Shown here: piece by piece, positions 1 to 64,000 of the stretch
Layout of the letters: each line of letters opens with the position of its first letter
How positions within the stretch are numbered: the first letter of the stretch is position 1
NCBI RefSeq assembly: GCF_005405185.1
Contig: NZ_BJDO01000004.1
Span: forward strand, 47,028-111,027
DNA length: 64,000 nt
Source: Secundilactobacillus hailunensis
Lineage (GTDB): Bacteria; Bacillota; Bacilli; Lactobacillales; Lactobacillaceae
Direction of reading: 5' to 3'
The notes under the pieces: model-generated
Databases searched by the model: none
Told to the model about the DNA's origin: nothing
What the model saw: the letters and a program-made list of their open reading frames with translations, nothing else
Made by a program: the position numbers and the translations under genes

Positions 1-1
1 T

Positions 2-1441
2 AAGAATTATAAGCGCAAAGCCTTCTATGAAGTTAAATTTCAGGATAACGCCAAGCACGTTTTTGCCCGGCAGTTTAAGGATGATGAAACGGCAGCTAAG
101 TGGCGCCACGCAGTCAAGGCGGATGCTGCCACGGAAATGGCGCAGTATCATAACAGTGCCATTACTAACGTGAAAACGGCTCGCCGGCATTCGGCACCGC
201 CGAAATTGTTAGACCTGTCTAATCTAGCGTCAATTCTGGCGCCGAAAGGGTACAACGCTAAAGAAGTTTTAAGTACCTATCAAAAAATGTATGAGGCTAA
301 GATCGTCAGCTATCCCCGGACGGATGACAGCAAGATTTCCATGGCGCAATTTTACCAGTTGCTGCCATTAGTCCCGGCGATTGCCAGGGTGGTCAACGTC
401 GATCAAAGCTTATTGACGCACCGTAAACCACGGTTTACGCACGTGACAACTGGTAGTGTGGATCACGGGGCTAACCGCCCTGGTGAAAAAGTACCGCCAA
501 CATTGGCCGGTTTGTCGAAGTATGGCAAGTCGGGACCGGCAATTTATTCGGTGGTGGCAAAGAACTACCTAGCTATGCTGGGAGAAGACTATCAATTTGA
601 CCACGTCACCGCTGAGCTAGCTGATTATCCCAGCTTTAAGACCGCTTTTAACGTTCCTGTGGCCCTAAATTACAAGCTGATTTTTGATAGTTCCCGCCAG
701 ATCAGTGACGTGGATGAGACTCAGGGTGAAGCCCAAGGCCAACTGGGTCAAACCGCGGCACCGTTTATCTTTGAGGGTGCCAATAAGAAGCCGGTGAGAC
801 CAACCATGAAGTGGCTGATGAATTACCTGCAGCACTATAATATTGGGACTGGGGCGACTCGGGTCTCAACGCTGTCACAGATTACCGCTGGCACGACCGC
901 GCTGATGAAGGAACGCCGAGGCGCATTGTCGCTGACGGATACGGGGACCATTTCCGCAATCCTGACTGAAGGAACCATTATCAGCAGTACTAACGCGACC
1001 AAACGGCTGATGACACTTATGGATCAGGTGGGGTCATTTAAATTACACCCCGATGAACTGCTGACCACGGCAACGCAGACGGTGACCCATGATTTACCGA
1101 TCATGGTGAAAAATGCTGATAAACTGAAAGCCAGCCTGGGTGAACCAGAAAAATTGGTCAAGCACTACCCTAAGAAAGCCAAAACCGGTGGCCAGACTAG
1201 CACGGGTAAAGAAGTGAGCTTTAATCAGGTTTGGGGCGGTCACCGGTTTACCACCCAGGAAGTGGCTGATCTATTGGCTGGCAAAGAAGTTCAGTTTCAG
1301 ATCAAGACCAAGCGGGGCAAGCCCATGGCCGTGCATGGTAAATTAGCGCAGCAAACTTACCGGGGCCATAAATTCTGGGGCTTTAAACCGGCGGATGACG
1401 TGTTTCAAAGACGGACCAAAAGTCGCCGAAAAGCCCGTTAA
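2..1441 (+). CDS. topB: Type IA DNA topoisomerase (topoisomerase III-like), 5'-truncated by the window edge
   Basis: The reading frame is open from base 2, so the gene begins before the window; the first internal ATG (base 137) is not a real start. Type IA topoisomerases cut one DNA strand through a tyrosine and relax or decatenate DNA. The active-site motif SYPRTD is visible with its Tyr codon at 311-313, followed by the family GTGATR motif near base 850. The C-terminus has a WGGHRFTTQEVADLL module of the kind repeated at the end of topoisomerase III proteins, and a basic tail. There are no CXXC zinc fingers, unlike the topA product at 45.6 kb, so this is the second type IA enzyme. The N-terminal Toprim domain is outside the window. 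The family is sure; the symbol is likely. Confidence 0.85.
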   Translation, partial: KNYKRKAFYEVKFQDNAKHVFARQFKDDETAAKWRHAVKADAATEMAQYHNSAITNVKTARRHSAPPKLLDLSNLASILAPKGYNAKEVLSTYQKMYEAKIVSYPRTDDSKISMAQFYQLLPLVPAIARVVNVDQSLLTHRKPRFTHVTTGSVDHGANRPGEKVPPTLAGLSKYGKSGPAIYSVVAKNYLAMLGEDYQFDHVTAELADYPSFKTAFNVPVALNYKLIFDSSRQISDVDETQGEAQGQLGQTAAPFIFEGANKKPVRPTMKWLMNYLQHYNIGTGATRVSTLSQITAGTTALMKERRGALSLTDTGTISAILTEGTIISSTNATKRLMTLMDQVGSFKLHPDELLTTATQTVTHDLPIMVKNADKLKASLGEPEKLVKHYPKKAKTGGQTSTGKEVSFNQVWGGHRFTTQEVADLLAGKEVQFQIKTKRGKPMAVHGKLAQQTYRGHKFWGFKPADDVFQRRTKSRRKAR

Positions 1442-1449
1442 AATAATTT

Positions 1450-1466
1450 GGTCAAATAAGGTCAAA
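1450..1466 (+). promoter_or_regulatory. CtsR operator upstream of clpB
   Basis: The sequence GGTCAAA-TAA-GGTCAAA is an exact match to the CtsR tandem heptad (GGTCAAA, spacer NAN, GGTCAAA). It lies just upstream of the presumed clpB -35 box. CtsR is the class III heat-shock repressor of Gram-positive bacteria and clpB is a typical target, so repression relieved by heat is expected. Confidence 0.9.
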
Positions 1467-1470
1467 CTGT

Positions 1471-1498
1471 TTGTTATGGGACTGATTTATGCTAAAAT
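1471..1498 (+). promoter_or_regulatory. Likely clpB promoter
   Basis: TTGTTA (1471-1476) and TAAAAT (1493-1498) are separated by 16 bases, directly after the CtsR operator. This gives an untranslated leader of about 45 bases before the clpB start. Confidence 0.6.
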
Positions 1499-1551
1499 AA
1501 ATCCAGAAATTAATCACTTTAGGATAACCAGTAAAGGATGATGATCGTTTA

Positions 1552-4179
1552 ATGAATCCAGACATCTTAACGCAATCAGTGACGGATGCGATTGCGGAAG
1601 CACAGCAAATTGCCGTTAACCGTAAACAGCAGTCGATCGGTGTCTCACACCTATTTAAATTCTTAATTCAACCAGGTCAACTGGACCGGCAGATCTTTAG
1701 TGAACTGGGTCTTGATATCACGAAGTTAAATGCTGAATTAGACAGTGAAATTGATAAGATCAGTGAAGTCGATGGAAACGTCACTTACGGGCAAAACCTG
1801 TCACCCGATCTATACCGGCTGCTGCAAAAGGGCGATGAAGTCCGTAAAGACTTAGGCGATGAATATATTGCCAGTGACACGCTGGTGATTGCCGTCGTTC
1901 AGATGAGCGGCAGCCGACTCGGTGACTATCTAACAGAACAGGGACTGACCCTGCAACAAGTTAAAAATAAGGTCACTGAAATTCGTGGGGGTGAAAAAAT
2001 CACGTCAAAAAATCAAGAAGAGGGTTTTCAAGCCTTAGAGAAATACGGGACGGACTTAGTTAAGGCCATGCGCAGCGGCAAACGCGATCCGATTATTGGC
2101 CGGGATGACGAGATCATGACGGTCACCCGGATCCTGTCGCGGAAGACCAAAAATAACCCGGTTCTGATCGGGGAACCCGGGGTCGGTAAAACGGCGATTG
2201 TCGAAGGCTTGGCTCAACGAATCGCCCGTGGTGACGTACCGGAAAATTTGAAGAACAAATCGATTTTCTCACTGGACATGGGGTCCTTGATTGCCGGGGC
2301 GAAATACCGTGGTGAATTTGAGGAACGGCTGAAGTCCGTCTTAAAAGAAGTGAAGAAGTCCAACGGGGACATCATCATGTTCATTGATGAAATTCACAAC
2401 ATTGTCGGTGCCGGTAAAACGGAAGGCAGCATGGATGCTGGGAACCTGTTAAAGCCGATGTTAGCCCGTGGCGAACTGCATTTAATCGGGGCTACGACCA
2501 CTGATGAATACCGGAAGTACATGGAAAAGGACCGGGCACTTGAGCGCCGGTTCCAGAAAGTTCCTGTGGCAGAACCGTCAGTTGAAGATACGGTCACCAT
2601 TTTGCGGGGACTGCGGGAACGCTATGAAGTGCACCACGGCGTCCGAATTCACGATAATGCCTTAGTAGCGGCAGCTAAGTTGTCCGATCGCTACATTACG
2701 GACCGTTATTTGCCGGATAAGGCGTTAGACCTCGTCGACGAGGCCTCCGCTTCCATTCGGGTAGAAATGAATTCCGCACCCACTGAATTGGATCAAGCAC
2801 GGCGGCAAATGATGCGGCTGCAAGTGGAAGAAGCGGCTTTAAAGCAGGAAACTGATGAAGCGTCACAAAACCGGCTGAAAGAAGTTCAAAAGAACTTGGC
2901 GGACGTGAAGGAAACCGTTGGCAGTTTGAACGCTCGCTGGGAAGACGAAAAGCAGTCCTTGGACGCCTTAAGTAAGAAAAAGCGGGAATTGGATAAAGCA
3001 AATCACGATTTAAACGAAGCCGAATCCCAGTATGATTTGGATAAGGCCGCGGTCTTACAGCACGGGACCTTTCCTCAACTGAAAAAAGAGTTGGCTGCAA
3101 TGGAACAAAAGGACCATTCCGACGACTGGCTGGTTGAAGAATCGGTCACCGAAAAAGAAATCGCCGCGGTGGTTGCTAAAATGACCGGGATCCCCGTTAA
3201 CCGCCTGGTAGCCACTGAACGGGAAAAACTGCTGCATCTAGCGGATAATCTACACAAACGGGTAATTGGTCAAGACGAAGCGGTTCAGGCCGTTTCGGAC
3301 GCCGTTTTACGGTCACGGGCCGGTTTGCAGGATCCTAGCAAGCCTTTGGGGTCCTTCCTATTTCTCGGACCAACTGGTGTCGGGAAAACCGAACTGGCAA
3401 AGGCCTTGGCAGAATCCCTGTTTGATTCAGAAAGCGAAATGATTCGGATTGATATGTCGGAATACATGGAAAAAGAATCCGTTTCGCGTTTAGTGGGGGC
3501 GGCTCCCGGCTATGTTGGTTACGAAGAAGGTGGCCAATTAACGGAAGCGGTTCGCCGGCACCCGTACTCCATTGTATTATTCGATGAAATTGAGAAGGCC
3601 CATCCCGACGTCTTTAACCTGTTGCTGCAGGTCTTAGACGATGGCCGATTAACGGATAGTCAGGGTCGGACGGTCAACTTTAAGAACACGTTGTTGATCA
3701 TGACCTCTAATCTGGGTTCGGATATTTTGCTGGAAGGCACGGATGCGCAAGGCCAGATTTCAGACGATGCCAAAAAGCAGGTCGCTAGTCTACTGCAGCG
3801 GTCGTTTAAACCGGAGTTTTTAAACCGGATCGATGATACGATCATGTTTAAACCATTAACCATGAGTGACGTGGAGCAGATTGTTGGCAAACTGATTCAA
3901 CGTCTGTCTGCTCGACTGGCAGAACAGCAGATCACGTTGACGATTACTTCAGAAGCAGCGCAGTGGTTAGCCAAGCGCGGTTATCTGCCAGCCTATGGAG
4001 CAAGACCGCTAGAGCGTACTATTACGAACGTGGTTGAGACGCCGTTGGCTAAACTGATCATTGGCGGCAAGGTCAGTGCCAATAGCACGGTTGAGCTGGC
4101 TTTAAATGATGCCGGTGATGGCTTGGTATTTAACACGAGTGCAACACCTAATAACGATGCTGTGAGTGAAAAAGCCTAA
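1552..4179 (+). CDS. clpB: ATP-dependent disaggregase ClpB
   Basis: ClpB is a hexameric AAA+ chaperone that works with DnaK to pull apart protein aggregates after heat stress. The 875-residue product has the full ClpB layout: an N-terminal Clp repeat domain (about 1-145), a first AAA+ module with Walker A GEPGVGKT at 207-214 and Walker B around FIDEIHN, a coiled-coil middle domain (about 400-520, rich in K/E/Q), and a second AAA+ module with GPTGVGKT at 606-613. The middle domain and the lack of an IGF/L ClpP-binding loop distinguish it from ClpC and ClpE. It stands alone between its own promoter with a CtsR operator and a bidirectional terminator, so it is a single-gene heat-shock unit. Confidence 0.97.
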
Positions 4180-4187
4180 CTGAAAAT

Positions 4188-4228
4188 AAAAAAGCGGCAG
4201 CCCCTGATTCAGGGACCACCGCTTTTTT
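4188..4228. terminator. Bidirectional terminator between clpB and the convergent small gene
   Basis: AAAAAAGCGG (4188-4197) pairs with CCGCTTTTTT (4219-4228), with an inner CCCTGA/TCAGGG dyad. The A- and T-runs on the two sides make it usable by both converging genes. Confidence 0.9.
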
Positions 4229-4235
4229 ATAACCG

Positions 4236-4433
4236 TTAATTGTTGGTTTTTGTATCCGAATTTGAAACTAATTTAACACCGTTGGTAAAGATCAAAGCAG
4301 CAATGGTTGCTACGATGCCAATTTGCATTGGGACGTAGTTCATCAGCTCCAGTTGGCTACCGATGTAACCAATGACTTCACCAAAGATGACTGCCCAAAA
4401 GATGACAACCAAGTTTGCTTCTAATATTTTCAT
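4236..4433 (-). CDS. Small membrane protein, DUF2929/YjzD type
   Basis: This is a 65-residue protein with two hydrophobic segments (about 5-25 and 38-57) separated by a short loop, and a polar C-terminal tail. It resembles the DUF2929 (YjzD) family of unknown function, which is often found next to dnaE in lactobacilli. The ATG at 4433 is chosen over the GTG at 4442 because the GAGGT ribosome binding site is 7 bases before the ATG and would overlap the GTG. It is convergent with clpB and divergent from dnaE. No function can be read from the sequence. Confidence 0.75.
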   Translation of the reverse strand: MKILEANLVVIFWAVIFGEVIGYIGSQLELMNYVPMQIGIVATIAALIFTNGVKLVSNSDTKTNN

Positions 4434-4554
4434 TGTAGACACCTCGCAATCATCTGAAATTTTAGCATATTGTTGACCAAATTGAAAGCCTTCAATTGCG
4501 AGTCTCTGTTATAATAAAGAGCAGAATCTTAACGAGAAAGGAAGCCGAGAAGAC

Positions 4555-7500
4555 ATGACATTTGTCCCCTTACAAGTCATTAGCAGCTACAGTCTGCTGC
4601 AGAGTACCAATCAACTGGACGAGCTGGTTAAAACGGCGGCTGATCGCGGTTATCAGGCATTGGCGCTGACCGACCGTAACGTGATGTACGGGACGGTGGC
4701 ATTTTATCAGACTTGTTTAAAATATAAGGTTCAGCCCGTTATCGGTTTAACGGTTGATTTAGCCGGCTTATTTGCCACGGAACAGACTTTTCCCATGGTT
4801 CTGCTGGCGAAGAATCAAGCCGGTTACCAGCATTTAATGGCGATTTCGTCGTTTCTGCAAACCCGCTCGGATCAGGAACCGGTGACGGTGGCACAAGTCC
4901 AGCAGTGGTTGCATGATTTGATGGTGATCTTACCCAGCGAAAGCGAACTGCAGTACTGGTTAGACCAGGGGCAGCAGGATAATGTGCACCAGTTATTGAC
5001 CCGGTTAGGTCAAGTCGTGGATGCAGACAGCCTATTGATCGGCATCGCACCCACCCAGTCGCAAACGGTGCGCCAGCTGCTGACCAAGTTAGCGGCGGAT
5101 GCCCGCGTGAAGGTTGTAGCATTGCCCGAAGTCCGTTATTTAGACGCCAATGACCGGTTTGCGGTGAGCGTGTTAAATGCGATCAAGGATGGCACGACCA
5201 TCAGTAATTTGGCAGAAGCTAAGCAACAGACTGGTCAGTACTGGTTGCGGCCAGCCGCTGAATATACCAGTTTGTATGCGGATCTAGGCTTAAAAGCTGC
5301 TGCGGAACTAACGGCAACGGTAGCGAAAGCCTGTCAGATTCAGTTAAAGTTTCAGCACCCGCAATTGCCTCAATTTCAGACACCGGATCAGCAATCTGCT
5401 AAGGCTTATTTATTGACCCAATGTCAAACGGGGCTGATCAACCGGCTGCAGGAAAATCACGTGACGGATGCCATACCCTATCAACGGCGCTTAGATCATG
5501 AACTAGACGTCATTGACCGAATGGGCTTTAACGATTATTTTCTGATTGTCTGGGATGTTATGCAGTTTACAAAACGTGCTGGGATCACCACTGGCCCTGG
5601 ACGGGGGTCGGCTGCCGGGTCACTAGTAGCCTACGTGCTGGGCATTACGGATGTGGATCCATTGGAATATAATCTGCTGTTCGAACGTTTCTTGAACGAA
5701 GAACGGGCGCAGATGCCAGATATCGATCTGGATATTCCGGATAACCGCCGGGAAGAAGTACTGGAATATGTTCACCAAAAGTACGGTCATGAACGGGTCG
5801 GGCAGATCATTACTTTTGGCACATTAGCCACCAAACAGGCGATTCGTGACGTCGGTCGGGTATTTGGCTTACGACCGTACGAATTAAGCGAATGGAGTAA
5901 AACGATTCCCAGCGTGCTGCATATTTCTCTGAAAGAAGCCTATGAACAGTCACAGCCACTGCGCAACATGGTGGCGGATTCTGCCACTAACAAATTATTA
6001 TTTGAAACAGCGTCTAAACTAGAAGGATTGCCACGGCACTATTCGACCCATGCGGCCGGAATTGTGTTGAGTGACAAGCCGTTAACGGACATCGTGCCGG
6101 TTCAAAACGGGTCGGAAACCATGTTAATGACCCAGTACACTAAGGACTACGTTGAACAGGTGGGTCTACTGAAAATGGATTTTCTGGGGCTGCGGAACCT
6201 GAGTTTATTAGCTGCTGCCTTGAAGTACGTTAAGGTTCAAACAGGGCACGAGTTAAATATCAGTCAGATCAATTTGAATGACCAAGCAACCTTAGAACTG
6301 TTTCAAAAGGGTGATACCAATGGCGTGTTCCAGTTTGAATCTAGCGGGATCAAGAACGTTTTGAGACGGCTGCATCCCGATTCCTTTGAACTCGTGGCAG
6401 CTGTTAACGCTTTATACCGGCCAGGGCCAATGGAAAATATTGACCACTTTATTAAGCGCCGGTTCAACCAGGAACCCGTGACGTATCCGGATGAGTCTTT
6501 AAAGACCATTCTGGCACCCACGTATGGCATCATCGTATATCAAGAACAGGTCATGCAAGTGGCGTCAGCAATGGCCGGCTTTACACTGGGTCAAGCCGAT
6601 TTACTGCGGCGGGCCATGAGTAAAAAGAAAAAGGCCACCATGGAAGCCATGCGCAAACGGTTTATTGATGGTGCAGTTGCCAAGGGGCATGAAGCGTCAG
6701 TTGCCCAAGCCACTTTTGACTATATTGACCGGTTTGCCAACTATGGCTTTAACCGCTCGCACGCCGTGGCTTACAGTAAGATGGCGTTTGAATTAGCCTA
6801 CCTAAAAGCCCATTATCCAGCGGCCTTCTTTACCGCGTTACTGAACTCCGTGTTAAATAACAGTGTTAAAACTAAGCTGTATTTGATGGAAGCTAAACGG
6901 CATCAGGTCACCGTCTTACCGCCCAATATCAATTACAGCGGCAGTTACTTCAGACTTGAAAAGGGCCAGATCAGGTTTGGTTTGGTCTCCATCAAAGGGA
7001 TGCGACGAGACTTGCTGCAGAGCATTATGACTGAGCGGCAGACCAATGGGCGCTTCAAGTCGTTACACGAATTTTTGGTGCGGCTGGATTCTAAATGGCT
7101 AAAAGCGGACTTGATCGAAGGGCTGATCTATTCTGGTGCCTTTGACGATTTCGGTTATAACCGGGCGGAACTGATTGCTAGTCTGCCGGAATTTCTCAGC
7201 AGCGTGGAACTGAGCGGTAACAGTGTGGATCTATTTGAAGTACTGGCACCTAAAATTAAACACCAGCCGGATTTTCCATTAAATGAACGGCTGGAAAAAG
7301 AAAACGAATACCTAGGCGCTTATCTGTCAGGGCACCCCGTTGAACAATTTACTGCATTAGCGCAGCAGCGCGGGGCAGTCACGATTGGTGATGTTAGTGT
7401 CGACCAGCACGTTACCCTAGTGGTCTACGTTACTCGGATTCGCACGATTCGCACCAAGCGCGGGGATCAAATGGCGTTTCTGACAGCCAGTGATCTAACG

Positions 7501-7923
7501 GGTGAGATCAGTATTACGGTCTTTCCTAACACCTACCGGCAGATTGCACCGTGGCTGGCCAAAGAGCAGGTGATCTTAGTGACCGGTAAAACCGAGACTA
7601 ACCGGGGCAGCATTCAAGTCGTCGCTGACTCGGTGGTGCAGGCAGCATCAATTAAGCCGGCGCAGTCGTCAGCTAAAGAGCTGCACGGTGACCGCTGGTT
7701 TTTGCGGTTAACGGCCACCGCGGATGAAACGGTTACGATGACTAAGCTAACCCAGTTTTTACAAGCCCACGCGGGACAAACGCCAGTGATCGTTTACCGG
7801 GTCAGCGATGACAGTAAACGGCTTTTAAGCCAGTCATTTTGGTTGCCAGCCAGTGAGCAATTAGTGAAACCATTAGAGCAAATTTTGGGTGACCATAACG
7901 TCGTATTACAGGTCAAACCTTAA
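4555..7923 (+). CDS. dnaE: DNA polymerase III subunit alpha, DnaE type
   Basis: DnaE is a replicative C-family DNA polymerase; in Firmicutes it extends primers, mainly on the lagging strand, before PolC takes over. The 1122-residue protein has an N-terminal PHP domain (about 1-200), the C-family palm with catalytic PDIDLD (Asp389 and Asp391) and a third Asp at 542 in KMDFLGL, fingers with GPGRGS and RPGPMENI motifs, a helix-hairpin-helix region (about 780-880) and an OB fold from about residue 948. It has no 3'-5' exonuclease insertion, so it is DnaE and not PolC. The length is normal for short Firmicutes DnaE. In many lactobacilli pfkA and pyk follow; here only pyk does. Confidence 0.97.
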   Translation: MTFVPLQVISSYSLLQSTNQLDELVKTAADRGYQALALTDRNVMYGTVAFYQTCLKYKVQPVIGLTVDLAGLFATEQTFPMVLLAKNQAGYQHLMAISSFLQTRSDQEPVTVAQVQQWLHDLMVILPSESELQYWLDQGQQDNVHQLLTRLGQVVDADSLLIGIAPTQSQTVRQLLTKLAADARVKVVALPEVRYLDANDRFAVSVLNAIKDGTTISNLAEAKQQTGQYWLRPAAEYTSLYADLGLKAAAELTATVAKACQIQLKFQHPQLPQFQTPDQQSAKAYLLTQCQTGLINRLQENHVTDAIPYQRRLDHELDVIDRMGFNDYFLIVWDVMQFTKRAGITTGPGRGSAAGSLVAYVLGITDVDPLEYNLLFERFLNEERAQMPDIDLDIPDNRREEVLEYVHQKYGHERVGQIITFGTLATKQAIRDVGRVFGLRPYELSEWSKTIPSVLHISLKEAYEQSQPLRNMVADSATNKLLFETASKLEGLPRHYSTHAAGIVLSDKPLTDIVPVQNGSETMLMTQYTKDYVEQVGLLKMDFLGLRNLSLLAAALKYVKVQTGHELNISQINLNDQATLELFQKGDTNGVFQFESSGIKNVLRRLHPDSFELVAAVNALYRPGPMENIDHFIKRRFNQEPVTYPDESLKTILAPTYGIIVYQEQVMQVASAMAGFTLGQADLLRRAMSKKKKATMEAMRKRFIDGAVAKGHEASVAQATFDYIDRFANYGFNRSHAVAYSKMAFELAYLKAHYPAAFFTALLNSVLNNSVKTKLYLMEAKRHQVTVLPPNINYSGSYFRLEKGQIRFGLVSIKGMRRDLLQSIMTERQTNGRFKSLHEFLVRLDSKWLKADLIEGLIYSGAFDDFGYNRAELIASLPEFLSSVELSGNSVDLFEVLAPKIKHQPDFPLNERLEKENEYLGAYLSGHPVEQFTALAQQRGAVTIGDVSVDQHVTLVVYVTRIRTIRTKRGDQMAFLTASDLTGEISITVFPNTYRQIAPWLAKEQVILVTGKTETNRGSIQVVADSVVQAASIKPAQSSAKELHGDRWFLRLTATADETVTMTKLTQFLQAHAGQTPVIVYRVSDDSKRLLSQSFWLPASEQLVKPLEQILGDHNVVLQVKP

Positions 7924-7932
7924 AATTGTTAG

Positions 7933-7947
7933 TTAAGATAATCTTAA
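7933..7947. repeat. Perfect 15-bp palindrome after dnaE
   Basis: TTAAGAT-A-ATCTTAA is a perfect dyad with 7-bp arms and a 1-base centre. It has no loop and no U-run, so it is not a terminator. It could be a protein-binding site of the pyk promoter region; no known regulator is recognised. Confidence 0.5.
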
Positions 7948-7956
7948 TAAAGGGCA

Positions 7957-7970
7957 TGAAAACGCTTTTA
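7957..7970 (+). promoter_or_regulatory. cre-like site (CcpA) upstream of pyk
   Basis: TGAAAACGCTTTTA matches the catabolite-responsive element TGWAANCGNTNWCA at 13 of 14 positions. It lies about 55-70 bases upstream of the likely pyk -10 box, a position that usually fits activation by CcpA rather than a roadblock. Confidence 0.6.
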
Positions 7971-8023
7971 TACCGGAAATGTACAGTTTTTGGACAAACA
8001 CCGCAGACATTAAATTTGAAAAG

Positions 8024-8032
8024 TGCTAAAAT
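8024..8032 (+). promoter_or_regulatory. Extended -10 promoter of pyk
   Basis: TG-C-TAAAAT forms an extended -10 element about 100 bases before the pyk start. No good -35 box is seen at the right distance. Confidence 0.5.
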
Positions 8033-8131
8033 AACTTACGGATTCCAAATTGGACTGGTTTAAATGTGATAACTGTCACAAGACAGCCAAGCGAATGAAT
8101 TAGTCCTAAACTCAAAGGAGAGATTTTTCTT

Positions 8132-9889
8132 ATGAAGAAAACCAAGATCGTAAGTACCCTTGGTCCCGCTAGTACTGATGTGGACACTATTGTTAAATTA
8201 ATTGAATCCGGTGCAAATATTTTCCGGTTCAACTTTTCTCATGGTGACCATGAAGAACATTTAGACCGTTTAAACAAGGTCCACGAAGCTGAAAAGATTA
8301 CTGGTAAGACCGTTGGTATCATGCTTGATACTAAGGGTGCTGAAATTCGGACTACCGTTCAAAAAGATGGTAAGATCCAATATCACACTGGCGACAAGCT
8401 CCGGATTTCTATGGACGACTCCTTAGAAGGTGTTAAGGATAAGATCGCGGTCACATATCCTGGTTTATTTGACGATGTTAGTGTTGGCGGTCACGTTTTA
8501 TTCGATGATGGTCTGCTTGACATGGTCATTGATGAAAAGGACGATGCCAACAAAGAATTAGTTGGTACCATGCAAAACGATGGTATGCTCGGTTCACGTA
8601 AGGGTGTTAACGCACCTGGCGTTTCAATCAACTTACCAGGGATCACCGAAAAGGATTCTTCTGATATCCGCTTCGGTTTGGATCACGAAATCAACTTCAT
8701 TGCCGCTTCATTCGTTCGTAAGCCACAAGATGTTATGGACATTCGTGAATTATTGGAAGAAAAGCACATGGAACACGTCCAAATCTTCCCTAAGATCGAA
8801 TCACAAGAAGGTATCGACAACTTTGACGATATCCTCAAGGTTTCTGATGGGTTGATGGTTGCTCGTGGTGACATGGGTGTTGAAATTCCTACTGAAAACG
8901 TACCATTGGTACAAAAGCGTTTGATCCGGGCATGCAACAAGATTGGTAAGCCAGTTATTACTGCTACTCAAATGTTGGATTCAATGCAAGAAAACCCACG
9001 TCCTACACGTGCCGAAGCATCTGATGTTGCTAACGCCGTCTTTGATGGTACTGATGCAACCATGCTTTCTGGTGAAAGTGCTAACGGTGAATACCCTGTA
9101 GAATCCGTTACTACTATGAACCGGATCGACATCAAGGCTGAAAATGCTTTGAAGGACTTTGGTACTGACCACATGGACTTAGCTAATGCTGATGTTACTG
9201 AATCAATTGGTGCTTCAGTTGCCCGTGTTGCTAAGAGCTTGGGTGTTAAGACCATCGTTGCAGCTACTGAATCAGGTTACACTGCTCGGATGATCAGCAA
9301 GTACCGTCCAGATGCAAACATCTTGGCCGTTACTTTTGATGACCGTACTCGTCGTGGCTTGATGGTTAACTGGGGCGTTTACCCAATCGTTGCTGAAAAG
9401 CCAGCTAACACTGATGCTATGTTTGATTTAGCAGCTGCTAAAGCTGTTGAAACCGGCTTAGCTAAGGAAGGCGACTTGATCTTGATCACTGCCGGTGTGC
9501 CCGTTGGCGAACGCGGTACGACTAACTTGATGAAAGTTCAATTGATCGGTTCAAAGTTAGTTCGCGGCCAAGGTGTCGGCGATGACACTGTGATTGGTAA
9601 AGCCGTTTTAGCAAGCAATGCCAAGGAAGCTAACTCTAAGACTACTGAAGGCAGCGTTTTGGTTGCTAAGAACACTGACAAGGACTACTTGCCAGCTATC
9701 GAAAAGGCCAGCGCCGTTATCGTTGAAAATGGCGGTTTAACTTCACACGCAGCCGTAGTTGGTATCTCAATGGGGATTCCAGTTATCGTTGGTGCTAAGG
9801 GTGCTTCAGAAAAGATCTCTGATGGCGAATTGATCACTGTTGACTCACGTCGCGGTGTCGTTTACCACGGTGCTTCAAACGCACTTTAA
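8132..9889 (+). CDS. pyk: Pyruvate kinase with C-terminal PEP-utilizer-like domain
   Basis: Pyruvate kinase converts phosphoenolpyruvate and ADP to pyruvate and ATP, the last ATP-forming step of lower glycolysis. The 585-residue protein has the catalytic TIM barrel with an inserted B domain, the motif ITATQML at 276-282, an allosteric C domain, and an extra C-terminal PEP-utilizer-like domain (about 480-585) with TSHAA and His539. This extra domain is usual for Bacillus and Lactobacillus enzymes. AAAGGAG lies 12 bases before the ATG. Codon use is strongly biased (GGT, CGT, GAA), as expected for an abundant glycolytic enzyme. It is a single-gene unit closed by a terminator. pfkA is absent upstream. 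Confidence 0.98.
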   Translation: MKKTKIVSTLGPASTDVDTIVKLIESGANIFRFNFSHGDHEEHLDRLNKVHEAEKITGKTVGIMLDTKGAEIRTTVQKDGKIQYHTGDKLRISMDDSLEGVKDKIAVTYPGLFDDVSVGGHVLFDDGLLDMVIDEKDDANKELVGTMQNDGMLGSRKGVNAPGVSINLPGITEKDSSDIRFGLDHEINFIAASFVRKPQDVMDIRELLEEKHMEHVQIFPKIESQEGIDNFDDILKVSDGLMVARGDMGVEIPTENVPLVQKRLIRACNKIGKPVITATQMLDSMQENPRPTRAEASDVANAVFDGTDATMLSGESANGEYPVESVTTMNRIDIKAENALKDFGTDHMDLANADVTESIGASVARVAKSLGVKTIVAATESGYTARMISKYRPDANILAVTFDDRTRRGLMVNWGVYPIVAEKPANTDAMFDLAAAKAVETGLAKEGDLILITAGVPVGERGTTNLMKVQLIGSKLVRGQGVGDDTVIGKAVLASNAKEANSKTTEGSVLVAKNTDKDYLPAIEKASAVIVENGGLTSHAAVVGISMGIPVIVGAKGASEKISDGELITVDSRRGVVYHGASNAL

Positions 9890-9910
9890 TCATTTAATTG
9901 ATTACAATTT

Positions 9911-9943
9911 AAAAAGTCTAGCCTGCGGGTTAGGCTTTTTTTT
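9911..9943 (+). terminator. Terminator of pyk
   Basis: AGCCT (9920-9924) pairs with AGGCT (9932-9936) around a GCGGGTT loop, followed by eight Ts in the run. Confidence 0.85.
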
Positions 9944-10070
9944 GGCTAAATGACGCAATTTAGTCATGCCAATCTTGACCGTTGTCTGGAGAATAAACTA
10001 CCACCGCAGAGCAATATGTGCGATAATACCAAGAGATATGCAATCCAAGAGAACGAACGGGGATACTAAA

Positions 10071-10979
10071 ATGAATAATGAATTAACGCAGTTACTTGGC
10101 CGAGTCATTAGCGGCGAAGTCACTGATGAAAATGACAAGGAATATTACGTCCAGACGAATGGCTTAACGTTTCGACTCGACAAGACTGAAATCGAAAAGC
10201 CCCTGAAGCTGGGTAGCCGCTTTAAAGGGTTTGCTTACGAAAACGAACAGCACCAACTGCAGATTACGCGAAATGCGCCTAAAGTGCAGGTCGACCATTA
10301 CGGTTTTGGTGAAGTGGTGCGGGTGCAGCACGGCTTAGGCGTGTTCGTCAATATCGGCTTACCTAATAAGGACATTGTGGTCTCGCTGGATAATTTACCG
10401 GAAATTAACGCGCTCTGGCCTCAACGCGGTGACCGGTTAATGCTGTCGATCACGCTGGATAAAAAGGGCCGGATGTGGGGCGATCTCGGTGACGAAGCAC
10501 TTTACCGGGTCATTGCTCAGCCAGTGACGACTAAGTTAGATAATAAAGACGTAGTGGTTACGGCTTACCGGCTGAAATTAACCGGTACCATGGTGCTGAC
10601 CACTGACTATCATTTGGGCTTTATTCCTCCTGAAGAACGGGATCAGGAACCCCGCTTAGGCCAGCAATTAAATGCCCGGGTCATTAGCCAATTTCCCGAT
10701 GGCACGCTAAAAATCTCGTTACGGCCACGGGCTTATGAAGCCATTCCGGACGATGCTTTAATGTTACTAGCAACCTTGCAGCATGCGCCAGAAGGTAAAG
10801 TAGCCTTTACAGACAAGAGTGCTCCTGAAGACATCAAAGATTACTTTGGTATCAGCAAGGGCCAATTTAAGCGGGCCGTGGGTCATCTCATGAAACAGCG
10901 GTTTGCTGAAGAACACGATGGCTATTTATGGTTGACTGAAGCGGGACGTGATCAAAATGAAAACGGACGAGCAGATTGA
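10071..10979 (+). CDS. cvfB: S1-domain RNA-binding protein CvfB (YitL family)
   Basis: CvfB/YitL proteins carry tandem S1-type OB folds and a C-terminal winged helix; the Staphylococcus aureus member affects virulence gene expression and binds RNA. This protein has S1-like folds at about 1-60, 70-130 and 150-220 and a winged-helix end. The ATG at 10071 is used because a CGGGGA ribosome binding site precedes it and it gives 302 residues, the normal family size; the open frame runs further upstream without a good start. It begins a run of co-oriented genes (cvfB, xerD, ribT, scpA, scpB, rluB) with overlaps or minimal gaps, so an operon is likely. Confidence 0.88.
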   Translation: MNNELTQLLGRVISGEVTDENDKEYYVQTNGLTFRLDKTEIEKPLKLGSRFKGFAYENEQHQLQITRNAPKVQVDHYGFGEVVRVQHGLGVFVNIGLPNKDIVVSLDNLPEINALWPQRGDRLMLSITLDKKGRMWGDLGDEALYRVIAQPVTTKLDNKDVVVTAYRLKLTGTMVLTTDYHLGFIPPEERDQEPRLGQQLNARVISQFPDGTLKISLRPRAYEAIPDDALMLLATLQHAPEGKVAFTDKSAPEDIKDYFGISKGQFKRAVGHLMKQRFAEEHDGYLWLTEAGRDQNENGRAD

Positions 10980-11850
10980 GGACTTTCTGCATGATCTCCG
11001 AATCGAACGGGGACTAGCCGCTAATACGATCAGTTCGTATCGGCTGGACCTAAAAGAGTTTCGGCAGTTCTTAGACCAGCAGCATATTACTGATCTGGCA
11101 AAAGTGGATCAATTAACGATCCTGAACTTTTTAAAGCAGCAGCAAACTTCTGGTAAAGCGCGCAACAGCGTCACGCGAATGGTGTCGACTTTGCGGCACT
11201 TCTTTCAGTACCTCGTTGAAAATGATCAGCTGACGGTTGACCCAATGGCGGAGGTCAAAGCGCCGAAAAAGGGTCGGCCGTTGCCGCAAGTCTTGACGGT
11301 GGCTGAGGTTGAAGCGCTGTTAGCGGCACCGGATACCAGCAACAAGTATGGTATTCGCGACCGGGCAATTTTAGAAGTGATGTACGCTACGGGACTGCGG
11401 GTCAGTGAACTGGTCCATCTCAAGATGGGCGAGTTGCACCTGGAAATGGGGCTGATTCAGACACTGGGTAAGGGCAACAAGGAGCGGATCATCCCGATTG
11501 GTGACGTTGCTATTGACTGGATCAATCGGTACTTAAATCAAAGCCGACCAGTACTGCTGAAGCAGCGCACGTCGCCTTACCTTTTCTTAAACGCCCATGG
11601 CAGCGGGTTGAGCCGGCAAAGTATCTGGCAAAAGATTCAGCACTACGTCAGTGTGGCTGGAATTCGTAAGCATGTGACGCCGCATACGCTGCGGCATTCA
11701 TTTGCCACCCACATTCTGGAAAATGGTGCGGATCTGCGGATCGTTCAGGAGTTACTCGGCCATTCGGATATTTCGACAACGCAGATCTATACGCATATTT
11801 CTAAGAAGCACTTAACCGAAGTTTATCGTAAAGCTCATCCAAGGGCGTAA
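10957..11850 (+). CDS. xerD: Tyrosine recombinase XerD
   Basis: XerD acts with XerC at the dif site to resolve chromosome dimers at division. The 297-residue protein has an N-terminal SAM-like DNA-binding domain and a C-terminal catalytic domain with Arg148 (ATGLRVSEL), His243 and Arg246 (HTLRH), a second His in LGHSD, and the nucleophile Tyr278 (QIYTH). It overlaps the end of cvfB by 23 bases. The ATG at 10957 is preferred over a GTG nine bases upstream. The neighbours (ribT, scpA, scpB) match the usual xerD locus of Bacillus and lactobacilli, which separates it from the xerC gene at 47.8 kb. Confidence 0.95.
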   Translation: MKTDEQIEDFLHDLRIERGLAANTISSYRLDLKEFRQFLDQQHITDLAKVDQLTILNFLKQQQTSGKARNSVTRMVSTLRHFFQYLVENDQLTVDPMAEVKAPKKGRPLPQVLTVAEVEALLAAPDTSNKYGIRDRAILEVMYATGLRVSELVHLKMGELHLEMGLIQTLGKGNKERIIPIGDVAIDWINRYLNQSRPVLLKQRTSPYLFLNAHGSGLSRQSIWQKIQHYVSVAGIRKHVTPHTLRHSFATHILENGADLRIVQELLGHSDISTTQIYTHISKKHLTEVYRKAHPRA

Positions 11851-11869
11851 CGTTTTGGGAGGAATCAAT

Positions 11870-12226
11870 TTGTTACTGAAATACCGAACTGATTATGAGA
11901 AAGTGGCAATGGGCTTGCTCTCGCTTGCGCCCGCGTTAAAAAAGATCGATCGTCTGCAGGCTGAACTGCAGTGGTATCAAGATAGCGATTCACGGCAGCT
12001 ATTATTATGGAAAGATCTAAATCAGGACTTTTCCGGGGTCGTGGGTGTTGAATTACGGCCAAAGTTTGTCATTGTGCGCTTAATCGCCTTGATGCCAGCA
12101 GTCCGGAATCATAATCAGACCAACACGATCTTAACTGAATTACAGGATATGTATCCCAAGCAGCGCATTATGGGAACTCTAGAGACGACGAGTATCGTTG
12201 CTAAGTGGGAGGCTAGTCATGAGTGA
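11870..12226 (+). CDS. ribT: RibT family protein (GNAT-like fold)
   Basis: The N-terminus (LLKYRTDYEKVAMGLLSL) and the block RQLLLWKDLNQDFSGVVGVE align well with Bacillus subtilis RibT, a GNAT-type acetyltransferase-like protein of the riboflavin operon whose substrate is unknown. The TTG at 11870 is the start because GGGAGGA lies 6 bases before it and it matches the RibT N-terminus. The acetyl-CoA pyrophosphate loop that should read (Q/R)xxGxG is RNHNQT here, so acetyl-CoA binding may be weak or lost. It sits between xerD and scpA and overlaps scpA by 8 bases. Its link with riboflavin is supported only by homology and by ribU downstream. Confidence 0.8.
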   Translation: MLLKYRTDYEKVAMGLLSLAPALKKIDRLQAELQWYQDSDSRQLLLWKDLNQDFSGVVGVELRPKFVIVRLIALMPAVRNHNQTNTILTELQDMYPKQRIMGTLETTSIVAKWEASHE

Positions 12227-12980
12227 AGCACCAGTTTTGATTCACGTGCAGAACTTTGAGGGACCGTTGGATCTGCTCTTACACTTGATCAAATCTTCAT
12301 CCATCGATATTTATGACATTCCCATCGTGACTATTACTGATCAGTATATGACGGCTCTGCGGCAGATGCAGGACCATCAGTTGGACGTGGCTGGCGATTA
12401 CTTTGTTATGGCCGCCACACTCATGAAGATGAAGGCCAAACTGTTGCTGCCAGTGGAAGAAACACCTGCTGAAGAAGATGACGATGATGAACCGAGTTTA
12501 GCTGAGATGCAAGATGACCTGGTGACTCGGCTGGTGCAGTATCAGCGTTATCAACAAGCTGCCGGCTGGTTTAAACAGCAGGCGCTGGCACGGCAAAAAT
12601 TTTATAGCCGGCCAGAAATGGCGGTGCCGGCTGGTGTGAAATTAGGCAAGTTGGCACCGGGCTTAACCACCGTTGATTTGCGACGGAGTCTGATCGGTTT
12701 GACGCAGCGCAAACGACAGCCAGAATTGCCAATGCGGCTGGTCCGCAGTGAACAGTACACCGTTAAAGGCCAGATTCACACGCTGCGGTTTAAGCTCAGT
12801 CAAACGCGAGTGGCGGTGGCCTTTGGCGACTTGTTTGATCAACGGCCCAATAAGGAAGAACTGGTGACGACTTTTCTGGCGTTGCTGGAAATGACTAAGC
12901 AGCATGAAGTGGCCGTTGATCAGCCCAACCGGGTCATGCCGATCACCGTTAAACCGGCCAAATTGGGAGAAGAAAAATGA
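12219..12980 (+). CDS. scpA: Segregation and condensation protein A
   Basis: ScpA is the kleisin that bridges the Smc heads and, with ScpB, forms the bacterial condensin complex that compacts and segregates the chromosome. The 253-residue product has the kleisin N-terminal motif [15 protein letters not shown] (about 10-24), an acidic linker (about 85-100) and a C-terminal winged helix. The ATG at 12219 follows GGGAGG by 6 bases; the open frame extends 7 codons upstream but without a ribosome binding site. It overlaps ribT by 8 bases and scpB by 4, so the three are translationally coupled. Confidence 0.96.
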
Positions 12981-13564
12981 GTAGGATACAGCAATTAGAG
13001 GCGCTGCTGTTTGTCAGTGGCGAATCTGGACTGACGGTGACGGAACTGGCAACGTTGACCGATTCAATGGTGCCGGCAGTCAATCAGTCGTTAGTCAAAT
13101 TGAATCAAAAATATGCCAGTGATCCAGATTCAGCACTGGTGATTTTAAAAAGTAACGAAACGGTTCGCTTGGCCACGAAAGAAAGTCTGGCAAATACCGT
13201 CAATCAGTACTTTGAGGCACCCAGTTCTACGGGCCTGTCTCAAGCGTCACTGGAAGTTTTGGCGATTATTGCGTATAATCAGCCCATTACCCGAATTGAA
13301 ATCGATGAGATTCGGGGCGTCCAGAGTTCTGGCACTTTGAATAAGTTACTGCTGCGGCAGCTGATTGCCGAGTCCGGTCGTAAAAAGGGACCGGGACGGC
13401 CAAAGCTGTATCAGACCACAGACTACTTTATGGATTACTTTGGGCTCAAACAGTTGGCGGATCTACCGCCGCTGCCAGATGCGCAAACGCCGAGTGATGC
13501 AGAACAGAATAGCGATTTATTTTTAAAACGGTTTAACCAACAGATAAATGCGGAGGATAAATAG
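12977..13564 (+). CDS. scpB: Segregation and condensation protein B
   Basis: ScpB dimerises through winged-helix domains and binds the ScpA kleisin in the Smc-ScpAB condensin. The 195-residue protein has the family N-terminus ([18 protein letters not shown]), the central signature [28 protein letters not shown] segment (about 90-112) and a polar C-terminal tail. Its start ATGA overlaps the scpA stop. The size is normal. Confidence 0.96.
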
Positions 13565-13567
13565 TAC

Positions 13568-14296
13568 ATGGAACGATTGCAAAAAGTTATGGCCCACGCG
13601 GGGGTTGCTTCACGACGGAGTGCCGAAAAGATGATTACTGCTGGTCACGTTAAGGTGAACGGCAAAACGGTGACTGAATTGGGCACCAAAGTCAGCAAGC
13701 ACGATCATATTCTAGTAGATGAAATGCCCATTCAGACTGAAATGCCAGTTTACATTTTGATGAATAAGCCACGGCAGGTGGTTTCAACTGTCTCGGATGA
13801 TAAGCACCGCAAGACGGTGATCGATCTACTGGATGATGAGATCAAAGAACGAGTCTATCCCGTGGGCCGGCTGGACTATGACACTACCGGTTTATTACTG
13901 CTGACTAACGATGGGGCCTTAGCGAACCAACTGACTCATCCCAAGTACGAAGTTGATAAATCGTACGTTGCTAAGGTGCAGGGTATTCCAACTAACGATG
14001 AATTAAAGCGTCTGCGCAAAGGTGTCAGCATCGATGGTAAGCAGACGTCACCAGCAAGGACTCGGTTGATGTCTAGCGACGAAGGCCGTAAGACGGCAAT
14101 TGTCTCCATCACGATCCATGAAGGTAAAAACCACCAGATCAAGAAGATGCTGCAGGCAGTGGGTCACCCCGTAATGAAGCTGAAACGGGAAACCTATGCG
14201 TTCTTAACGTTAAAGGGTGTTCAGCCCGGTGATTTTCGGGAACTGAACCCCGAAGAAGTTAAGGAGTTAAAGCGAGTGGCCAAACTGGACAATTAA
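13568..14296 (+). CDS. rluB: 23S rRNA pseudouridine synthase RluB
   Basis: RluB isomerises a uridine in domain V of 23S rRNA (position 2605 in Escherichia coli). The product has an N-terminal S4 RNA-binding domain (about 1-60, MERLQKVMAHAGVASRRSAEKMI) and a RsuA-family catalytic domain with GRLDYDTTGLLLLTNDG; Asp103 is the catalytic residue. The 242-residue length is normal. It starts 3 bases after scpB and is the last gene before the FMN riboswitch, so the cvfB-rluB operon ends near 14.3 kb. Confidence 0.93.
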   Translation: MERLQKVMAHAGVASRRSAEKMITAGHVKVNGKTVTELGTKVSKHDHILVDEMPIQTEMPVYILMNKPRQVVSTVSDDKHRKTVIDLLDDEIKERVYPVGRLDYDTTGLLLLTNDGALANQLTHPKYEVDKSYVAKVQGIPTNDELKRLRKGVSIDGKQTSPARTRLMSSDEGRKTAIVSITIHEGKNHQIKKMLQAVGHPVMKLKRETYAFLTLKGVQPGDFRELNPEEVKELKRVAKLDN

Positions 14297-14352
14297 CTTG
14301 CTTTTTTGAAGTTTTCCCCGTACAATTGGGCTAAATAATTAAATAAGTGGTT

Positions 14353-14468
14353 CATCTTCAGGGCAGGGTGTAATTCCCGACCGGCGGTAACAGTCCGCGA
14401 CCTACTCCTCGAGTAGTTGATTCGGTGTAATTCCGATACCGACAGTAAAGTCTGGTATAAAGAAGATT
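14353..14468 (+). ncRNA. FMN riboswitch (RFN element)
   Basis: The conserved RFN core is present: GGGCAGGGTG-TAATTCCCGACCGGCGGT near 14360-14388, a variable arm (CTACTC/GAGTAG) at 14402-14415, then TTCGGTGTAATTCCGATACCGACAG and the closing strand. The P1 helix is CATCTTC (from 14353) with GAAGAT(T)G at its end. It controls ribU directly downstream; FMN binding should switch transcription off through the terminator that follows. Confidence 0.97.
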
Positions 14469-14490
14469 GGGTTAACACAAATTAGTGTCA

Positions 14491-14535
14491 AGCCGAATTA
14501 ATTTTCCTCTGAAGGAGATTGATTCGGCTTTTTGT
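14491..14535 (+). terminator. Riboswitch-controlled terminator before ribU
   Basis: AGCCGAAT (14491-14498) pairs with ATTCGGCT (14522-14529), with an inner TCCT/AGGA pair, followed by TTTTTG. It is the expression platform of the FMN riboswitch. Confidence 0.9.
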
Positions 14536-14582
14536 TTGCGTTTTCATTTTTGAAGATGGCCAAGTTTTGGAGGGTATATCTA

Positions 14583-15170
14583 ATGGAACATAGTCAACCA
14601 TTTAGCATTCGCCAGGTCGTTATCATGTCGTTGTTTGCTGGTATCTCGTTTTTGCTCTACTTTATTTCATTTCCCATATTACCGTTCGTCTCCTATATGA
14701 AGGTCGATTTTTCAGACATTCCGATTTTACTGGGGATGATCATGTTTGGTCCGCTGGGTGGGGTCATCATTGCAGCCATCAAAGGACTGCTGTACTGGAT
14801 CATGACTGGTGTTGACGTGGCCAACTTTATTGGCGTTGGTTCAGGGTTCATCGCCTCAGTGAGCTTCATGCTGCCGATTTATTGGGTGTTAAAGTACGTA
14901 CGTAAGTATAAGACGGTGACCCGTTTAATTTTAGCGGCCATTGCTGGGACGGTCAGTCTTTCAGTCATCATGGCGATACTGAACTCAACGATACTGATCC
15001 CAGTTTACATGGCAGTTCTGCACATGAAGATCACGATTCCGCTGTCGAAAATGTTACTATTTGGCGTGATTCCGTTCAACTTGATCAAGGGTGTGTTAGT
15101 TGGTGCGGTGTTCGTTTTAATAGCGGATCGCATGAAGACCTTTTTGCGCCAGCAATCGGATCTGCTCTAA
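14583..15170 (+). CDS. ribU: Riboflavin ECF transporter S component
   Basis: RibU is the membrane substrate-binding unit of an energy-coupling-factor importer for riboflavin; it borrows the shared EcfAA'T module encoded elsewhere. The 195-residue protein has about six hydrophobic segments and the family motif near PFVSYMKVDFSDIPILLGMIMFG (about 32-54). The ATG at 14583 follows GGAGG by 9 bases, and an in-frame extension upstream would run into the riboswitch terminator. Control by the FMN riboswitch just upstream makes the assignment strong. It is a single-gene unit with its own terminator. Confidence 0.95.
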   Translation: MEHSQPFSIRQVVIMSLFAGISFLLYFISFPILPFVSYMKVDFSDIPILLGMIMFGPLGGVIIAAIKGLLYWIMTGVDVANFIGVGSGFIASVSFMLPIYWVLKYVRKYKTVTRLILAAIAGTVSLSVIMAILNSTILIPVYMAVLHMKITIPLSKMLLFGVIPFNLIKGVLVGAVFVLIADRMKTFLRQQSDLL

Positions 15171-15208
15171 TAAAAATTAATTACTGTATGATATGAATAG
15201 GTAACGAT

Positions 15209-15236
15209 AGGGATGGCAATTGCGCCATCCTTTTTA
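15209..15236 (+). terminator. Terminator of ribU
   Basis: GGATGG (15211-15216) pairs with CCATCC (15225-15230), with an inner C/G pair, followed by TTTTT. Confidence 0.85.
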
Positions 15237-15318
15237 TCTGCCGTTGGTTGCTACTAGACAGCTAAATTGCGGTGTGGGAGAATGAATGCAGCTAACAAAA
15301 ACAGGGGGGATATCGACG

Positions 15319-16359
15319 ATGGATACAGCACAGCTCATTACTTTTTTATCACCGACAGCCCCAAGACGGCTGCGGGTGATTGAAAATATCTTGGTGGGCA
15401 AACGAACGGTTTCCACGCTTTACTGGGGTATGCGCTATCACCAATTGTCCTGGTTGGGTTACGAGAAAAGACTGACCCGAAACGTGATGGATCAGACGGC
15501 TTTAGAGCTCAAAAATAAGGGCTTAGTGACCGTTGAAGAGACCAACGCTCAGTTAACCGAACTGGGTGCGATTGAGCAGCAGCGACTGCTTAACAAGCAC
15601 TACCAACCCAAATACTTGAACCTCCGATTGATCGTGGATGTTGAGGCCCTTTGGCAGCGGCTGCTGCTGGCGACGCAGGTGGTTTCGGAGCAAGCTTACC
15701 AGAATAAGCACTATTATCCGTTGCAGGTGAGCTGGCAGGTCAAGCAGTTTGTTAAACGCTGGTTTCACCAGTTTTATTCAGACGACCTCCGAAAAGCGTT
15801 TCAGGACTTTTGGCAAACTTTTTTGTCACAGTTGCCCAATGATCAGGCATTGTTGATGAGTCGGCTATTAGTCGGCCATCAGCGTCCTGGTGAAACGCTA
15901 GTGCAGGTAGCCCATGATTTTGAGCTGACTGAATCAGAGGTGAGGGTGATGATCACCGATTTGATCTGTCAGTTGGCTAAAGTGATTGCTCATACTGAAA
16001 CTGCCAGCCTAAGATCGTTATTGGCGGGTTTGAGCCGGTCATTGATCAGTACCAGCGCACAGCAGACCCTGAACAGCTTTATGGCGGGAAAATCATTAGA
16101 GGTCATCAGTCATCAGCGCCAGCTTAAGCTAAGTACGGTGCGGGAGCATTTACTGGAAGCGGCCATTATGCTGCCACCCGAGCAGTTTGATTTTCAGCGG
16201 ATCTTACCGGCGCAATTAGTGACACAGATGCTGGCGCGGTTAGCAAAGACACCGCTTGATCAGTGGCAATTTACGCAAGTAGCGGATCTGTCAGTGGAAT
16301 TCTGGCAGTTTCGGCTGCTGGAAATCTTAAGGAGTAAACAAACGGATGATAAGTACTGA
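15319..16359 (+). CDS. YpbB-like helix-turn-helix protein
   Basis: The 346-residue protein has an N-terminal winged-helix-like region (about 10-80) and a C-terminal helix-turn-helix (about 255-300) of the kind found next to RecQ helicases (QRQLKLSTVREHLLEAAI). In Bacillus subtilis the equivalent pair is ypbB and recS (ypbC). The ATG at 15319 follows an AGGGGGG ribosome binding site by 9 bases. It overlaps the recQ start by 14 bases, so the two products are made together and probably act in the same DNA repair or fork-processing step. The exact function is unknown. Confidence 0.8.
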   Translation: MDTAQLITFLSPTAPRRLRVIENILVGKRTVSTLYWGMRYHQLSWLGYEKRLTRNVMDQTALELKNKGLVTVEETNAQLTELGAIEQQRLLNKHYQPKYLNLRLIVDVEALWQRLLLATQVVSEQAYQNKHYYPLQVSWQVKQFVKRWFHQFYSDDLRKAFQDFWQTFLSQLPNDQALLMSRLLVGHQRPGETLVQVAHDFELTESEVRVMITDLICQLAKVIAHTETASLRSLLAGLSRSLISTSAQQTLNSFMAGKSLEVISHQRQLKLSTVREHLLEAAIMLPPEQFDFQRILPAQLVTQMLARLAKTPLDQWQFTQVADLSVEFWQFRLLEILRSKQTDDKY

Positions 16360-17818
16360 ACAACTCTATCAGACCCTTCAAAAACGGTTTGGCTTCAGTC
16401 ATTTTCGGGCTGGCCAACTGGAAGCTCTGACCGCCTTAACGGCCGGACAAAATACATTAGCCGTATTGCCCACAGGTGCGGGAAAGACCCTCATTTATGA
16501 GCTCTACGGAGCGGCGACCCAGCAGTTAGTGCTGATCGTGTCGCCCTTGATCTCGCTGATGCAAGATCAGGTGACGACCCTCAACGTAAAGGGTGAAAAG
16601 CGGGCAGCTGCCTTGACTTCTCTCATGACTTATCCAGAAAAGAACTGGGTTTTACAGCATTTGACGGCGTACCGGTTCCTATTTGTGTCACCGGAAATGC
16701 TGAGCCAAGACGCAGTACTCAGTGCGCTGCAAAATGTCTCGCTAGGGTTACTAGTCGTGGATGAAGCACACTGCATCTCCACGTGGGGACCAGATTTTCG
16801 GCCAGAATACCTGTTATTAGGCCAAATTAGGCATCAGTTAAATGACCCGCTGACATTGATGACCACAGCCACGGCGACTCAGCACGTTAAAACCGATATT
16901 AAGCAAAAATTACAGCTTCCGGATGCTACTGAAGTGGTTTTACCGATCGACCGGCAGAATATTTTTCTGGACGTGGCGCAGTTTGAAACACAGACTGATA
17001 AGGATGACCGCTTGATTGAACTGGTGACCACCCTTAAGAAGCCGGGCGTAGTGTACTTTTCCAGTAAAAAGAAGGCCAATGAGACGGCCGAACTGCTGGC
17101 ATTAAAGACCCATTGCCGAGTAGCTGCCTATCATGCGGGCCTTGATCCGGAAACGCGCTTTAAAGTACAGCAGCAGTTTATGCAGGACCAGTTAGACGTG
17201 ATCTGTGCGACCAGTGCGTTTGGCATGGGCATTGATAAGAATAACGTGCGGTTTGTGATCCATTACCACGTGCCCAGTGACCTGGAAGCTTATTGGCAGG
17301 AAATTGGCCGGGCTGGCCGGGATGGTAAGCAAAGTATCGCCATTTTACTTTATCAGCCTGGCGACGAGCAGATCGCGCAGTTTTTGAGCGACGCGACTGT
17401 GCCGCAGGAAAATGAAATTCACTATTATTTTCAGCAAATGGCGCCGCAGATTGCCGGTGATGAAAAGGCGAATTTGATTTGGTTTTACAAGCAGCATCAC
17501 TATCAAGAACGCCAAGTCCAAGAACTGTTTGAACGTCGCCGTGAACAGCGGATGGTGGCGTTTAGAAAAATGATGGGGTATTTACGGACACCGACCTGCA
17601 AACGGCAATATGTTCAGCACTATTTTGACCAGGTATCACAGCCGGATGAATTGCCCGCAGACTGTTGTAGCAGCGATCAGCCAGACATTGATCTTACTGC
17701 GTTGGGGCTGATATCGACAAACGACAGTGTAACGGTGAGCCAAAATGAAGGCCCAGCTAGCTGGCAAGCTATTTTGACCCAGCTATTTAATGCTGATGGT
17801 AAAACGGATGCAGTTTAA
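16346..17818 (+). CDS. recQ: RecQ-family ATP-dependent DNA helicase (RecS-like)
   Basis: RecQ helicases unwind DNA 3' to 5' in recombination and fork repair. The 490-residue protein has a superfamily 2 core: motif 0 around RFGFSHFRAGQLEAL, Walker A PTGAGKT at 42-48, DEAH at 139-142, motif III TATAT and motif VI EIGRAGRDG. A zinc-binding segment follows (Cys in PTCKRQY, then a CC pair about 20 residues later). No HRDC domain is present; this short form corresponds to B. subtilis RecS. It is coupled to ypbB by an overlap of 14 bases. Confidence 0.93.
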   Translation: MISTEQLYQTLQKRFGFSHFRAGQLEALTALTAGQNTLAVLPTGAGKTLIYELYGAATQQLVLIVSPLISLMQDQVTTLNVKGEKRAAALTSLMTYPEKNWVLQHLTAYRFLFVSPEMLSQDAVLSALQNVSLGLLVVDEAHCISTWGPDFRPEYLLLGQIRHQLNDPLTLMTTATATQHVKTDIKQKLQLPDATEVVLPIDRQNIFLDVAQFETQTDKDDRLIELVTTLKKPGVVYFSSKKKANETAELLALKTHCRVAAYHAGLDPETRFKVQQQFMQDQLDVICATSAFGMGIDKNNVRFVIHYHVPSDLEAYWQEIGRAGRDGKQSIAILLYQPGDEQIAQFLSDATVPQENEIHYYFQQMAPQIAGDEKANLIWFYKQHHYQERQVQELFERRREQRMVAFRKMMGYLRTPTCKRQYVQHYFDQVSQPDELPADCCSSDQPDIDLTALGLISTNDSVTVSQNEGPASWQAILTQLFNADGKTDAV

Positions 17819-17844
17819 AAAAATTCCCACTCTTGTGCCAGCTA

Positions 17845-17853
17845 TGGTACAAT
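17845..17853 (+). promoter_or_regulatory. Extended -10 promoter of the LysM gene
   Basis: TG-G-TACAAT forms an extended -10 about 30 bases before the gene; no convincing -35 box. Confidence 0.55.
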
Positions 17854-17881
17854 TCGTAATGAAAGTTTTTGAGGAGGTTAC

Positions 17882-18559
17882 ATGATGGATCCAAAAAAGG
17901 ACGATCACTCATCCGAAACAAAACCTTGGGATCAATCGTTTGGGGACGATCGGGATGACCAAGGCAATTTGTCACGGACTAAGCGTCATAAACAAAGTCA
18001 CAATAATCGGTTAGTCACGATTATCTTAGTGGCCATTATTATTTTGATTGCGGTAGGCTCTTTGATTTACGGCCTGGCACGTCAAAGTGCAATGAATAAG
18101 CCTGATAACTCGATGAGCGTTGCTAGTGAAAAAACGAGTTCAGTCAGTCAGCCGCACCGTAAAAAAGCTGCTAAATCGGTCTCCAAAAAGCCGGCTTCAT
18201 CGGCTTCTGAAAAAAAGGCTACTGCCGCTGATGCCAATGCCAGCTCCAAGACTAGTGAGAGTAGTTCTTCAAAAGCAACTTCTGCAGTGACGACTTCTTC
18301 ACAGACCCAACGGACAAGTGAATCAGCAACTGTTAAGCAGCCGACTACGCACGCTAAACCCGCTGCCCAGTCGACGACTTCGCAGCAGGCAGCAAGTTCG
18401 ACGTCAGGTTCCGGCTCAAAGTACGCGACCGTTGGCCAGGGTCAAGGTATCTATCGCGTGGCTGTGAATAACGGGATCTCCGTTGAGCGGCTGAAACAAT
18501 TGAATGGTGGTTTATCGGGGCAGACGCTACGCCCAGGACAAAGATTACGCGTCAAATAA
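17882..18559 (+). CDS. Membrane-anchored LysM-domain protein
   Basis: The 225-residue protein has a polar charged cytoplasmic N-terminus (about 1-45), one transmembrane helix (about 46-66, LVTIILVAIIILIAVGSLI), a long low-complexity Ser/Ala/Thr/Lys linker outside (about 75-180) and a C-terminal LysM peptidoglycan-binding domain (YRVAVNNGISVERLKQLNG, about 185-225). It is therefore a cell-wall-tethered membrane protein, like B. subtilis YpbE at the same locus. GAGGAGG lies before two adjacent ATGs; the second, at 17885, has the better spacing and may be the true start. It precedes cmk by 19 bases and may be co-transcribed with it. Confidence 0.85.
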   Translation: MMDPKKDDHSSETKPWDQSFGDDRDDQGNLSRTKRHKQSHNNRLVTIILVAIIILIAVGSLIYGLARQSAMNKPDNSMSVASEKTSSVSQPHRKKAAKSVSKKPASSASEKKATAADANASSKTSESSSSKATSAVTTSSQTQRTSESATVKQPTTHAKPAAQSTTSQQAASSTSGSGSKYATVGQGQGIYRVAVNNGISVERLKQLNGGLSGQTLRPGQRLRVK

Positions 18560-18578
18560 GTTGATACAGGTGGACAGA

Positions 18579-19265
18579 ATGGCAAAAAAAGAGTTGCAAG
18601 TTGCAATTGATGGACCAGCCTCTGCTGGTAAGAGTACGGTCGCCAAAAAAATTGCGCACCGATTTCGTTACGTTTACTGTGATACTGGTGCCATGTACCG
18701 CACAGTCACGCTAAAGGCGATGCAGCAAAACGTGGCGCTAGATGATCCAGTGGCTTTAGCAGAAATGCTGAAGACAACTGAGATTGCGTTTAAACCGGGA
18801 AATCCCGAACAATTAGTTTTTCTTGATGGTCAGGAAGTTACCATGGCAATTCGTCAGCCGGACGTGACTAATCAGGTTTCCACAGTAGCCGCCCAAGGCA
18901 CGGTGCGGGCTGATTTAACGGAACGTCAGCGCAAGATTGCTGAAGCGGGCGGCATCGTGATGGACGGTCGCGATATTGGCACGTCGGTATTGCCAAAAGC
19001 CGAAGTTAAGATCTTTTTAGTGGCTAGCGTTGAAGAACGGGCCCAGCGGCGGTTTAAGGATAATGCTGAAAAGGGGATTCATACCCCCATGGATGTGCTT
19101 CGCGATGAGATTCAAACGCGGGATCACAAAGATTCCACGCGGGCAATCTCACCGCTGACACAAGCAGCGGATGCGGTTCGTTTGGACACCACTTCATTGT
19201 CAATTGATGAGGTGGTTGACCAGATAAGTGCCATAATTACTAAAAAACAACAAGAATTTACATAA
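18579..19265 (+). CDS. cmk: Cytidylate kinase
   Basis: Cmk phosphorylates CMP and dCMP to the diphosphates in pyrimidine salvage and DNA precursor supply. The 228-residue protein has the P-loop GPASAGKST at 12-20, the NMP-binding segment CDTGAMYRTVTLKA and the DGRDIGTSVLP motif of the family. The ATG at 18579 follows a weak AGGTGGA; the open frame extends 25 codons upstream into the LysM gene. rpsA follows, the same cmk-rpsA order as in many bacteria. Confidence 0.96.
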   Translation: MAKKELQVAIDGPASAGKSTVAKKIAHRFRYVYCDTGAMYRTVTLKAMQQNVALDDPVALAEMLKTTEIAFKPGNPEQLVFLDGQEVTMAIRQPDVTNQVSTVAAQGTVRADLTERQRKIAEAGGIVMDGRDIGTSVLPKAEVKIFLVASVEERAQRRFKDNAEKGIHTPMDVLRDEIQTRDHKDSTRAISPLTQAADAVRLDTTSLSIDEVVDQISAIITKKQQEFT

Positions 19266-19345
19266 AACTTGGTCATGCTACTGGTATTTATGTTAATTTT
19301 CGGATAAAATATAAGTTAGAGTTGTCGCAAGGAGGAAAAGGTCGT

Positions 19346-20608
19346 ATGAGTGAAAACAATAGTAATGATGACAATGATTTGTTAAATGCTTTAAATAGCA
19401 TTGAAACGGTGAAAGTTGGTGATGTCGTTAAGGCTGAGGTATTAGCCATTGACGATGACAAACAAGCCATCGTGGGTATCGAAGGTACCGGTATCGAAGG
19501 TGTTGTACCACAAAAGGAACTTTCAACAAAACCAGTTTCAGATATCAATGATGTCGTTAAGGTTGGTGACACCCTTGATTTAGTTGTTATCTCAAAGATT
19601 GGTAGCGATAAGGAAGGCGGCAGTTACTTATTATCTGTTCGTCGTCTTGAAGCCCGTAAAGTTTGGGACGAAATCCAAAAGAAGTACGAAGCCGGTGAAA
19701 CCATTGAAGCACCCGTTACCCAAGTGGTTAAAGGTGGCTTAGTGGTTGATGCAGGTGTTCGTGGCTTCGTACCTGCTTCAATGATCAGTGATCACTTCGT
19801 TGAAGATCTGAATCAATTTAAGGGTCAGACGTTAACCTTTAAGATTATTGAAATCGAACCTAGTGAAAACCGTTTGATCTTGTCACACCGTGCTTTGGTT
19901 GAACAAGAAAAGGCTGCTAAGCGTGAAGAAATCATGAGTACCCTTAAGGCCGGCGAGACAGTTACCGGTAAAGTTGCTCGTTTGACTAGCTTTGGTGCCT
20001 TTGTTGATCTTGGCGGTGTTGACGGGTTGGTTCACGTTTCTGAAATTGCTTACGAACGGGTTGAAAAGCCTTCTGATGTTTTGAAGGTCGGCCAAGAAGT
20101 TAAGGTCAAGGTCTTATCAGTTGATCCAGACCGTAACCGGATCTCACTTTCAATCAAGCAAACCTTACCAGAACCATGGGACGGTATTGAAGAAAAGGCT
20201 CCTGAAGGTTCCGTACTTGAAGGAACTGTTAAGCGTTTGACGAGCTTCGGTGCCTTTGTTGAAGTATTCCCAGGCGTTGAAGGTCTGGTTCATATTTCAC
20301 AAATTGCTCACGAACACATTGCAACACCAAATGATGTCTTATCAACTGGTGAAACTGTTAAAGTCAAGGTTTTGGAAGTTCACCCAGAAGCTCACCGTTT
20401 GGCACTTTCAATTAAGGCTTTAAAGGAAAAGCCTGCTGGTAGTGAAGAACGTCATGAACAACCAAAGAAGCAACAGCGTGCACCAAGAAAACAAGCCGCA
20501 CCTACTCAGATGTCAACTGACGATGACGATGAAGGCTTTACGTTAGGTGATTTGGTTGGCGATCAATTGAAGAACGCGCAAAAGAAAGCTGATTCAGATA
20601 ACAAGTAA
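19346..20608 (+). CDS. rpsA: 30S ribosomal protein S1 homologue
   Basis: The 420-residue protein has four S1 RNA-binding OB folds at about 15-85, 112-180, 198-268 and 284-355, with two copies of the RLTSFGAFV motif, and a basic/acidic disordered tail. Low-GC Gram-positive S1 homologues have four domains rather than the six of E. coli, as here; they assist mRNA binding on the ribosome. AAGGAGG precedes the ATG by 8 bases. Codon use is strongly biased, as expected for high expression. It ends in a long hairpin terminator. Confidence 0.95.
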   Translation: MSENNSNDDNDLLNALNSIETVKVGDVVKAEVLAIDDDKQAIVGIEGTGIEGVVPQKELSTKPVSDINDVVKVGDTLDLVVISKIGSDKEGGSYLLSVRRLEARKVWDEIQKKYEAGETIEAPVTQVVKGGLVVDAGVRGFVPASMISDHFVEDLNQFKGQTLTFKIIEIEPSENRLILSHRALVEQEKAAKREEIMSTLKAGETVTGKVARLTSFGAFVDLGGVDGLVHVSEIAYERVEKPSDVLKVGQEVKVKVLSVDPDRNRISLSIKQTLPEPWDGIEEKAPEGSVLEGTVKRLTSFGAFVEVFPGVEGLVHISQIAHEHIATPNDVLSTGETVKVKVLEVHPEAHRLALSIKALKEKPAGSEERHEQPKKQQRAPRKQAAPTQMSTDDDDEGFTLGDLVGDQLKNAQKKADSDNK

Positions 20609-20648
20609 TCGATACAATGTTTCAAAACACAGATTTTCTTTAAATTAA

Positions 20649-20697
20649 TTAAAATGTCATTTTGAAACGGAATGCCAGTTTCAAAATGACATTTTTG
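20649..20697 (+). terminator. Long hairpin terminator of rpsA
   Basis: An 18-bp perfect stem from AAAATGTCATTTTGAAAC (20651-20668) to its complement at 20678-20695, followed by Ts. It is unusually long and AT-rich. Confidence 0.85.
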
Positions 20698-20744
20698 TTG
20701 TGATTAGACCGTTACTATCCAAGAACAGAAAAGAGGGATGTTGT

Positions 20745-22052
20745 ATGAGTATGCCAACAATTGCTATCGTGGGCCGTCCTAATACGGGTAAATCAACCAT
20801 TTTCAACCGGATCGCCGGTGATCGAATTTCCATTGTTGAAGATACCCCTGGGGTGACTCGTGATCGTATCTACGCGCACGCTGAATGGCTGGGAACTACT
20901 TTTAGTTTGATCGATACTGGTGGGATCGACATGGGTGATGAACCCTTTATCAAACAAATCACGCAACAAGCTGAGGTGGCAATCGATGAAGCCGATGTGA
21001 TTGTGTTTGTTGTTTCAGTCAAAGAAGGGGTTACTGACGCTGATGATAAAGTTGCTCAGATTCTTTATCGTGCCAATAAGCCAGTGGTCCTAGCCGTTAA
21101 TAAGGCTGATAATCCGGAATTACGTCAAGAAATCTACGACTTTTATTCATTAGGATTCGGCGATCCATATCCGATTTCAGGAGTTCACGGCTTAGGTCTT
21201 GGTGATTTATTGGATGCAGCTATTAAGGCCTTCCCAGATAAAACTGGTGAAGTTAAAGATGATTCCATTCGGTTTAGTCTGATTGGGCGGCCTAATGTGG
21301 GTAAATCTTCCTTAGTGAACGCTTTACTGGGTGAAAACCGGGTGATCGTTTCTGAAATAGCAGGGACTACCCGTGACGCAATCGATACCAAGTTCGTTGC
21401 CGATTCAACTGAATACACCATGGTTGATACAGCTGGGATCCGTAAACGTGGAAAAGTTTATGAAAACACGGAACGGTACAGTGCGATGCGCGCCATGAAA
21501 GCCATTGATAATTCGGACGTGGTTTTGTTTGTGCTCAATGCCGAAGAGGGTATTCGTGAGCAAGATAAGAAGGTTGCTGGATATGCCCATGAGGCTGGCC
21601 GCGGGATCATCATTGTGGTGAACAAATGGGACACCCTGAAGAAAAATAACCAGACGCTGCACGATTTTGAAGTGCACGTAAGAGAAGAGTTCCAGTACCT
21701 TGCTTATGCACCAATTGTGTTCGTGTCTGCGAAGACTCATCAACGGTTAAAAGAACTGCCAGGGATGATCAAGACGGTGGCCACTAACCATACTAAGCGG
21801 ATTAAGTCATCAACACTGAACGAAGTGATCATGGATGCGATTGCCATGAACCCAACGCCCAATGATAATGGACGCCGACTGCGAGTCTATTACGCGACTC
21901 AGGTTGCTATTCAGCCACCAACTTTCGTGTTGTTTGTCAATGATCCAGATCTGATGCATTTTTCATACGAGCGTTATTTGGAAAATCAGATCCGGGAACA
22001 CTTTGATTTTACCGGGACGCCAATTCATCTGATCGAACGTCACCGAAAGTAG
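20745..22052 (+). CDS. der: Ribosome-associated GTPase Der (EngA)
   Basis: Der is an essential double GTPase needed for late 50S ribosome assembly. The 435-residue protein has two G domains, the first with GRPNTGKST near residues 9-17 and DTPGVTRD, the second with GRPNVGKSS near 182-190, DTAGIRKRG and NKWD, followed by a KH-like C-terminal domain. The ATG at 20745 follows GAGGG by 7 bases; a second in-frame ATG two codons later is also possible. It stands between the rpsA terminator and the hup promoter. Confidence 0.97.
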
Positions 22053-22117
22053 CCTAAGCCTTGATTGGGCTAGGATTACGCTCATTTTTCGGATTTATAC
22101 GGCGAAAATTAGTTTTT

Positions 22118-22126
22118 TGGTATAAT
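22118..22126 (+). promoter_or_regulatory. Extended -10 promoter of hup
   Basis: TG-G-TATAAT is an ideal extended -10 element about 170 bases before the hup start. Confidence 0.75.
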
Positions 22127-22132
22127 TATTGT

Positions 22133-22296
22133 CCGTAAACCGCAAAAAACCTTGCTATGATAGGCTTTGTGTGCTATCTTGGAAACAGAAATGATACGGA
22201 ACGCCGTTATTATTTCAGTGGCCTGATTGACTTGTTGATCGGCTAGGTGAGATGAACTTGTACTCATCATATTTTATCCAAGGAGGCGAATCATTC
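22133..22296 (+). promoter_or_regulatory. Long structured 5' leader of hup
   Basis: About 164 bases lie between the expected transcription start and the ATG. Three small hairpins can be drawn: GATAG/CTATC near 22160-22180, GCC..GATTGA/TTGATCGGC near 22223-22245, and GATGA/TCATC near 22252-22269. No known riboswitch is recognised. Confidence 0.45.
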
Positions 22297-22572
22297 ATGG
22301 CAAATAAAGCACAACTTGTTAACGATGTTGCTGCTGCAACCGGCTTAACTAAGAAGGATGCAACTGCAGCTGTAGATGCAGTATTTGACTCAGTTCAAGC
22401 AACTTTGGCTAAGGGCGAAAAGGTACAATTGATCGGCTTTGGTAACTTCGAAGTTCGCGAACGTGCAGCTCGTAAGGGCCGTAACCCACAAACGGGTGCA
22501 GAAATTCAAATTCCTGCAAGCAAAGTACCAGCTTTCAAACCTGGTAAAGCTTTGAAGGACGCTGTTAAATAA
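22297..22572 (+). CDS. hup: DNA-binding protein HU
   Basis: HU is a small dimeric nucleoid protein that bends DNA. The 91-residue product has the HU signature: [20 protein letters not shown] at the N-terminus, [21 protein letters not shown] with the DNA-contacting arm (about 46-64) and the [11 protein letters not shown] end. AGGAGG lies 10 bases before the ATG; longer upstream starts are not supported. Codon use is that of a very highly expressed gene, in line with the strong promoter and terminator. Confidence 0.98.
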
Positions 22573-22587
22573 TTTATTATTGACGGT

Positions 22588-22619
22588 GAGGCCAATCCTT
22601 AGGGGGTTGGCCTTTTTTA
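22588..22619 (+). terminator. Terminator of hup
   Basis: AGGCCAA (22589-22595) pairs with TTGGCCT (22607-22613), followed by TTTTTT. Confidence 0.9.
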
Positions 22620-22720
22620 TTTGTGTGAGTGAGCAAGCTAACAGTCGGTGCGAATGCTTGTTTACCGCTTTCTAAAGTGCTAACATATAAGTTCACGATT
22701 TAACGAAACGGAGGATCTTA

Positions 22721-23989
22721 ATGAGCTACTCACAAAAAGCCCTTGACCAGCTAGAACGTGGTCAACTGGATGAATTTAAAAAAGCCTATGCCAGTGCCTT
22801 GCGTCATGATGATGATGACACCCTTTATAGCTTAGCAGAGGAACTCTATTCACTCGGGTTTTTAAACCAGTCAAAACGAATTTATGAAAAACTGTTGGAT
22901 CGTTATCCAGATGAAGATGATATTCGGGTCAATCTGGCAGACATACTAATTGACGATGATAAAAATGATGAGGCCTTAAACCTGTTAAGTGAGGTGCATA
23001 AAGGTTCGGAAGCTTATGTCCGTTCACTGATGGTGGCGGCTGATCTGTACCAGACGCAAGAACTGTTTGAAGTCAGTGAACAAAAATTGTTAGAAGCTCA
23101 AAGTCTGGCTCCTGATGAACCAGCCATTCAATTTGCGCTGGCGGAACTTTACTTTGTCATGCGAGAATTCAAGAAAGCGATTCCGCTGTACCTTGATTTG
23201 GTCAAGCAGGGGATTCCAGAATTCAGTTCGGTCAGTCTAGTAGAGCGACTGGGTGTAGCATACGCTAATGCAGGTCGCTTTGAGCAGGCTATTGGTTACT
23301 TAAAGCAGATTCATTCGGGCGATATGACCCCCGATGTGAAGTTTGAGACGGCCTTTACCTACTTGCAGTTAAAGGACTATAAACCGGCGATTTCACTGTT
23401 TGAAGAACTCAAGGAGTCCGATCCGCAGTACACCAGCCTTTATCCTTATCTGGGACAGGCACTGGTTGCTGAAAATCGGCTAGAAGACGCATTGAAGGCC
23501 TTGCAAGAAGGGCTGGGGGTCGATCAGTACAATGAGAAGCTCTGGTCATACGCGGCTGATATTGCAGCGAGGTTAGAGAATGAATCACTGACGGAAACCT
23601 ACCTTAAAAAGGGTCATGATTTAAGCCCGGACGATTTAGACATTGTCATTAAATTATCGAACCTTTACGTCAAACAGGAACGTTTTCAAGAAACGGTGGA
23701 CTTTTTGGCGGATTACGTGGGGCAGGATAATTTGGATCCGCAGCTGTATTGGAATCTAGCGGTGTCCTATGCTCGATTGGAGAAATATGAGCAGGCAGAT
23801 CGCTACTATCAAGCAGCGGTACCGTACTTTATGGATCAGGCTGACTTCTTGAAGCCCGCGGTTTACTTCTTCCGGGAAATGGGTGAGCATGAACTGATGA
23901 TGAAAGTCTTAAACGCCTACGTCAAAGTTGTTCCTGATGACATGGAAATGGCGGAAATGCTGGAAAATGAACAGGAAAATGATTTTTAG
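22721..23989 (+). CDS. TPR-repeat protein (YpiA-like)
   Basis: The 422-residue soluble protein is made almost entirely of tetratricopeptide-like helical repeats (for example LYSLAEELYSLGFLNQSKRIYEKLLDRYPDE and LYWNLAVSYARLEKYEQADRYYQAAVPYF-type units) and is acidic at the C-terminus. TPR arrays bind partner proteins. The place after hup matches the conserved B. subtilis hbs-ypiA neighbourhood only loosely. ACGGAGG precedes the ATG. The partner and function cannot be read from the sequence. Confidence 0.85.
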   Translation: MSYSQKALDQLERGQLDEFKKAYASALRHDDDDTLYSLAEELYSLGFLNQSKRIYEKLLDRYPDEDDIRVNLADILIDDDKNDEALNLLSEVHKGSEAYVRSLMVAADLYQTQELFEVSEQKLLEAQSLAPDEPAIQFALAELYFVMREFKKAIPLYLDLVKQGIPEFSSVSLVERLGVAYANAGRFEQAIGYLKQIHSGDMTPDVKFETAFTYLQLKDYKPAISLFEELKESDPQYTSLYPYLGQALVAENRLEDALKALQEGLGVDQYNEKLWSYAADIAARLENESLTETYLKKGHDLSPDDLDIVIKLSNLYVKQERFQETVDFLADYVGQDNLDPQLYWNLAVSYARLEKYEQADRYYQAAVPYFMDQADFLKPAVYFFREMGEHELMMKVLNAYVKVVPDDMEMAEMLENEQENDF

Positions 23990-24001
23990 AGCAAATAGAG
24001 A

Positions 24002-24032
24002 GAGGTCGCTAAAATGGCGATCTTTTTTAATA
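24002..24032 (+). terminator. Terminator of the TPR gene
   Basis: AGGTCGC pairs with GCGATCT (one G-T pair) around TAAAATG, followed by TTTTTT. Confidence 0.7.
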
Positions 24033-24088
24033 AAAATAAATAATAAAAAGTTACTTTAACTTAATTAATAAAAACAAAAAACACACCC

Positions 24089-24979
24089 CTAACCAGTGTG
24101 TTTGAACAGATTATGTGATGGTCGAGCGTAAGTAAAACCTTCACCAATGGCTTCATTGACGTCAAAAATCGTCATGAAAGCCGTTTTATCAAGTTCACTA
24201 ACAATCATCTGCAGATCATGCAATTCGCTTGGGCTGACAACGACGTACAGCACAGGGCGGTCTTTATGTGAGTAGCCGCCTTCACCGTGGAGAATGCTAA
24301 CCCCACGTTCCATGACGGTCATGACCTGATCAATAATTTCCTGTGATTTTGAACTGATGATCAGCACGCCCTTAGCAGCGTAGGTTCCACTGAGGATGAA
24401 GTTAACTAGGCGCGAAAAAACGTAAGAATAAAGAATCGTATAGGCCATGTGGCGCACGTCGATGTAAACCAGGGAAACCACCAGGACTAAAATATCTAAC
24501 CAGAGGAGAGTCTGACCCATTGGGATCCCCCGAAAGCGTTCAAAAATACGGGCGATGATATCGGTTCCGCCAGTGGTTCCGCCATAGCGATACAGTAAAC
24601 CGCTGCCTGCGCCACCGGTAATGCCAGCAGCCATTGCAGCTAAGAATAGATCGTGGTGAAGATCAATGCTCAGGGGAACCAGTTGCCAGATCCATAAAAA
24701 TACTGAAAGCATGACGGTCCCGTAAAGCGTGTAAATAATTGCCCGCCGTCCTAAAAACCGGTAACCGAATAAAATCAATGGAATATTGATCAAAATAGTA
24801 GAATAGGCGGGATTAAAATTAAATAAGCCCTTTAAAATCAGCGTCACACCACTAATTCCACCATCTGCTAACTGATTAGCAATGTTAAACTTGATAAGTG
24901 CAAACGCGTAAGCTGCACAGCCAATAGTAATCATCAGTAAATCAATAAAACGCATCTTTTCTTCAACGTTATTGGTCAA
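24089..24979 (-). CDS. YitT family membrane protein with DUF2179 domain
   Basis: The product has about six hydrophobic segments (YitT/DUF161 domain, about 10-210) and a C-terminal soluble DUF2179 domain (about 220-296, with GVSILHGEGGYSHKDRPVLYVVVSPSEL). Members are widespread in Firmicutes but their transport substrate is not established. The start TTG at 24979 is chosen because AGGGGGC lies 7 bases upstream and the protein then begins like its relatives (LTNNVEEKMRFIDLLMI); an upstream ATG at 25045 has no ribosome binding site. It is divergent from cca. Confidence 0.85.
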   Translation of the reverse strand: MTNNVEEKMRFIDLLMITIGCAAYAFALIKFNIANQLADGGISGVTLILKGLFNFNPAYSTILINIPLILFGYRFLGRRAIIYTLYGTVMLSVFLWIWQLVPLSIDLHHDLFLAAMAAGITGGAGSGLLYRYGGTTGGTDIIARIFERFRGIPMGQTLLWLDILVLVVSLVYIDVRHMAYTILYSYVFSRLVNFILSGTYAAKGVLIISSKSQEIIDQVMTVMERGVSILHGEGGYSHKDRPVLYVVVSPSELHDLQMIVSELDKTAFMTIFDVNEAIGEGFTYARPSHNLFKHTG

Positions 24980-25152
24980 GTTAAAGCCCCCTAATTCTTT
25001 TATCCTTTGGCTCTTGTCCGCAAAGATCAATCTCTTGATAATCATAGCATATTCAATTGAAGTGCAGTTGGTTATACTTAGGGATATCTGGTAAAATTGA
25101 ATAGGCTAAAGATTGGAAATGCAGTATAACTCACACAAAAGGGTCGATCAAA

Positions 25153-26367
25153 ATGAGAATTGAAACATTACCGGAAGAATTTGTAAAAGCACAGCCCATC
25201 ATTGACACTATCGAAGCGGCAGGCTATGAAGCCTACTATGTCGGTGGTTCAGTACGCGACACCCTGCTGAATTTGCCGATTCATGACGTGGACATTGCGA
25301 CTAGTGCCTATCCGGAAGAGGTTAAATCATTATTTAAACGAACGGTGGATACCGGTATTGAACATGGTACCGTCATGATTTTAGATCACGGGACGGGGTA
25401 TGAGACGACCACGTTTAGAACTGAATCCGGGTATCAGGATTACCGGCGGCCAGATTCGGTCAAATTTGTTAGATCGTTGAAAGAAGATTTGAACCGGCGC
25501 GATTTTACGATCAACGCGCTGGCATTAAAAACAGACGGGACGATCATTGACTATTTCGATGGTTTAGGTGATCTAAAAAAGCACCGGATTCGCGCGGTCG
25601 GTGATCCCGAAAAGCGGTTCAACGAAGATGCCTTGCGTATGATGCGTGCGGTTCGGTTTGCCAGTCAGCTCAACTTTGATATTGATGCTGATACCATTGC
25701 TGGAATTGAACACCACGGCCGTCTACTGACTAAAATTGCGGTGGAACGGATTCACGTTGAATTTGTGAAAATGCTGTTAGGTAATTGGCCAGCGAAGGGG
25801 CTTGACGTGTTCATGAACACGGGCTTATACCAATATTGTCCGGACTTTGAGCCGTATAAAGACCAGTTCAATCAACTACGGAGCCAGTTAACTAGCGGTC
25901 TAAGTAATGAGACCGCGGTTTGGACTTTATTGGCAGTCACCTTTGAGTTATCCAGTAAACAAGTCAATCAACTGCTAAAAGACTGGAAATCAGCCAATCA
26001 GTTGATCGATGATGTTCAAGTGGCAGTTAAGGCCGTCCACGCAATTACTACCCAGACGGTTGATGCTTGGACGCTTTATCAAACAGGGCATGATCTGATT
26101 GCTATCGCTAATGAGGTGGCTGGACAGCTCGGAGATTCAACGTATCCAACAGCAGATCTGTTAGCACAGTACGATGCCTTGCAGATCCATGCTAAAAGAG
26201 CTTTAGCCATCACTGGCCAAGATCTTATGGCAGCGGGTATTAAACCTGGGCCGCAATTAGGCCAGGCGTTAAATTATCTAGAACGGCAAGTTGTTGAAGG
26301 TCAATTAAACAATCAAAAAGTAGGTTTATTGACCGCAGCAATTAATTATCTAAACGAGAAAGCGTGA
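25153..26367 (+). CDS. cca: CCA-adding tRNA nucleotidyltransferase
   Basis: This enzyme builds or repairs the 3' CCA end of tRNAs. The 404-residue protein is a class II enzyme with GGSVRD at 31-36, the metal-binding pair Asp45 and Asp47 (HDVDIAT), RRDFTINALAL and EDALRMMRAVRFA motifs, then the tRNA-binding helical body. AAAGGG lies 11 bases before the ATG. It is followed 4 bases later by the ABC-F gene, so the two are co-transcribed. Confidence 0.96.
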   Translation: MRIETLPEEFVKAQPIIDTIEAAGYEAYYVGGSVRDTLLNLPIHDVDIATSAYPEEVKSLFKRTVDTGIEHGTVMILDHGTGYETTTFRTESGYQDYRRPDSVKFVRSLKEDLNRRDFTINALALKTDGTIIDYFDGLGDLKKHRIRAVGDPEKRFNEDALRMMRAVRFASQLNFDIDADTIAGIEHHGRLLTKIAVERIHVEFVKMLLGNWPAKGLDVFMNTGLYQYCPDFEPYKDQFNQLRSQLTSGLSNETAVWTLLAVTFELSSKQVNQLLKDWKSANQLIDDVQVAVKAVHAITTQTVDAWTLYQTGHDLIAIANEVAGQLGDSTYPTADLLAQYDALQIHAKRALAITGQDLMAAGIKPGPQLGQALNYLERQVVEGQLNNQKVGLLTAAINYLNEKA

Positions 26368-26371
26368 CCAA

Positions 26372-28255
26372 ATGCAAACACTAAGAGCAGAAGGATTGAC
26401 CCGAACTTATGGCGAAAAAACACTATTTGATAAGGTCGACTTCATTATTAATGAAAATGATCGAATTGGTTTGATTGGAACTAACGGTAGCGGCAAGACT
26501 AGTCTGCTGAATACCTTAGCAGGAATGGCACAGTACGACGGTGAGATCATTACGCCAAACGAGTATTCCATTGCTTATTTAATGCAAGATCCCGAATTTA
26601 ACGATCAGCAGACCATTATGGACGCCGTCTTTTCTGGATCGCAGAAGATCTTTAAAATTATTCGCCGCTACGAAGATACGTTAGCAGCTTACAGCACGGA
26701 TCCTGAAGACAAGAAGAAACAGCAGCAGTACATGGATGCTGAAGCACAAATGAATGAAGCCGATGCCTGGACTGCGGAAAGTGACGTCAAAACGATTTTG
26801 ACGCAGCTGCACATTACTGATCTGACCCAGCAAATGGGTACTTTATCCGGTGGTCAGCGTAAACGGGTCGGGTTGGCACAGGTTTTGATTCAATCGCCAG
26901 ACCTGTTATTACTGGACGAACCAACTAACCATTTGGACTTTGATTCCATTGACTGGCTGGAGAATTACTTAGCAAATTACAAGGGTGCGCTGGTCGTTGT
27001 TACCCATGACCGTTATTTCTTGGACCAAGTGGCTAACCACATCTGGGAGCTGTCCTTTGGGCGCTTATTTAATTACGATGGTAACTACCAAGACTATGTT
27101 GGCCAAAAAGCCACTCGAGTTGAACAGGAAGCCACCGCTGATCATAAGCAGCAACGACTTTATAAGCAGGAACTGGCTTGGATGAAGGCCGGCGCGCATG
27201 CTCGAACAACCAAGCAGCAAGCTCGGATCAACCGGTTTAATAAAATCAAGGAACAAGTGGGGACGACACCCACGGAAGAAGACGTTTCGATTGATCTAGG
27301 TCAAACTCGATTAGGCAAGCAAGTCATTGACGTGAAGGACGCTAATTTAAAGTTAGATAATCACGTCTTGCTAAAAGACTTTAACCTCTTAGTTCAGGCC
27401 GGTGACCGAATCGGTATTTCCGGTGAAAATGGCGCCGGAAAGTCGTCACTGTTAAACGTCATGGCACAACGTCTGCCACTTGATTCCGGTACTGTGACCA
27501 TTGGTGAAACGGTTAAGATGGCGTACTACACGCAACGGACGGAACCAATCCCAGAAGATAAGCGGATCATTAGCTACCTCAACGAAGTGGGAACGAACGT
27601 CACTGATAAAAGCGGCCATTCGATCTCCGTTTCCGAACTGTTGGAAGAATTCCTGTTTCCAAGTTTCATGCACGGTACGCTGATTCGAAAGCTATCCGGT
27701 GGTGAAAAACGGCGGCTGTACTTATTGAAACTCTTGATGGAACAGCCTAACGTACTCTTCTTGGACGAACCGACTAATGATTTGGATATTTCAACACTGA
27801 CGGTACTGGAAGACTACATCAAGCATTTTAATGGGACAGTAATCACCGTTTCTCATGACCGCTACTTCCTCGACAAGGTGGCTGATAAGTTGCTGATTTT
27901 TGACGGCAACGGTCAAATTGAACGGTACAGTGGTTTATTTACAGATTACCTTGCGACTCAGAAAAAGGCTCAGTCCAGTCATAAAAAGGAACCGGCTAAG
28001 CCAACACCAGTAGCAGAAGCACCAGCTAAAAAAGCTAAAACTAAGTTAACTTATAAAGAGCAGCTGGAATGGGACGGCATTGAAGACGAAATTGATGCCT
28101 TAGAAAAGAAAAAGGCTGATTTGCAGTCACAAATGACCAAAAATGGTGATAATTATGATAAATTAGCTACATTACAGGCTGACTTTGAAACCACCGATCA
28201 TCAATTGGATCAAAAAATGGATCGCTGGGATTATTTAAGTCAATACGCGGAATAG
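26372..28255 (+). CDS. ABC-F family ATPase (Uup/YfmR-like)
   Basis: ABC-F proteins have two ABC domains and no membrane part; many bind the ribosome. This 627-residue protein has Walker [10 protein letters not shown] (about 36-44) and GENGAGKSS (about 350-358), signature LSGGQRKR and LSGGEKRR, two [15 protein letters not shown] Walker B motifs, a charged linker between the domains, and a C-terminal coiled coil (about 560-627) after a Lys/Ala/Pro-rich linker. The C-terminal coiled coil is typical of the Uup/YfmR subgroup. It lies between cca and thyA with gaps of 4 and 13 bases. Confidence 0.9.
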
Positions 28256-28268
28256 GAGACTGCCCACA

Positions 28269-29219
28269 ATGCTAGAAGACGCATATTTAAACTTGGAACG
28301 CTATGTTTTGGAACACGGTCATCGTAAAACTGACCGGACAGGGACTGGGACCATTAGCACCTTTGGTTATCAGATGCGCTTTGATCTGAGTCAGGGATTC
28401 CCACTACTCACGACTAAAAAGGTACCCTTTGGCTTAATTAAAAGTGAACTGCTGTGGTTCTTGCATGGCGACACCAACATTCAGTATTTGTTGAAGCACC
28501 ACAATCACATCTGGGATGAATGGGCGTTTAAAAACTTTACTGAATCCAATGACTACCATGGCCCAGATATGACTGATTTTGGCCGTCGTTGTTTAGTTGA
28601 CGAAGCATTCAATAAAGTCTATCAACAAGAAAAAAAGGTTTTCTGCAAACGAATTGTGGAAGATGATACCTTTGCAGCTAAATACGGCTCATTGGGTAAC
28701 GTTTACGGGGCGCAATGGCGCGCTTGGAAGACCAGCAAGGGCGATACCATTGACCAAATCAGCAACGTTTTAGAAACGCTGCGCACTCACCCGGATTCAC
28801 GGCGAATGATCGTTTCAGCATGGAATCCGGAAGACATCCCGGGCATGGCCATTCCGCCTTGTCACACGATGTTTCAGTTCTATGTCAATGACGGTAAGCT
28901 AAGCTGCCAATTGTACCAGCGGTCAGCTGATATTTTCTTGGGTGTGCCGTTTAACATTGCCAGTTATGCTTTGTTGACGAATTTGATTGCTAAAGAAGTG
29001 GGGTTAAAGCCCGGTGATTTTGTCCATACGCTAGGTGACGCCCACATTTACAGCAACCATATTGAACAAGTGAAAACGCAGCTCTCACGGAAACCAGCAG
29101 AGACTCCGCAGTTGCAACTGAATCCGAATAAATCTAGCATTTTCGATTATGACATGGATGATATCAAGATTACCAACTATCATCCGGCACCAGCCATTAA
29201 AGCACCCGTTGCTGTTTAG
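28269..29219 (+). CDS. thyA: Thymidylate synthase
   Basis: ThyA methylates dUMP to dTMP with methylene-tetrahydrofolate, giving dihydrofolate. The 316-residue protein has DRTGTGT, the nucleophile Cys198 in [23 protein letters not shown] and the [12 protein letters not shown] segment. It is of the long Lactobacillus casei type, with an insertion of about 50 residues after the WDEWAFKNF region (about 90-140). dfrA follows 10 bases later, so the enzyme that recycles its product is made from the same message. Confidence 0.98.
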
Positions 29220-29229
29220 GAGTGATCTC

Positions 29230-29718
29230 ATGATATTTATTTGGGCCGAAGATACCCAGCATGCGATTGGCCATAAAGGGCAATTACCATGGCATTTACC
29301 GGCTGATATGGCTTTTTTCAAACAGCATACGATCGGCAAAACACTGATTTCAGGCAGTCGGACGTTTGCCAGCTATAAGAAGCCATTACCGCATCGCAAA
29401 AACATTGTTTTGACGACCCGGACTGCTACTGATTATCCCAGCAGTGTCGAAGTGCTGCACAGTGCTTCAGAGGTAGTGGCCTATGAACGGACGCATCCGG
29501 AGGAAACAGTGATTATCAGCGGTGGGGCGAAGGTCTTTAAAAGTTTGCTGCCCTACGTTGACACATTATTGCGGACGCGGGTGCAGCACACCTTTAAAGC
29601 GGACACCTATATGCCAAAAATCGACTATGATCAATTTGAACTGGTCGAGTCTATAATTCATCAGCCTGATGAAAAAAATCAATATGGCATGATTTTTGAG
29701 CGCTGGCAGCGCCGTTGA
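29230..29718 (+). CDS. dfrA: Dihydrofolate reductase
   Basis: This enzyme reduces dihydrofolate, the by-product of ThyA, to tetrahydrofolate with NADPH, and is the trimethoprim target. The 162-residue protein has the DHFR motifs GHKGQLPWHLPADMAFFK (about 14-31) and ISGGAKVFKSLLPYVD. The ATG at 29230 follows TAGGAGTG; the open frame continues upstream into thyA without support. The acidic residue of the active site is Asp27-equivalent in PADM. Confidence 0.96.
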   Translation: MIFIWAEDTQHAIGHKGQLPWHLPADMAFFKQHTIGKTLISGSRTFASYKKPLPHRKNIVLTTRTATDYPSSVEVLHSASEVVAYERTHPEETVIISGGAKVFKSLLPYVDTLLRTRVQHTFKADTYMPKIDYDQFELVESIIHQPDEKNQYGMIFERWQRR

Positions 29719-29759
29719 TTTAAAGTTGTTAAACTAATGACTGGTAAAAACATGAAAAT

Positions 29760-29799
29760 AAAAGTCAAATTCCCGATTTTTTGGGAATTCGACTTTTTT
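29760..29799. terminator. Terminator after dfrA
   Basis: AAAAGTC-A-AATTCCC pairs with GGGAATT-C-GACTTTTTT; the A-run and T-run suit both strands, serving dfrA and the small opposing gene. Confidence 0.9.
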
Positions 29800-29850
29800 G
29801 CTTTGGAATGTGTTTTGGATAGTAGATTTGATCTGTTGTGGTGTTGTCTG

Positions 29851-30033
29851 TTACAAATCAAGAAAGTCCCGATAATACCAGTGAATTGCAATCACTCCTG
29901 CCATTATTAACATGGCCCGGAGAAGGTGATGTGTTTGTGGAATAAAGAAGCAGCAGATTTCAAATACGTTGAACAGAGCTAATGGTATGAAAAATGGTGG
30001 AATCGTGAGCGCATCTTTGATTTTCTTCAGCAT
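29851..30033 (-). CDS. Small hydrophobic protein of unknown function
   Basis: The 60-residue product has two hydrophobic stretches (about 11-31 and 39-54) and a basic start (MLKKIKDAL), so it is probably a two-pass membrane peptide. The start is well supported: GAGGTG lies 5 bases before the ATG. It is convergent with dfrA and shares its terminator. No family is recognised. Confidence 0.55.
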   Translation of the reverse strand: MLKKIKDALTIPPFFIPLALFNVFEICCFFIPQTHHLLRAMLIMAGVIAIHWYYRDFLDL

Positions 30034-30365
30034 AAGTACACCTCAGCAATTTGTTATTTGGTGATATTAGTTTACCATGATTAGCTGAAAATTCAGAGCT
30101 TATGGGGGGTATTAGATACAAAATTGTGTTTTCGTAGTGTACTGGAAACGGACGAATTTTTTAAATATGGTGTGTAAGAAAAAATTATCACTAGCCATAG
30201 CCATCTATGTACATTAACAATTACTCATAAACACTGTAATATATTCTCACATAACCATTATTTTCAAATAAAATATTCCAGTCAGATAATACCGTAATAA
30301 CGGCGTTTATATCTTATATTCTGCTCTTAACATGAAAAAAGAATAATAAAATATAAAAATAGTAG
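30034..30365. other. AT-rich intergenic stretch before the liv promoter
   Basis: No open frame with a ribosome binding site is seen on either strand. The base composition is clearly more AT-rich than the flanking genes. It contains the promoter region of the small minus-strand gene at its left end and the liv promoter begins at its right end; nothing else is recognised. Confidence 0.5.
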
Positions 30366-30394
30366 TTGACGAATTATGAAAATATGATTATAGT
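30366..30394 (+). promoter_or_regulatory. Promoter of the liv leader and operon
   Basis: TTGACG (30366-30371) and TATAGT (30389-30394) are separated by exactly 17 bases, giving a start near 30401, 40 bases before the leader-peptide ATG. Confidence 0.8.
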
Positions 30395-30440
30395 TATTGC
30401 ATTCACCAAGTTAAAAAATTCTGACAGGAGGTTACACAAC

Positions 30441-30545
30441 ATGACAAATTCAGCCATTCAACAATTCAACCAACAATTTAACGTAACCTCTGTAAGTCAG
30501 AGTTTAGTCTTATTATTAAAATCCAAGGACGCAACGATTAGCTAG
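30441..30545 (+). CDS. Leader peptide of the liv operon attenuator
   Basis: A 34-codon open frame starts at an ATG placed 8 bases after AGGAGG, a very strong ribosome binding site. It contains the run Leu-Val-Leu-Leu-Leu (codons TTA GTC TTA TTA TTA at 30504-30518), plus Val codons at 30483 and 30492 and Ile codons at 30456 and 30537, and stops at TAG (30543-30545). It lies between a good promoter and a U-tailed terminator, 200 bases before livJ. This is the classic layout of a ribosome-mediated attenuation leader for branched-chain amino acids. The peptide itself probably has no function beyond being translated. Confidence 0.8.
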   Translation: MTNSAIQQFNQQFNVTSVSQSLVLLLKSKDATIS

Positions 30546-30662
30546 TAGCTTAGCCTACTAATTAAATTCAGTTGAGCCCTTATTTATGTATTTTAATGAT
30601 GAGGGCTTGATGATCAAATTCTGACTTTAGACCTCATTCATTAAATTGAATGAGGCTTTTTT
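30494..30662 (+). promoter_or_regulatory. Attenuator: long-range helix, antiterminator and terminator of the liv operon
   Basis: Five pairings can be seen. P1: AAGTCAGAGTTT (30494-30505, ending at the first Leu codon) with AAATTCTGACTT (30616-30627), 12 bp with one G-U. A hairpin TAGTAG/CTACTA (30543-30560) covers the stop codon. P2: AGCCCT (30575-30580) with AGGGCT (30602-30607). Antiterminator: 30592-30604 (TTTAATGATGAGG) with 30632-30645, 13 bp with one bulged base. Terminator: CCTCATTCA (30632-30640) with TGAATGAGG (30647-30655), 9 bp perfect, then CTTTTTT. The antiterminator and terminator exclude each other; P1 and the antiterminator would form a pseudoknot and are also largely exclusive. 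Confidence 0.78.
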
Positions 30663-30749
30663 ATTGCTTTGACACGGGGAGGGAAGCTAGTCAGGCAAGT
30701 TATAGCAATACATATCAAATAAAACATATTCGGAAAGCAGGAGAAATTT

Positions 30750-31946
30750 ATGAAGAAATCAACGATCAAACGCATTACAGGATTCGCCGCTATCGCAATG
30801 TCAGCCGCAATTTTTGCAGGATGTACTACTGCTAAAACCACCACTCAGGGTAATGACCAAACTGGCAACACCGTCAAAATCGGGGTCAACATGGAGCTTT
30901 CCGGTGCTGCTGGCGGTTACGGCAACCAAATGAAACAGGGGATTCAGATGGCCACTAAAGAAATCAACAGCAAGGGCGGCGTAAACGTTAACGGGAAAAA
31001 GAAAAAGATCAAGCTGATCATCAAGGATGATAAGACTTCTACCAGTACATCCGCTTCGGTGGCCGCTCAACTGGTCAATAACGATAAGGTCAACGCTATT
31101 ATCGGGACCGCCACGACCAATGCCGGAACAGCAGCCATTCCCAACGAAACCAAAGCTAAAGTTCCAGCCTTGAGTCCATCCGCTACTGATCCCAACTTCA
31201 CTCTGCAAAAGGATGGCAAAGTTCAGCCATACGTCTTCCGGGCATGTTACCAAAACAACTTCCAAGGCGGTACCGGCGCCAAGTTCATTTACAATAATTT
31301 GAAAGCTAAGCGGGTTGCTGTTCTTGGTGACAACTCAACCGATTATGGAACTGGCCTTTCAAAGTCATTCAAACGGCAATTTAAGGGTAAGGTGGTTGAC
31401 ACCCAGTACTTCTCAGCTGGTGACAAAGATTTCAACGCCATTTTGACAGACTTTAAGAACAAGAAGATTGATGCCATCTACGCCCCAGGTTACTACTCTG
31501 AAATCGGCCTGATCATCAAGCAAGCCAGACAAATTGGGTTGAACGTCCCAATCGTTGGTTCTGATGGTATGGCAGACGCTAAGCTGGTCCAAATTGCCGG
31601 TGCCAAGAATGCTTCTAACATTTACTACACCACACCATTCTCCCAAACGGTGGCTAAGCAAAATCCAGTGGCAGTTAAATTCATGAACGCCTACAAAGCG
31701 CGTTACCACACCGACGCACCAACCTTCTCAGCCCTGGCTTATGACTCAACTTACATGATCAAGCAAGCTATCGAAAATGAGAAGTCAGCTAACTCCGTTA
31801 AGATTACCAAGGGCCTCGCAAACATCAAAGACTTCAACGGTGTTACCGGTAAGATCAGCATTGATGGTAAGCATGATGCCAACAAACCAATTGCCGTTGA
31901 ACATTTGAACAATGGTAAAGTTGTTGGTTCGACACAAATTAAATAA
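30750..31946 (+). CDS. livJ: Branched-chain amino acid ABC transporter substrate-binding lipoprotein
   Basis: This is the extracellular binding protein that captures Leu, Ile and Val for the LivHMGF importer. The 398-residue precursor has a lipoprotein signal with lipobox IFAGC and the lipidated Cys25, then a Thr/Gln-rich linker and a two-lobed periplasmic-binding fold of the LivJ type (VKIGVNMELSGAAGGYGNQMKQGIQMATKEIN; IGTATTNAGTAAIP; GDNSTDYGTGLSKSF). A CAGGAG ribosome binding site lies 9 bases before the ATG. It is the first gene after the attenuator and is separated from livH by a strong hairpin, a common way to make more binding protein than permease. Confidence 0.95.
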   Translation: MKKSTIKRITGFAAIAMSAAIFAGCTTAKTTTQGNDQTGNTVKIGVNMELSGAAGGYGNQMKQGIQMATKEINSKGGVNVNGKKKKIKLIIKDDKTSTSTSASVAAQLVNNDKVNAIIGTATTNAGTAAIPNETKAKVPALSPSATDPNFTLQKDGKVQPYVFRACYQNNFQGGTGAKFIYNNLKAKRVAVLGDNSTDYGTGLSKSFKRQFKGKVVDTQYFSAGDKDFNAILTDFKNKKIDAIYAPGYYSEIGLIIKQARQIGLNVPIVGSDGMADAKLVQIAGAKNASNIYYTTPFSQTVAKQNPVAVKFMNAYKARYHTDAPTFSALAYDSTYMIKQAIENEKSANSVKITKGLANIKDFNGVTGKISIDGKHDANKPIAVEHLNNGKVVGSTQIK

Positions 31947-31970
31947 TTGATCAAGAGCTGCCTGCTTGGG

Positions 31971-32010
31971 GGCTCTCGTGAACAAGCCAAATTGTTTGCT
32001 GACGAGAGCT
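31971..32010 (+). repeat. Intercistronic hairpin between livJ and livH
   Basis: GCTCTCGT (31972-31979) pairs with ACGAGAGC (32002-32009); an inner GAACAA/TTGTTT pairing tightens the loop. No U-run follows, so it is not a full terminator. It could block 3' exonucleases and stabilise the livJ message. Confidence 0.65.
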
Positions 32011-32050
32011 TCCTAGTAGGTTTGCTAAATACATAAAGGAGGGTGACACC

Positions 32051-32929
32051 TTGACAACACTCTTTCAACAACTGATAAACGGCCTGTCGCTGGGCAGTAT
32101 CTACGCGCTGCTGGCACTGGGCTACACCATGGTTTACGGCATCATCAAACTGATCAACTTTGCGCATGGTGACATTTACATGCTAGGCGCCTTTTGGGGC
32201 TACTACACCATTAATTATTGGCACTTTAATTTTATATTCGCTCTATTATCCGCAATGGTCGTCTGCGCGGCCAGCGGTGTGATCATCGAATACTTCGCTT
32301 ACCGGCCACTGCGCCACGCACCACGGATCACTGCTTTGATCACCGCAATTGGCGTTTCATATTTTCTGGAAAATGGTATGTCGTACCTCTACGGTGCTGA
32401 CACCAGAGACTTTCCTCAAGTGATCAAGCAGGTCAATTACAACCTGTGGGGCGTTCGGGTATCCAATATTCAAATTTTGATTCTCGTTACTGCTTGTCTC
32501 TTGATGATTCTGTTGCAGCTGATCATCAAGAAAACCAAAATGGGGCGGGCCATGCGGGCAGTTTCAGTTGATCCCGATGCTGCTGAATTAGTTGGTATCA
32601 ACATTAACCAAACGATTTCATTTACCTTCGCATTAGGCTCATCAATGGCTGGCGCAGCCGGTGTCTTGATTGGTCTGTACTACAACTCCATTGATCCACT
32701 GATGGGAATGACACCCGGTATCAAAGCCTTCGTTGCTGCCGTAGTTGGTGGGATCGGTTCCGTTCCAGGGGCTTCACTGGGTGGTTTCTTGATCGGTCTG
32801 CTGGAAACAGCTGTTCAATCGATTGGCCTTTCAGCCTACAAGGATGCCGCGGTTTATCTGGTCTTGATCATTATCCTGCTGGTATTGCCATCCGGAATCT
32901 TCGGTAAAAACGTCAAAGAAAAGGTCTAG
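32051..32929 (+). CDS. livH: Branched-chain amino acid ABC transporter permease LivH
   Basis: One of two membrane subunits of the importer. The 292-residue protein has about eight hydrophobic segments and the LivH family N-terminus (QQLINGLSLGSIYALLALGYTM-like, about 6-26) and the EAA-like cytoplasmic segment VGINI near 185-200. The start is TTG, 7 bases after AAAGGAGGG. livM begins one base after its stop codon. Confidence 0.95.
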   Translation: MTTLFQQLINGLSLGSIYALLALGYTMVYGIIKLINFAHGDIYMLGAFWGYYTINYWHFNFIFALLSAMVVCAASGVIIEYFAYRPLRHAPRITALITAIGVSYFLENGMSYLYGADTRDFPQVIKQVNYNLWGVRVSNIQILILVTACLLMILLQLIIKKTKMGRAMRAVSVDPDAAELVGININQTISFTFALGSSMAGAAGVLIGLYYNSIDPLMGMTPGIKAFVAAVVGGIGSVPGASLGGFLIGLLETAVQSIGLSAYKDAAVYLVLIIILLVLPSGIFGKNVKEKV

Positions 32930-33898
32930 GTGATGATTTTGAAAGCAAATTGGAAATACAATCTTTGCTGGCTCATTTTGATGGTCGCTGGCTTTTACTT
33001 GATGAACACGCTGATCTTAGTTGGCATCATCAATTCATTTTTGGAAAATATGATGGTCACTATTGGCATCAATATTATTCTAGCGGTTGGTCTGAACTTA
33101 GTGATCGGCTTTGCCGGTCAGTTTTCACTGGGTCACGCTGGTTTCATGGCGGTTGGGGCATATGCAACAGCCATCATGATCAGTAAAACACCCACAGCTG
33201 GTACCTTTTATATCTCAATCATCGTGGGAGTCATCGTCGCCATTATCGCAGCTTTAGTTGTGGGGATTCCCACACTGCGGTTACGCGGTGATTATCTAGC
33301 GATTGCTACGATGGGTGCTGCCGAAATTATTCGGATCATCATCAATAATCTGAAAATTACCAACGGGCCATCCGGTATGTTCAACATTCCCCAATTCGCC
33401 ACTTGGCCAGTGGTTTACATCATGGTCTGTGTGACAACGATTATTATCGTGAACTTTATTCATAGTCGCGGTGGCCGGGCTGCCTTAGCAGTCAGAGAAG
33501 ATGAAATTGCGGCTGAATCAATGGGCATCAACGTGTTCAAATGGAAACTGGCAGCGTTCGTTTTGGGTGCGGCAACGGCTGCCGTGGCTGGTTCCATGCA
33601 GGCCTCCTATCTGCAGACCATTGCCCCAAGTAATTTCAACATCATGGAATCCATCGCCATTTTGATCATCGTAGTCCTTGGCGGGGTTGGCAGTATCACG
33701 GGTAGCTTCGTCGCCGCTGGAATTCTAGGCGTGGTGGACGCAGCACTGCAAAACTTCGGTGCCCTGCGAATGGTGATCTACGCTTTGGTCTTGATCCTGA
33801 TCATGATCTTCAAGCCATCTGGCATCATGGGTGCTACGGAACTGTCATTTAAACGACTCTTTAATCGTAAAAATAAGAAAGTGGGTGCTAAATCATGA
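32930..33898 (+). CDS. livM: Branched-chain amino acid ABC transporter permease LivM
   Basis: The second membrane subunit of the importer. The 322-residue protein has about nine hydrophobic segments, the LivM signature GFAGQFSLGHAGFMAVGAYATA (about 62-83) split over two helices, and a Lys/Arg-rich end. The start is GTG at 32930 or the ATG at 32933, which follows directly; the ribosome binding site overlaps the end of livH. It overlaps livG by 4 bases (ATGA). Confidence 0.94.
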   Translation: MMILKANWKYNLCWLILMVAGFYLMNTLILVGIINSFLENMMVTIGINIILAVGLNLVIGFAGQFSLGHAGFMAVGAYATAIMISKTPTAGTFYISIIVGVIVAIIAALVVGIPTLRLRGDYLAIATMGAAEIIRIIINNLKITNGPSGMFNIPQFATWPVVYIMVCVTTIIIVNFIHSRGGRAALAVREDEIAAESMGINVFKWKLAAFVLGAATAAVAGSMQASYLQTIAPSNFNIMESIAILIIVVLGGVGSITGSFVAAGILGVVDAALQNFGALRMVIYALVLILIMIFKPSGIMGATELSFKRLFNRKNKKVGAKS

Positions 33899-34674
33899 CC
33901 AGTTTACTAAATGTCGAAGATCTAGTGAAGAATTTCGGCGGATTAACGGCTGTTTCCGATGTTAATATGCACCTCGACGATGACGAACTGGTTGCCCTGA
34001 TTGGGCCAAACGGAGCAGGGAAAACCACCCTGTTTAACCTGTTAACGGGCGTGATCGTGCCTAGTTCTGGTTCGATCACTTTCCGCGGCACTGACGGTAC
34101 TATTTCGTTGAACGGGATGAAGGCTTATAAAATCGCTAACTTGGGTATGGCCAGAACGTTTCAAAACATCCGTTTATTTAAGGAGTTAAGTGTCTTGGAT
34201 AATGTATTGATTGCCATGACCGCTCACTATAAAGAAGACTTTTTTCAATCGGTTTTCCGACTGCCAAGATTTTATAAAACAGAGAGCCAGATCCGCAAAG
34301 AAGCTATTGAACTGCTTAAAATCTTTGAGCTTCAGAATGACTTGGATAAATTAGCCAAGAACTTACCCTATGGGATTCAAAGACGCCTGGAGATCGTTCG
34401 GGGCTTGGCCATGAAGCCGAAAGTGCTGTTTCTCGATGAACCAGCTGCTGGAATGAATCCGGAAGAAACGGCAGATTTGACCCGCTTGATTCGTCAAGTT
34501 CAGCGGGACTTTCACATTACCGTACTGCTGATTGAACATGATATGTCACTGGTCATGAACCTAGCCTCGAGAATCTACGTGTTGGATCATGGGTCATTAC
34601 TAGCGGAAGGGACTCCAACGGAAATTCAGCAAAATAAGGCAGTTATCAAAGCCTACTTGGGCGAGGAGGCGTAA
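33895..34674 (+). CDS. livG: Branched-chain amino acid ABC transporter ATPase LivG
   Basis: One of two ATPase subunits that drive import. The 259-residue protein has Walker A GPNGAGKT at 37-44, a LivG-type insertion with FQNIRLFKELSVLDNVLIA, the signature segment LPYGIQRRLEIVRGLA and Walker B VLFLDEPAAGMNPEE; the PYGxQRRLE form of the signature is usual for LivG. It starts within the livM stop and is followed 2 bases later by livF. Confidence 0.96.
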   Translation: MTSLLNVEDLVKNFGGLTAVSDVNMHLDDDELVALIGPNGAGKTTLFNLLTGVIVPSSGSITFRGTDGTISLNGMKAYKIANLGMARTFQNIRLFKELSVLDNVLIAMTAHYKEDFFQSVFRLPRFYKTESQIRKEAIELLKIFELQNDLDKLAKNLPYGIQRRLEIVRGLAMKPKVLFLDEPAAGMNPEETADLTRLIRQVQRDFHITVLLIEHDMSLVMNLASRIYVLDHGSLLAEGTPTEIQQNKAVIKAYLGEEA

Positions 34675-34676
34675 TT

Positions 34677-35387
34677 ATGGCAATGCTTGAAGTAAAAGAT
34701 CTCGCCGTGAACTACGGTGTGATCAACGCAGTGAAGGGCGTTAGTTTTCACATCAATGAAGGCGAAATTGTGTCTTTGATCGGCGCTAACGGTGCTGGTA
34801 AAACAACGATCCTAAAAACGATTTCCGGGCTGTTAAAGCCGGTCAGCGGCACGATCACCTATGAGGACAACCCCATCCAAAAATACAAGGCGCCGAAAAT
34901 CGTGGCAGCCGGGATCTCACAAGTGCCAGAAGGCCGGCATATTTTCGCCGGTATGTCTGTGCGGGAGAACCTGCAGATGGGCGCTTTTTTACAAAATAAC
35001 CGTGCTGAGATCACTAACAGTTTTGAAACGGTGTATGCCCGTTTTCCAGTACTGAAGGAACGGATCAATCAGGATGCGGCAACGTTATCCGGTGGTGAAC
35101 AGCAGATGTTAGCCATGGGCCGGGCACTGATGTCTAAGCCCAAGTTATTACTGCTAGACGAGCCTTCAATGGGGTTAGCACCGATTTTTATTAACGAAAT
35201 TTTTGAAATCGTTAAGGCTATCAAAGAGCAGGACACCACGGTACTTTTGATCGAACAAAACGCGAAAAAAGCATTGTCGATTGCTGATCGTGGCTACGTT
35301 CTGGCCAGTGGCAAGGTGAAGATGACGGGCACTGGTCAGGAACTGCTGGCTAATCAAGATGTCCAAAAAGCATACCTAGGAGGTTAG
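34677..35387 (+). CDS. livF: Branched-chain amino acid ABC transporter ATPase LivF
   Basis: The second ATPase subunit. The 236-residue protein has Walker A GANGAGKT at 36-43, VPEGRHIFAGMSVRENLQMG (a LivF hallmark), signature LSGGEQQMLAMGRALM and Walker B LLLLDEPSMGLAP. The ribosome binding site GAGGAGG lies in the last codons of livG. The CBS-ACT gene follows 3 bases after its stop. Confidence 0.96.
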   Translation: MAMLEVKDLAVNYGVINAVKGVSFHINEGEIVSLIGANGAGKTTILKTISGLLKPVSGTITYEDNPIQKYKAPKIVAAGISQVPEGRHIFAGMSVRENLQMGAFLQNNRAEITNSFETVYARFPVLKERINQDAATLSGGEQQMLAMGRALMSKPKLLLLDEPSMGLAPIFINEIFEIVKAIKEQDTTVLLIEQNAKKALSIADRGYVLASGKVKMTGTGQELLANQDVQKAYLGG

Positions 35388-35390
35388 ATA

Positions 35391-36038
35391 ATGAGTGTTG
35401 CAGATTACATGACAGCGAAGGTCATCGCTGTTTCACCAGAAACGAAGGTCAACATCGCTATTAATATGATGAAGGACCATCAGATCCACCGGTTACCAGT
35501 GATTGATGGCGACCAATTAGTCGGAATCGTAACGGAAGGCATCATTCGCGCAGCGTCACCGTCTAAAGCGACTAGTCTATCGATTTATGAAGTTAACTAC
35601 CTCTTAAATAAAATGACCGTGGCAGATATTATGGAAAAAGATGTCAAAACGATTTCCCAAGATGCTCAGTTAGAGGATGCCATTTCGATGATGCGTCACC
35701 ACGATATTGGTGTTTTACCGGTCGTGGATGGGGCCCAAGTGGTGGGAATCATTACCACGAATGATATTCTTGATGGGTTCTTGGATATTACAGATTACTT
35801 TGTGGATGCCACCGTGGTGCAAGTTATGATTGATCATGACCGCACGGGTGTCATTTATGAAATTGGCAAACTCATGGCAGATAACGGCTTTAATATTCAA
35901 ACGTTGATTGTTACCCGTAACCTGGGTTCGATCATGATTGAAATGCACGTGGATAAAACAGCCGGCGACGGCGTTAAACAAGTGTTAGAGGATGCCGGCT
36001 ATTCAGTCCGTTTAGTTGTTAATCAACAAGTTAATTAG
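35391..36038 (+). CDS. CBS-domain pair plus ACT-like domain protein, last gene of the liv operon
   Basis: The 215-residue protein has two CBS motifs (about 1-60 and 75-130, with MTAKVIAVSPETKVNIAINMM and MEKDVKTISQDAQLEDAI-type units) that usually bind adenine nucleotides, followed by an ACT-like domain (about 140-210, DRTGVIYEIGKLMADNGFNIQTLIVTR), a fold that often binds amino acids. This is the AcuB-like architecture. It is soluble and its AGGAGG ribosome binding site lies in the end of livF, so it is made with the transporter. A role as a sensor or modulator of branched-chain amino acid import is an inference from domains and position. Confidence 0.88.
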   Translation: MSVADYMTAKVIAVSPETKVNIAINMMKDHQIHRLPVIDGDQLVGIVTEGIIRAASPSKATSLSIYEVNYLLNKMTVADIMEKDVKTISQDAQLEDAISMMRHHDIGVLPVVDGAQVVGIITTNDILDGFLDITDYFVDATVVQVMIDHDRTGVIYEIGKLMADNGFNIQTLIVTRNLGSIMIEMHVDKTAGDGVKQVLEDAGYSVRLVVNQQVN

Positions 36039-36045
36039 TCAAAGA

Positions 36046-36088
36046 AAAAGGCGACAAACTCCTCAAAATAGGAATTTATCGCCTTTTG
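36046..36088. terminator. Bidirectional terminator of the liv operon and the PAQR gene
   Basis: AAAAAGGCGA pairs with TCGCCTTTT, with inner CTCCT/AGGA around TCAAAAT, between converging genes. Confidence 0.85.
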
Positions 36089-36099
36089 ATAGGTTATTT

Positions 36100-36765
36100 T
36101 TAAGCGTACAGCAGCACTGAAAAGTACATTAGGATCGTGCCTAAAAGGACAAATAAATGCCAGATCACGTGGCCAAATTTAATCCCCTTAAAGCTATAGA
36201 TCACGGCACCCACGGTAAAGGCAACGCCACCTAAAACGAGTAGCATGAAACCATGAAGGCCTAGGCCGACGAATAGCTGTTTGAATCCCAGCACACAGAA
36301 CCAGCCCATGATCACATAAATAACGGTGGACAGTTTCTGAAATTTACCCAACCAAAGGCATTTGTAAATCACACCCAAAACGGCCATGGCCCAGATCACA
36401 CCGAAGATCACCCAGCCTAACGTGCCTTTAATCACTACTAGGCAATAGGGCGTATAGGTACCCGCAATCAGTAAATAGATCGCACAGTGGTCAAAGATCT
36501 GAAATAGATGGCTAGCACGGGTGAAATACAGACTGTGAAAAAGCGTTGAGGCCAAGTAAAAGATTACCAGGATGGCACCGTAGATCGCGTAAGTGGTGAT
36601 CCGCATGGCACCGCCTTCTTGGACCCCACGAATGATCAGCAGCACTAAGCCAGCAATGCTTAGACCAACACCAATCCCATGGGTAACGGCGTTGAGAACT
36701 TCATTAACGATCTGATACCTTTTTGAAGACTGTGATTTAGGTTTTAGGTGTTTCGATTGAATCAT
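36100..36765 (-). CDS. PAQR/hemolysin III family membrane protein
   Basis: The 221-residue protein has seven hydrophobic segments and the conserved PAQR/hemolysin III motifs: NAVTHGIGVGLS near 25-36, STLFHSLYF, DHCAIYLLIAGTYTPYCL and HVIWHLFVLLG near the end. The conserved Ser, Asp and His residues are all present; in characterised relatives they form a metal-dependent hydrolase-like centre. Bacterial members affect membrane energetics or fluidity; the reaction is not settled. AAGGAGGGG precedes the ATG by 5 bases. It is convergent with the liv operon. Confidence 0.9.
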   Translation of the reverse strand: MIQSKHLKPKSQSSKRYQIVNEVLNAVTHGIGVGLSIAGLVLLIIRGVQEGGAMRITTYAIYGAILVIFYLASTLFHSLYFTRASHLFQIFDHCAIYLLIAGTYTPYCLVVIKGTLGWVIFGVIWAMAVLGVIYKCLWLGKFQKLSTVIYVIMGWFCVLGFKQLFVGLGLHGFMLLVLGGVAFTVGAVIYSFKGIKFGHVIWHLFVLLGTILMYFSVLLYA

Positions 36766-36858
36766 GGAACCCCTCCTTGACGGAAATAATGGATTATTTT
36801 AAGCCTGAAAGAATCGCTAATAGTCATGAAATAAGCTGATTACAAGCGTTTTCGCGCC

Positions 36859-36887
36859 TTGTTACACATTGGTTCATCTGCTATACT
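36859..36887 (+). promoter_or_regulatory. Promoter of the degV gene
   Basis: TTGTTA (36859-36864) and TATACT (36882-36887) with a 17-base spacer. Confidence 0.75.
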
Positions 36888-36898
36888 ATTATCGAATA

Positions 36899-36934
36899 GT
36901 TTTCATGCGCTGCAAATAATTGTAGCATGAAAAC
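36899..36934 (+). repeat. Inverted repeat at the 5' end of the degV transcript
   Basis: GTTTTCATGC (36899-36908) pairs perfectly with GCATGAAAAC (36925-36934). It begins a few bases after the expected transcription start, so it could be a 5' RNA stabiliser or an operator. Confidence 0.6.
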
Positions 36935-36972
36935 ACCTACAATGGGGAAGAAAGCGTGGTTATAAATCAATC

Positions 36973-37818
36973 ATGGCAACTGTCAAAATAGTAACTGATT
37001 CTTCAGCTGGATTAACCGATGAAGAGGAAAAAAAGTACAATATTACAATCGTGCCTTTAACGGTCATGATCGATGATGTGGTTTATGTTGAACGCCATAC
37101 CATCACTAATGATGAATTTATTAATAAAATGGAGCATTCCAAGGCATTCCCGAAGACCAGTCAGCCGCCATTAGGCGATTTCATTAAAGTCTTTGATGAA
37201 CTAGGCGCCGATGGTAGTTCAGTCATCTGCATCAACATGATGGAATCTATCAGCGGGACGATCCATACCGCCGAACAAGCAGCGAAGATCTCCAAGACTG
37301 ACGTCACTGTCTTTGATAGCGGCACAACTGATCGGGCACTGGCCTTTCAGTGTATTGAAGCTGCTAAGTTAGCCCAAAAGGGTGCTTCAGTTGATGAAAT
37401 TTTGGCGCGAGTGAAGAAAGTTTCCGACAACACCCGGCTCTACATGGGTGTAATGACGCTGAATAACTTGGTTAAGGGTGGCCGGATCAACAAAATGACT
37501 GGTGCCATTTCATCATTACTGAACATTAAGATCGTGCTGCAAGTGGGTCAGGGTAATTTGAACATCCGGACCAAGGGCCGTGGCATGAAGACCATTGATC
37601 GGTTTTACGACAAGGTCTATGAACAAATGAAAAACACACCCAATATTAAAGCCATTGGCATTTCACATGTTCACGCTGAAGACATGGTGGATAATATCTT
37701 GAAACATATCCAGCCCATGTTTCCTAACATCGATATTTTAGTCCGCGAAACGGTACCAATCATTGCGACTCATGGTGGTCCAGGAGCCTTTGCGCTGGTT
37801 TATTATTTTGATGACTAG
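36973..37818 (+). CDS. DegV family fatty-acid-binding protein
   Basis: DegV/FakB proteins hold a fatty acid for phosphorylation by FakA, which feeds exogenous fatty acids into phospholipids. The 281-residue protein has the N-terminal TDSSAGL motif (about 8-14), SGTIHTAEQAA near 93-103 and the C-terminal GGPGAFALVYYFDD. No good ribosome binding site is in the usual place: GGGGAAG ends 22 bases before the ATG. A GTG 17 bases upstream, 8 bases after that GGGGAAG, opens an 11-codon frame that ends 16 bases inside degV and may couple translation. A terminator-like hairpin follows the gene. Confidence 0.9.
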   Translation: MATVKIVTDSSAGLTDEEEKKYNITIVPLTVMIDDVVYVERHTITNDEFINKMEHSKAFPKTSQPPLGDFIKVFDELGADGSSVICINMMESISGTIHTAEQAAKISKTDVTVFDSGTTDRALAFQCIEAAKLAQKGASVDEILARVKKVSDNTRLYMGVMTLNNLVKGGRINKMTGAISSLLNIKIVLQVGQGNLNIRTKGRGMKTIDRFYDKVYEQMKNTPNIKAIGISHVHAEDMVDNILKHIQPMFPNIDILVRETVPIIATHGGPGAFALVYYFDD

Positions 37819-37877
37819 CAGTATTAAGCGAAATTTAATTAAAATTTAGTCCGCTAACGGCAATTAGCCGTTTAGAA

Positions 37878-37916
37878 TGAATGAGATGACCTCAATGGCC
37901 ATCTCATTTGTCATTT
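37878..37916 (+). terminator. Terminator-like hairpin after degV
   Basis: AATGAGATG pairs with CATCTCATT around ACCTCAATGGC; the following T-run is weak (TTTGTCATTTT). A second small hairpin AACGGC/GCCGTT precedes it. Confidence 0.6.
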
Positions 37917-37981
37917 TAGCTGGTGAATCAACAGTTTATGGAATAATGCGTACGCGCTTAATTTAATGAGGGAGTTTTGAT

Positions 37982-38893
37982 ATGCAACGATTTTTTAAAT
38001 GGGTTTCAGCTTTGCTCCTAATAGTGGTCATCATTGGTGGCGGGTGGTTTTGGCTTCAGCATCAGCCAAGTTCGGACAGTGCGTCTAATAAACGACCGAT
38101 CATCCTTAAATCGGTCAAGGTGGTTGGTGTTGGCGATTCACTGACCCAGGGAATTGGTTATGACAATGATCATCAAGGTTACTTACCGATTTTGAGACAG
38201 CAACTGCGTCAAGACTACTACGTTAAGCCTAAGACCGCTAACTTTGGAATTGGCGGCCAGCGCAGTGATCAGATCGATCGACGGGTGCAGACGAATAAAA
38301 AGCTGCGCCGTGCTTTACGCCGTGCAGATGTGATCGCAGTCACGGCTGGTGGTAACGATCTATTGCAGGGATTAGAGAAAAATATTTTAGTAAACAGTGA
38401 TGCACAGATGACGCAAAAAATGTTACCACTGAAAAATGAGTACCAGCAGAAACTGACGCAATTGATGGCTGACGTGCATGAAGTTAATCCCCGGGCGCAA
38501 GTTTATTTATTTGGGATCTATAATCCGGTGTACGTTTACTTTACGAACGCCACAATGATCAGTACGGCGGTTGATCAGTGGAATCAAGTTAACCGCCAAG
38601 TGGCTGACAGTCAATCCAAGACCCATTTCGTTGATGTGAAGTCAGCATTGACGTATGGTCAGTATCGATCAGCTAACGCACAGGCTAAACTGAAGGCTGA
38701 AAATCAGCAAAATGATCAGGCCTTTATTAACCCAGCCACGGTGGAAAAATTGCTTCAAACTCAAAATAACAAAGAAAAGAACGTTTATTTATCAACCGAA
38801 GATCATTTTCACCCCAATAAAAAGGGTTATAATGTGATGGCAACTCGGTTGAGTCATGAGATTCAAAATAACGTTAAATGGCCAAAACGGTAA
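37982..38893 (+). CDS. SGNH/GDSL hydrolase with membrane anchor
   Basis: The 303-residue protein has an N-terminal signal anchor (about 7-25, ALLLIVVIIGGGWFW) and an extracellular SGNH esterase domain. Block I is GVGDSLTQG with nucleophile Ser53, block III is GGND, and block V gives Asp274 and His277 (DHFHPN). The fold and residues are complete, so it should be an active ester hydrolase at the cell surface; the substrate is unknown. It is followed by a YpmS-like and a YozE-like gene with short gaps, a trio seen together in lactobacilli, so an operon is likely. Confidence 0.9.
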   Translation: MQRFFKWVSALLLIVVIIGGGWFWLQHQPSSDSASNKRPIILKSVKVVGVGDSLTQGIGYDNDHQGYLPILRQQLRQDYYVKPKTANFGIGGQRSDQIDRRVQTNKKLRRALRRADVIAVTAGGNDLLQGLEKNILVNSDAQMTQKMLPLKNEYQQKLTQLMADVHEVNPRAQVYLFGIYNPVYVYFTNATMISTAVDQWNQVNRQVADSQSKTHFVDVKSALTYGQYRSANAQAKLKAENQQNDQAFINPATVEKLLQTQNNKEKNVYLSTEDHFHPNKKGYNVMATRLSHEIQNNVKWPKR

Positions 38894-38915
38894 TGAAAGA
38901 TTTTGAGGTGATGTT

Positions 38916-39542
38916 TTGAACACAGAAAGTCGTCAAGAACATGGTGTCACTAAAAAGAGCAGGAACCCCTGGAAATGGGCGTTCATTGTGCTGGTTGCAC
39001 TGTTATTAATTGGTGCTGGAACCACGGCAGTTAAGCTGTTTTCTGCACCTAAAAATAGTATCACGCAAACCAGTGCGCCCGCCACTGCAGCTAGCTTTAA
39101 CGTTAAGCTGGATAAAAAACAGTTCAACGCAATGGCTGCTTATTATTTAGGGCAGTTTCAAAATGAAAGTCAGCAAAAGGTTGACTATCAGTTTGCAGTC
39201 CACAACGATGCGGTCCTGACGGGGCAAACGAAATTACTGGGACTGCCAGTGAACTTTGGGTTATCACTAACCCCTAAGGTTTTAGCAAACGGTAACGTCC
39301 AGCTAACCGCTAAAAAATTAGCTGTCGGGCAATTAAACGTGCCAATTAGTGCGGTTTTAGGCTACATTCGCTCACAGTATAACGTTCCCAGCTGGATCGA
39401 ATTAGACGTTCAGCAAAAAACGATTACAATGAACCTGCAGAAATTTAGAACCAATGGCGTGCAGTATCGCGCCGAAAAGATCGATATGAACGGTGCAGGC
39501 CAATTTGAGTTTAAGGTGCTAGTACCAAAACCGAAGTCATAA
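38916..39542 (+). CDS. YpmS family (DUF2140) membrane-anchored protein
   Basis: The 208-residue protein has a basic cytoplasmic start, one transmembrane helix (about 21-43, WAFIVLVALLLIGAGTTAVKLF) and an extracellular beta-rich domain with the DUF2140 pattern (FNVKLDKKQFNAMAAYYL; VNFGLSLTPKVLANGNVQL). The start is TTG after GAGGTGAT. It lies 22 bases after the SGNH hydrolase gene and 14 bases before the YozE gene. The function is not known; the pairing with a surface esterase suggests a shared role. Confidence 0.85.
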   Translation: MNTESRQEHGVTKKSRNPWKWAFIVLVALLLIGAGTTAVKLFSAPKNSITQTSAPATAASFNVKLDKKQFNAMAAYYLGQFQNESQQKVDYQFAVHNDAVLTGQTKLLGLPVNFGLSLTPKVLANGNVQLTAKKLAVGQLNVPISAVLGYIRSQYNVPSWIELDVQQKTITMNLQKFRTNGVQYRAEKIDMNGAGQFEFKVLVPKPKS

Positions 39543-39556
39543 AGGGGTGATCATCA

Positions 39557-39775
39557 ATGCGACAAAGTTTTTATCAATTTTTGATGACGCAGCGTAATCC
39601 TGAAGATTATGAACCAGTGGCTGAGTTTGCCAATAATGCCTTTTATGATCAGTCGTTTCCAAAACAGGAGACCCGTTTTGAACCTTTATCAAAATATTTG
39701 GAAGAAAATGCCAGCTACTTACCGTCCATGACGGTGTTTGATACAGCGTGGCAAATGTATTTGGAGCAAGATTAG
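39557..39775 (+). CDS. YozE family (UPF0346) protein
   Basis: The 72-residue protein starts [24 protein letters not shown] and has [24 protein letters not shown], both typical of the YozE SAM-like helical family. The structure of B. subtilis YozE is a small helical bundle; no function is known. AAAGGGGTG precedes the ATG. It is the last gene of the SGNH-YpmS-YozE unit. Confidence 0.9.
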
Positions 39776-39891
39776 CAGGCAGCTAAACGGTATATCTGAC
39801 ATTGAATGAAAAAGGCGTGTTCTTAACAGCGGTAAAATGAGTTGTAGTGAAATGTTATAACCAATTAGATAGATTTAAATAAGTTTCACGG

Positions 39892-39936
39892 TAATGGTCT
39901 GATTCCTGCATTCGACAGGGGTTAGACCATTTTTTA
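39892..39936 (+). terminator. Terminator after the YozE gene
   Basis: ATGGTCT (39894-39900) pairs with AGACCAT (39924-39930), with inner CTG/CAG, followed by TTTTTT. Confidence 0.85.
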
Positions 39937-40001
39937 TTAAGAAAATGCATTTATAATTAAACCAAAGTGCGTGTTCAAAAACTAACTATTTAGCTTAACG
40001 A

Positions 40002-40010
40002 TGTTATAAT
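40002..40010 (+). promoter_or_regulatory. Extended -10 promoter of the HxHG protein gene
   Basis: TG-T-TATAAT, about 118 bases before the start codon. Confidence 0.6.
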
Positions 40011-40127
40011 CAATTTGGTAGCAAATGCTGATAAAGATTAGTCCTTTGATTCTGGTGGAGCACAATCCTTTACTGTTAATTTGAAATAAGTGAACCTGTC
40101 AAGAATATTACAAATGGGGGAATTAAT

Positions 40128-40691
40128 ATGGTTGAGAAGTATGTTGCTGATATTAAACCGTTAAACGATGCAGTAATTGGTACTAAAGCTCATGGAACTG
40201 CGGAATTTATCAATGATGGTGATGTGTTGCATATTAGTATCGAAATGTTTGATACACCAAAGAATATGCAACATTGGGAACACTTTCATGGATTCCCAGA
40301 TGGTAAGGATGCACAAGTTGCTACTATGGCTCAAGATATTAATCATGATGGTGTTGTCGACCTACCTGAAACTGAGGCTGTGTCAGGGACGACAATGGTG
40401 CCATTTGATGCCAAACCGCATGAAATGAATATTCCAAATGATTCCTATCCGGTCTCTGATGGTCAGGGGCATTTTAAATATGAAAAAGACGTGTCACTGG
40501 CAGATCTCAAAGCGCAGTTTAAAACAGTCTTTGGCACAGACGATTTAGAGTTAGACAAGCGGGTGATCTATGTTCATGGTGTTCCAAACGAACTTAAGTT
40601 ACCAGCGTCAACGGGGGGCAATTTGAATGAAAAGTACGATCAACACGTTACCTTGCCGATTGCAACGGGTAAGATCGTTAAAGCAAGTTAA
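40128..40691 (+). CDS. Unknown protein with HxHG motif and EF-hand-like loop
   Basis: The 187-residue protein has no signal peptide or membrane segment. Residues 18-60 look like a beta-sandwich segment ending in WEHFHGFPDGKD, whose HxHG is reminiscent of CHRD or Cu/Zn superoxide dismutase-like domains. It is followed by DINHDGVVDLPE, a 12-residue loop with the Ca-binding EF-hand spacing (Asp1, Asn3, Asp5, Gly6, Asp9, Glu12). The C-terminus has YVHGVP. It has its own promoter, GGGGGA ribosome binding site and terminator, so it is a single-gene unit. I do not recognise a characterised family; metal binding is inferred. Confidence 0.8.
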   Translation: MVEKYVADIKPLNDAVIGTKAHGTAEFINDGDVLHISIEMFDTPKNMQHWEHFHGFPDGKDAQVATMAQDINHDGVVDLPETEAVSGTTMVPFDAKPHEMNIPNDSYPVSDGQGHFKYEKDVSLADLKAQFKTVFGTDDLELDKRVIYVHGVPNELKLPASTGGNLNEKYDQHVTLPIATGKIVKAS

Positions 40692-40704
40692 TTGAATTTA
40701 GGCC

Positions 40705-40758
40705 AACTTTAAAACAGCTCCATTCCGATAAGCATTGGAATGAAGCTGTTTTGAAGTT
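40705..40758 (+). terminator. Hairpin terminator after the HxHG protein gene
   Basis: AAAACAGCT and CATTCC pair with GGAATG and AGCTGTTTT in one long imperfect stem; the end is weakly T-rich. Confidence 0.65.
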
Positions 40759-40816
40759 AAATACACCAGTGAAAAGTATGAACAGTATTTTTTAGTTAGA
40801 AACTGTTGGTCATTAC

Positions 40817-41149
40817 TCACATTCCCACAACGAGTCTTAAGAACCCTAATGAGATAACGCCCACTACCACGGTGACCAGCAAGTTTTTGGAAATGACCGC
40901 ACTCAATACTGTCGGTAAGGAAGCTAACAGGTTAGGCACGTTTAGTGATGGTAGGTGACCCAAATGCTGGATAAATAAATTTTCAAACCATAATACTGAC
41001 ATAATGGAAATTGGCACAAAGCTTAAAAATTCAACCATCTTTGCAGATAATCTAAACTTCTTTAAAATTACAAAAGGCATAATTCTACCTAACCAAGTAG
41101 CTAGTCCAGAGCCTAAAATTGTCAATAAAATAAAGTTAGAAGAAGGCAT
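40817..41149 (-). CDS. azlD: Branched-chain amino acid exporter small subunit AzlD
   Basis: AzlD is the small partner of AzlC; together they export branched-chain amino acids (BrnFE/AzlCD family). The 110-residue protein has three to four hydrophobic segments and the family pattern TWLGRIMPFVIL near 18-29 and FLSFVPISIMSVLWFENLF. Its start overlaps the end of azlC by 14 bases, so the two are coupled. Confidence 0.92.
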   Translation of the reverse strand: MPSSNFILLTILGSGLATWLGRIMPFVILKKFRLSAKMVEFLSFVPISIMSVLWFENLFIQHLGHLPSLNVPNLLASLPTVLSAVISKNLLVTVVVGVISLGFLRLVVGM

Positions 41150-41843
41150 GTTTGATCACCACCCCAAATGCACAAGCAATTAATGTGATTACTAACGTCA
41201 ATAGATTGGCGGGAATAAAAATGATCCCGATAAACGTTGCGACTAACACAAAGCCGACCACGAGTAGCTGTAAATTAAATTTAATTGATTTATCACTTAC
41301 CAACTGTAGGTAAAGCAGGCCAATAAACATGGCAACTAAGGCAAAATTCAGGCCGAACTTATCGGGATTACTAATAAAGTTTCCCAATAAGGCACCCACC
41401 AATGAAGCAATTGCCCAGACGATATAGGCAAACAAATTCACCGTATTGAACCACGGAAAATTCAATTTTCGACCAGTATAGTTGATTTTATTCATGCCCA
41501 GGGCAAAACTTTCATCCGTTACCAGTCCGCCTAAAATGATATTTTTAAACAGGCTTTCCTTGCGAAAATAGGGGGCTAAGGTGGTGCTCATCAGGATCAT
41601 TCGGGAATTTACCAAAAAGGCTGATAAAATAATCGAAATCATCGGACTATGTGTTACCAGCATGCTAATAATAATGAATTGTGAGGCACCGCCATACGTT
41701 ATCAATGACATTAAGGTGATCATCAAGGGACTCAATCCGGAAGCCCTGCCGACGATCCCATACGCTAAACCAATTCCTATGTAGCCAAACACCGTTGGTA
41801 AGGTTTCCTTTGCTGCACTGGAAACCGTTAACTCATTATCCAC
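41136..41843 (-). CDS. azlC: Branched-chain amino acid exporter large subunit AzlC
   Basis: The 235-residue protein has about seven hydrophobic segments and AzlC motifs (GYIGIGLAYGIVGRASGL near 20-37; YGGASQFI; VNSRMILMS; LVTDESFAL). It works with AzlD to pump out surplus leucine and relatives. The start is GTG, 9 bases after GGAGG. It is divergent from an XRE-cupin regulator gene 167 bases away, a common arrangement for AzlCD loci, so that regulator probably controls it. Confidence 0.92.
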   Translation of the reverse strand: MDNELTVSSAAKETLPTVFGYIGIGLAYGIVGRASGLSPLMITLMSLITYGGASQFIIISMLVTHSPMISIILSAFLVNSRMILMSTTLAPYFRKESLFKNIILGGLVTDESFALGMNKINYTGRKLNFPWFNTVNLFAYIVWAIASLVGALLGNFISNPDKFGLNFALVAMFIGLLYLQLVSDKSIKFNLQLLVVGFVLVATFIGIIFIPANLLTLVITLIACAFGVVIKHAFF

Positions 41844-41901
41844 AAATAATTTCCTCCGTTCTTAAGTTATTTTTAAACGATAAAGTAGTTATAATTGACT
41901 T

Positions 41902-41929
41902 TTGACAGCATTACCGTTTAAGATACTAT
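41902..41929 (+). promoter_or_regulatory. Promoter of the XRE-cupin regulator gene
   Basis: TTGACA (41902-41907) and TACTAT (41924-41929), 16-base spacer. Confidence 0.7.
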
Positions 41930-41940
41930 ACAGATGTATA
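41927..41940. promoter_or_regulatory. Palindrome overlapping the -10 box, candidate operator
   Basis: TATAC-AGAT-GTATA, perfect 5-bp arms, covers the -10 end of the regulator promoter in the azlC/regulator divergent region. It would suit autoregulation by the XRE protein. Confidence 0.5.
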
Positions 41941-42010
41941 ATATATTGAACACTAATAAGACTTTAATGCATTTTTAATTCTATGTCAATAATAGTTAGG
42001 GAGTTTTACA

Positions 42011-42580
42011 ATGAATATCGGCATAATTGTGAGTAAAAATCTGAAACGGATCCGCCACGAAAGAGGACTAAGCCTAACTGAACTTGCAACGCTTTCCGGT
42101 GTCAGCAAGGGCATGCTTTCACAGATTGAAAACAATGGCACTAGTCCCACAATCAATACGATTTGGAAAATTTGTATTGGATTAAACATACCGTATACGA
42201 CGCTTTTGGAGGGCGACAATAATCCAACCAGTAATGTGATTAAAAAAGCTGAAATCCACAAGCAGCAGTCGCAAGATGGTCATTATCGAATCTACGGCTA
42301 CTATTCCGATTCTCCTCACCATAACTTTGAGCTTTTTCAAATCGAATTGGATGAAGGTACCAGTTACACTTCGGTGGGGCATGCTAAAACCAATCAAAAA
42401 CTCGACTCGGAAGAATACGTGATGGTTTTAGCTGGTCAGTTAACGTTGACAACTGGCAGTAAGCAACTGGTTTTAAATCAGGATGACGCCACGCGTTTTG
42501 ATCCAACCAACCAGCATATTTACCAGAATTCTGGTAGTGGGCTCTTGAAGGCAATGATCATTAACTTCTATCCAGTATAA
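42011..42580 (+). CDS. XRE family regulator with cupin sensor domain
   Basis: The 189-residue protein has an N-terminal XRE helix-turn-helix (about 8-65, KRIRHERGLSLTELATLSGVSKGMLSQIENNG) and a C-terminal cupin barrel (about 105-187, EEYVMVLAGQLTLTTG). Such regulators sense small ligands through the cupin. The divergent neighbour is azlCD, so regulation of branched-chain amino acid export is the likely role. It has its own promoter, a candidate operator and a terminator. Confidence 0.9.
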   Translation: MNIGIIVSKNLKRIRHERGLSLTELATLSGVSKGMLSQIENNGTSPTINTIWKICIGLNIPYTTLLEGDNNPTSNVIKKAEIHKQQSQDGHYRIYGYYSDSPHHNFELFQIELDEGTSYTSVGHAKTNQKLDSEEYVMVLAGQLTLTTGSKQLVLNQDDATRFDPTNQHIYQNSGSGLLKAMIINFYPV

Positions 42581-42608
42581 AACTGTTAAATTTTCTAAAT
42601 TTAATGTG

Positions 42609-42645
42609 TACCCCCAAAGTTAAGCACAACTTTAGGGGTATTTTT
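42609..42645 (+). terminator. Terminator of the XRE-cupin gene
   Basis: TACCCC-C-AAAGTT pairs with AACTTT-A-GGGGTA, followed by TTTTT. Confidence 0.9.
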
Positions 42646-42701
42646 ACGCTCTGGGTGGCTATGATATGACGGATTCAATAACAGGTTTAAAGAAATAACT
42701 G

Positions 42702-42710
42702 TGGTAGAAT
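42702..42710 (+). promoter_or_regulatory. Extended -10 promoter of rbgA
   Basis: TG-G-TAGAAT about 137 bases before rbgA. Confidence 0.5.
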
Positions 42711-42847
42711 AAGAGTGCTGATTTTCAAAACTCATTAGTAAAAAATTGGATGATGAGTAACGGAATATGATTTAAAAATGGTGTTTCTAAAAGTAAATGC
42801 TAAACAACAGGGTGTTACACACCTGATATGAAAGGAATTTAAACATT

Positions 42848-43693
42848 ATGGCAACAATTCAATGGTTCCCCGGACATATGGCAAAAGCCATCCGCCAACT
42901 GGAAGAAAACTTACACGTGGTGGATATTGTGTTTGAGCTGGTTGATGCCCGTATCCCGCAAGCTTCACGTAATCCTGAGATTGAACGGCTGATCAAGGAG
43001 AAGCCGCATCTGGTGATCATGACTAAAAGTGATCTGGCTGATCCGGAAGAAACCACTAACTGGATCAAGGCGTTTAAAAAGCAGGGTTTACCGGCAATTG
43101 CGGTGGATTCTAAGGCGAATATCACCACTAAGACAATTACCCGTATTACGCAGTCCATTTTAGCGGACAAATTGGATAATGAATTGCAAAAAGGCCTGAA
43201 AGAACGGCCCATCCGTGCCATTACGGTAGGTATCCCCAACGTGGGTAAATCAACGCTGTTAAACCGGTTAGTTAATAAACGGGCGGCTCAAGTTGGCGAC
43301 CGGCCTGGTGTGACGAAGGGTCAGCAATGGTTGCGCTCATCTTCTAAATTGCAGTTACTGGATACTCCAGGAATCCTGTGGCCTAAATTTGAGGACGAAC
43401 GAACTGGTCAAGCGTTAGCCTTAACCGGTGCGATCAAAGACCAGCGTTTCGCCAGCGACGATGTAGCCTTATTTGCCTTAAAATTCTTTCGCGCCTATTA
43501 CGAAGGTGCCTTACGTAAACGTTATAAATTAACTGATGATGATCTGGTTTTAAGCGATGTTGATCTCCTGCTTAAATTGACCAAGCAGTTCGGGATGAAA
43601 GATGATTATGACCGTGCCAGTGACCGGCTGATCTTGGACATTCGCAAGGGGAAGCTGGGCCGCTATACGGTGGATCGTACGGAGGAAGAATAA
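42848..43693 (+). CDS. rbgA: Ribosome biogenesis GTPase RbgA (YlqF)
   Basis: RbgA is a GTPase needed for late 50S assembly. The 281-residue protein shows the circularly permuted GTPase order: G4 TKSDL at 59-63 comes before G1 GIPNVGKST at 128-136 and G3 DTPG. The N-terminus IQWFPGHMAKA is a YlqF hallmark, and a C-terminal RNA-binding domain follows. It overlaps rnhB by one base (TAATG), as in B. subtilis, and starts the rbgA-rnhB-dprA run. Confidence 0.96.
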   Translation: MATIQWFPGHMAKAIRQLEENLHVVDIVFELVDARIPQASRNPEIERLIKEKPHLVIMTKSDLADPEETTNWIKAFKKQGLPAIAVDSKANITTKTITRITQSILADKLDNELQKGLKERPIRAITVGIPNVGKSTLLNRLVNKRAAQVGDRPGVTKGQQWLRSSSKLQLLDTPGILWPKFEDERTGQALALTGAIKDQRFASDDVALFALKFFRAYYEGALRKRYKLTDDDLVLSDVDLLLKLTKQFGMKDDYDRASDRLILDIRKGKLGRYTVDRTEEE

Positions 43694-44466
43694 TGAGTAA
43701 ACCATTATCAATTCGCGAATTGACTCAGTTATTTCATGGCATTACGGCGGAAACAGATCCTTTGTTTCAGGAGTACGCAGATGATTCACGCACGGGCGTT
43801 CAAAAATTGATGCAAACCACTCATCATAGACTAGCTAAACTAGCCGAAGAAAAGCGCGCCTTTGAGCAGCGCTTTTTTTATGAACGCAAATACCGGCAGG
43901 AAGGTCATCGATTAATCGCCGGTATTGATGAGGTGGGCCGTGGCCCGCTGGCAGGACCGGTGGTGACCTGTGCAGTGATCCTACCCGATGATTTCGATGT
44001 GATCGAAGTCAATGATTCTAAGCAGCTTTCAGACCATCAGCGAGAACAATTATATCCGCGGATATTAGATCAGGCAATTGCGGTGGGCATTGGGATGCAA
44101 TCGGCACAGCAAATTGATCAGCTCAACATTTATCAGGCCACTCGGGTAGCCATGCTGCAAGCAGTTACGCAGCTGCGAGTGCAGCCGGATCAACTGCTGA
44201 TTGACGCCATGCAGATTGATAGTGATATTCCGCAGTTAAAGCTGATTCATGGCGACGCTAAGAGTGTCTCTATCGGGGCTGCTAGCATTGTGGCTAAGGT
44301 TTTCCGGGATCACCTCATGCAAAGCTATGACGTTTTATATCCGGACTACGAATTTGCTCATAATGCCGGTTATGGCACTAAAGCGCATTTGCAGGGCTTG
44401 AAAGATCTGGGACCTTCAAAAATTCACCGGCGGACGTTCGCACCAGTTTCAAACTATTTTAACTAA
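43693..44466 (+). CDS. rnhB: Ribonuclease HII
   Basis: RNase HII cuts RNA in RNA-DNA hybrids and at single ribonucleotides. The 257-residue protein has the active-site start AGIDEVGRGPLAGPV with Asp79 and Glu80, and the later conserved segments DAMQID and HGDAKSVSIGAASIVAKVFRD. An N-terminal extension of about 70 residues is usual for Firmicutes RnhB. Its start overlaps the rbgA stop. Confidence 0.96.
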   Translation: MSKPLSIRELTQLFHGITAETDPLFQEYADDSRTGVQKLMQTTHHRLAKLAEEKRAFEQRFFYERKYRQEGHRLIAGIDEVGRGPLAGPVVTCAVILPDDFDVIEVNDSKQLSDHQREQLYPRILDQAIAVGIGMQSAQQIDQLNIYQATRVAMLQAVTQLRVQPDQLLIDAMQIDSDIPQLKLIHGDAKSVSIGAASIVAKVFRDHLMQSYDVLYPDYEFAHNAGYGTKAHLQGLKDLGPSKIHRRTFAPVSNYFN

Positions 44467-44509
44467 CTCACCGTAGTTTGCTGAAAACTGACTATGAGGT
44501 GATTTAATC

Positions 44510-45394
44510 ATGGATTTAAATCAATTTTTATTGCGTTTGCACTTAACCCCCGGCATTGGTATCAAAGGTGAGTACCGCGTTATTCAGTGGTTAGTTGAGC
44601 ATCCGGGACAATTGAGAAATTTACTGCCAGCTAAAATTAGCGAAATTGCCGGAATTTTACCCCAGCACCGGTCGAAGTTTGAACAGGGGTTTATTTCTGA
44701 TAAGATCAGTCAGGTATTAACACGACATGAAAATGAGTCGCGTTACCTGACTTTTTTTGATCCTGAATACCCGTTAATGCTAAAGGAGAGCTGGCTGCCA
44801 CCGACCATCTTGTTTTATCAAGGTAATCTGGAGTTATTAAACGCACCGCAGTTACTAAGTATTGTCGGTAGCCGGCGAAGCAATGCTTATTCTGAAACGG
44901 TTTTGAATACCATTTTACCCAAGCTTACTGAAAATGGGTTGGTTGTGGTTTCAGGGTTAGCAGCCGGTGTGGACAGCCTCAGTCATCTGCTTACTCTGCG
45001 CAATCACGGTCACACGATCGGCGTGATTGCGACAGGCTTAAACCTCAGCTACCCAGCCAGTAGTCAAAAGTTGCAGCAGTACATGGCCCAGCATGAACTG
45101 GTGTTATCCGAATACCCGTTAGACGCGGTGGGTAAGCGATATCACTTTGTGGAACGGAATCGGATCATTGCTGGCTTAAGTCAGGCTACTTTAGTGGTGC
45201 AGGCCCAAGAAAAAAGCGGCAGTCTGATCACAGCTAATCTGGCACTGCAAAATAACCGGGATGTGATGGCAATTCCCGGCAGGATCGATGACCCGCTTTC
45301 CTGCGGGTGCAATCAGTTGATTCAGGCCGGTGCTAAAGCGGTTCTGTGCGCCGAAGACATTTTGGATGAATACCCATCGCTGAAGACTAAATAA
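44510..45394 (+). CDS. dprA: DNA processing protein DprA
   Basis: DprA binds incoming single-stranded DNA and loads RecA during natural transformation. The 294-residue protein has the Rossmann-like core with SIVGSRR, VVSGLAAGVD and GVIATGLNLSYPASSQ, then the family motif HFVERNRIIAGLS. It lacks a long C-terminal domain. It stands between rnhB and topA as in many Firmicutes. Whether this organism is transformable cannot be told. Confidence 0.95.
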   Translation: MDLNQFLLRLHLTPGIGIKGEYRVIQWLVEHPGQLRNLLPAKISEIAGILPQHRSKFEQGFISDKISQVLTRHENESRYLTFFDPEYPLMLKESWLPPTILFYQGNLELLNAPQLLSIVGSRRSNAYSETVLNTILPKLTENGLVVVSGLAAGVDSLSHLLTLRNHGHTIGVIATGLNLSYPASSQKLQQYMAQHELVLSEYPLDAVGKRYHFVERNRIIAGLSQATLVVQAQEKSGSLITANLALQNNRDVMAIPGRIDDPLSCGCNQLIQAGAKAVLCAEDILDEYPSLKTK

Positions 45395-45563
45395 CCGGCA
45401 TGAGACCGTTTATAATTTGGTAAAACGACATCCATTTGACATATAATATAGTAGTTTTTGCGAACTTTTTCAGTTGACAATCTAATTTTTATGAAATATG
45501 ATGTGAAAGATTTAGTAATCTCGCATCAATCAATATTTACAACTCGATAGAAGGGGTAATTAG

Positions 45564-47681
45564 ATGGCAGCAACAACAACTAAAAAAACTAAAACCACTA
45601 AAACTAAAAGAAGAAAAAACCGTAAAAAGCTGGTTATCGTAGAATCACCAGCCAAAGCCAAAACGATTGAAAAATACCTTGGCCGGACCTATAAAGTCAT
45701 GGCTAGTCTTGGCCATGTCCGCGACCTGCCCAAGAGTAAAATGGGTGTGGACGTTGAAAATAATTATGAACCCCACTACATTTCGATTCGTGGCAAGGGC
45801 GATGTGATCAAAGAATTACGTTCCGAAGCCAAAAAAGCCAAACAAGTTTATTTGGCAGCTGACCCGGACCGTGAAGGAGAATCCATTGCTTGGCATTTAT
45901 CTCATTTGTTAAATCTGGACCCGAACGAAAAAAACCGGGTCGTGTTTAACGAAATTACCAAGGATGCTGTTAAAGACGCGTTCAAAACGCCTCGAACCAT
46001 TGATATGGATCTGGTGGATGCCCAGCAAGCTCGCCGAATTTTGGACCGCCTAGTGGGTTATTCCATTTCGCCACTGCTCTGGAAAAAGGTTAAAAAGGGA
46101 CTCAGTGCTGGCCGAGTGCAATCGATTGCCTTAAAGCTAATCATTGACCGCGAAAACGAGATCAAAGTCTTCGTACCCGAAGAGTATTGGACCATTGAAT
46201 CAGAATTTAAATTAAAGCGCAGTAAATTTGCTGCCAACTTTTATGGTTTAGACGGTAAGAAGCACGCTTTACCCGATAATGATGAAGTTCAAAAAGTATT
46301 GGCCAAGTTAGATCGTGACCAACCTTTTGATATCACTAAAGTTACTCGTAAGGAACGCAAACGGACACCGCAACCACCATTTACGACTTCAGCCATGCAA
46401 CAGGAAGCCAATAAAAAGCTGAACTTCCGGACTCGTAAGACGATGATGGCTGCTCAGCAACTGTATGAAGGCATCAACATTGGTAAGGAAGGTTCTCAAG
46501 GGCTAATTACCTATATGCGGACCGACTCTACCCGAATCTCAGTGATTGCGAAGCACGAAGCATCGTCCTTTATTCATGAAAAATACGGAGCTGAATACGC
46601 AGCCACTAAACCAATTAAGGGTAAGTTACCAGAAGGCGCCCAAGACGCCCATGAAGCCATTCGGCCATCATCCGTCTACCGGACACCAGCCGACCTAAAG
46701 CAGTATCTGACTAATGACCAGTACAAACTCTATTCGTTGATCTGGAACCGGTTCATGGCCAGTCAAATGACCAACGCCATGATGGATACCATGGCGGTCA
46801 CCATTGAGCAAAATGGGGTTACCTTTAGAGCTAATGGTTCTAAACTTAAATTTGAAGGTTTTTTGAAGGTCTATAAGGACGGTAAGGAAAAGGACAACCT
46901 GTTGCCTGACCTAAAGGAAGGCGACCTGTTGACCTTATCTAAGACTGATCCAGCGCAACACTTTACCCAGCCACCGGCACGTTTCTCTGAAGCCAACCTA
47001 ATCAAAGCGCTGGAAGAAAATGGGGTGGGCCGGCCATCAACGTATGCACCAACCTTGGATACCATTCAGCGTCGGTACTACGTCAAATTAGTGGGGCGTC
47101 GTTTTGAACCGACTGAACTGGGCGATATCGTCAATACCATTATTCAAGACTATTTCCCAGACATCGTTGACATTAACTTTACGGCTGGTTTGGAAAAGCA
47201 GCTGGATGGTATTGAAGAGGGCGAGCAGGACTGGGTCAAAGTTGTGGATACCTTCTATAAACCATTCTCTAAAGAAGTGAGCCACGCTCAAGATACCATC
47301 GAAAAGATTCAGATCAAGGACGAACCAGCTGGCTTTGATTGTGACATTTGCGGTGCCCCAATGGTAATTAAGATGGGCCGTTACGGCAAGTTTTACGCTT
47401 GTTCCCGGTTCCCAGATTGCCGCAATACTAAACCGATCGTTAAAGAAATCGGTGTGGTTTGCCCGAAGTGTCATAAGGGTCAAGTCATCGAAAGAAAATC
47501 CAAGAAGAACCGGTTGTTTTACGGCTGTTCCCGCTATCCTGACTGTGATTTTGTCACCTGGGATAAGCCAATTGGCCGTGATTGTCCAAAGGATGGTCAC
47601 TTCTTAGTTGAAAAGAAGATCAAGGGCGGCGTTCAAGTCATTTGTCCAAACGGCGACTACGAAGAACCCGTTCAAAAATAG
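45564..47681 (+). CDS. topA: DNA topoisomerase I
   Basis: TopA removes negative supercoils. The 705-residue protein has a Lys/Thr-rich N-terminal extension (about 1-24), a Toprim domain with [17 protein letters not shown] and DPDREGE, the active-site Tyr317 in [11 protein letters not shown], and C-terminal zinc ribbons ([28 protein letters not shown]) plus a last CPKDG..CPNGDYE half-finger. AGGGG precedes the ATG. In many relatives trmFO follows; here xerC does. Confidence 0.97.
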
Positions 47682-47697
47682 TTACAAGAAAATTAAG

Positions 47698-47743
47698 TTT
47701 GACCAACCTTGACCAAATGTATTGCATCGGGGTTGGTTTTTTG
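47698..47743 (+). terminator. Terminator of topA overlapping a CtsR-like repeat
   Basis: ACCAACC (47702-47708) pairs with GGTTGGT (47731-47737) over a 22-base loop, followed by TTTTTT. Read on the minus strand, 47714-47698 is GGTCAAG-GTT-GGTCAAA, which matches the two CtsR heptads at 13 of 14 bases but not the central A of the spacer. Confidence 0.6.
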
Positions 47744-47771
47744 TTAAATTATCATCATGGAGGTGGTTAAC

Positions 47772-48683
47772 ATGGCAACACCAGTTGAATTGTTTATCAC
47801 CTACCTGGAAAGCGAACGGCAATATTCACCAGAAACTGTTAAAGCTTACCGTGAGGATCTAGCCGCTTTTCAAAAGTTCTTAACTGACACCGGTGGCACT
47901 ACTGATCTATTAGCGGTGTCAAAGCTGGATGTCCAAGTGTATCTCAGTCAGCTATACGATGAACACAAGGCCCGGACAACGATTGCCCGTAAAATTTCCA
48001 GTTTACGGTCCTTTTACGATTTCTTGATCCGCGAAGACCAAGTAAAGGTCAATCCGTTTGCTTACGTCACGTTGAAGAAGCGTCCGCAGCCGTTGCCGCG
48101 ATTTTTCTACGAAAAGGAAATGACGGCGCTGTTCAAAGCAGCTAAGGAAAATCCGGATGCTGCGTTAGCCAAGCGGGATTCCGCCATTTTGGAAGTCCTG
48201 TATGCCACCGGCATTCGGGTCAGTGAACTGTGCGGGTTAACGTTAACGGCGATTGATTTTGACGGTCAGCTGATGCTGATTCATGGGAAGGGCAACAAGG
48301 AGCGCTACGTGCCCTTTGGCAACTATGCTAAAAACGCGCTATTGACCTATTTAAAGTCGACCAGAGAGTCGCTAATGGCCCAGTACCATAAACAGCACGA
48401 GATCGTCTTTATCAATCATTACGGTGATCCCATCACGCCCACGGGAGTGGAATACGTGCTGAATCAAATGATTGACCGTAGTACTTTGACCGGTGACATT
48501 CATCCGCATATGTTGCGGCACACGTTTGCCACGCATTTGCTGAACCATGGCGCTGATTTACGGACGGTACAGGAACTCTTAGGCCACAGCAGTTTGTCGA
48601 CGACTCAGATCTATACTCACGTGACGAAATCACAGCTTCAACGGGATTATCGCCGTTTCTTTCCACGTGCTACTCATGATTAA
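47772..48683 (+). CDS. xerC: Tyrosine recombinase XerC (CodV)
   Basis: XerC is the partner of XerD for chromosome dimer resolution at dif. The 303-residue protein has Arg149 in [28 protein letters not shown] and the nucleophile Tyr281 in QIYTH. The ATG at 47772 follows GGAGGTGG by 5 bases, so the upstream ATG at 47757 is not used. The place before hslV and hslU is the conserved codV position. Confidence 0.95.
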
Positions 48684-48703
48684 AGAAAGCAGGGGTTTTA
48701 TAC

Positions 48704-49246
48704 ATGCCAGTAAAATTTGAGGCAACCACCATCGTTGCCGTGCGTCATAATGGGCACAATGCCATGGCCGGCGACGGTCAAGTTACGATGGGTGAAAAAG
48801 TCATCATGAAGGGAACTGCACATAAAGTTCGCCGGATTTACAACGATAAAGTCGTTGTTGGTTTTGCGGGCAGTGTAGCAGACGCCTTTAAACTTGAAGA
48901 AAAATTTGAAGCCCGCTTGAACGAATTTAGCGGCAACTTGGAACGAGCTGCCGTGGAACTGGCTCAAGACTGGCGTTCAGATCAAAACTTACAAAAACTA
49001 GAAGCACTGCTAATTGTCATGAACGATAAGGATATGTTGCTAGTCTCCGGTTCCGGTGAAGTGATCGCCCCAGATGATGACATTTTAGCTATCGGTTCCG
49101 GCGGTAATTTTGCCCAAGCGGCCGCAACTGCTTTACACCACCATGCTAAGGACATGAGTGCTAAAGAAATTGCCGAAACGGCCATTGGTATTGCCGGTGA
49201 TATCGATATCTTTACCAACCACAACATTATTTCTGAAGAATTATAA
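48704..49246 (+). CDS. hslV: ATP-dependent protease subunit HslV (ClpQ)
   Basis: HslV is the proteolytic subunit of the HslUV (ClpYQ) complex, a two-ring peptidase with an N-terminal nucleophile. The 180-residue protein has the conserved TTIVAV segment with Thr at residue 8, so a 7-residue propeptide (MPVKFEA) must be removed if Thr is the nucleophile. Other family features are [16 protein letters not shown] and [11 protein letters not shown]. It lies 20 bases after xerC and is followed by hslU after 24 bases. Confidence 0.95.
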
Positions 49247-49270
49247 ACCCAACAGAAAGCAGGGATTTGA

Positions 49271-50683
49271 TTGGATCCAATTACAAAAACACCACGCGAA
49301 ATCGTTTCGTTGCTTGACCAGTATATTATCGGCCAGGACGCTGCTAAAAAGTCGATTGCGATTGCGTTACGTAACCGTTACCGCCGGATGCAGCTTTCAC
49401 AAGATATGCAAGATGAAATTACACCCAAAAACATGCTGATGATCGGCCCGACTGGGGTTGGTAAGACTGAACTGGCACGACGGTTAGCTAAAATTGTCAA
49501 GGCACCGTTTGTCAAAGTCGAAGCCACTAAGTTTACCGAAGTCGGTTACGTCGGCAGCGACGTTGAATCGATGGTTCGTAACCTAGTTGACGTTTCCGTT
49601 AAGATGGAAAAGGACTCTCAGTTCGAAAACGTCCGGGCAGAAGCCACTAAACGGGCAAACAACCGGTTAGTTAAATTATTAGTTCCAGGGAAGAAACCTA
49701 AGCAAAATCAACAGGCTGACTTTTCTAATCTGATGAACATGTTTTCACAGATGCAAAAGGGTGATATGCCTACCGCTGAACAGCCCAAAGAAGAAATTAC
49801 TGACGAGGTCAAAAACCAACGAATGTCCGTTTCTGATCAGCTAGCTCACGGGCTATTGGAAAACTCCGAAGTCACTATTGAAATGGATGATCCGCAGCAG
49901 TCAATGGCCGGCAGCAACCCCATGATGAACCAAATGGGCATTGATCTGGGATCAACGTTAGGCCAAATGATTCCTAAGAAGCGCATCAAGCGCACGGTAC
50001 CGGTTTCTGAAGCACGTGAAATTTTGATTCAAGAAGAATCTGAAACTTTAGTAAACGATGCCGATATCAACCACGCTGCCATTGAACGGGCGCAAAACAC
50101 CGGGATCATCTTTATTGATGAAATCGATAAAATTACCTCAACATCGAAGCAAAACAGCGGTGAAGTTTCCCGTGAAGGTGTCCAACGTGACATCTTACCA
50201 ATCGTTGAAGGCACCCAAGTTCAAACTAAATACGGTGCCATCGATACGGATCACATTTTGTTCATTGCTTCCGGGGCCTTTGCCGAAAGCAAACCCAGTG
50301 ACCTAATTGCTGAACTGCAAGGCCGCTTCCCAATTCGGGTGGAACTGGACGAATTGAGCCAAGAAGACTTTGTTAAGATCTTGACGGAACCGAATAACGC
50401 CTTGATCAAGCAGTACATTGCTTTGATTGGTACGGATAACGTGAAGGTGACCTTCACGATTGAAGCTATCAACCGGATTGCTGAGTTGGCTTACCAGTTG
50501 AACCATGAGAACCAAAACATTGGTGCCCGTCGTTTGCATACCGTACTTGAAAAATTACTAGAAGACCTGCTCTACGAAGGGCCAGATATGCAGATGGGTG
50601 ACATCACCATTACCGAAAACTACGTAAATGATAAAATTGGCAACATTGTTAAGAACAAAGATCTGTCACGTTATATTCTCTAA
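49271..50683 (+). CDS. hslU: ATPase subunit HslU (ClpY)
   Basis: HslU is the AAA+ unfoldase that feeds HslV. The 470-residue protein has Walker A GPTGVGKT at 59-66, an I domain insertion (about 130-240), Walker B GIIFIDEIDKI and the C-terminal end SRYIL, whose final residues dock into HslV. The start is TTG after AGGGA. It ends the topA-xerC-hslV-hslU run; codY, which follows in B. subtilis, is not here. Confidence 0.96.
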   Translation: MDPITKTPREIVSLLDQYIIGQDAAKKSIAIALRNRYRRMQLSQDMQDEITPKNMLMIGPTGVGKTELARRLAKIVKAPFVKVEATKFTEVGYVGSDVESMVRNLVDVSVKMEKDSQFENVRAEATKRANNRLVKLLVPGKKPKQNQQADFSNLMNMFSQMQKGDMPTAEQPKEEITDEVKNQRMSVSDQLAHGLLENSEVTIEMDDPQQSMAGSNPMMNQMGIDLGSTLGQMIPKKRIKRTVPVSEAREILIQEESETLVNDADINHAAIERAQNTGIIFIDEIDKITSTSKQNSGEVSREGVQRDILPIVEGTQVQTKYGAIDTDHILFIASGAFAESKPSDLIAELQGRFPIRVELDELSQEDFVKILTEPNNALIKQYIALIGTDNVKVTFTIEAINRIAELAYQLNHENQNIGARRLHTVLEKLLEDLLYEGPDMQMGDITITENYVNDKIGNIVKNKDLSRYIL

Positions 50684-50701
50684 TTCTTGTGACTTTAAAC
50701 T

Positions 50702-50742
50702 AAAAACGCCTAATTACTTCAAAATAGTAATTAGACGTTTTT
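50702..50742. terminator. Bidirectional terminator between hslU and the alcohol dehydrogenase gene
   Basis: AAAAACG-C-CTAATTACT pairs with AGTAATTAG-A-CGTTTTT around TCAAAAT. Confidence 0.9.
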
Positions 50743-50779
50743 GTTAACTAATCAATTTTATGATTACTGAAACTGGAGA

Positions 50780-51829
50780 TTAATCTTCACCAATCTTTAA
50801 AACACAGGCACCGCGGATATCGCCTTTTTTGACGTAACGTAAAGCTTCATCCGCTTTATCGAACGCGTATGGTGTGGTTTCTGGATGGATGTCCAGCCGA
50901 TCAGCTAGCTTTAAGAATTCCTCGCCATCATGACGGGTGTTGGATTCCACACTAGTAAGGTTCTTTTCGTGAAAAATGTGATTTTGATAATTCAACGGTG
51001 GAATATCGGTCAGGTGAATACCAGCCAGAGCTAGCGTGCCACCAGGTGCCAAGCCTTCCAAAGCAGTGGGGACAATATCGCCAACTGGCGCAAAGATGAT
51101 CGATGAATCCAGTTTAACAGGTGGCAGATCATAAGCACCGGCAGCTGATTTAGCCCCCAGTGACAGCGCAAATTTGCGAGCATCCTTACCACGGGTCAGA
51201 ACGTGAACTTCAATACCTTGATCAATGGCTAATTGCGCGGTGATGTGTGCTGAACCGCCAAAACCGTATAAACCTAACCGACCGCCAGCTGGTACGTTAG
51301 CCCGCCGGAAAGCCCGGTAGCCAATGATTCCAGCACAGAGCAGTGGTGAAGCGGTTTGCGAATCAAACCGTTCTGGAATGCGGTAGGCAAATCCTTCTGG
51401 CACTGTGGTATATTCCGCGTAACCGCCATCGTGATCCCAGCCCGTGTACTTAGAGTTCGGGCAGAGGTTTTCACGCCCTGAACGGCAGTACTGGCAAACG
51501 CCACAGGTCCAGCGCAGCCACGGCACACCGATCCGATCGCCCAGTTCAAAGCGGTGGGCGTCAGGGCCGATTGCGACCACTTCGCCGACGATTTCGTGTC
51601 CCGGGGTCACATGGTCTTGATGGACCGGCAAGTCACCCTCAGAGACATGTAAATCGGTGTGGCAGACACCGCAAGTCAATACCCGGACTAAAACTTCACC
51701 GCGCTGTGGTGTTGGAACCGGCTTCGTGGTAAATTCCAGCGGGCTTTTTTCACCATCAATGGGGCCTGGTTCAGTAACAGCCCAAGCACGCATGGTGGTT
51801 GGTAAATTAGAAACAGATTTAGTCATCAT
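50780..51829 (-). CDS. Zinc-dependent alcohol dehydrogenase
   Basis: The 349-residue protein belongs to the medium-chain dehydrogenases. Catalytic zinc ligands are in CGVCHTDLH and PGHEIVG, structural zinc ligands in [15 protein letters not shown], and the cofactor site is a modified Rossmann loop [10 protein letters not shown]. It probably oxidises or reduces a small alcohol or aldehyde with NAD(P); the exact substrate is unknown. Two adjacent ATGs stand at the start, after GAGAGGCGAT. A perfect dyad lies just upstream of the ribosome binding site and may be an operator. It is convergent with hslU. Confidence 0.93.
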
Positions 51830-51841
51830 TATCGCCTCTCA

Positions 51842-51858
51842 TGAAAGTTCAACTTTCA
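51842..51858. promoter_or_regulatory. Perfect dyad before the alcohol dehydrogenase gene
   Basis: TGAAAGTT-C-AACTTTCA, 8-bp arms and a 1-base centre, directly upstream of the ribosome binding site of the minus-strand gene. It is a good candidate operator; the regulator is not recognised. Confidence 0.6.
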
Positions 51859-51947
51859 ATTTAGTTTAATTGTAGTCAGGTTGATAGTTACGCGCAAGCG
51901 AATTCATCGCCAATCGAGATTAGCATCAGACAAACTGAGTTAATCGG

Positions 51948-51976
51948 TTGAAAGGGGTTACTCAATGGTCTATACT
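51948..51976 (+). promoter_or_regulatory. Promoter of the aldose-epimerase-like gene
   Basis: TTGAAA (51948-51953) and TATACT (51971-51976), 17-base spacer. Confidence 0.75.
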
Positions 51977-52011
51977 AATCTTGAAGATTGGTTAGAAATG
52001 GGGTAAAAAAC

Positions 52012-52893
52012 GTGATTGAACTTAAAAATGATGATTTACGCGTTAAGGTGAATGAACACGGTGCTGAACTGAGCAGCGTCCAGAGTGTGGGCGATAAGAT
52101 CGAATATATGTGGCAGGCGGATCCTAAGTTTTGGGGCCGTCACGCACCGGTCTTATTTCCCATCGTTGGTCGTTTAAAGGATGATCAGTACACCGTTAAC
52201 GGTAAGACCTATCATATGACGCAGCACGGCTTTGCTCGCGACATGGACTTTATGGTGATTGAGCACGAAGATGATCACGCCGTTTTCCAGCTGAATGCCA
52301 CTGATGAGACCCGCGAAAAGTATCCCTTTGATTTTGATCTCCGGGTATCCTTTACCCTTGAAGCACACACGCTGTCGGTCCACTATACAGTGACTAACCC
52401 CAGCAGTGATGTCACGCTACCATTTTCAATTGGCGGTCATCCGGCCTTTAACGTTCCCTTGGAACCGGGTCAGGGTGATTTCTCAGATTACTTCGTGACC
52501 GTAGCACCGAAAAAAGCTTACCCGCAGATTCCGTTAGTGGGACCGTATAATGACGTCAAGCACGAAAAAACGTTGAATTTGACGACGCCCATGACCCTTG
52601 ACCACGATCTATTCGACCGTGACGCTTTGATTCTTGACTTAGACCACGTTGAAACAACGTTAATGTTAAGCACGCAGTTAAACGATCACGGGGTGGCGTT
52701 GACCCTTCAAAATGCCCCTTATGTGGGTATCTGGTCACCCTATCCTAAACGGGCACCGTTCGCTTGTTTGGAACCATGGTGGGGCATTGCTGACAACGTT
52801 GACAGCGATGGTCAATTCACTGACAAGATGGATCTTCAGTCGGCTGGACCTAAAAAATCCTTTAACGCCGGTTTTCAGATTCGCTTCTTCTAA
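52012..52893 (+). CDS. Aldose 1-epimerase family protein (LacX/GalM-like)
   Basis: The 293-residue protein fits the galactose mutarotase-like fold: FWGRHAPVLFPIVGRLKDDQY, the conserved HGFARDMDF, SIGGHPAFNVPL with the catalytic-type His, and a late Glu in FACLEPWWG. It may interconvert alpha and beta forms of a hexose or sugar phosphate; no sugar gene adjoins it to fix the substrate. The start is GTG at 52012 after AATGGGG. A single-gene unit with its own promoter and terminator. Confidence 0.9.
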   Translation: MIELKNDDLRVKVNEHGAELSSVQSVGDKIEYMWQADPKFWGRHAPVLFPIVGRLKDDQYTVNGKTYHMTQHGFARDMDFMVIEHEDDHAVFQLNATDETREKYPFDFDLRVSFTLEAHTLSVHYTVTNPSSDVTLPFSIGGHPAFNVPLEPGQGDFSDYFVTVAPKKAYPQIPLVGPYNDVKHEKTLNLTTPMTLDHDLFDRDALILDLDHVETTLMLSTQLNDHGVALTLQNAPYVGIWSPYPKRAPFACLEPWWGIADNVDSDGQFTDKMDLQSAGPKKSFNAGFQIRFF

Positions 52894-52911
52894 AATTTAA
52901 AATTAACCTAA

Positions 52912-52954
52912 AAAAGGAGCTATGCCAAAAAATGATTTTGACATAGCTCTACTT
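52912..52954. terminator. Bidirectional terminator between the epimerase gene and plsY
   Basis: GAGCTATG pairs with CATAGCTC with an inner CCA/TTG region; flanked by AAAAAGG and TTTTG. Confidence 0.75.
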
Positions 52955-52990
52955 TTGCCTATAAACTAGTAATTATGATGCTAACGGTAC

Positions 52991-53626
52991 TTAATCTTGT
53001 TTTTGGTGCTGTTGCTGCCGGTGTTTGTTGCCTAGACCAAACGAGACCATGCTTTCCGTTCCGTTCTTGATGCGCACGATGTTCGTCCGGTGCCGCCAAA
53101 ACACGAAGATCGTGAGGCAAACGGCTAGGGCTGACAGGTACCAATCTTGAATAACGAAGCATAAAATTGTGATAATCGTAAAACTAATCATTGACGCCAG
53201 GCTAACCATGCTGGTTAAATAGATAAGGCTAACAAAACAAGTTGCCGCGATCACAAAGAGCAACGGGTTGTAAGCGAGTAACATTCCCGCACTGGTTGCA
53301 ACGGCCTTACCGCCCTTAAAATGATCAAAGATCGAAACCGTGTGGCCAAGAATTGCCATCAGGCCGAACAGTAACAGCATTGGTGAATGCGGACTAACGT
53401 GCAGAAACCAGACTGGTAATAGCGTGGCAACCGTGCCCTTGGCGAGATCTAAGACCAAAACGGCACTGCCGGCAGCTGGGCCGAGGACCCGAAAGGTATT
53501 CGTGGTGCCAATGTTGCCGGAGCCGGCTGTTCTAATGTCGGTGTGAAAGAATCCCTTACCGATCCAGACACCATTTGGAATCGCGCCTAAGAGGTAGGCA
53601 ATTAATAATAAAAGTGCGAGTTTCAA
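52991..53626 (-). CDS. plsY: Glycerol-3-phosphate acyltransferase PlsY
   Basis: PlsY transfers an acyl group from acyl phosphate to glycerol 3-phosphate, the first step of phospholipid synthesis. The 211-residue membrane protein has the three motifs: AGSGNIGTTNTFR (about 34-46), HFKGGKAVATSAG (about 101-113) and a late RHRTNIVRI segment, plus about five hydrophobic helices. The start is TTG, 8 bases after TGGAGG. It is divergent from parE, a common arrangement. Confidence 0.95.
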   Translation of the reverse strand: MKLALLLLIAYLLGAIPNGVWIGKGFFHTDIRTAGSGNIGTTNTFRVLGPAAGSAVLVLDLAKGTVATLLPVWFLHVSPHSPMLLLFGLMAILGHTVSIFDHFKGGKAVATSAGMLLAYNPLLFVIAATCFVSLIYLTSMVSLASMISFTIITILCFVIQDWYLSALAVCLTIFVFWRHRTNIVRIKNGTESMVSFGLGNKHRQQQHQKQD

Positions 53627-53764
53627 GTTTCATTCCTCCATTGTTATAATGACGTGTCACGGCTAATATTTTAGCATGTTTCCCAGTACTTAACAGAATA
53701 ATTTTAGCGGTATCACGCTTTTAAAGTCAATCTTAGAAGATAAAAATTGAAAGGGGTCTTTTTG

Positions 53765-55750
53765 GTGCCGAGTAAAAAAACAACTTATGATGATTCATCG
53801 ATCCAGGTTCTAGAAGGACTTGAGGCTGTTCGTAAACGGCCAGGGATGTATATTGGGTCGACTGATACCCGCGGATTGCACCATTTAGTCTACGAAATTG
53901 TTGATAACGCAGTTGACGAAGCCTTAGCTGGTTTTGGTAAAGAAATCAACGTGGTTATTGAAGCGGATAACAGTATTACCGTCACTGATCAAGGACGTGG
54001 CATGCCAGTGGGAATGCACGCATCTGGTAAGCCCACACCGGAAGTGATCTTAACGGTGCTGCACGCCGGTGGTAAGTTTGGCCAGGGCGGCTATAAAACG
54101 TCTGGTGGCCTTCACGGGGTCGGTGCCAGTGTTGTTAACGCATTGTCTTCTGAACTGACCGTTAACATTGTCCGTGACGGCAAGATGTATGAACAGCAGT
54201 TTAAAGACGGCGGTCATCCGATAACGACGCTGATCAAAAAGGGTAAGACCCGTAAGCCGACTGGAACCAAAATTCACTTTAAGCCGGACAGTACCATTTT
54301 TACGACTACGGTCTTTAACTTCAATACGCTAGCTGAACGTCTCCGTGAATCGGCCTTTTTACTGAAGGGTGTTAAGATTACCCTCACTGATAAGCGGAAG
54401 GGTCAGGAACGCGAAGAAATCTACCATTTCGAAGATGGAATTAAAGAGTTCGTTGCGTACTTGAACGAAGATAAAGAGACCTTGGGCGATGTCATGTACT
54501 TTGATGGCAGCAAACAGGGCGTTGAAGTGGAAGTAGCCGCGCAATATAATGACGGCTACTCAGAGAACCTGCTTTCCTTTGTTAACAACGTTCGGACACC
54601 GGATGGCGGGACTCACGAAGCTGGAATGCGCAGTGCCTGGACTAAGGCGTTCAATGAATATGCCCGCAAGGTCGGTTTGCTGAAGGAAAAGGATAAGAAC
54701 TTAGATGGTTCCGATGTGCGTGAAGGCCTTTCAGCGGTCATTTCATTACGGGTCCCTGAAGCAATCTTGCAGTTTGAAGGGCAGACTAAGGAAAAACTGG
54801 GCACACCAGAAGCACGAGCCATCGTTGACAGTGTCGTCAGCGAACAGCTAGGCTACTACTTAATGGAAAATGGTGAATTTGCCCAAATGCTGGTTCACAA
54901 GTCACTGCGGGCCCGAACTGCACGAGAGGCTGCTCGTAAAGCCCGTGATGAGACCCGTTCTGGCAAGAAGCATAAGCATAAGGAACGGTTATTATCCGGT
55001 AAATTAACACCAGCACAATCTAAAAATGCCGATAAAAACGAACTCTTCTTAGTCGAAGGTGATTCTGCCGGCGGTTCTGCCAAACAGGGCCGGAACCGTA
55101 AATTCCAAGCTATTTTGCCCTTACGTGGGAAGGTTTTGAACACTGAAAAGGCTAAATTGGAAGACGTCATGAAAAACGAAGAACTCAACGCCATGATCTA
55201 CACGATCGGTGCGGGTGTGGGGTCGGAGTTTAATATTGAAGACGCTAATTATGACAAGATCATTATTATGACCGATGCCGATGATGATGGTGCCCATATT
55301 CAAATTTTGCTGTTAACGTTCTTCTACAAATACATGCGACCGATGATCAATGCTGGTCGCGTCTATATCGCACTGCCACCGCTGTACATGATTCAAAAGA
55401 GCGGTAAGAAGCAGACCGATGAATATGCTTGGACTGATGAAGAGTTAGCTACCAAGACGAAGAATTTGAAGGGTTACAAATTGCAGCGGTTCAAAGGCCT
55501 TGGTGAAATGGATGCCGAGCAGCTCTGGGCCACCACGATGAATCCGGAAGGCCGGACGCTGGTTCGTGTCCGAATCGATGATCCAGCACTAGCTGAACGG
55601 CGAGTCACAACGCTGATGGGAGATAAAGTTGAGCCCCGGCGGAAGTGGATCGAAGAAAACGTGGCCTTTACCATGGAAGAGGATGGCAGTATCCTCGATA
55701 ATAATTTAGCTAACGAGGCGCATCACGAGCCGACATCAACGACGAAATAG
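53765..55750 (+). CDS. parE: DNA topoisomerase IV subunit B
   Basis: ParE is the ATPase half of topoisomerase IV, which unlinks daughter chromosomes. The 661-residue protein has the GHKL ATPase motifs (EIVDNAVDEALAG, VTDQGRGMPVG, SGGLHGVGASVVNALS) and a Toprim domain with LVEGDSAGGSAKQGR and DADDDGAHI. The start is GTG at 53765 after AAAGGGG. parC follows after 20 bases; plsY lies upstream on the other strand. The lack of gyrA nearby and the plsY-parE-parC order support ParE over GyrB. Confidence 0.96.
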   Translation: MPSKKTTYDDSSIQVLEGLEAVRKRPGMYIGSTDTRGLHHLVYEIVDNAVDEALAGFGKEINVVIEADNSITVTDQGRGMPVGMHASGKPTPEVILTVLHAGGKFGQGGYKTSGGLHGVGASVVNALSSELTVNIVRDGKMYEQQFKDGGHPITTLIKKGKTRKPTGTKIHFKPDSTIFTTTVFNFNTLAERLRESAFLLKGVKITLTDKRKGQEREEIYHFEDGIKEFVAYLNEDKETLGDVMYFDGSKQGVEVEVAAQYNDGYSENLLSFVNNVRTPDGGTHEAGMRSAWTKAFNEYARKVGLLKEKDKNLDGSDVREGLSAVISLRVPEAILQFEGQTKEKLGTPEARAIVDSVVSEQLGYYLMENGEFAQMLVHKSLRARTAREAARKARDETRSGKKHKHKERLLSGKLTPAQSKNADKNELFLVEGDSAGGSAKQGRNRKFQAILPLRGKVLNTEKAKLEDVMKNEELNAMIYTIGAGVGSEFNIEDANYDKIIIMTDADDDGAHIQILLLTFFYKYMRPMINAGRVYIALPPLYMIQKSGKKQTDEYAWTDEELATKTKNLKGYKLQRFKGLGEMDAEQLWATTMNPEGRTLVRVRIDDPALAERRVTTLMGDKVEPRRKWIEENVAFTMEEDGSILDNNLANEAHHEPTSTTK

Positions 55751-55770
55751 GTATGAAAGGAGTCTTTTGA

Positions 55771-58215
55771 GTGGCGGGAACTAAGATTCAAGAGCTCACA
55801 TTAGAAGAAGTTATGAGTGACCGGTTTGGTCGCTATTCAAAATCAATTATTCAAGAACGGGCACTTCCCGATATTCGTGACGGTTTAAAACCGGTTCAAC
55901 GGCGGATCTTATTTGCCATGAATAAGGATGGTAACACGTATGATAAGCCGTTTCGTAAATCAGCGAAGGCTGTCGGGAACGTTATGGGTAACTTTCACCC
56001 CCATGGTGACAGTTCTATCTACGAAGCCCTTAACCGGATGAGTCAGGACTGGAAAGTACGCGAACCACTGATTGAAATGCACGGTAACAACGGTTCTATG
56101 GACGGCGATCCGCCTGCTGCCATGCGGTATACGGAAGCCCGGTTGAGTAAAATTGCCGGCGAAATGCTGCGTGACATTGATAAAGAGACCGTTGATATGG
56201 TCTTGAACTTCGATGATACGGAGTACGAGCCAATCGTTTTACCAGCCAAGTTTCCCAATTTGCTGGTTAACGGTGCGACAGGGATTTCTGCCGGTTATGC
56301 CACGGATATTCCGCCGCATAACTTAGGTGAAGTGATTGATGCTTTGCTCTATTTGTTGGACCATCCGAAGACTGACCTTGAGCATCTCATGCAGTTTGTT
56401 AAAGGCCCTGATTTCCCAACCGGAGGGATCCTACAAGGCATTGATGGTATCAAAAAAGCTTACGAAACCGGTCGTGGCCGGGTGGTCGTCCGGTCAAAGA
56501 CTAGCATTGAAGAATTACGTGGCAATAAGCAGTTGATTCGGGTCAGCGAGATCCCTTATGAAGTCAATAAAGCCGTTCTCGTGAAGCGCATCGATGAGTT
56601 ACGGTTGCTGAAAAAAGTGGACGGCATTTCCGAAGTACGTGATGAATCAGACCGTGACGGACTGTCTATTGCCATCGAACTTAAACGTGATGTGGACGCC
56701 CAGGGGATTTTGAATTACTTATTCAAAAATACCGACCTGCAGGTGACCTATAACTTCAACATGGTGGCCATCACTCATAAGCGGCCAGAACATGTGGGTC
56801 TAAAGACGATTCTGTCAGCTTACCTGGAACATCAGCAAGACGTGATTTCCCGGCGGACTAAATTTGATTTGGATAAAGCTTTGAACCGGCAACAAATCGT
56901 TGAAGGGTTGATCAAAGCCCTGTCGATTTTAGATCAAGTGATCGCCACGATTCGGGCAAGTAAGAACCGTAAAGATGCCCGTGACAATTTAGTTACCAGC
57001 TACGATTTTTCCGAGACGCAGGCGGACGCTATTGTGGCTTTACAGCTCTATCGGTTGACGAATACTGACGTTACGGCGTTAGAAAAAGAAGCCGCGCAAT
57101 TAGCGAAAAACATTACCGGCTACAAAGAGATTCTGGCTGATCCTAAAGCGTTAAACAAAGTCCTGCGAAAAGAACTGCGTGCGATCAACAAACAGTACCG
57201 CAATGATCGTCGGACTGAGATTCAAGCAGAAATTACACCGCTCAAGATCTCAACTAAAGTCATGGTTCCAGACGAAGAGGTTGTGGTACTGGTTAGCCGC
57301 GATGGTTATTTGAAACGTAGCGGGGTCAGATCTTACAAAGCCTCCGATCCAGAAGATAATGGTTTAAAGGACGAAGACTATCCGATCTTTACTGAAAAGC
57401 TCAGTACGTTAGACCACTTGTTTATGTTTACCAATAAGGGGAATTTAATTTACCGACCGGTTCACGAGATCACCGATGCCCGCTGGAAGGACACAGGGGA
57501 GCACATTTCGCAAACCATTGGCCTAGCCGATGATGAGGAAATCATTGCCACTTATGCGTTCAACACGCTGCAGGCACCTGGTGAGTTCCTGATTGCAACC
57601 GATGATGGTTATATCAAACGCACGGCCTTTAAGAATCTATTACCGGGCCGGACGTATAAGTCCAGTGCTAAGATCTTTGAAAAATTAAAGTCTGATCAAG
57701 CGAAGGTCGTCAATGTAACCTATCTGCCACAACCGGCTAAAGCCTCCGTTTTACTAATGTCTCGATTCGGTTTTGCTTTACGCTACGACCTGGCAGAAGT
57801 GTCGGTCAATGGGGCACGAACGACTGGTGTTAAGTCAATGAACCTTGGCGAGGGTGATTCGGTGGTTGATCTGCAGCTGGTCAATGATGATGATACGCTT
57901 GCCTTAATTACGCAACGCGGGGCCTTTAAGAAGATGCCCGCTAGTGAATTATCAGTGACGAGTCGGGCACGAAAGGGAGTCTTGATTCTTCATGCGCTTA
58001 AGTCTAAACCGCATGAAGTGGTTGACTTTATTAAACTAAACGATGAATCGTCACCGTTAGAGGTCATCACTGACCGACGACGGCTGCACGATATTCTCCC
58101 AGCGGAGCACCCAATGAATAATCGTTATTCAAACGGGTCATTTGTGGTTGATACTGAAGCAGAGGGAATTCCGGAAATGTTACGAAATAAGCCGACTATT
58201 TTAACTTTGTCTTAA
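55771..58215 (+). CDS. parC: DNA topoisomerase IV subunit A
   Basis: ParC cuts and rejoins DNA in topoisomerase IV. The 814-residue protein has the winged-helix breakage domain with the quinolone-region HPHGDSSIYEAL and the catalytic Tyr120 in MRYTEARLS, then a coiled coil and a C-terminal beta-pinwheel. The start is GTG after AAAGGAG. The normal Ser-Ser pair is present in the quinolone region (DSSIY). Confidence 0.96.
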   Translation: MAGTKIQELTLEEVMSDRFGRYSKSIIQERALPDIRDGLKPVQRRILFAMNKDGNTYDKPFRKSAKAVGNVMGNFHPHGDSSIYEALNRMSQDWKVREPLIEMHGNNGSMDGDPPAAMRYTEARLSKIAGEMLRDIDKETVDMVLNFDDTEYEPIVLPAKFPNLLVNGATGISAGYATDIPPHNLGEVIDALLYLLDHPKTDLEHLMQFVKGPDFPTGGILQGIDGIKKAYETGRGRVVVRSKTSIEELRGNKQLIRVSEIPYEVNKAVLVKRIDELRLLKKVDGISEVRDESDRDGLSIAIELKRDVDAQGILNYLFKNTDLQVTYNFNMVAITHKRPEHVGLKTILSAYLEHQQDVISRRTKFDLDKALNRQQIVEGLIKALSILDQVIATIRASKNRKDARDNLVTSYDFSETQADAIVALQLYRLTNTDVTALEKEAAQLAKNITGYKEILADPKALNKVLRKELRAINKQYRNDRRTEIQAEITPLKISTKVMVPDEEVVVLVSRDGYLKRSGVRSYKASDPEDNGLKDEDYPIFTEKLSTLDHLFMFTNKGNLIYRPVHEITDARWKDTGEHISQTIGLADDEEIIATYAFNTLQAPGEFLIATDDGYIKRTAFKNLLPGRTYKSSAKIFEKLKSDQAKVVNVTYLPQPAKASVLLMSRFGFALRYDLAEVSVNGARTTGVKSMNLGEGDSVVDLQLVNDDDTLALITQRGAFKKMPASELSVTSRARKGVLILHALKSKPHEVVDFIKLNDESSPLEVITDRRRLHDILPAEHPMNNRYSNGSFVVDTEAEGIPEMLRNKPTILTLS

Positions 58216-58221
58216 TTTTTA

Positions 58222-58250
58222 TTAGTAATTAGTTATTTTTAGATTACAAT
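58222..58250 (+). promoter_or_regulatory. Possible promoter of the LysR gene
   Basis: TTAGTA (58222-58227) and TACAAT (58245-58250), 17-base spacer. Confidence 0.5.
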
Positions 58251-58274
58251 AATTGCGTATTGCGCCAAAGATGG

Positions 58275-58295
58275 TTATTATAGTTTTGATAATAA
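58275..58295. promoter_or_regulatory. Dyad with T-N11-A form before the LysR gene
   Basis: TTATTAT (58275-58281) pairs perfectly with ATAATAA (58289-58295) across 7 bases; the symmetric T at 58279 and A at 58291 give T-N11-A, the LysR-box pattern. It suits autoregulation. Confidence 0.5.
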
Positions 58296-58329
58296 AACAT
58301 TTAGGACAACCTATCTAGGAGGTTCCCAC

Positions 58330-59289
58330 ATGAAAAGCAAACAAGAGAGTCTTTTTTCGTCTAAAACATTGACTTATTTCTTACAGTTGTCGGAAACTAT
58401 GAATTACACGCAAGCCGCACAGATCTTGGGAATTACGCAGCCAGCATTGACCCAACAGATCAAGAAGCTGGAACGGACAGCCGGGGCACGGCTATTCTAT
58501 TCCGTAGGTAAGAAACTGCGGTTGACTGATGCTGGGTATACTATGCTTGATGCCACTCATCGAATCTACGATGTTTTAAATCAAGCATCGGATGAAATTC
58601 AGCAGTCGACTAGTGCCACTCAAGGTGATATTAACATTGGGATGCTGGCATCGGTTGAAGATAGCGTCTTTGAAGACTTTATGATTCAGTCATACCGTGA
58701 AAATCCTGAAGTTAAGATTACGCTGCATATGCTGACCCGTAAGGAAATTTGGGACAAACTGGAAAACAACCAGATTGATCTGGCCATCATGTATCTGCCG
58801 GATGAATCAATTAAAAACTGGAAACCATATGAATCTAAGCGCATTATCAGTGATGATCTGCTCTTTATTCACCATGATGAAAAACTCAGCAAGAAGAAGC
58901 GTATCAAGTTTGCTGATACCCCCAACAAGCCTTGGGTTACGTATCCGGTTGATTACTACTTGAACCACGTGATGCGTGAGTCCTTTAAGAACGCAATGGT
59001 CGATCTGCCAACTAGTGTGGCCCAGTTTACGACACCAGGACAGTTACTGCAGTTCTCAGAACAGACTGGCGCTTATACGGCATTACCAAATTCATTCGTA
59101 GTTGGTCAAGGTGAACAGCCTGATACTTGGACGGCTCGGTTTGAACCCAATATTCGCTTTGAATTGGCCTTTGTCTTCAGAACTGGGAAGGATAAGATTC
59201 CCCGTATCGGTCATTTCTTAGCGCAATTTGATCAATATCTGAAAACCAAAGATTATTTGGCCCGTTTGCAGGAAATTCAGCAGAATTAA
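58330..59289 (+). CDS. LysR family transcriptional regulator
   Basis: The 319-residue protein has an N-terminal winged helix (about 12-70, TYFLQLSETMNYTQAAQILGITQPALTQQIKKLE) and a C-terminal LysR substrate-binding domain. TAGGAGG precedes the ATG. It is flanked by parC and ppaC and no divergent target gene adjoins it, so its regulon and ligand cannot be inferred. Confidence 0.93.
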   Translation: MKSKQESLFSSKTLTYFLQLSETMNYTQAAQILGITQPALTQQIKKLERTAGARLFYSVGKKLRLTDAGYTMLDATHRIYDVLNQASDEIQQSTSATQGDINIGMLASVEDSVFEDFMIQSYRENPEVKITLHMLTRKEIWDKLENNQIDLAIMYLPDESIKNWKPYESKRIISDDLLFIHHDEKLSKKKRIKFADTPNKPWVTYPVDYYLNHVMRESFKNAMVDLPTSVAQFTTPGQLLQFSEQTGAYTALPNSFVVGQGEQPDTWTARFEPNIRFELAFVFRTGKDKIPRIGHFLAQFDQYLKTKDYLARLQEIQQN

Positions 59290-59339
59290 TAGTATGATTA
59301 ATATGTAAAATCATAATTGATATGAGGAGCGATAATTTT

Positions 59340-60269
59340 ATGTCAAAAGAACTTGTTTTTGGACACAAAAGTCCCGATACTGATGCCATTGTTGCCGCAA
59401 TGGCATACGCATATTTACAATCTAAATTAGGCTATGACGTTGAAGCCGTTGCACTTGGCGAACCTAATATGGAAACTAGCTTTGTTTTAAAGCATTTTGG
59501 CGTTGCTGCACCACGAGTCGTCAAGACGGTTTCAAACGAAGTCGATAAGGTTATGCTAGTTGATCACAATGAACCACAGCAATCTGCAGACGACATTGAT
59601 AAAGTAACGGTTACCCACGTGGTCGATCATCACCGAATCAATGGTTTTAATACCGCTGCACCATTATTTTACCGTGCTGAACCAGTTGGCTGTGTCAGCA
59701 CCATCATTACCAACATGTTTGCTGAAAACAAGATCGATATCCCAACCCAATTAGCTGGTTTGATGCTGTCAGCCATTATTTCTGACACCTTATTGCTCAA
59801 GTCACCAACGACTACTGACAAAGATCGTGAAGCCGTTAAAGCATTGGCCCAAATTGCCGATGTGGATTACCAGTCTTACGGGATCGAAATGCTTAAGGCA
59901 GGGACTAACTTATCAGCTAAGACTGATGCTGAATTGGTCTCAGGCGATGCTAAGTCATTTACCATGGCTGGCAAGAACATTCGTATCGACCAGATCAACA
60001 CGGTAGATTTGAACGATGTTATCAGTCGTGAAGACGGTATTAAAAAGGCGATGAGCGACGAAGCTGCTAAGAACGGTTATGACTTATTCTTAGTCTTAGC
60101 CACCAACGTTTTGGACAGCAACTCCGAATTATTCGTCTTTGGTGAACCAAAGGACATCGTTGAAAAAGCCTTCAATACGACTTTGAAAGACGACCGTGCT
60201 AGTTTACCTGGTGTTGTCTCACGGAAGAAGCAAGTGGTACCACCATTGCAAGAAGCTTTTGAAGGTTAA
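59340..60269 (+). CDS. ppaC: Manganese-dependent inorganic pyrophosphatase (family II)
   Basis: PpaC hydrolyses pyrophosphate and so pulls biosynthetic reactions forward. The 309-residue protein is a DHH phosphoesterase: metal-binding HKSPDTD near 8-14, VDHNEP, DHH at 96-98, and a C-terminal DHHA2 domain with SRKKQ. The ATG at 59340 follows GAGGAG. A dyad (TATGATT/AATCATA, 59293-59315) lies between the LysR gene and this one. Confidence 0.97.
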
Positions 60270-60293
60270 TTGAAATACTGAATCGTATGTTAA

Positions 60294-60329
60294 AAGAGCA
60301 GTCCAAGTCATTGGATTGCTCTTTTTTGC
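60294..60329 (+). terminator. Terminator of ppaC
   Basis: AGAGCA-G-TCCAA pairs with TTGGA-T-TGCTCT, followed by TTTTTT. Confidence 0.9.
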
Positions 60330-60351
60330 GTTAACTAGTGATCCAAAAAGG

Positions 60352-60379
60352 TTGTGATTAAGCAACAAGTTGGTATAAT
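60352..60379 (+). promoter_or_regulatory. Promoter of msrB
   Basis: TTGTGA (60352-60357) and TATAAT (60374-60379), 16-base spacer, also with an upstream TG at 60371. Confidence 0.8.
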
Positions 60380-60444
60380 GGGCTAATAGATTGTACACAA
60401 TCCATCTAAACTAACTAAACTAAAAAATCAAGGAGTTGCTAACA

Positions 60445-60882
60445 ATGGCAGAGAATGATAACAAATTACGTGAACAATTATCTCAAACAGCGTACGAAGT
60501 GACCCAAAACGCAGCTACTGAAGCACCATTCAGCGGTAAATATGATCAGTTTGATCAACCGGGGATTTACGTTGATATTGTCAGTGGTGAGCCGCTCTTT
60601 AGTTCGCTTGATAAATATGATGCTGGCTGTGGCTGGCCGTCATTTACCAAACCAATCGAAAAGAAATCCGTTAAACGTCACTTGGATACTTCACACGGGA
60701 TGTTTAGAACTGAAGTGCGTTCAATTGATGCCAAATCGCATTTAGGCCATGTGTTCACCGATGGTCCACAAGCAGCTGGTGGTTTAAGGTATTGTATCAA
60801 CAGCGCAGCGTTAAAATTTATCCCAGCAGATCAGCTTGAACAGGCGGGTTATAGTCAATATCAAGCGCTATTTGAATCATAA
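60445..60882 (+). CDS. msrB: Peptide methionine (R)-S-oxide reductase MsrB
   Basis: MsrB reduces methionine-R-sulfoxide in oxidised proteins. The 145-residue protein has [33 protein letters not shown] and the catalytic Cys117 in [12 protein letters not shown]. The CXXC pairs that bind zinc in other MsrB proteins are absent, as in many Firmicutes forms. The ATG at 60445 follows AAGGAG; a strong promoter lies upstream and no msrA is adjacent. Confidence 0.96.
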
Positions 60883-60975
60883 CTGCCAGCAGAACGGTTG
60901 CAAATCCCATAAAATCACTGATAATGGAGTATAAATAGGTATATCCGTTATTGGTCATTTAGGGAGTTGATTTTT

Positions 60976-61350
60976 GTGTATAAAAAAACGGCTATTACGT
61001 CATGGATCACTGGCATCTGTCTATGTTTAATTACGGTGATTTCAGCATTCAGTCAGCATCATTTATCGTATCAGAGCCTAGTGAGCGTTTTAAGTTACCT
61101 TGGTGTCTATGCAATCTCGCTGTATCTAGCAAAGCATAATGGAACTGAAAAAATCATTCTTACGTTTGTTAATATTCTAGCTGTCGCCATGCTAATAGCA
61201 ATGATGATCAACGCCGTGAGAAAGTATTCAGGATTAGTTACGGTATCATTATTAGTGGTTTGCGTAGTTGGTGCTATTACGGGCATCATGGCAATTTGGT
61301 TTAATAATCGGTTTGCAAAAGTTAATTCCGAAAAGTCTAAAGAGCACTAA
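60976..61350 (+). CDS. Small membrane protein of unknown function
   Basis: The 124-residue protein has four hydrophobic segments (about 5-25, 32-52, 59-78 and 88-110) and a polar Lys/Glu-rich tail, so it should span the membrane four times. The GTG at 60976 is preferred to a TTG three codons upstream because AGGGAG lies 9-10 bases before it. No family is recognised. A terminator follows directly. Confidence 0.65.
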   Translation: MYKKTAITSWITGICLCLITVISAFSQHHLSYQSLVSVLSYLGVYAISLYLAKHNGTEKIILTFVNILAVAMLIAMMINAVRKYSGLVTVSLLVVCVVGAITGIMAIWFNNRFAKVNSEKSKEH

Positions 61351-61367
61351 ATATGGTGCTTTTTTAT
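61338..61367 (+). terminator. Terminator of the small membrane protein gene
   Basis: AGAGCAC pairs with GGTGCTTT around TAAATAT, followed by a T-run. Confidence 0.8.
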
Positions 61368-61596
61368 TTTGGCTGTTTTTGGACATACGATGTACGGAAG
61401 AATTTTATCGGTAATTTATTAAGACCAGATCTAAGTTATTTGATTCTAAGACAATGACAATTAGGTTATTCTTTGAAAATATTCGATGCTGATGACGTGT
61501 TAATGATTTAGTACGAACATAAAAGTGATAACAAAATGGCGAGGTTAATTTGCAATCGTTTAGGAGCACATTTAAAAGCCATTCAGGAGTAAATCA

Positions 61597-61648
61597 TTTG
61601 CTCTTTATCACTACTTTGAATAATATATATTATGTAAAGTAGAGCAAA
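61597..61648. repeat. Large imperfect dyad in the AT-rich region
   Basis: TTTGCTC (61597-61603) and TACTTT (61612-61617) pair with AAAGTA (61636-61641) and GAGCAAA (61642-61648), with an 8-base bulge on the left side, around the palindrome ATAATATATATTAT (61620-61633). Confidence 0.6.
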
Positions 61649-62362
61649 TAATCAATGAGGTAGCAATATTTTAACTATTTGGTAACTTCCCTATTTTGTC
61701 TATTGATGCTAATTAGTTAAATAAAGAATACACACGGATTTGCTAAACGAACTCAGCATTTAAATAACGTGTCTGAACACATGACTCGTAGAAACTACAC
61801 ATCAAAATAAACGAACGTGTGTCGTATGAACGCCAAATAGTAACCTATTTCGGTAATAGTATCAGATCTGTCCTTATTTGAAGATTTAAGCAGTAGCCGT
61901 ATTCATTTTAATCATGATGGTCATTTTCTATAGTCTATATGGGTCTTATGGTTTGAGCAACTAAAATCATAAAACTAGTTAAATTCAAAGTTATAAGCAA
62001 ATATTTTCCTGCTAGTATAACTAGATGGCTAAAATATTTATGCTACTGCTACTAATACCGTTGATCTTTTAAAATATGATTAGTTCGGCAGCCATTAAAC
62101 CAGTTAACACCACGTTATTAACTAGTCATTTGTAGATTAAAACAGTCTCTAAAAGCTGATTTTACAAGCTTTTAAGTGATTTAAATCATTAATTAAGTTA
62201 ACCTGATTTACTAGCGATATTAGTTTAAATAATGACCTTTTTATAGTCGTCAAAGACTGCCATCATACGGTTTACAGGTCTTTTCATCTACTTGTTATTA
62301 ATGATCGTTTAGCCCCCTCAATTGTAATTTACGCTAGGGGAAGGGTTCATCATCTTTTCTAT

Positions 62363-62398
62363 GTAAACTTAATAAAACCTATATTTTATTAAGTTTAC
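62363..62398. repeat. Perfect 15-bp inverted repeat upstream of the MarR gene
   Basis: GTAAACTTAATAAAA (62363-62377) pairs perfectly with TTTTATTAAGTTTAC (62384-62398) over a 6-base loop. No U-run follows, so it is not a terminator; a protein-binding site or an mRNA hairpin is possible. Confidence 0.65.
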
Positions 62399-62437
62399 TA
62401 AATTAACCTACTCTATCGCTAATTTTCCTCTATTCTA

Positions 62438-62452
62438 TTGAAAACGATTGCA
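62438..62452 (+). promoter_or_regulatory. cre-like site upstream of the MarR gene
   Basis: TTGAAAACGATTGCA fits the cre consensus WTGNAANCGNWNNCW at every position. It lies about 90 bases upstream of the MarR start and implies catabolite control by CcpA. Confidence 0.65.
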
Positions 62453-62539
62453 AAATATTCCTAGCATGCTAAGATATAGGTAATAAATCCTAGCTAGCTA
62501 ACTATTCTGATTTATAATTTGCTTTTGGGGGGTAATGAC

Positions 62540-62971
62540 TTGCTGAATCAACGGAATCGAATTGGCATCTATTTAAAAGAAGCCACAATTGAATTTGATA
62601 AAAAGAGTAATCACCTCTTGGCACAATACCATTTGACCCAGCCACAGTTTAACCTACTCTCCTGCTTGTTTGTCAATCAGGACCGAGTTGTTCGCCAAGT
62701 GGATCTAGAAAAGCAATTTAGACTTTCTAGCCCCACTGTCACACGCCTTTTGCATCAACTAGAGAACAAGGGCTTTATTCAACGGGTGCCCAATCCGGAC
62801 GATGCCCGTAGCAAACAAATCGCGCTAACATCGCAAGCCTTAGCTAAACAGACGATTCTTCTTGATTCGGCTGACCAGTTAGAAACAGAGATTAGAACCG
62901 GTTTAAGTGATTCTGAGTTGAAATCGGGAATTGACTTCATGAAAAAAATCTTGAATAATCTCGAAAACTAA
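62540..62971 (+). CDS. MarR family transcriptional regulator
   Basis: The 143-residue protein has the MarR winged helix: LTQPQFNLLSCLF then QVDLEKQFRLSSPTVTRLLHQLENKGFIQRVPNPDDARSKQIALT with the Asp-Asp-Ala-Arg wing. The TTG at 62540 follows GGGGGGT by 7 bases. The NmrA-like gene starts 22 bases after its stop, so it probably controls that gene and itself. The ligand is unknown. Confidence 0.9.
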   Translation: MLNQRNRIGIYLKEATIEFDKKSNHLLAQYHLTQPQFNLLSCLFVNQDRVVRQVDLEKQFRLSSPTVTRLLHQLENKGFIQRVPNPDDARSKQIALTSQALAKQTILLDSADQLETEIRTGLSDSELKSGIDFMKKILNNLEN

Positions 62972-62993
62972 TTCGTTCTAGGAGGAATTTGTT

Positions 62994-63887
62994 ATGTTAC
63001 TAATTACAAGTGCATGTGGATCTGTTGGCCGCCAAATTGTCCCTTATTTGGCAAAGCATGGTGTTGATATTCGTGCAGTGGATATCAATCCTAAGGTAGC
63101 CGACTATAAGTCACAAGGTGTCAAAGAGACAATGGTCATTGATGCTACTAAAGCTGACCAGATGGAAAAGGCAATGACGGGTGTTGACCAAGTTGTTTAC
63201 ATCCCTACCCTGTTCTCATTTCAGGAATATGTCATGGGCAAAATTGCTATTGACGCTGCCATTAAGGAAGGCGTTAAGCAATTCATCGATATTTCAGTTC
63301 TCTTCCCTAACTTGGATACTAAATTGCACCATATGATGAAGAAAAAGGTTGAACATTACTTGTTATACCGTGGGTTCGAAAGCCATATGTTATGGACGGT
63401 TCTGCAGCCATCTGGTTATAACCACGATGTCTTCCTTGAACAGTTCTACAAGTTGGGTAAGTTCCCGAACTATACCCCACTTGATAAGCGGATGTCTTGG
63501 TTTGATGCTCTCGATGAAGCCGACGTTATCTTGAAAGTCCTTGATCGTCCAGAATACTTCGATAAGGGTGTCTACCAGCTTTGCAATGAAAAATTAAACA
63601 GTTACGAAGTTGCCGATATGATGACTGATGTCACTGGTAAAAAGATTGAGGCCGAGTATGTCGACGAAGATCATCTTGCTGATTATTGGCCACAATATTT
63701 CCACGGTGGTGACAGTTATTCCTACGAAGCCTTCATTCGTTTAGTTCGTACGATGCGTAAATGGGGCTGGGATAGTTCTTCATTTACCCTAGAAGCTCTT
63801 CTAGATCATAAACCGCGGACGCTTCATCAATATCTGGAACGTGAAGCAAAACGGTTAGGTATTTATCATCCTGCTACTAAAAAATAG
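62994..63887 (+). CDS. NmrA-like NAD(P)-binding oxidoreductase family protein
   Basis: The 297-residue protein has an N-terminal Rossmann fold (LITSACGSVGRQIVPYLAKHGVDIRAVDIN) whose Gly-rich loop is SACGSVG, a Rossmann core with VVYIPTLF, and the C-terminal part typical of NmrA/HSCARG and SDR-a5 proteins. It lacks a clear YxxxK pair, so it may sense redox cofactors rather than catalyse. AGGAGG precedes the ATG by 8 bases. It is co-oriented with the MarR gene and ends in a long terminator. Confidence 0.85.
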   Translation: MLLITSACGSVGRQIVPYLAKHGVDIRAVDINPKVADYKSQGVKETMVIDATKADQMEKAMTGVDQVVYIPTLFSFQEYVMGKIAIDAAIKEGVKQFIDISVLFPNLDTKLHHMMKKKVEHYLLYRGFESHMLWTVLQPSGYNHDVFLEQFYKLGKFPNYTPLDKRMSWFDALDEADVILKVLDRPEYFDKGVYQLCNEKLNSYEVADMMTDVTGKKIEAEYVDEDHLADYWPQYFHGGDSYSYEAFIRLVRTMRKWGWDSSSFTLEALLDHKPRTLHQYLEREAKRLGIYHPATKK

Positions 63888-63901
63888 CTAATCAAAAATT
63901 T

Positions 63902-63967
63902 GGGTCTAAGCTTTTTAGTGTTGATTAAGTTCAACACTGAGAAACTTAGGCCTGTTTTTTTGCAAAA
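63902..63967 (+). terminator. Long terminator of the MarR-NmrA unit
   Basis: AGTGTTGA pairs with TCAACACT; an outer GGTCTAAG pairs with CTTAGGCC (one G-U), followed by TTTTTTT. Nothing is recognised after it to the end of the window. Confidence 0.85.
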
Positions 63968-64000
63968 AAAGGACACCTAGTCTCCCAGGCGTTATACTTT

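Follow-up and report, generated by a model that had tools for sequence, protein, structure and literature searches.

A predicted leucine leader-peptide attenuator upstream of the branched-chain amino acid importer operon of Secundilactobacillus hailunensis and its relatives in the Lactobacillaceae

T-box control of amino acid genes is known in lactobacilli. In the window analysed here (the whole stretch of 64 000 nucleotides of Secundilactobacillus hailunensis DNA), the operon for a LIV importer is preceded by a promoter, a short reading frame with a run of leucine codons and an intrinsic terminator, and the question is what decides whether RNA polymerase passes this terminator. The element was compared among relatives, folded with and without a ribosome and used to search other genomes. 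It is very probably a ribosome-mediated transcription attenuator, predicted to open the importer operon when leucyl-tRNA is short.

The gene order is thyA and a DHFR gene upstream, followed by livJ, livH, livM, livG, livF and a gene for a CBS-ACT protein. The main features are as follows.

30366-30394, + strand: sigma-70-type promoter, TTGACG-17-TATAGT (10/12 to consensus)
30426-30431, + strand: leader SD, AGGAGG (from the sequence)
30441-30545, + strand: leader peptide ORF, ATG at 30441, 34 codons and TAG at 30543-30545 (MTNSAIQQFNQQFNVTSVSQSLVLLLKSKDATIS)
30504-30518, + strand: control codons Leu-Val-Leu-Leu-Leu (TTA GTC TTA TTA TTA)
30632-30662, + strand: intrinsic terminator, 30632-30640 paired with 30647-30655 and followed by six T (30657-30662)
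30750-31946, + strand: livJ, branched-chain amino acid binding protein (Pfam PF13458; best NCBIfam match NF011933, below its cut-off)
32051-35387, + strand: livH, livM, livG and livF (Pfam PF02653 twice and PF00005 twice; PF12399 above cut-off in livG only)
35391-36038, + strand: CBS-ACT protein gene, next after livF (Pfam PF00571; PF01842 below cut-off)

The promoter, the AGGAGG, the 34-codon leader with Leu-Val-Leu-Leu-Leu and the 9-bp terminator with six Ts had been described in an earlier note on this DNA, and all were found in place. livJ of the window shares 97% identity with its S. silagei counterpart. The CBS-ACT protein (35391-36038) is a possible amino acid or nucleotide sensor for the LIV transporter. 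Elsewhere in the window an FMN riboswitch is present at 14350-14471 (105.5 bits).

Regions upstream of livJ were taken from 80 named loci (53 Lactobacillaceae and 27 Enterococcaceae) and 30 further loci. A scan for ORFs with a Leu run, combined with inspection, gave a leader and a terminator upstream of livJ at 46 of the 53 Lactobacillaceae loci; the loci without the element are L044 (at a contig end, with 48 bases upstream), L078-L082 and L093. The scan of the 27 Enterococcaceae loci gave a few Leu-containing ORFs and none with the motif of strand D (listed below). The 46 loci, the window copy and L011, L014 and L015 constitute the 50 elements used throughout. They were divided into 14 clade groups, comprising Secundi-, Lenti- (two), Liquori-, Lactiplanti-, Loigo-, Bombi- and Lacticaseilactobacillus, Ligilactobacillus (two single copies), Lactobacillus (two), Pediococcus and one more genus; L011 and L015 were assigned by sequence.

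Upstream of the leader, 41 of the 50 elements have a promoter-like pair that matches at 9/12 positions or more (one of the 50 was unscored). The best combination of SD and start codon within 140 nt, picked regardless of frame, was in frame with the Leu run in 50/50 elements, the chance being 1/3 per element and the elements being related and hence not independent. Conservation of the Leu run in related lactobacilli, which the earlier note had named as a check on its proposal, was borne out: Leu-Leu-Leu is kept in 49/50 elements, using TTA, TTG, CTA or CTC codons in every copy except L074. The codon sets are TTATTATTA (32 elements), TTGTTGTTG (10), CTACTACTA (4), CTCCTACTC (2), CTCCTACTA (1) and CTAATTATT (1), the last being that of L074, which encodes Leu-Ile-Ile and then a third Ile. 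The second codon position in the run is T in all 50. Beyond the Leu run, mostly with Ala or Val just before it, the leader peptides have little in common. No excess of third-position polymorphism was found in the 14 codons around the run within five clade groups (26, 18 and 21 polymorphisms at positions 1, 2 and 3; p = 0.47). Ligilactobacillus ruminis has two livJ-like loci with such leaders, L075 with Leu-Leu-Leu and L074 with Leu-Ile-Ile-Ile; the latter may represent a natural shift in specificity from Leu to Ile.

A second SD-like motif, GGAGG at 30678-30682 (motif 30676-30683), is situated 15 nt past the terminator and 67 nt ahead of livJ, and no start codon of its own was seen by eye. A GGAGG-type motif follows the terminator in 33/50 elements, compared with 3.1 expected from shuffled regions. 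On read-through transcripts it may serve as a ribosome site that stabilises the mRNA.

The predicted RNA strands of the switch are listed with the evidence for each (MFE, minimum-energy fold; z, own-versus-foreign partner test described below).

30416-30435, + strand: strand A, leader SD and 5' flank, partner of strand B (z = −8.7)
30483-30505, + strand: strand B, within the leader ORF, partner of strand A, would hide the SD (own-versus-foreign test, MFE)
30509-30522, + strand: strand 1, the Leu codons as RNA, protector, pairs with E at 30590-30603 (MFE of 46/50; z = −5.5)
30525-30535, + strand: strand C (AAGGACGCAAC, coding), pairs with D (z = −4.3)
30543-30560, + strand: stop-codon hairpin TAGTAG:CTACTA at the tip of C:D (MFE; varies among relatives)
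30571-30584, + strand: strand D (GTTGAGCCCTTATT), pairs with C or E (C:D and D:E duplex tests)
30590-30611, + strand: strand E, the switch strand, partners strand 1, D or G (duplex tests, pair counts)
30632-30645, + strand: strand G, terminator 5' arm and, with E, antiterminator 30592-30604:30632-30645 (z = −4.5; 92.3% of cells paired)
30647-30655, + strand: strand H, terminator 3' arm, pairs with G (z = −6.0)

In the window the minimum-energy form of A:B joins 30418-30425 to 30496-30503 and GGAGGTTAC to GTAACCTCT, the C:D helix is 30525-30535:30571-30581, and the antiterminator has 13/13 pairs with one bulge.

For the own-versus-foreign test, the duplex energy of each strand with its own partner was compared with that obtained with partners from other clades, using the 50 elements, the 14 groups and 2000 permutations. 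The z values were −8.7 for A:B, −5.5 for strand 1:E, −4.3 for C:D, −4.5 for D:E, −4.5 for E:G and −6.0 for G:H, with p = 0.0005, the smallest possible value, for all six. Among the control pairings, strand 1:G (z = −0.3), C:E (−0.1) and D:F (+2.0) gave no such advantage, whereas C:G gave z = −2.0 (p = 0.024), which counts against the attenuator reading. The own partner was the best one, ties included, in only 9 of the 14 groups for A:B, 6 for strand 1:E, 2 for C:D, 4 for D:E, 4 for E:G and 10 for G:H. The putative strands of the six helices fit own-clade partners better than foreign ones on average.

Pairs were counted in alignment A2, which contains 38 of the 50 elements; the MAFFT alignment A1 had misplaced the Leu codons of Lactobacillus. 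A2 leaves out close relatives of kept rows (L031, L036, L055, L056, L059, L064, L066 and L069) and copies that are too divergent (L072, L074, L075 and L077). Compensatory pairs were counted for strand 1:E (93.6% of cells paired, both-side change at 6/14 pairs), C:D (81.9%, 3/11 pairs, with two conserved mismatches), E:G (92.3%, 6/13 pairs) and G:H (98.8%, 2/9 pairs); D:E rests on the duplex test. The structure predicted for untranslated RNA had 91.1% of cells paired, 11/34 pairs changed on both sides and a covariation score of 0.209, compared with 34-50% of cells paired and scores of 0.036-0.096 when partners were slid by 1-3 columns. For C:D plus E:G the values were 87.6%, 9/24 pairs and 0.222, compared with 21-50% and 0.026-0.106 after sliding. 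Both structures exceeded 500/500 shuffles in cells paired, both-side-change cells and covariation score; the number of further pair types showed no excess, being reached by 123/500 and 194/500 shuffles.

The Leu codons can be followed both as codons and as a strand. At position 2 of the three codons, U stands opposite a G of strand E in 34, 26 and 8 of the 38 sequences and is never replaced by C, which would pair better with E but destroy Leu. At position 1, two of the three columns each include 4 sequences in which U has given way to C and the facing base is G; in the remaining column five sequences have C opposite A, which counts against a paired strand. From the absence of C at position 2 and the G-matched C at position 1, these nucleotides appear to be under two constraints at once, coding for Leu and pairing with E.

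Minimum-energy folds were calculated over the 50 elements with the RNA behind the ribosome left out. Without a ribosome, the full-length RNA gave A:B in 47/50, strand 1:E in 46/50 (missing from L014, L059, L072 and L077), C:D in 46/50 and G:H in 50/50. With the A-site at the first Leu codon and the transcript ending at the end of G, C:D formed in 43/50, E:G in 39/50 and D:E in 11/50; with the A-site at the second or third Leu codon and the transcript cut at G, E:G formed in only 26/50 and 21/50, respectively. Transcripts cut at G also gave E:G in 18/50 elements without a ribosome and in 16/50 when the ribosome had reached the stop codon. In the full-length RNA, a ribosome at this position gave D:E and G:H in 50/50 each. 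In attenuators in general, read-through is decided before the 3' strand of the terminator is made. Here the terminator was still present in 48/50 of the full-length folds with a ribosome stalled at the first Leu, and the switch must therefore be kinetic, decided before H is made. Strand C begins 7-8 nt past the Leu run in 47/50 elements. The C core is left untouched in 50/50 by a 29-nt footprint placed on the first Leu, and the same footprint at the stop codon covers at least three of the nine C core bases in 47/50.

The mechanism proposed from these folds is as follows. In untranslated RNA, A:B would hide the SD, strand 1:E would enclose C:D and G:H would form, so that transcription would end near 30662. 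Should a ribosome halt where the Leu run begins, it would mask strand 1 and leave C free; with D then occupied in C:D, E would meet G ahead of the synthesis of H and RNA polymerase would continue into livJ. When leucine is plentiful the ribosome would reach the stop codon and cover C, and D, thus freed, would capture E and let the terminator form. We infer from the modelled states that untranslated and fully translated leaders would terminate and that stalled leaders would read through. A:B would probably limit each RNA to one or a few leader initiations, or delay the first ribosome; its role is the least certain step of the mechanism. A version in which untranslated RNA is ON through A:B, C:D and E:G was dropped, since the unconstrained folds give strand 1:E in 46/50.

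By sequence, the liv element has the features by which a ribosome-mediated attenuator can be recognised. A predicted short ORF with an SD stands ahead of the structural gene and contains a run of codons for an amino acid linked to the operon (liv, leuA and leuB are found downstream of such leaders). An intrinsic terminator lies between this ORF and the gene, and the antiterminator excludes the terminator, E:G and G:H sharing G. A protector strand lies at the control codons, and its masking by a stalled ribosome was modelled.

Three other accounts of the element were weighed against this one. The earlier note had also proposed leucine attenuation by the ribosome, with a different protecting strand: 30494-30505, when free, would pair with 30616-30627 and thereby block the antiterminator, and a stalled ribosome would mask this 5' strand. 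Its attenuator type and its Leu run stand, as does its antiterminator 30592-30604:30632-30645, found where it was placed (z = −4.5, both-side change at 6/13 pairs). The idea of masking also holds; the strand concerned is that of the Leu codons, 30509-30522:30590-30603 (z = −5.5). Although 30494-30505 and 30616-30627 are complementary in the window, their own-partner advantage is not significant (z = −1.5, p = 0.067 over the 14 clade groups), and 30616-30627 is kept, by eye, in only part of Secundilactobacillus. For 30494-30505 the leader SD region is the partner with the stronger support (A:B, z = −8.7; 30418-30425:30496-30503 in the MFE). The comparison of helices among relatives that the note had suggested thus upholds the antiterminator and the terminator and fails for 30494-30505:30616-30627, which makes this version extremely unlikely. 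The note contained neither C:D (z = −4.3) nor D:E (z = −4.5), which together account for how the operon would be shut off once a ribosome has reached the stop codon, nor the leuA copy in the same genome.

That the RNA senses uncharged tRNA-Leu or leucine directly, as a T-box or another riboswitch with an incidental small ORF, would suit a genome with 40 T-box matches at E ≤ 0.001 (11 above cut-off), the high nucleotide conservation around the Leu codons and the lack of a third-position excess there. It is nonetheless very improbable: Leu-Leu-Leu is retained through several codon sets in all copies but one, that copy has Ile, and the SD and start codon are always in frame. Membership of the T-box class was rejected, the T-box covariance model (stem I and T-box sequence) being unmatched at the element either at gathering or at E ≤ 5. 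No Rfam family matched the element at gathering; the 10 matches at E ≤ 5 were all sub-threshold, with E values of 0.4 and above, and the best of them was to trpB, with 23.9 bits compared with a cut-off of 59. The third account has the leader translated and A:B as the main control, acting on leader initiation by hiding the SD or as an RNA polymerase pause hairpin, with leucine acting through general growth control only. A:B does have the strongest own-partner advantage of the helices; this account is nevertheless judged very unlikely, as it leaves unexplained the Leu run, the near-constant distance of 7-8 nt between the run and C, and the Ile codons of L074.

The attenuator reading was extended with a covariance model, R1, built from strand 1:E, C:D and G:H. 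In the window's own genome it found the livJ copy and a second place (L124, G000:C5, reverse strand; 51.6 bits, E = 5e-7) with the leader MTVQFNNNSTLATSLLALLL before leuA and then the apparent start of leuB. The LeuA behind this copy has 388 residues. Its relative L156 is 87% identical and matches the first three quarters of LeuA models only, so the LeuA of L124 seems to be without the C-terminal regulatory domain.

R1 matched at E ≤ 0.01 in 116 of 397 Lactobacillaceae genomes; over 295 genomes of the order, 10 had a match at E ≤ 1e-4, all of them in the same family. Besides the 30 best matches, 60 of the weaker ones were examined, for which the first gene was livJ in 28, leuA in 18, leuB in seven, Fe-ADH-like in two, oppA-like in one and none relevant in four. 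livJ and leuA were named by BLAST, L165, L176 and L207 by Pfam and NCBIfam, L180 by Pfam and the other leuB genes by eye. Matches L168, L190, L193 and L195 (36-48 bits) have no such leader and look like chance matches; the leader of the livJ match L196 has no Leu-Leu-Leu. The downstream genes liv, leuA, leuB and oppA-like fit leucine and were counted for the attenuator reading. The same leader type stands before the oppA-like gene of L207 (Pfam SBP_bac_5; Opp4A below cut-off) and, with Leu-Leu-Met-Leu, before the Fe-ADH-like gene of L176 and L189. Counting against a uniform switch, strand 1:E occurred in the MFE of only 15/25 leuA/leuB elements, so their switch may differ in some genera. In L162, L166 and other leuA/leuB elements of the FALLL type, the SD region (GGAGTCCTC) appears paired with strand C (GAGGACTC); the SD partner in this apparent variant of the switch would be C rather than the strand before the Leu run.

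A search for livJ-like genes (E ≤ 1e-50) in the 397 genomes gave 123 places, spread over 111 genomes; an element lies within 600 nt of at least 75 of these places. The remaining 48 include second copies and distant homologues. Among 13 of these that were inspected, six have a diverged Leu- or Ile-rich leader missed by the model (G228, G210, G314, G165, G275 and one of G094), the leader of G398 is doubtful, and six have no leader, one of these being at a contig end.

It is fairly likely that these elements form a Lactobacillaceae-wide leucine attenuator regulon that covers synthesis genes (leuA and leuB) as well as import genes (liv and in some cases opp). Its common design would be a single switch strand for which the Leu codons, D and the terminator arm compete, together with an SD-hiding helix, and the second L. 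ruminis copy would have been retuned from Leu-Leu-Leu to Leu-Ile-Ile-Ile. The read-out of ribosome position in three states (absent, stalled and finished) belongs to this family-wide reading and shares the likelihood given to the whole.

In the enterobacterial leu, his and trp attenuators the control codons lie in protector strand 1, antiterminator and terminator alternate, and starvation turns the operon on. The liv element shares the position of the codons and the alternating structures. It differs in that the influence of a ribosome at the stop codon would be passed on by a separate C:D/D:E pair and in an additional helix that would conceal the leader SD. Work on leucine-dependent premature termination is reportedly on record for livJ of E. 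coli. According to the available text of one account, the enterobacterial leuABCD leader has 28 residues with four Leu, and BCAA-rich leaders precede biosynthetic operons in S. aureus, Listeria and, by prediction, other Gram-positives (PMC6123439). The Leu-rich attenuator of S. aureus ilv-leu has a predicted response to leucine, with which selected mutants agree; as far as the available text describes it, it shares with the liv element a short leader ORF with Leu (and Ile) codons and a downstream terminator in a Gram-positive organism (PMC5794164). By the same description it controls biosynthesis, whereas the Secundilactobacillus element precedes an importer; its predicted antiterminator pairs with the U tail and leaves the terminator stem intact, whereas E pairs with the terminator 5' arm; and, unlike in ilv-leu, the Leu codons of the liv element are the protecting strand (PMC5794164). 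The leader predicted for the BCAA operon of Lactococcus lactis, as cited in the available text of PMC5794164 and PMC6123439, shares a BCAA-rich peptide and a terminator in a lactic acid bacterium and is set apart, on that description, by preceding biosynthetic genes rather than an importer. The livJ motif of Streptomyces is likewise a 5'-UTR element of a gene for a LIV-binding protein. It is described as a riboswitch candidate whose SD sits in an internal bulge of P1, and the available part of its description makes no mention of a leader peptide, by which the liv element is set apart (PMC11109978). Histidine leader peptides are reported in bacilli in a paper in whose main text, as available, the words livJ and leuA are absent (PMC2965389). 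Some branched-chain symporters of lactobacilli are under T-box control according to the available text of a T-box survey (PMC2494555). The genome of the window has its 40 T-box matches, yet its liv operon has a leader-peptide element.

Searches of open-access literature gave no report of leucine attenuation by a leader peptide for a LIV importer or in Lactobacillaceae, in agreement with the remark in the earlier note that such control of a LIV transporter in a lactobacillus was not known to be described. What is new is the predicted leucine leader-peptide attenuation of a LIV importer; such attenuation of biosynthetic operons is already known.

A predicted ribosome-read switch would control both the import and, through the leuA copy of this genome, the synthesis of leucine, and the covariance model finds members in many genera of the family. 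With their exchanged codons and compensating structural changes, the copies form a natural set of switches on which rules of attenuation could be tested, including a possible retuning from Leu to Ile, and the predicted switch may provide a way into the study of leucine uptake by bacteria of food and the gut.
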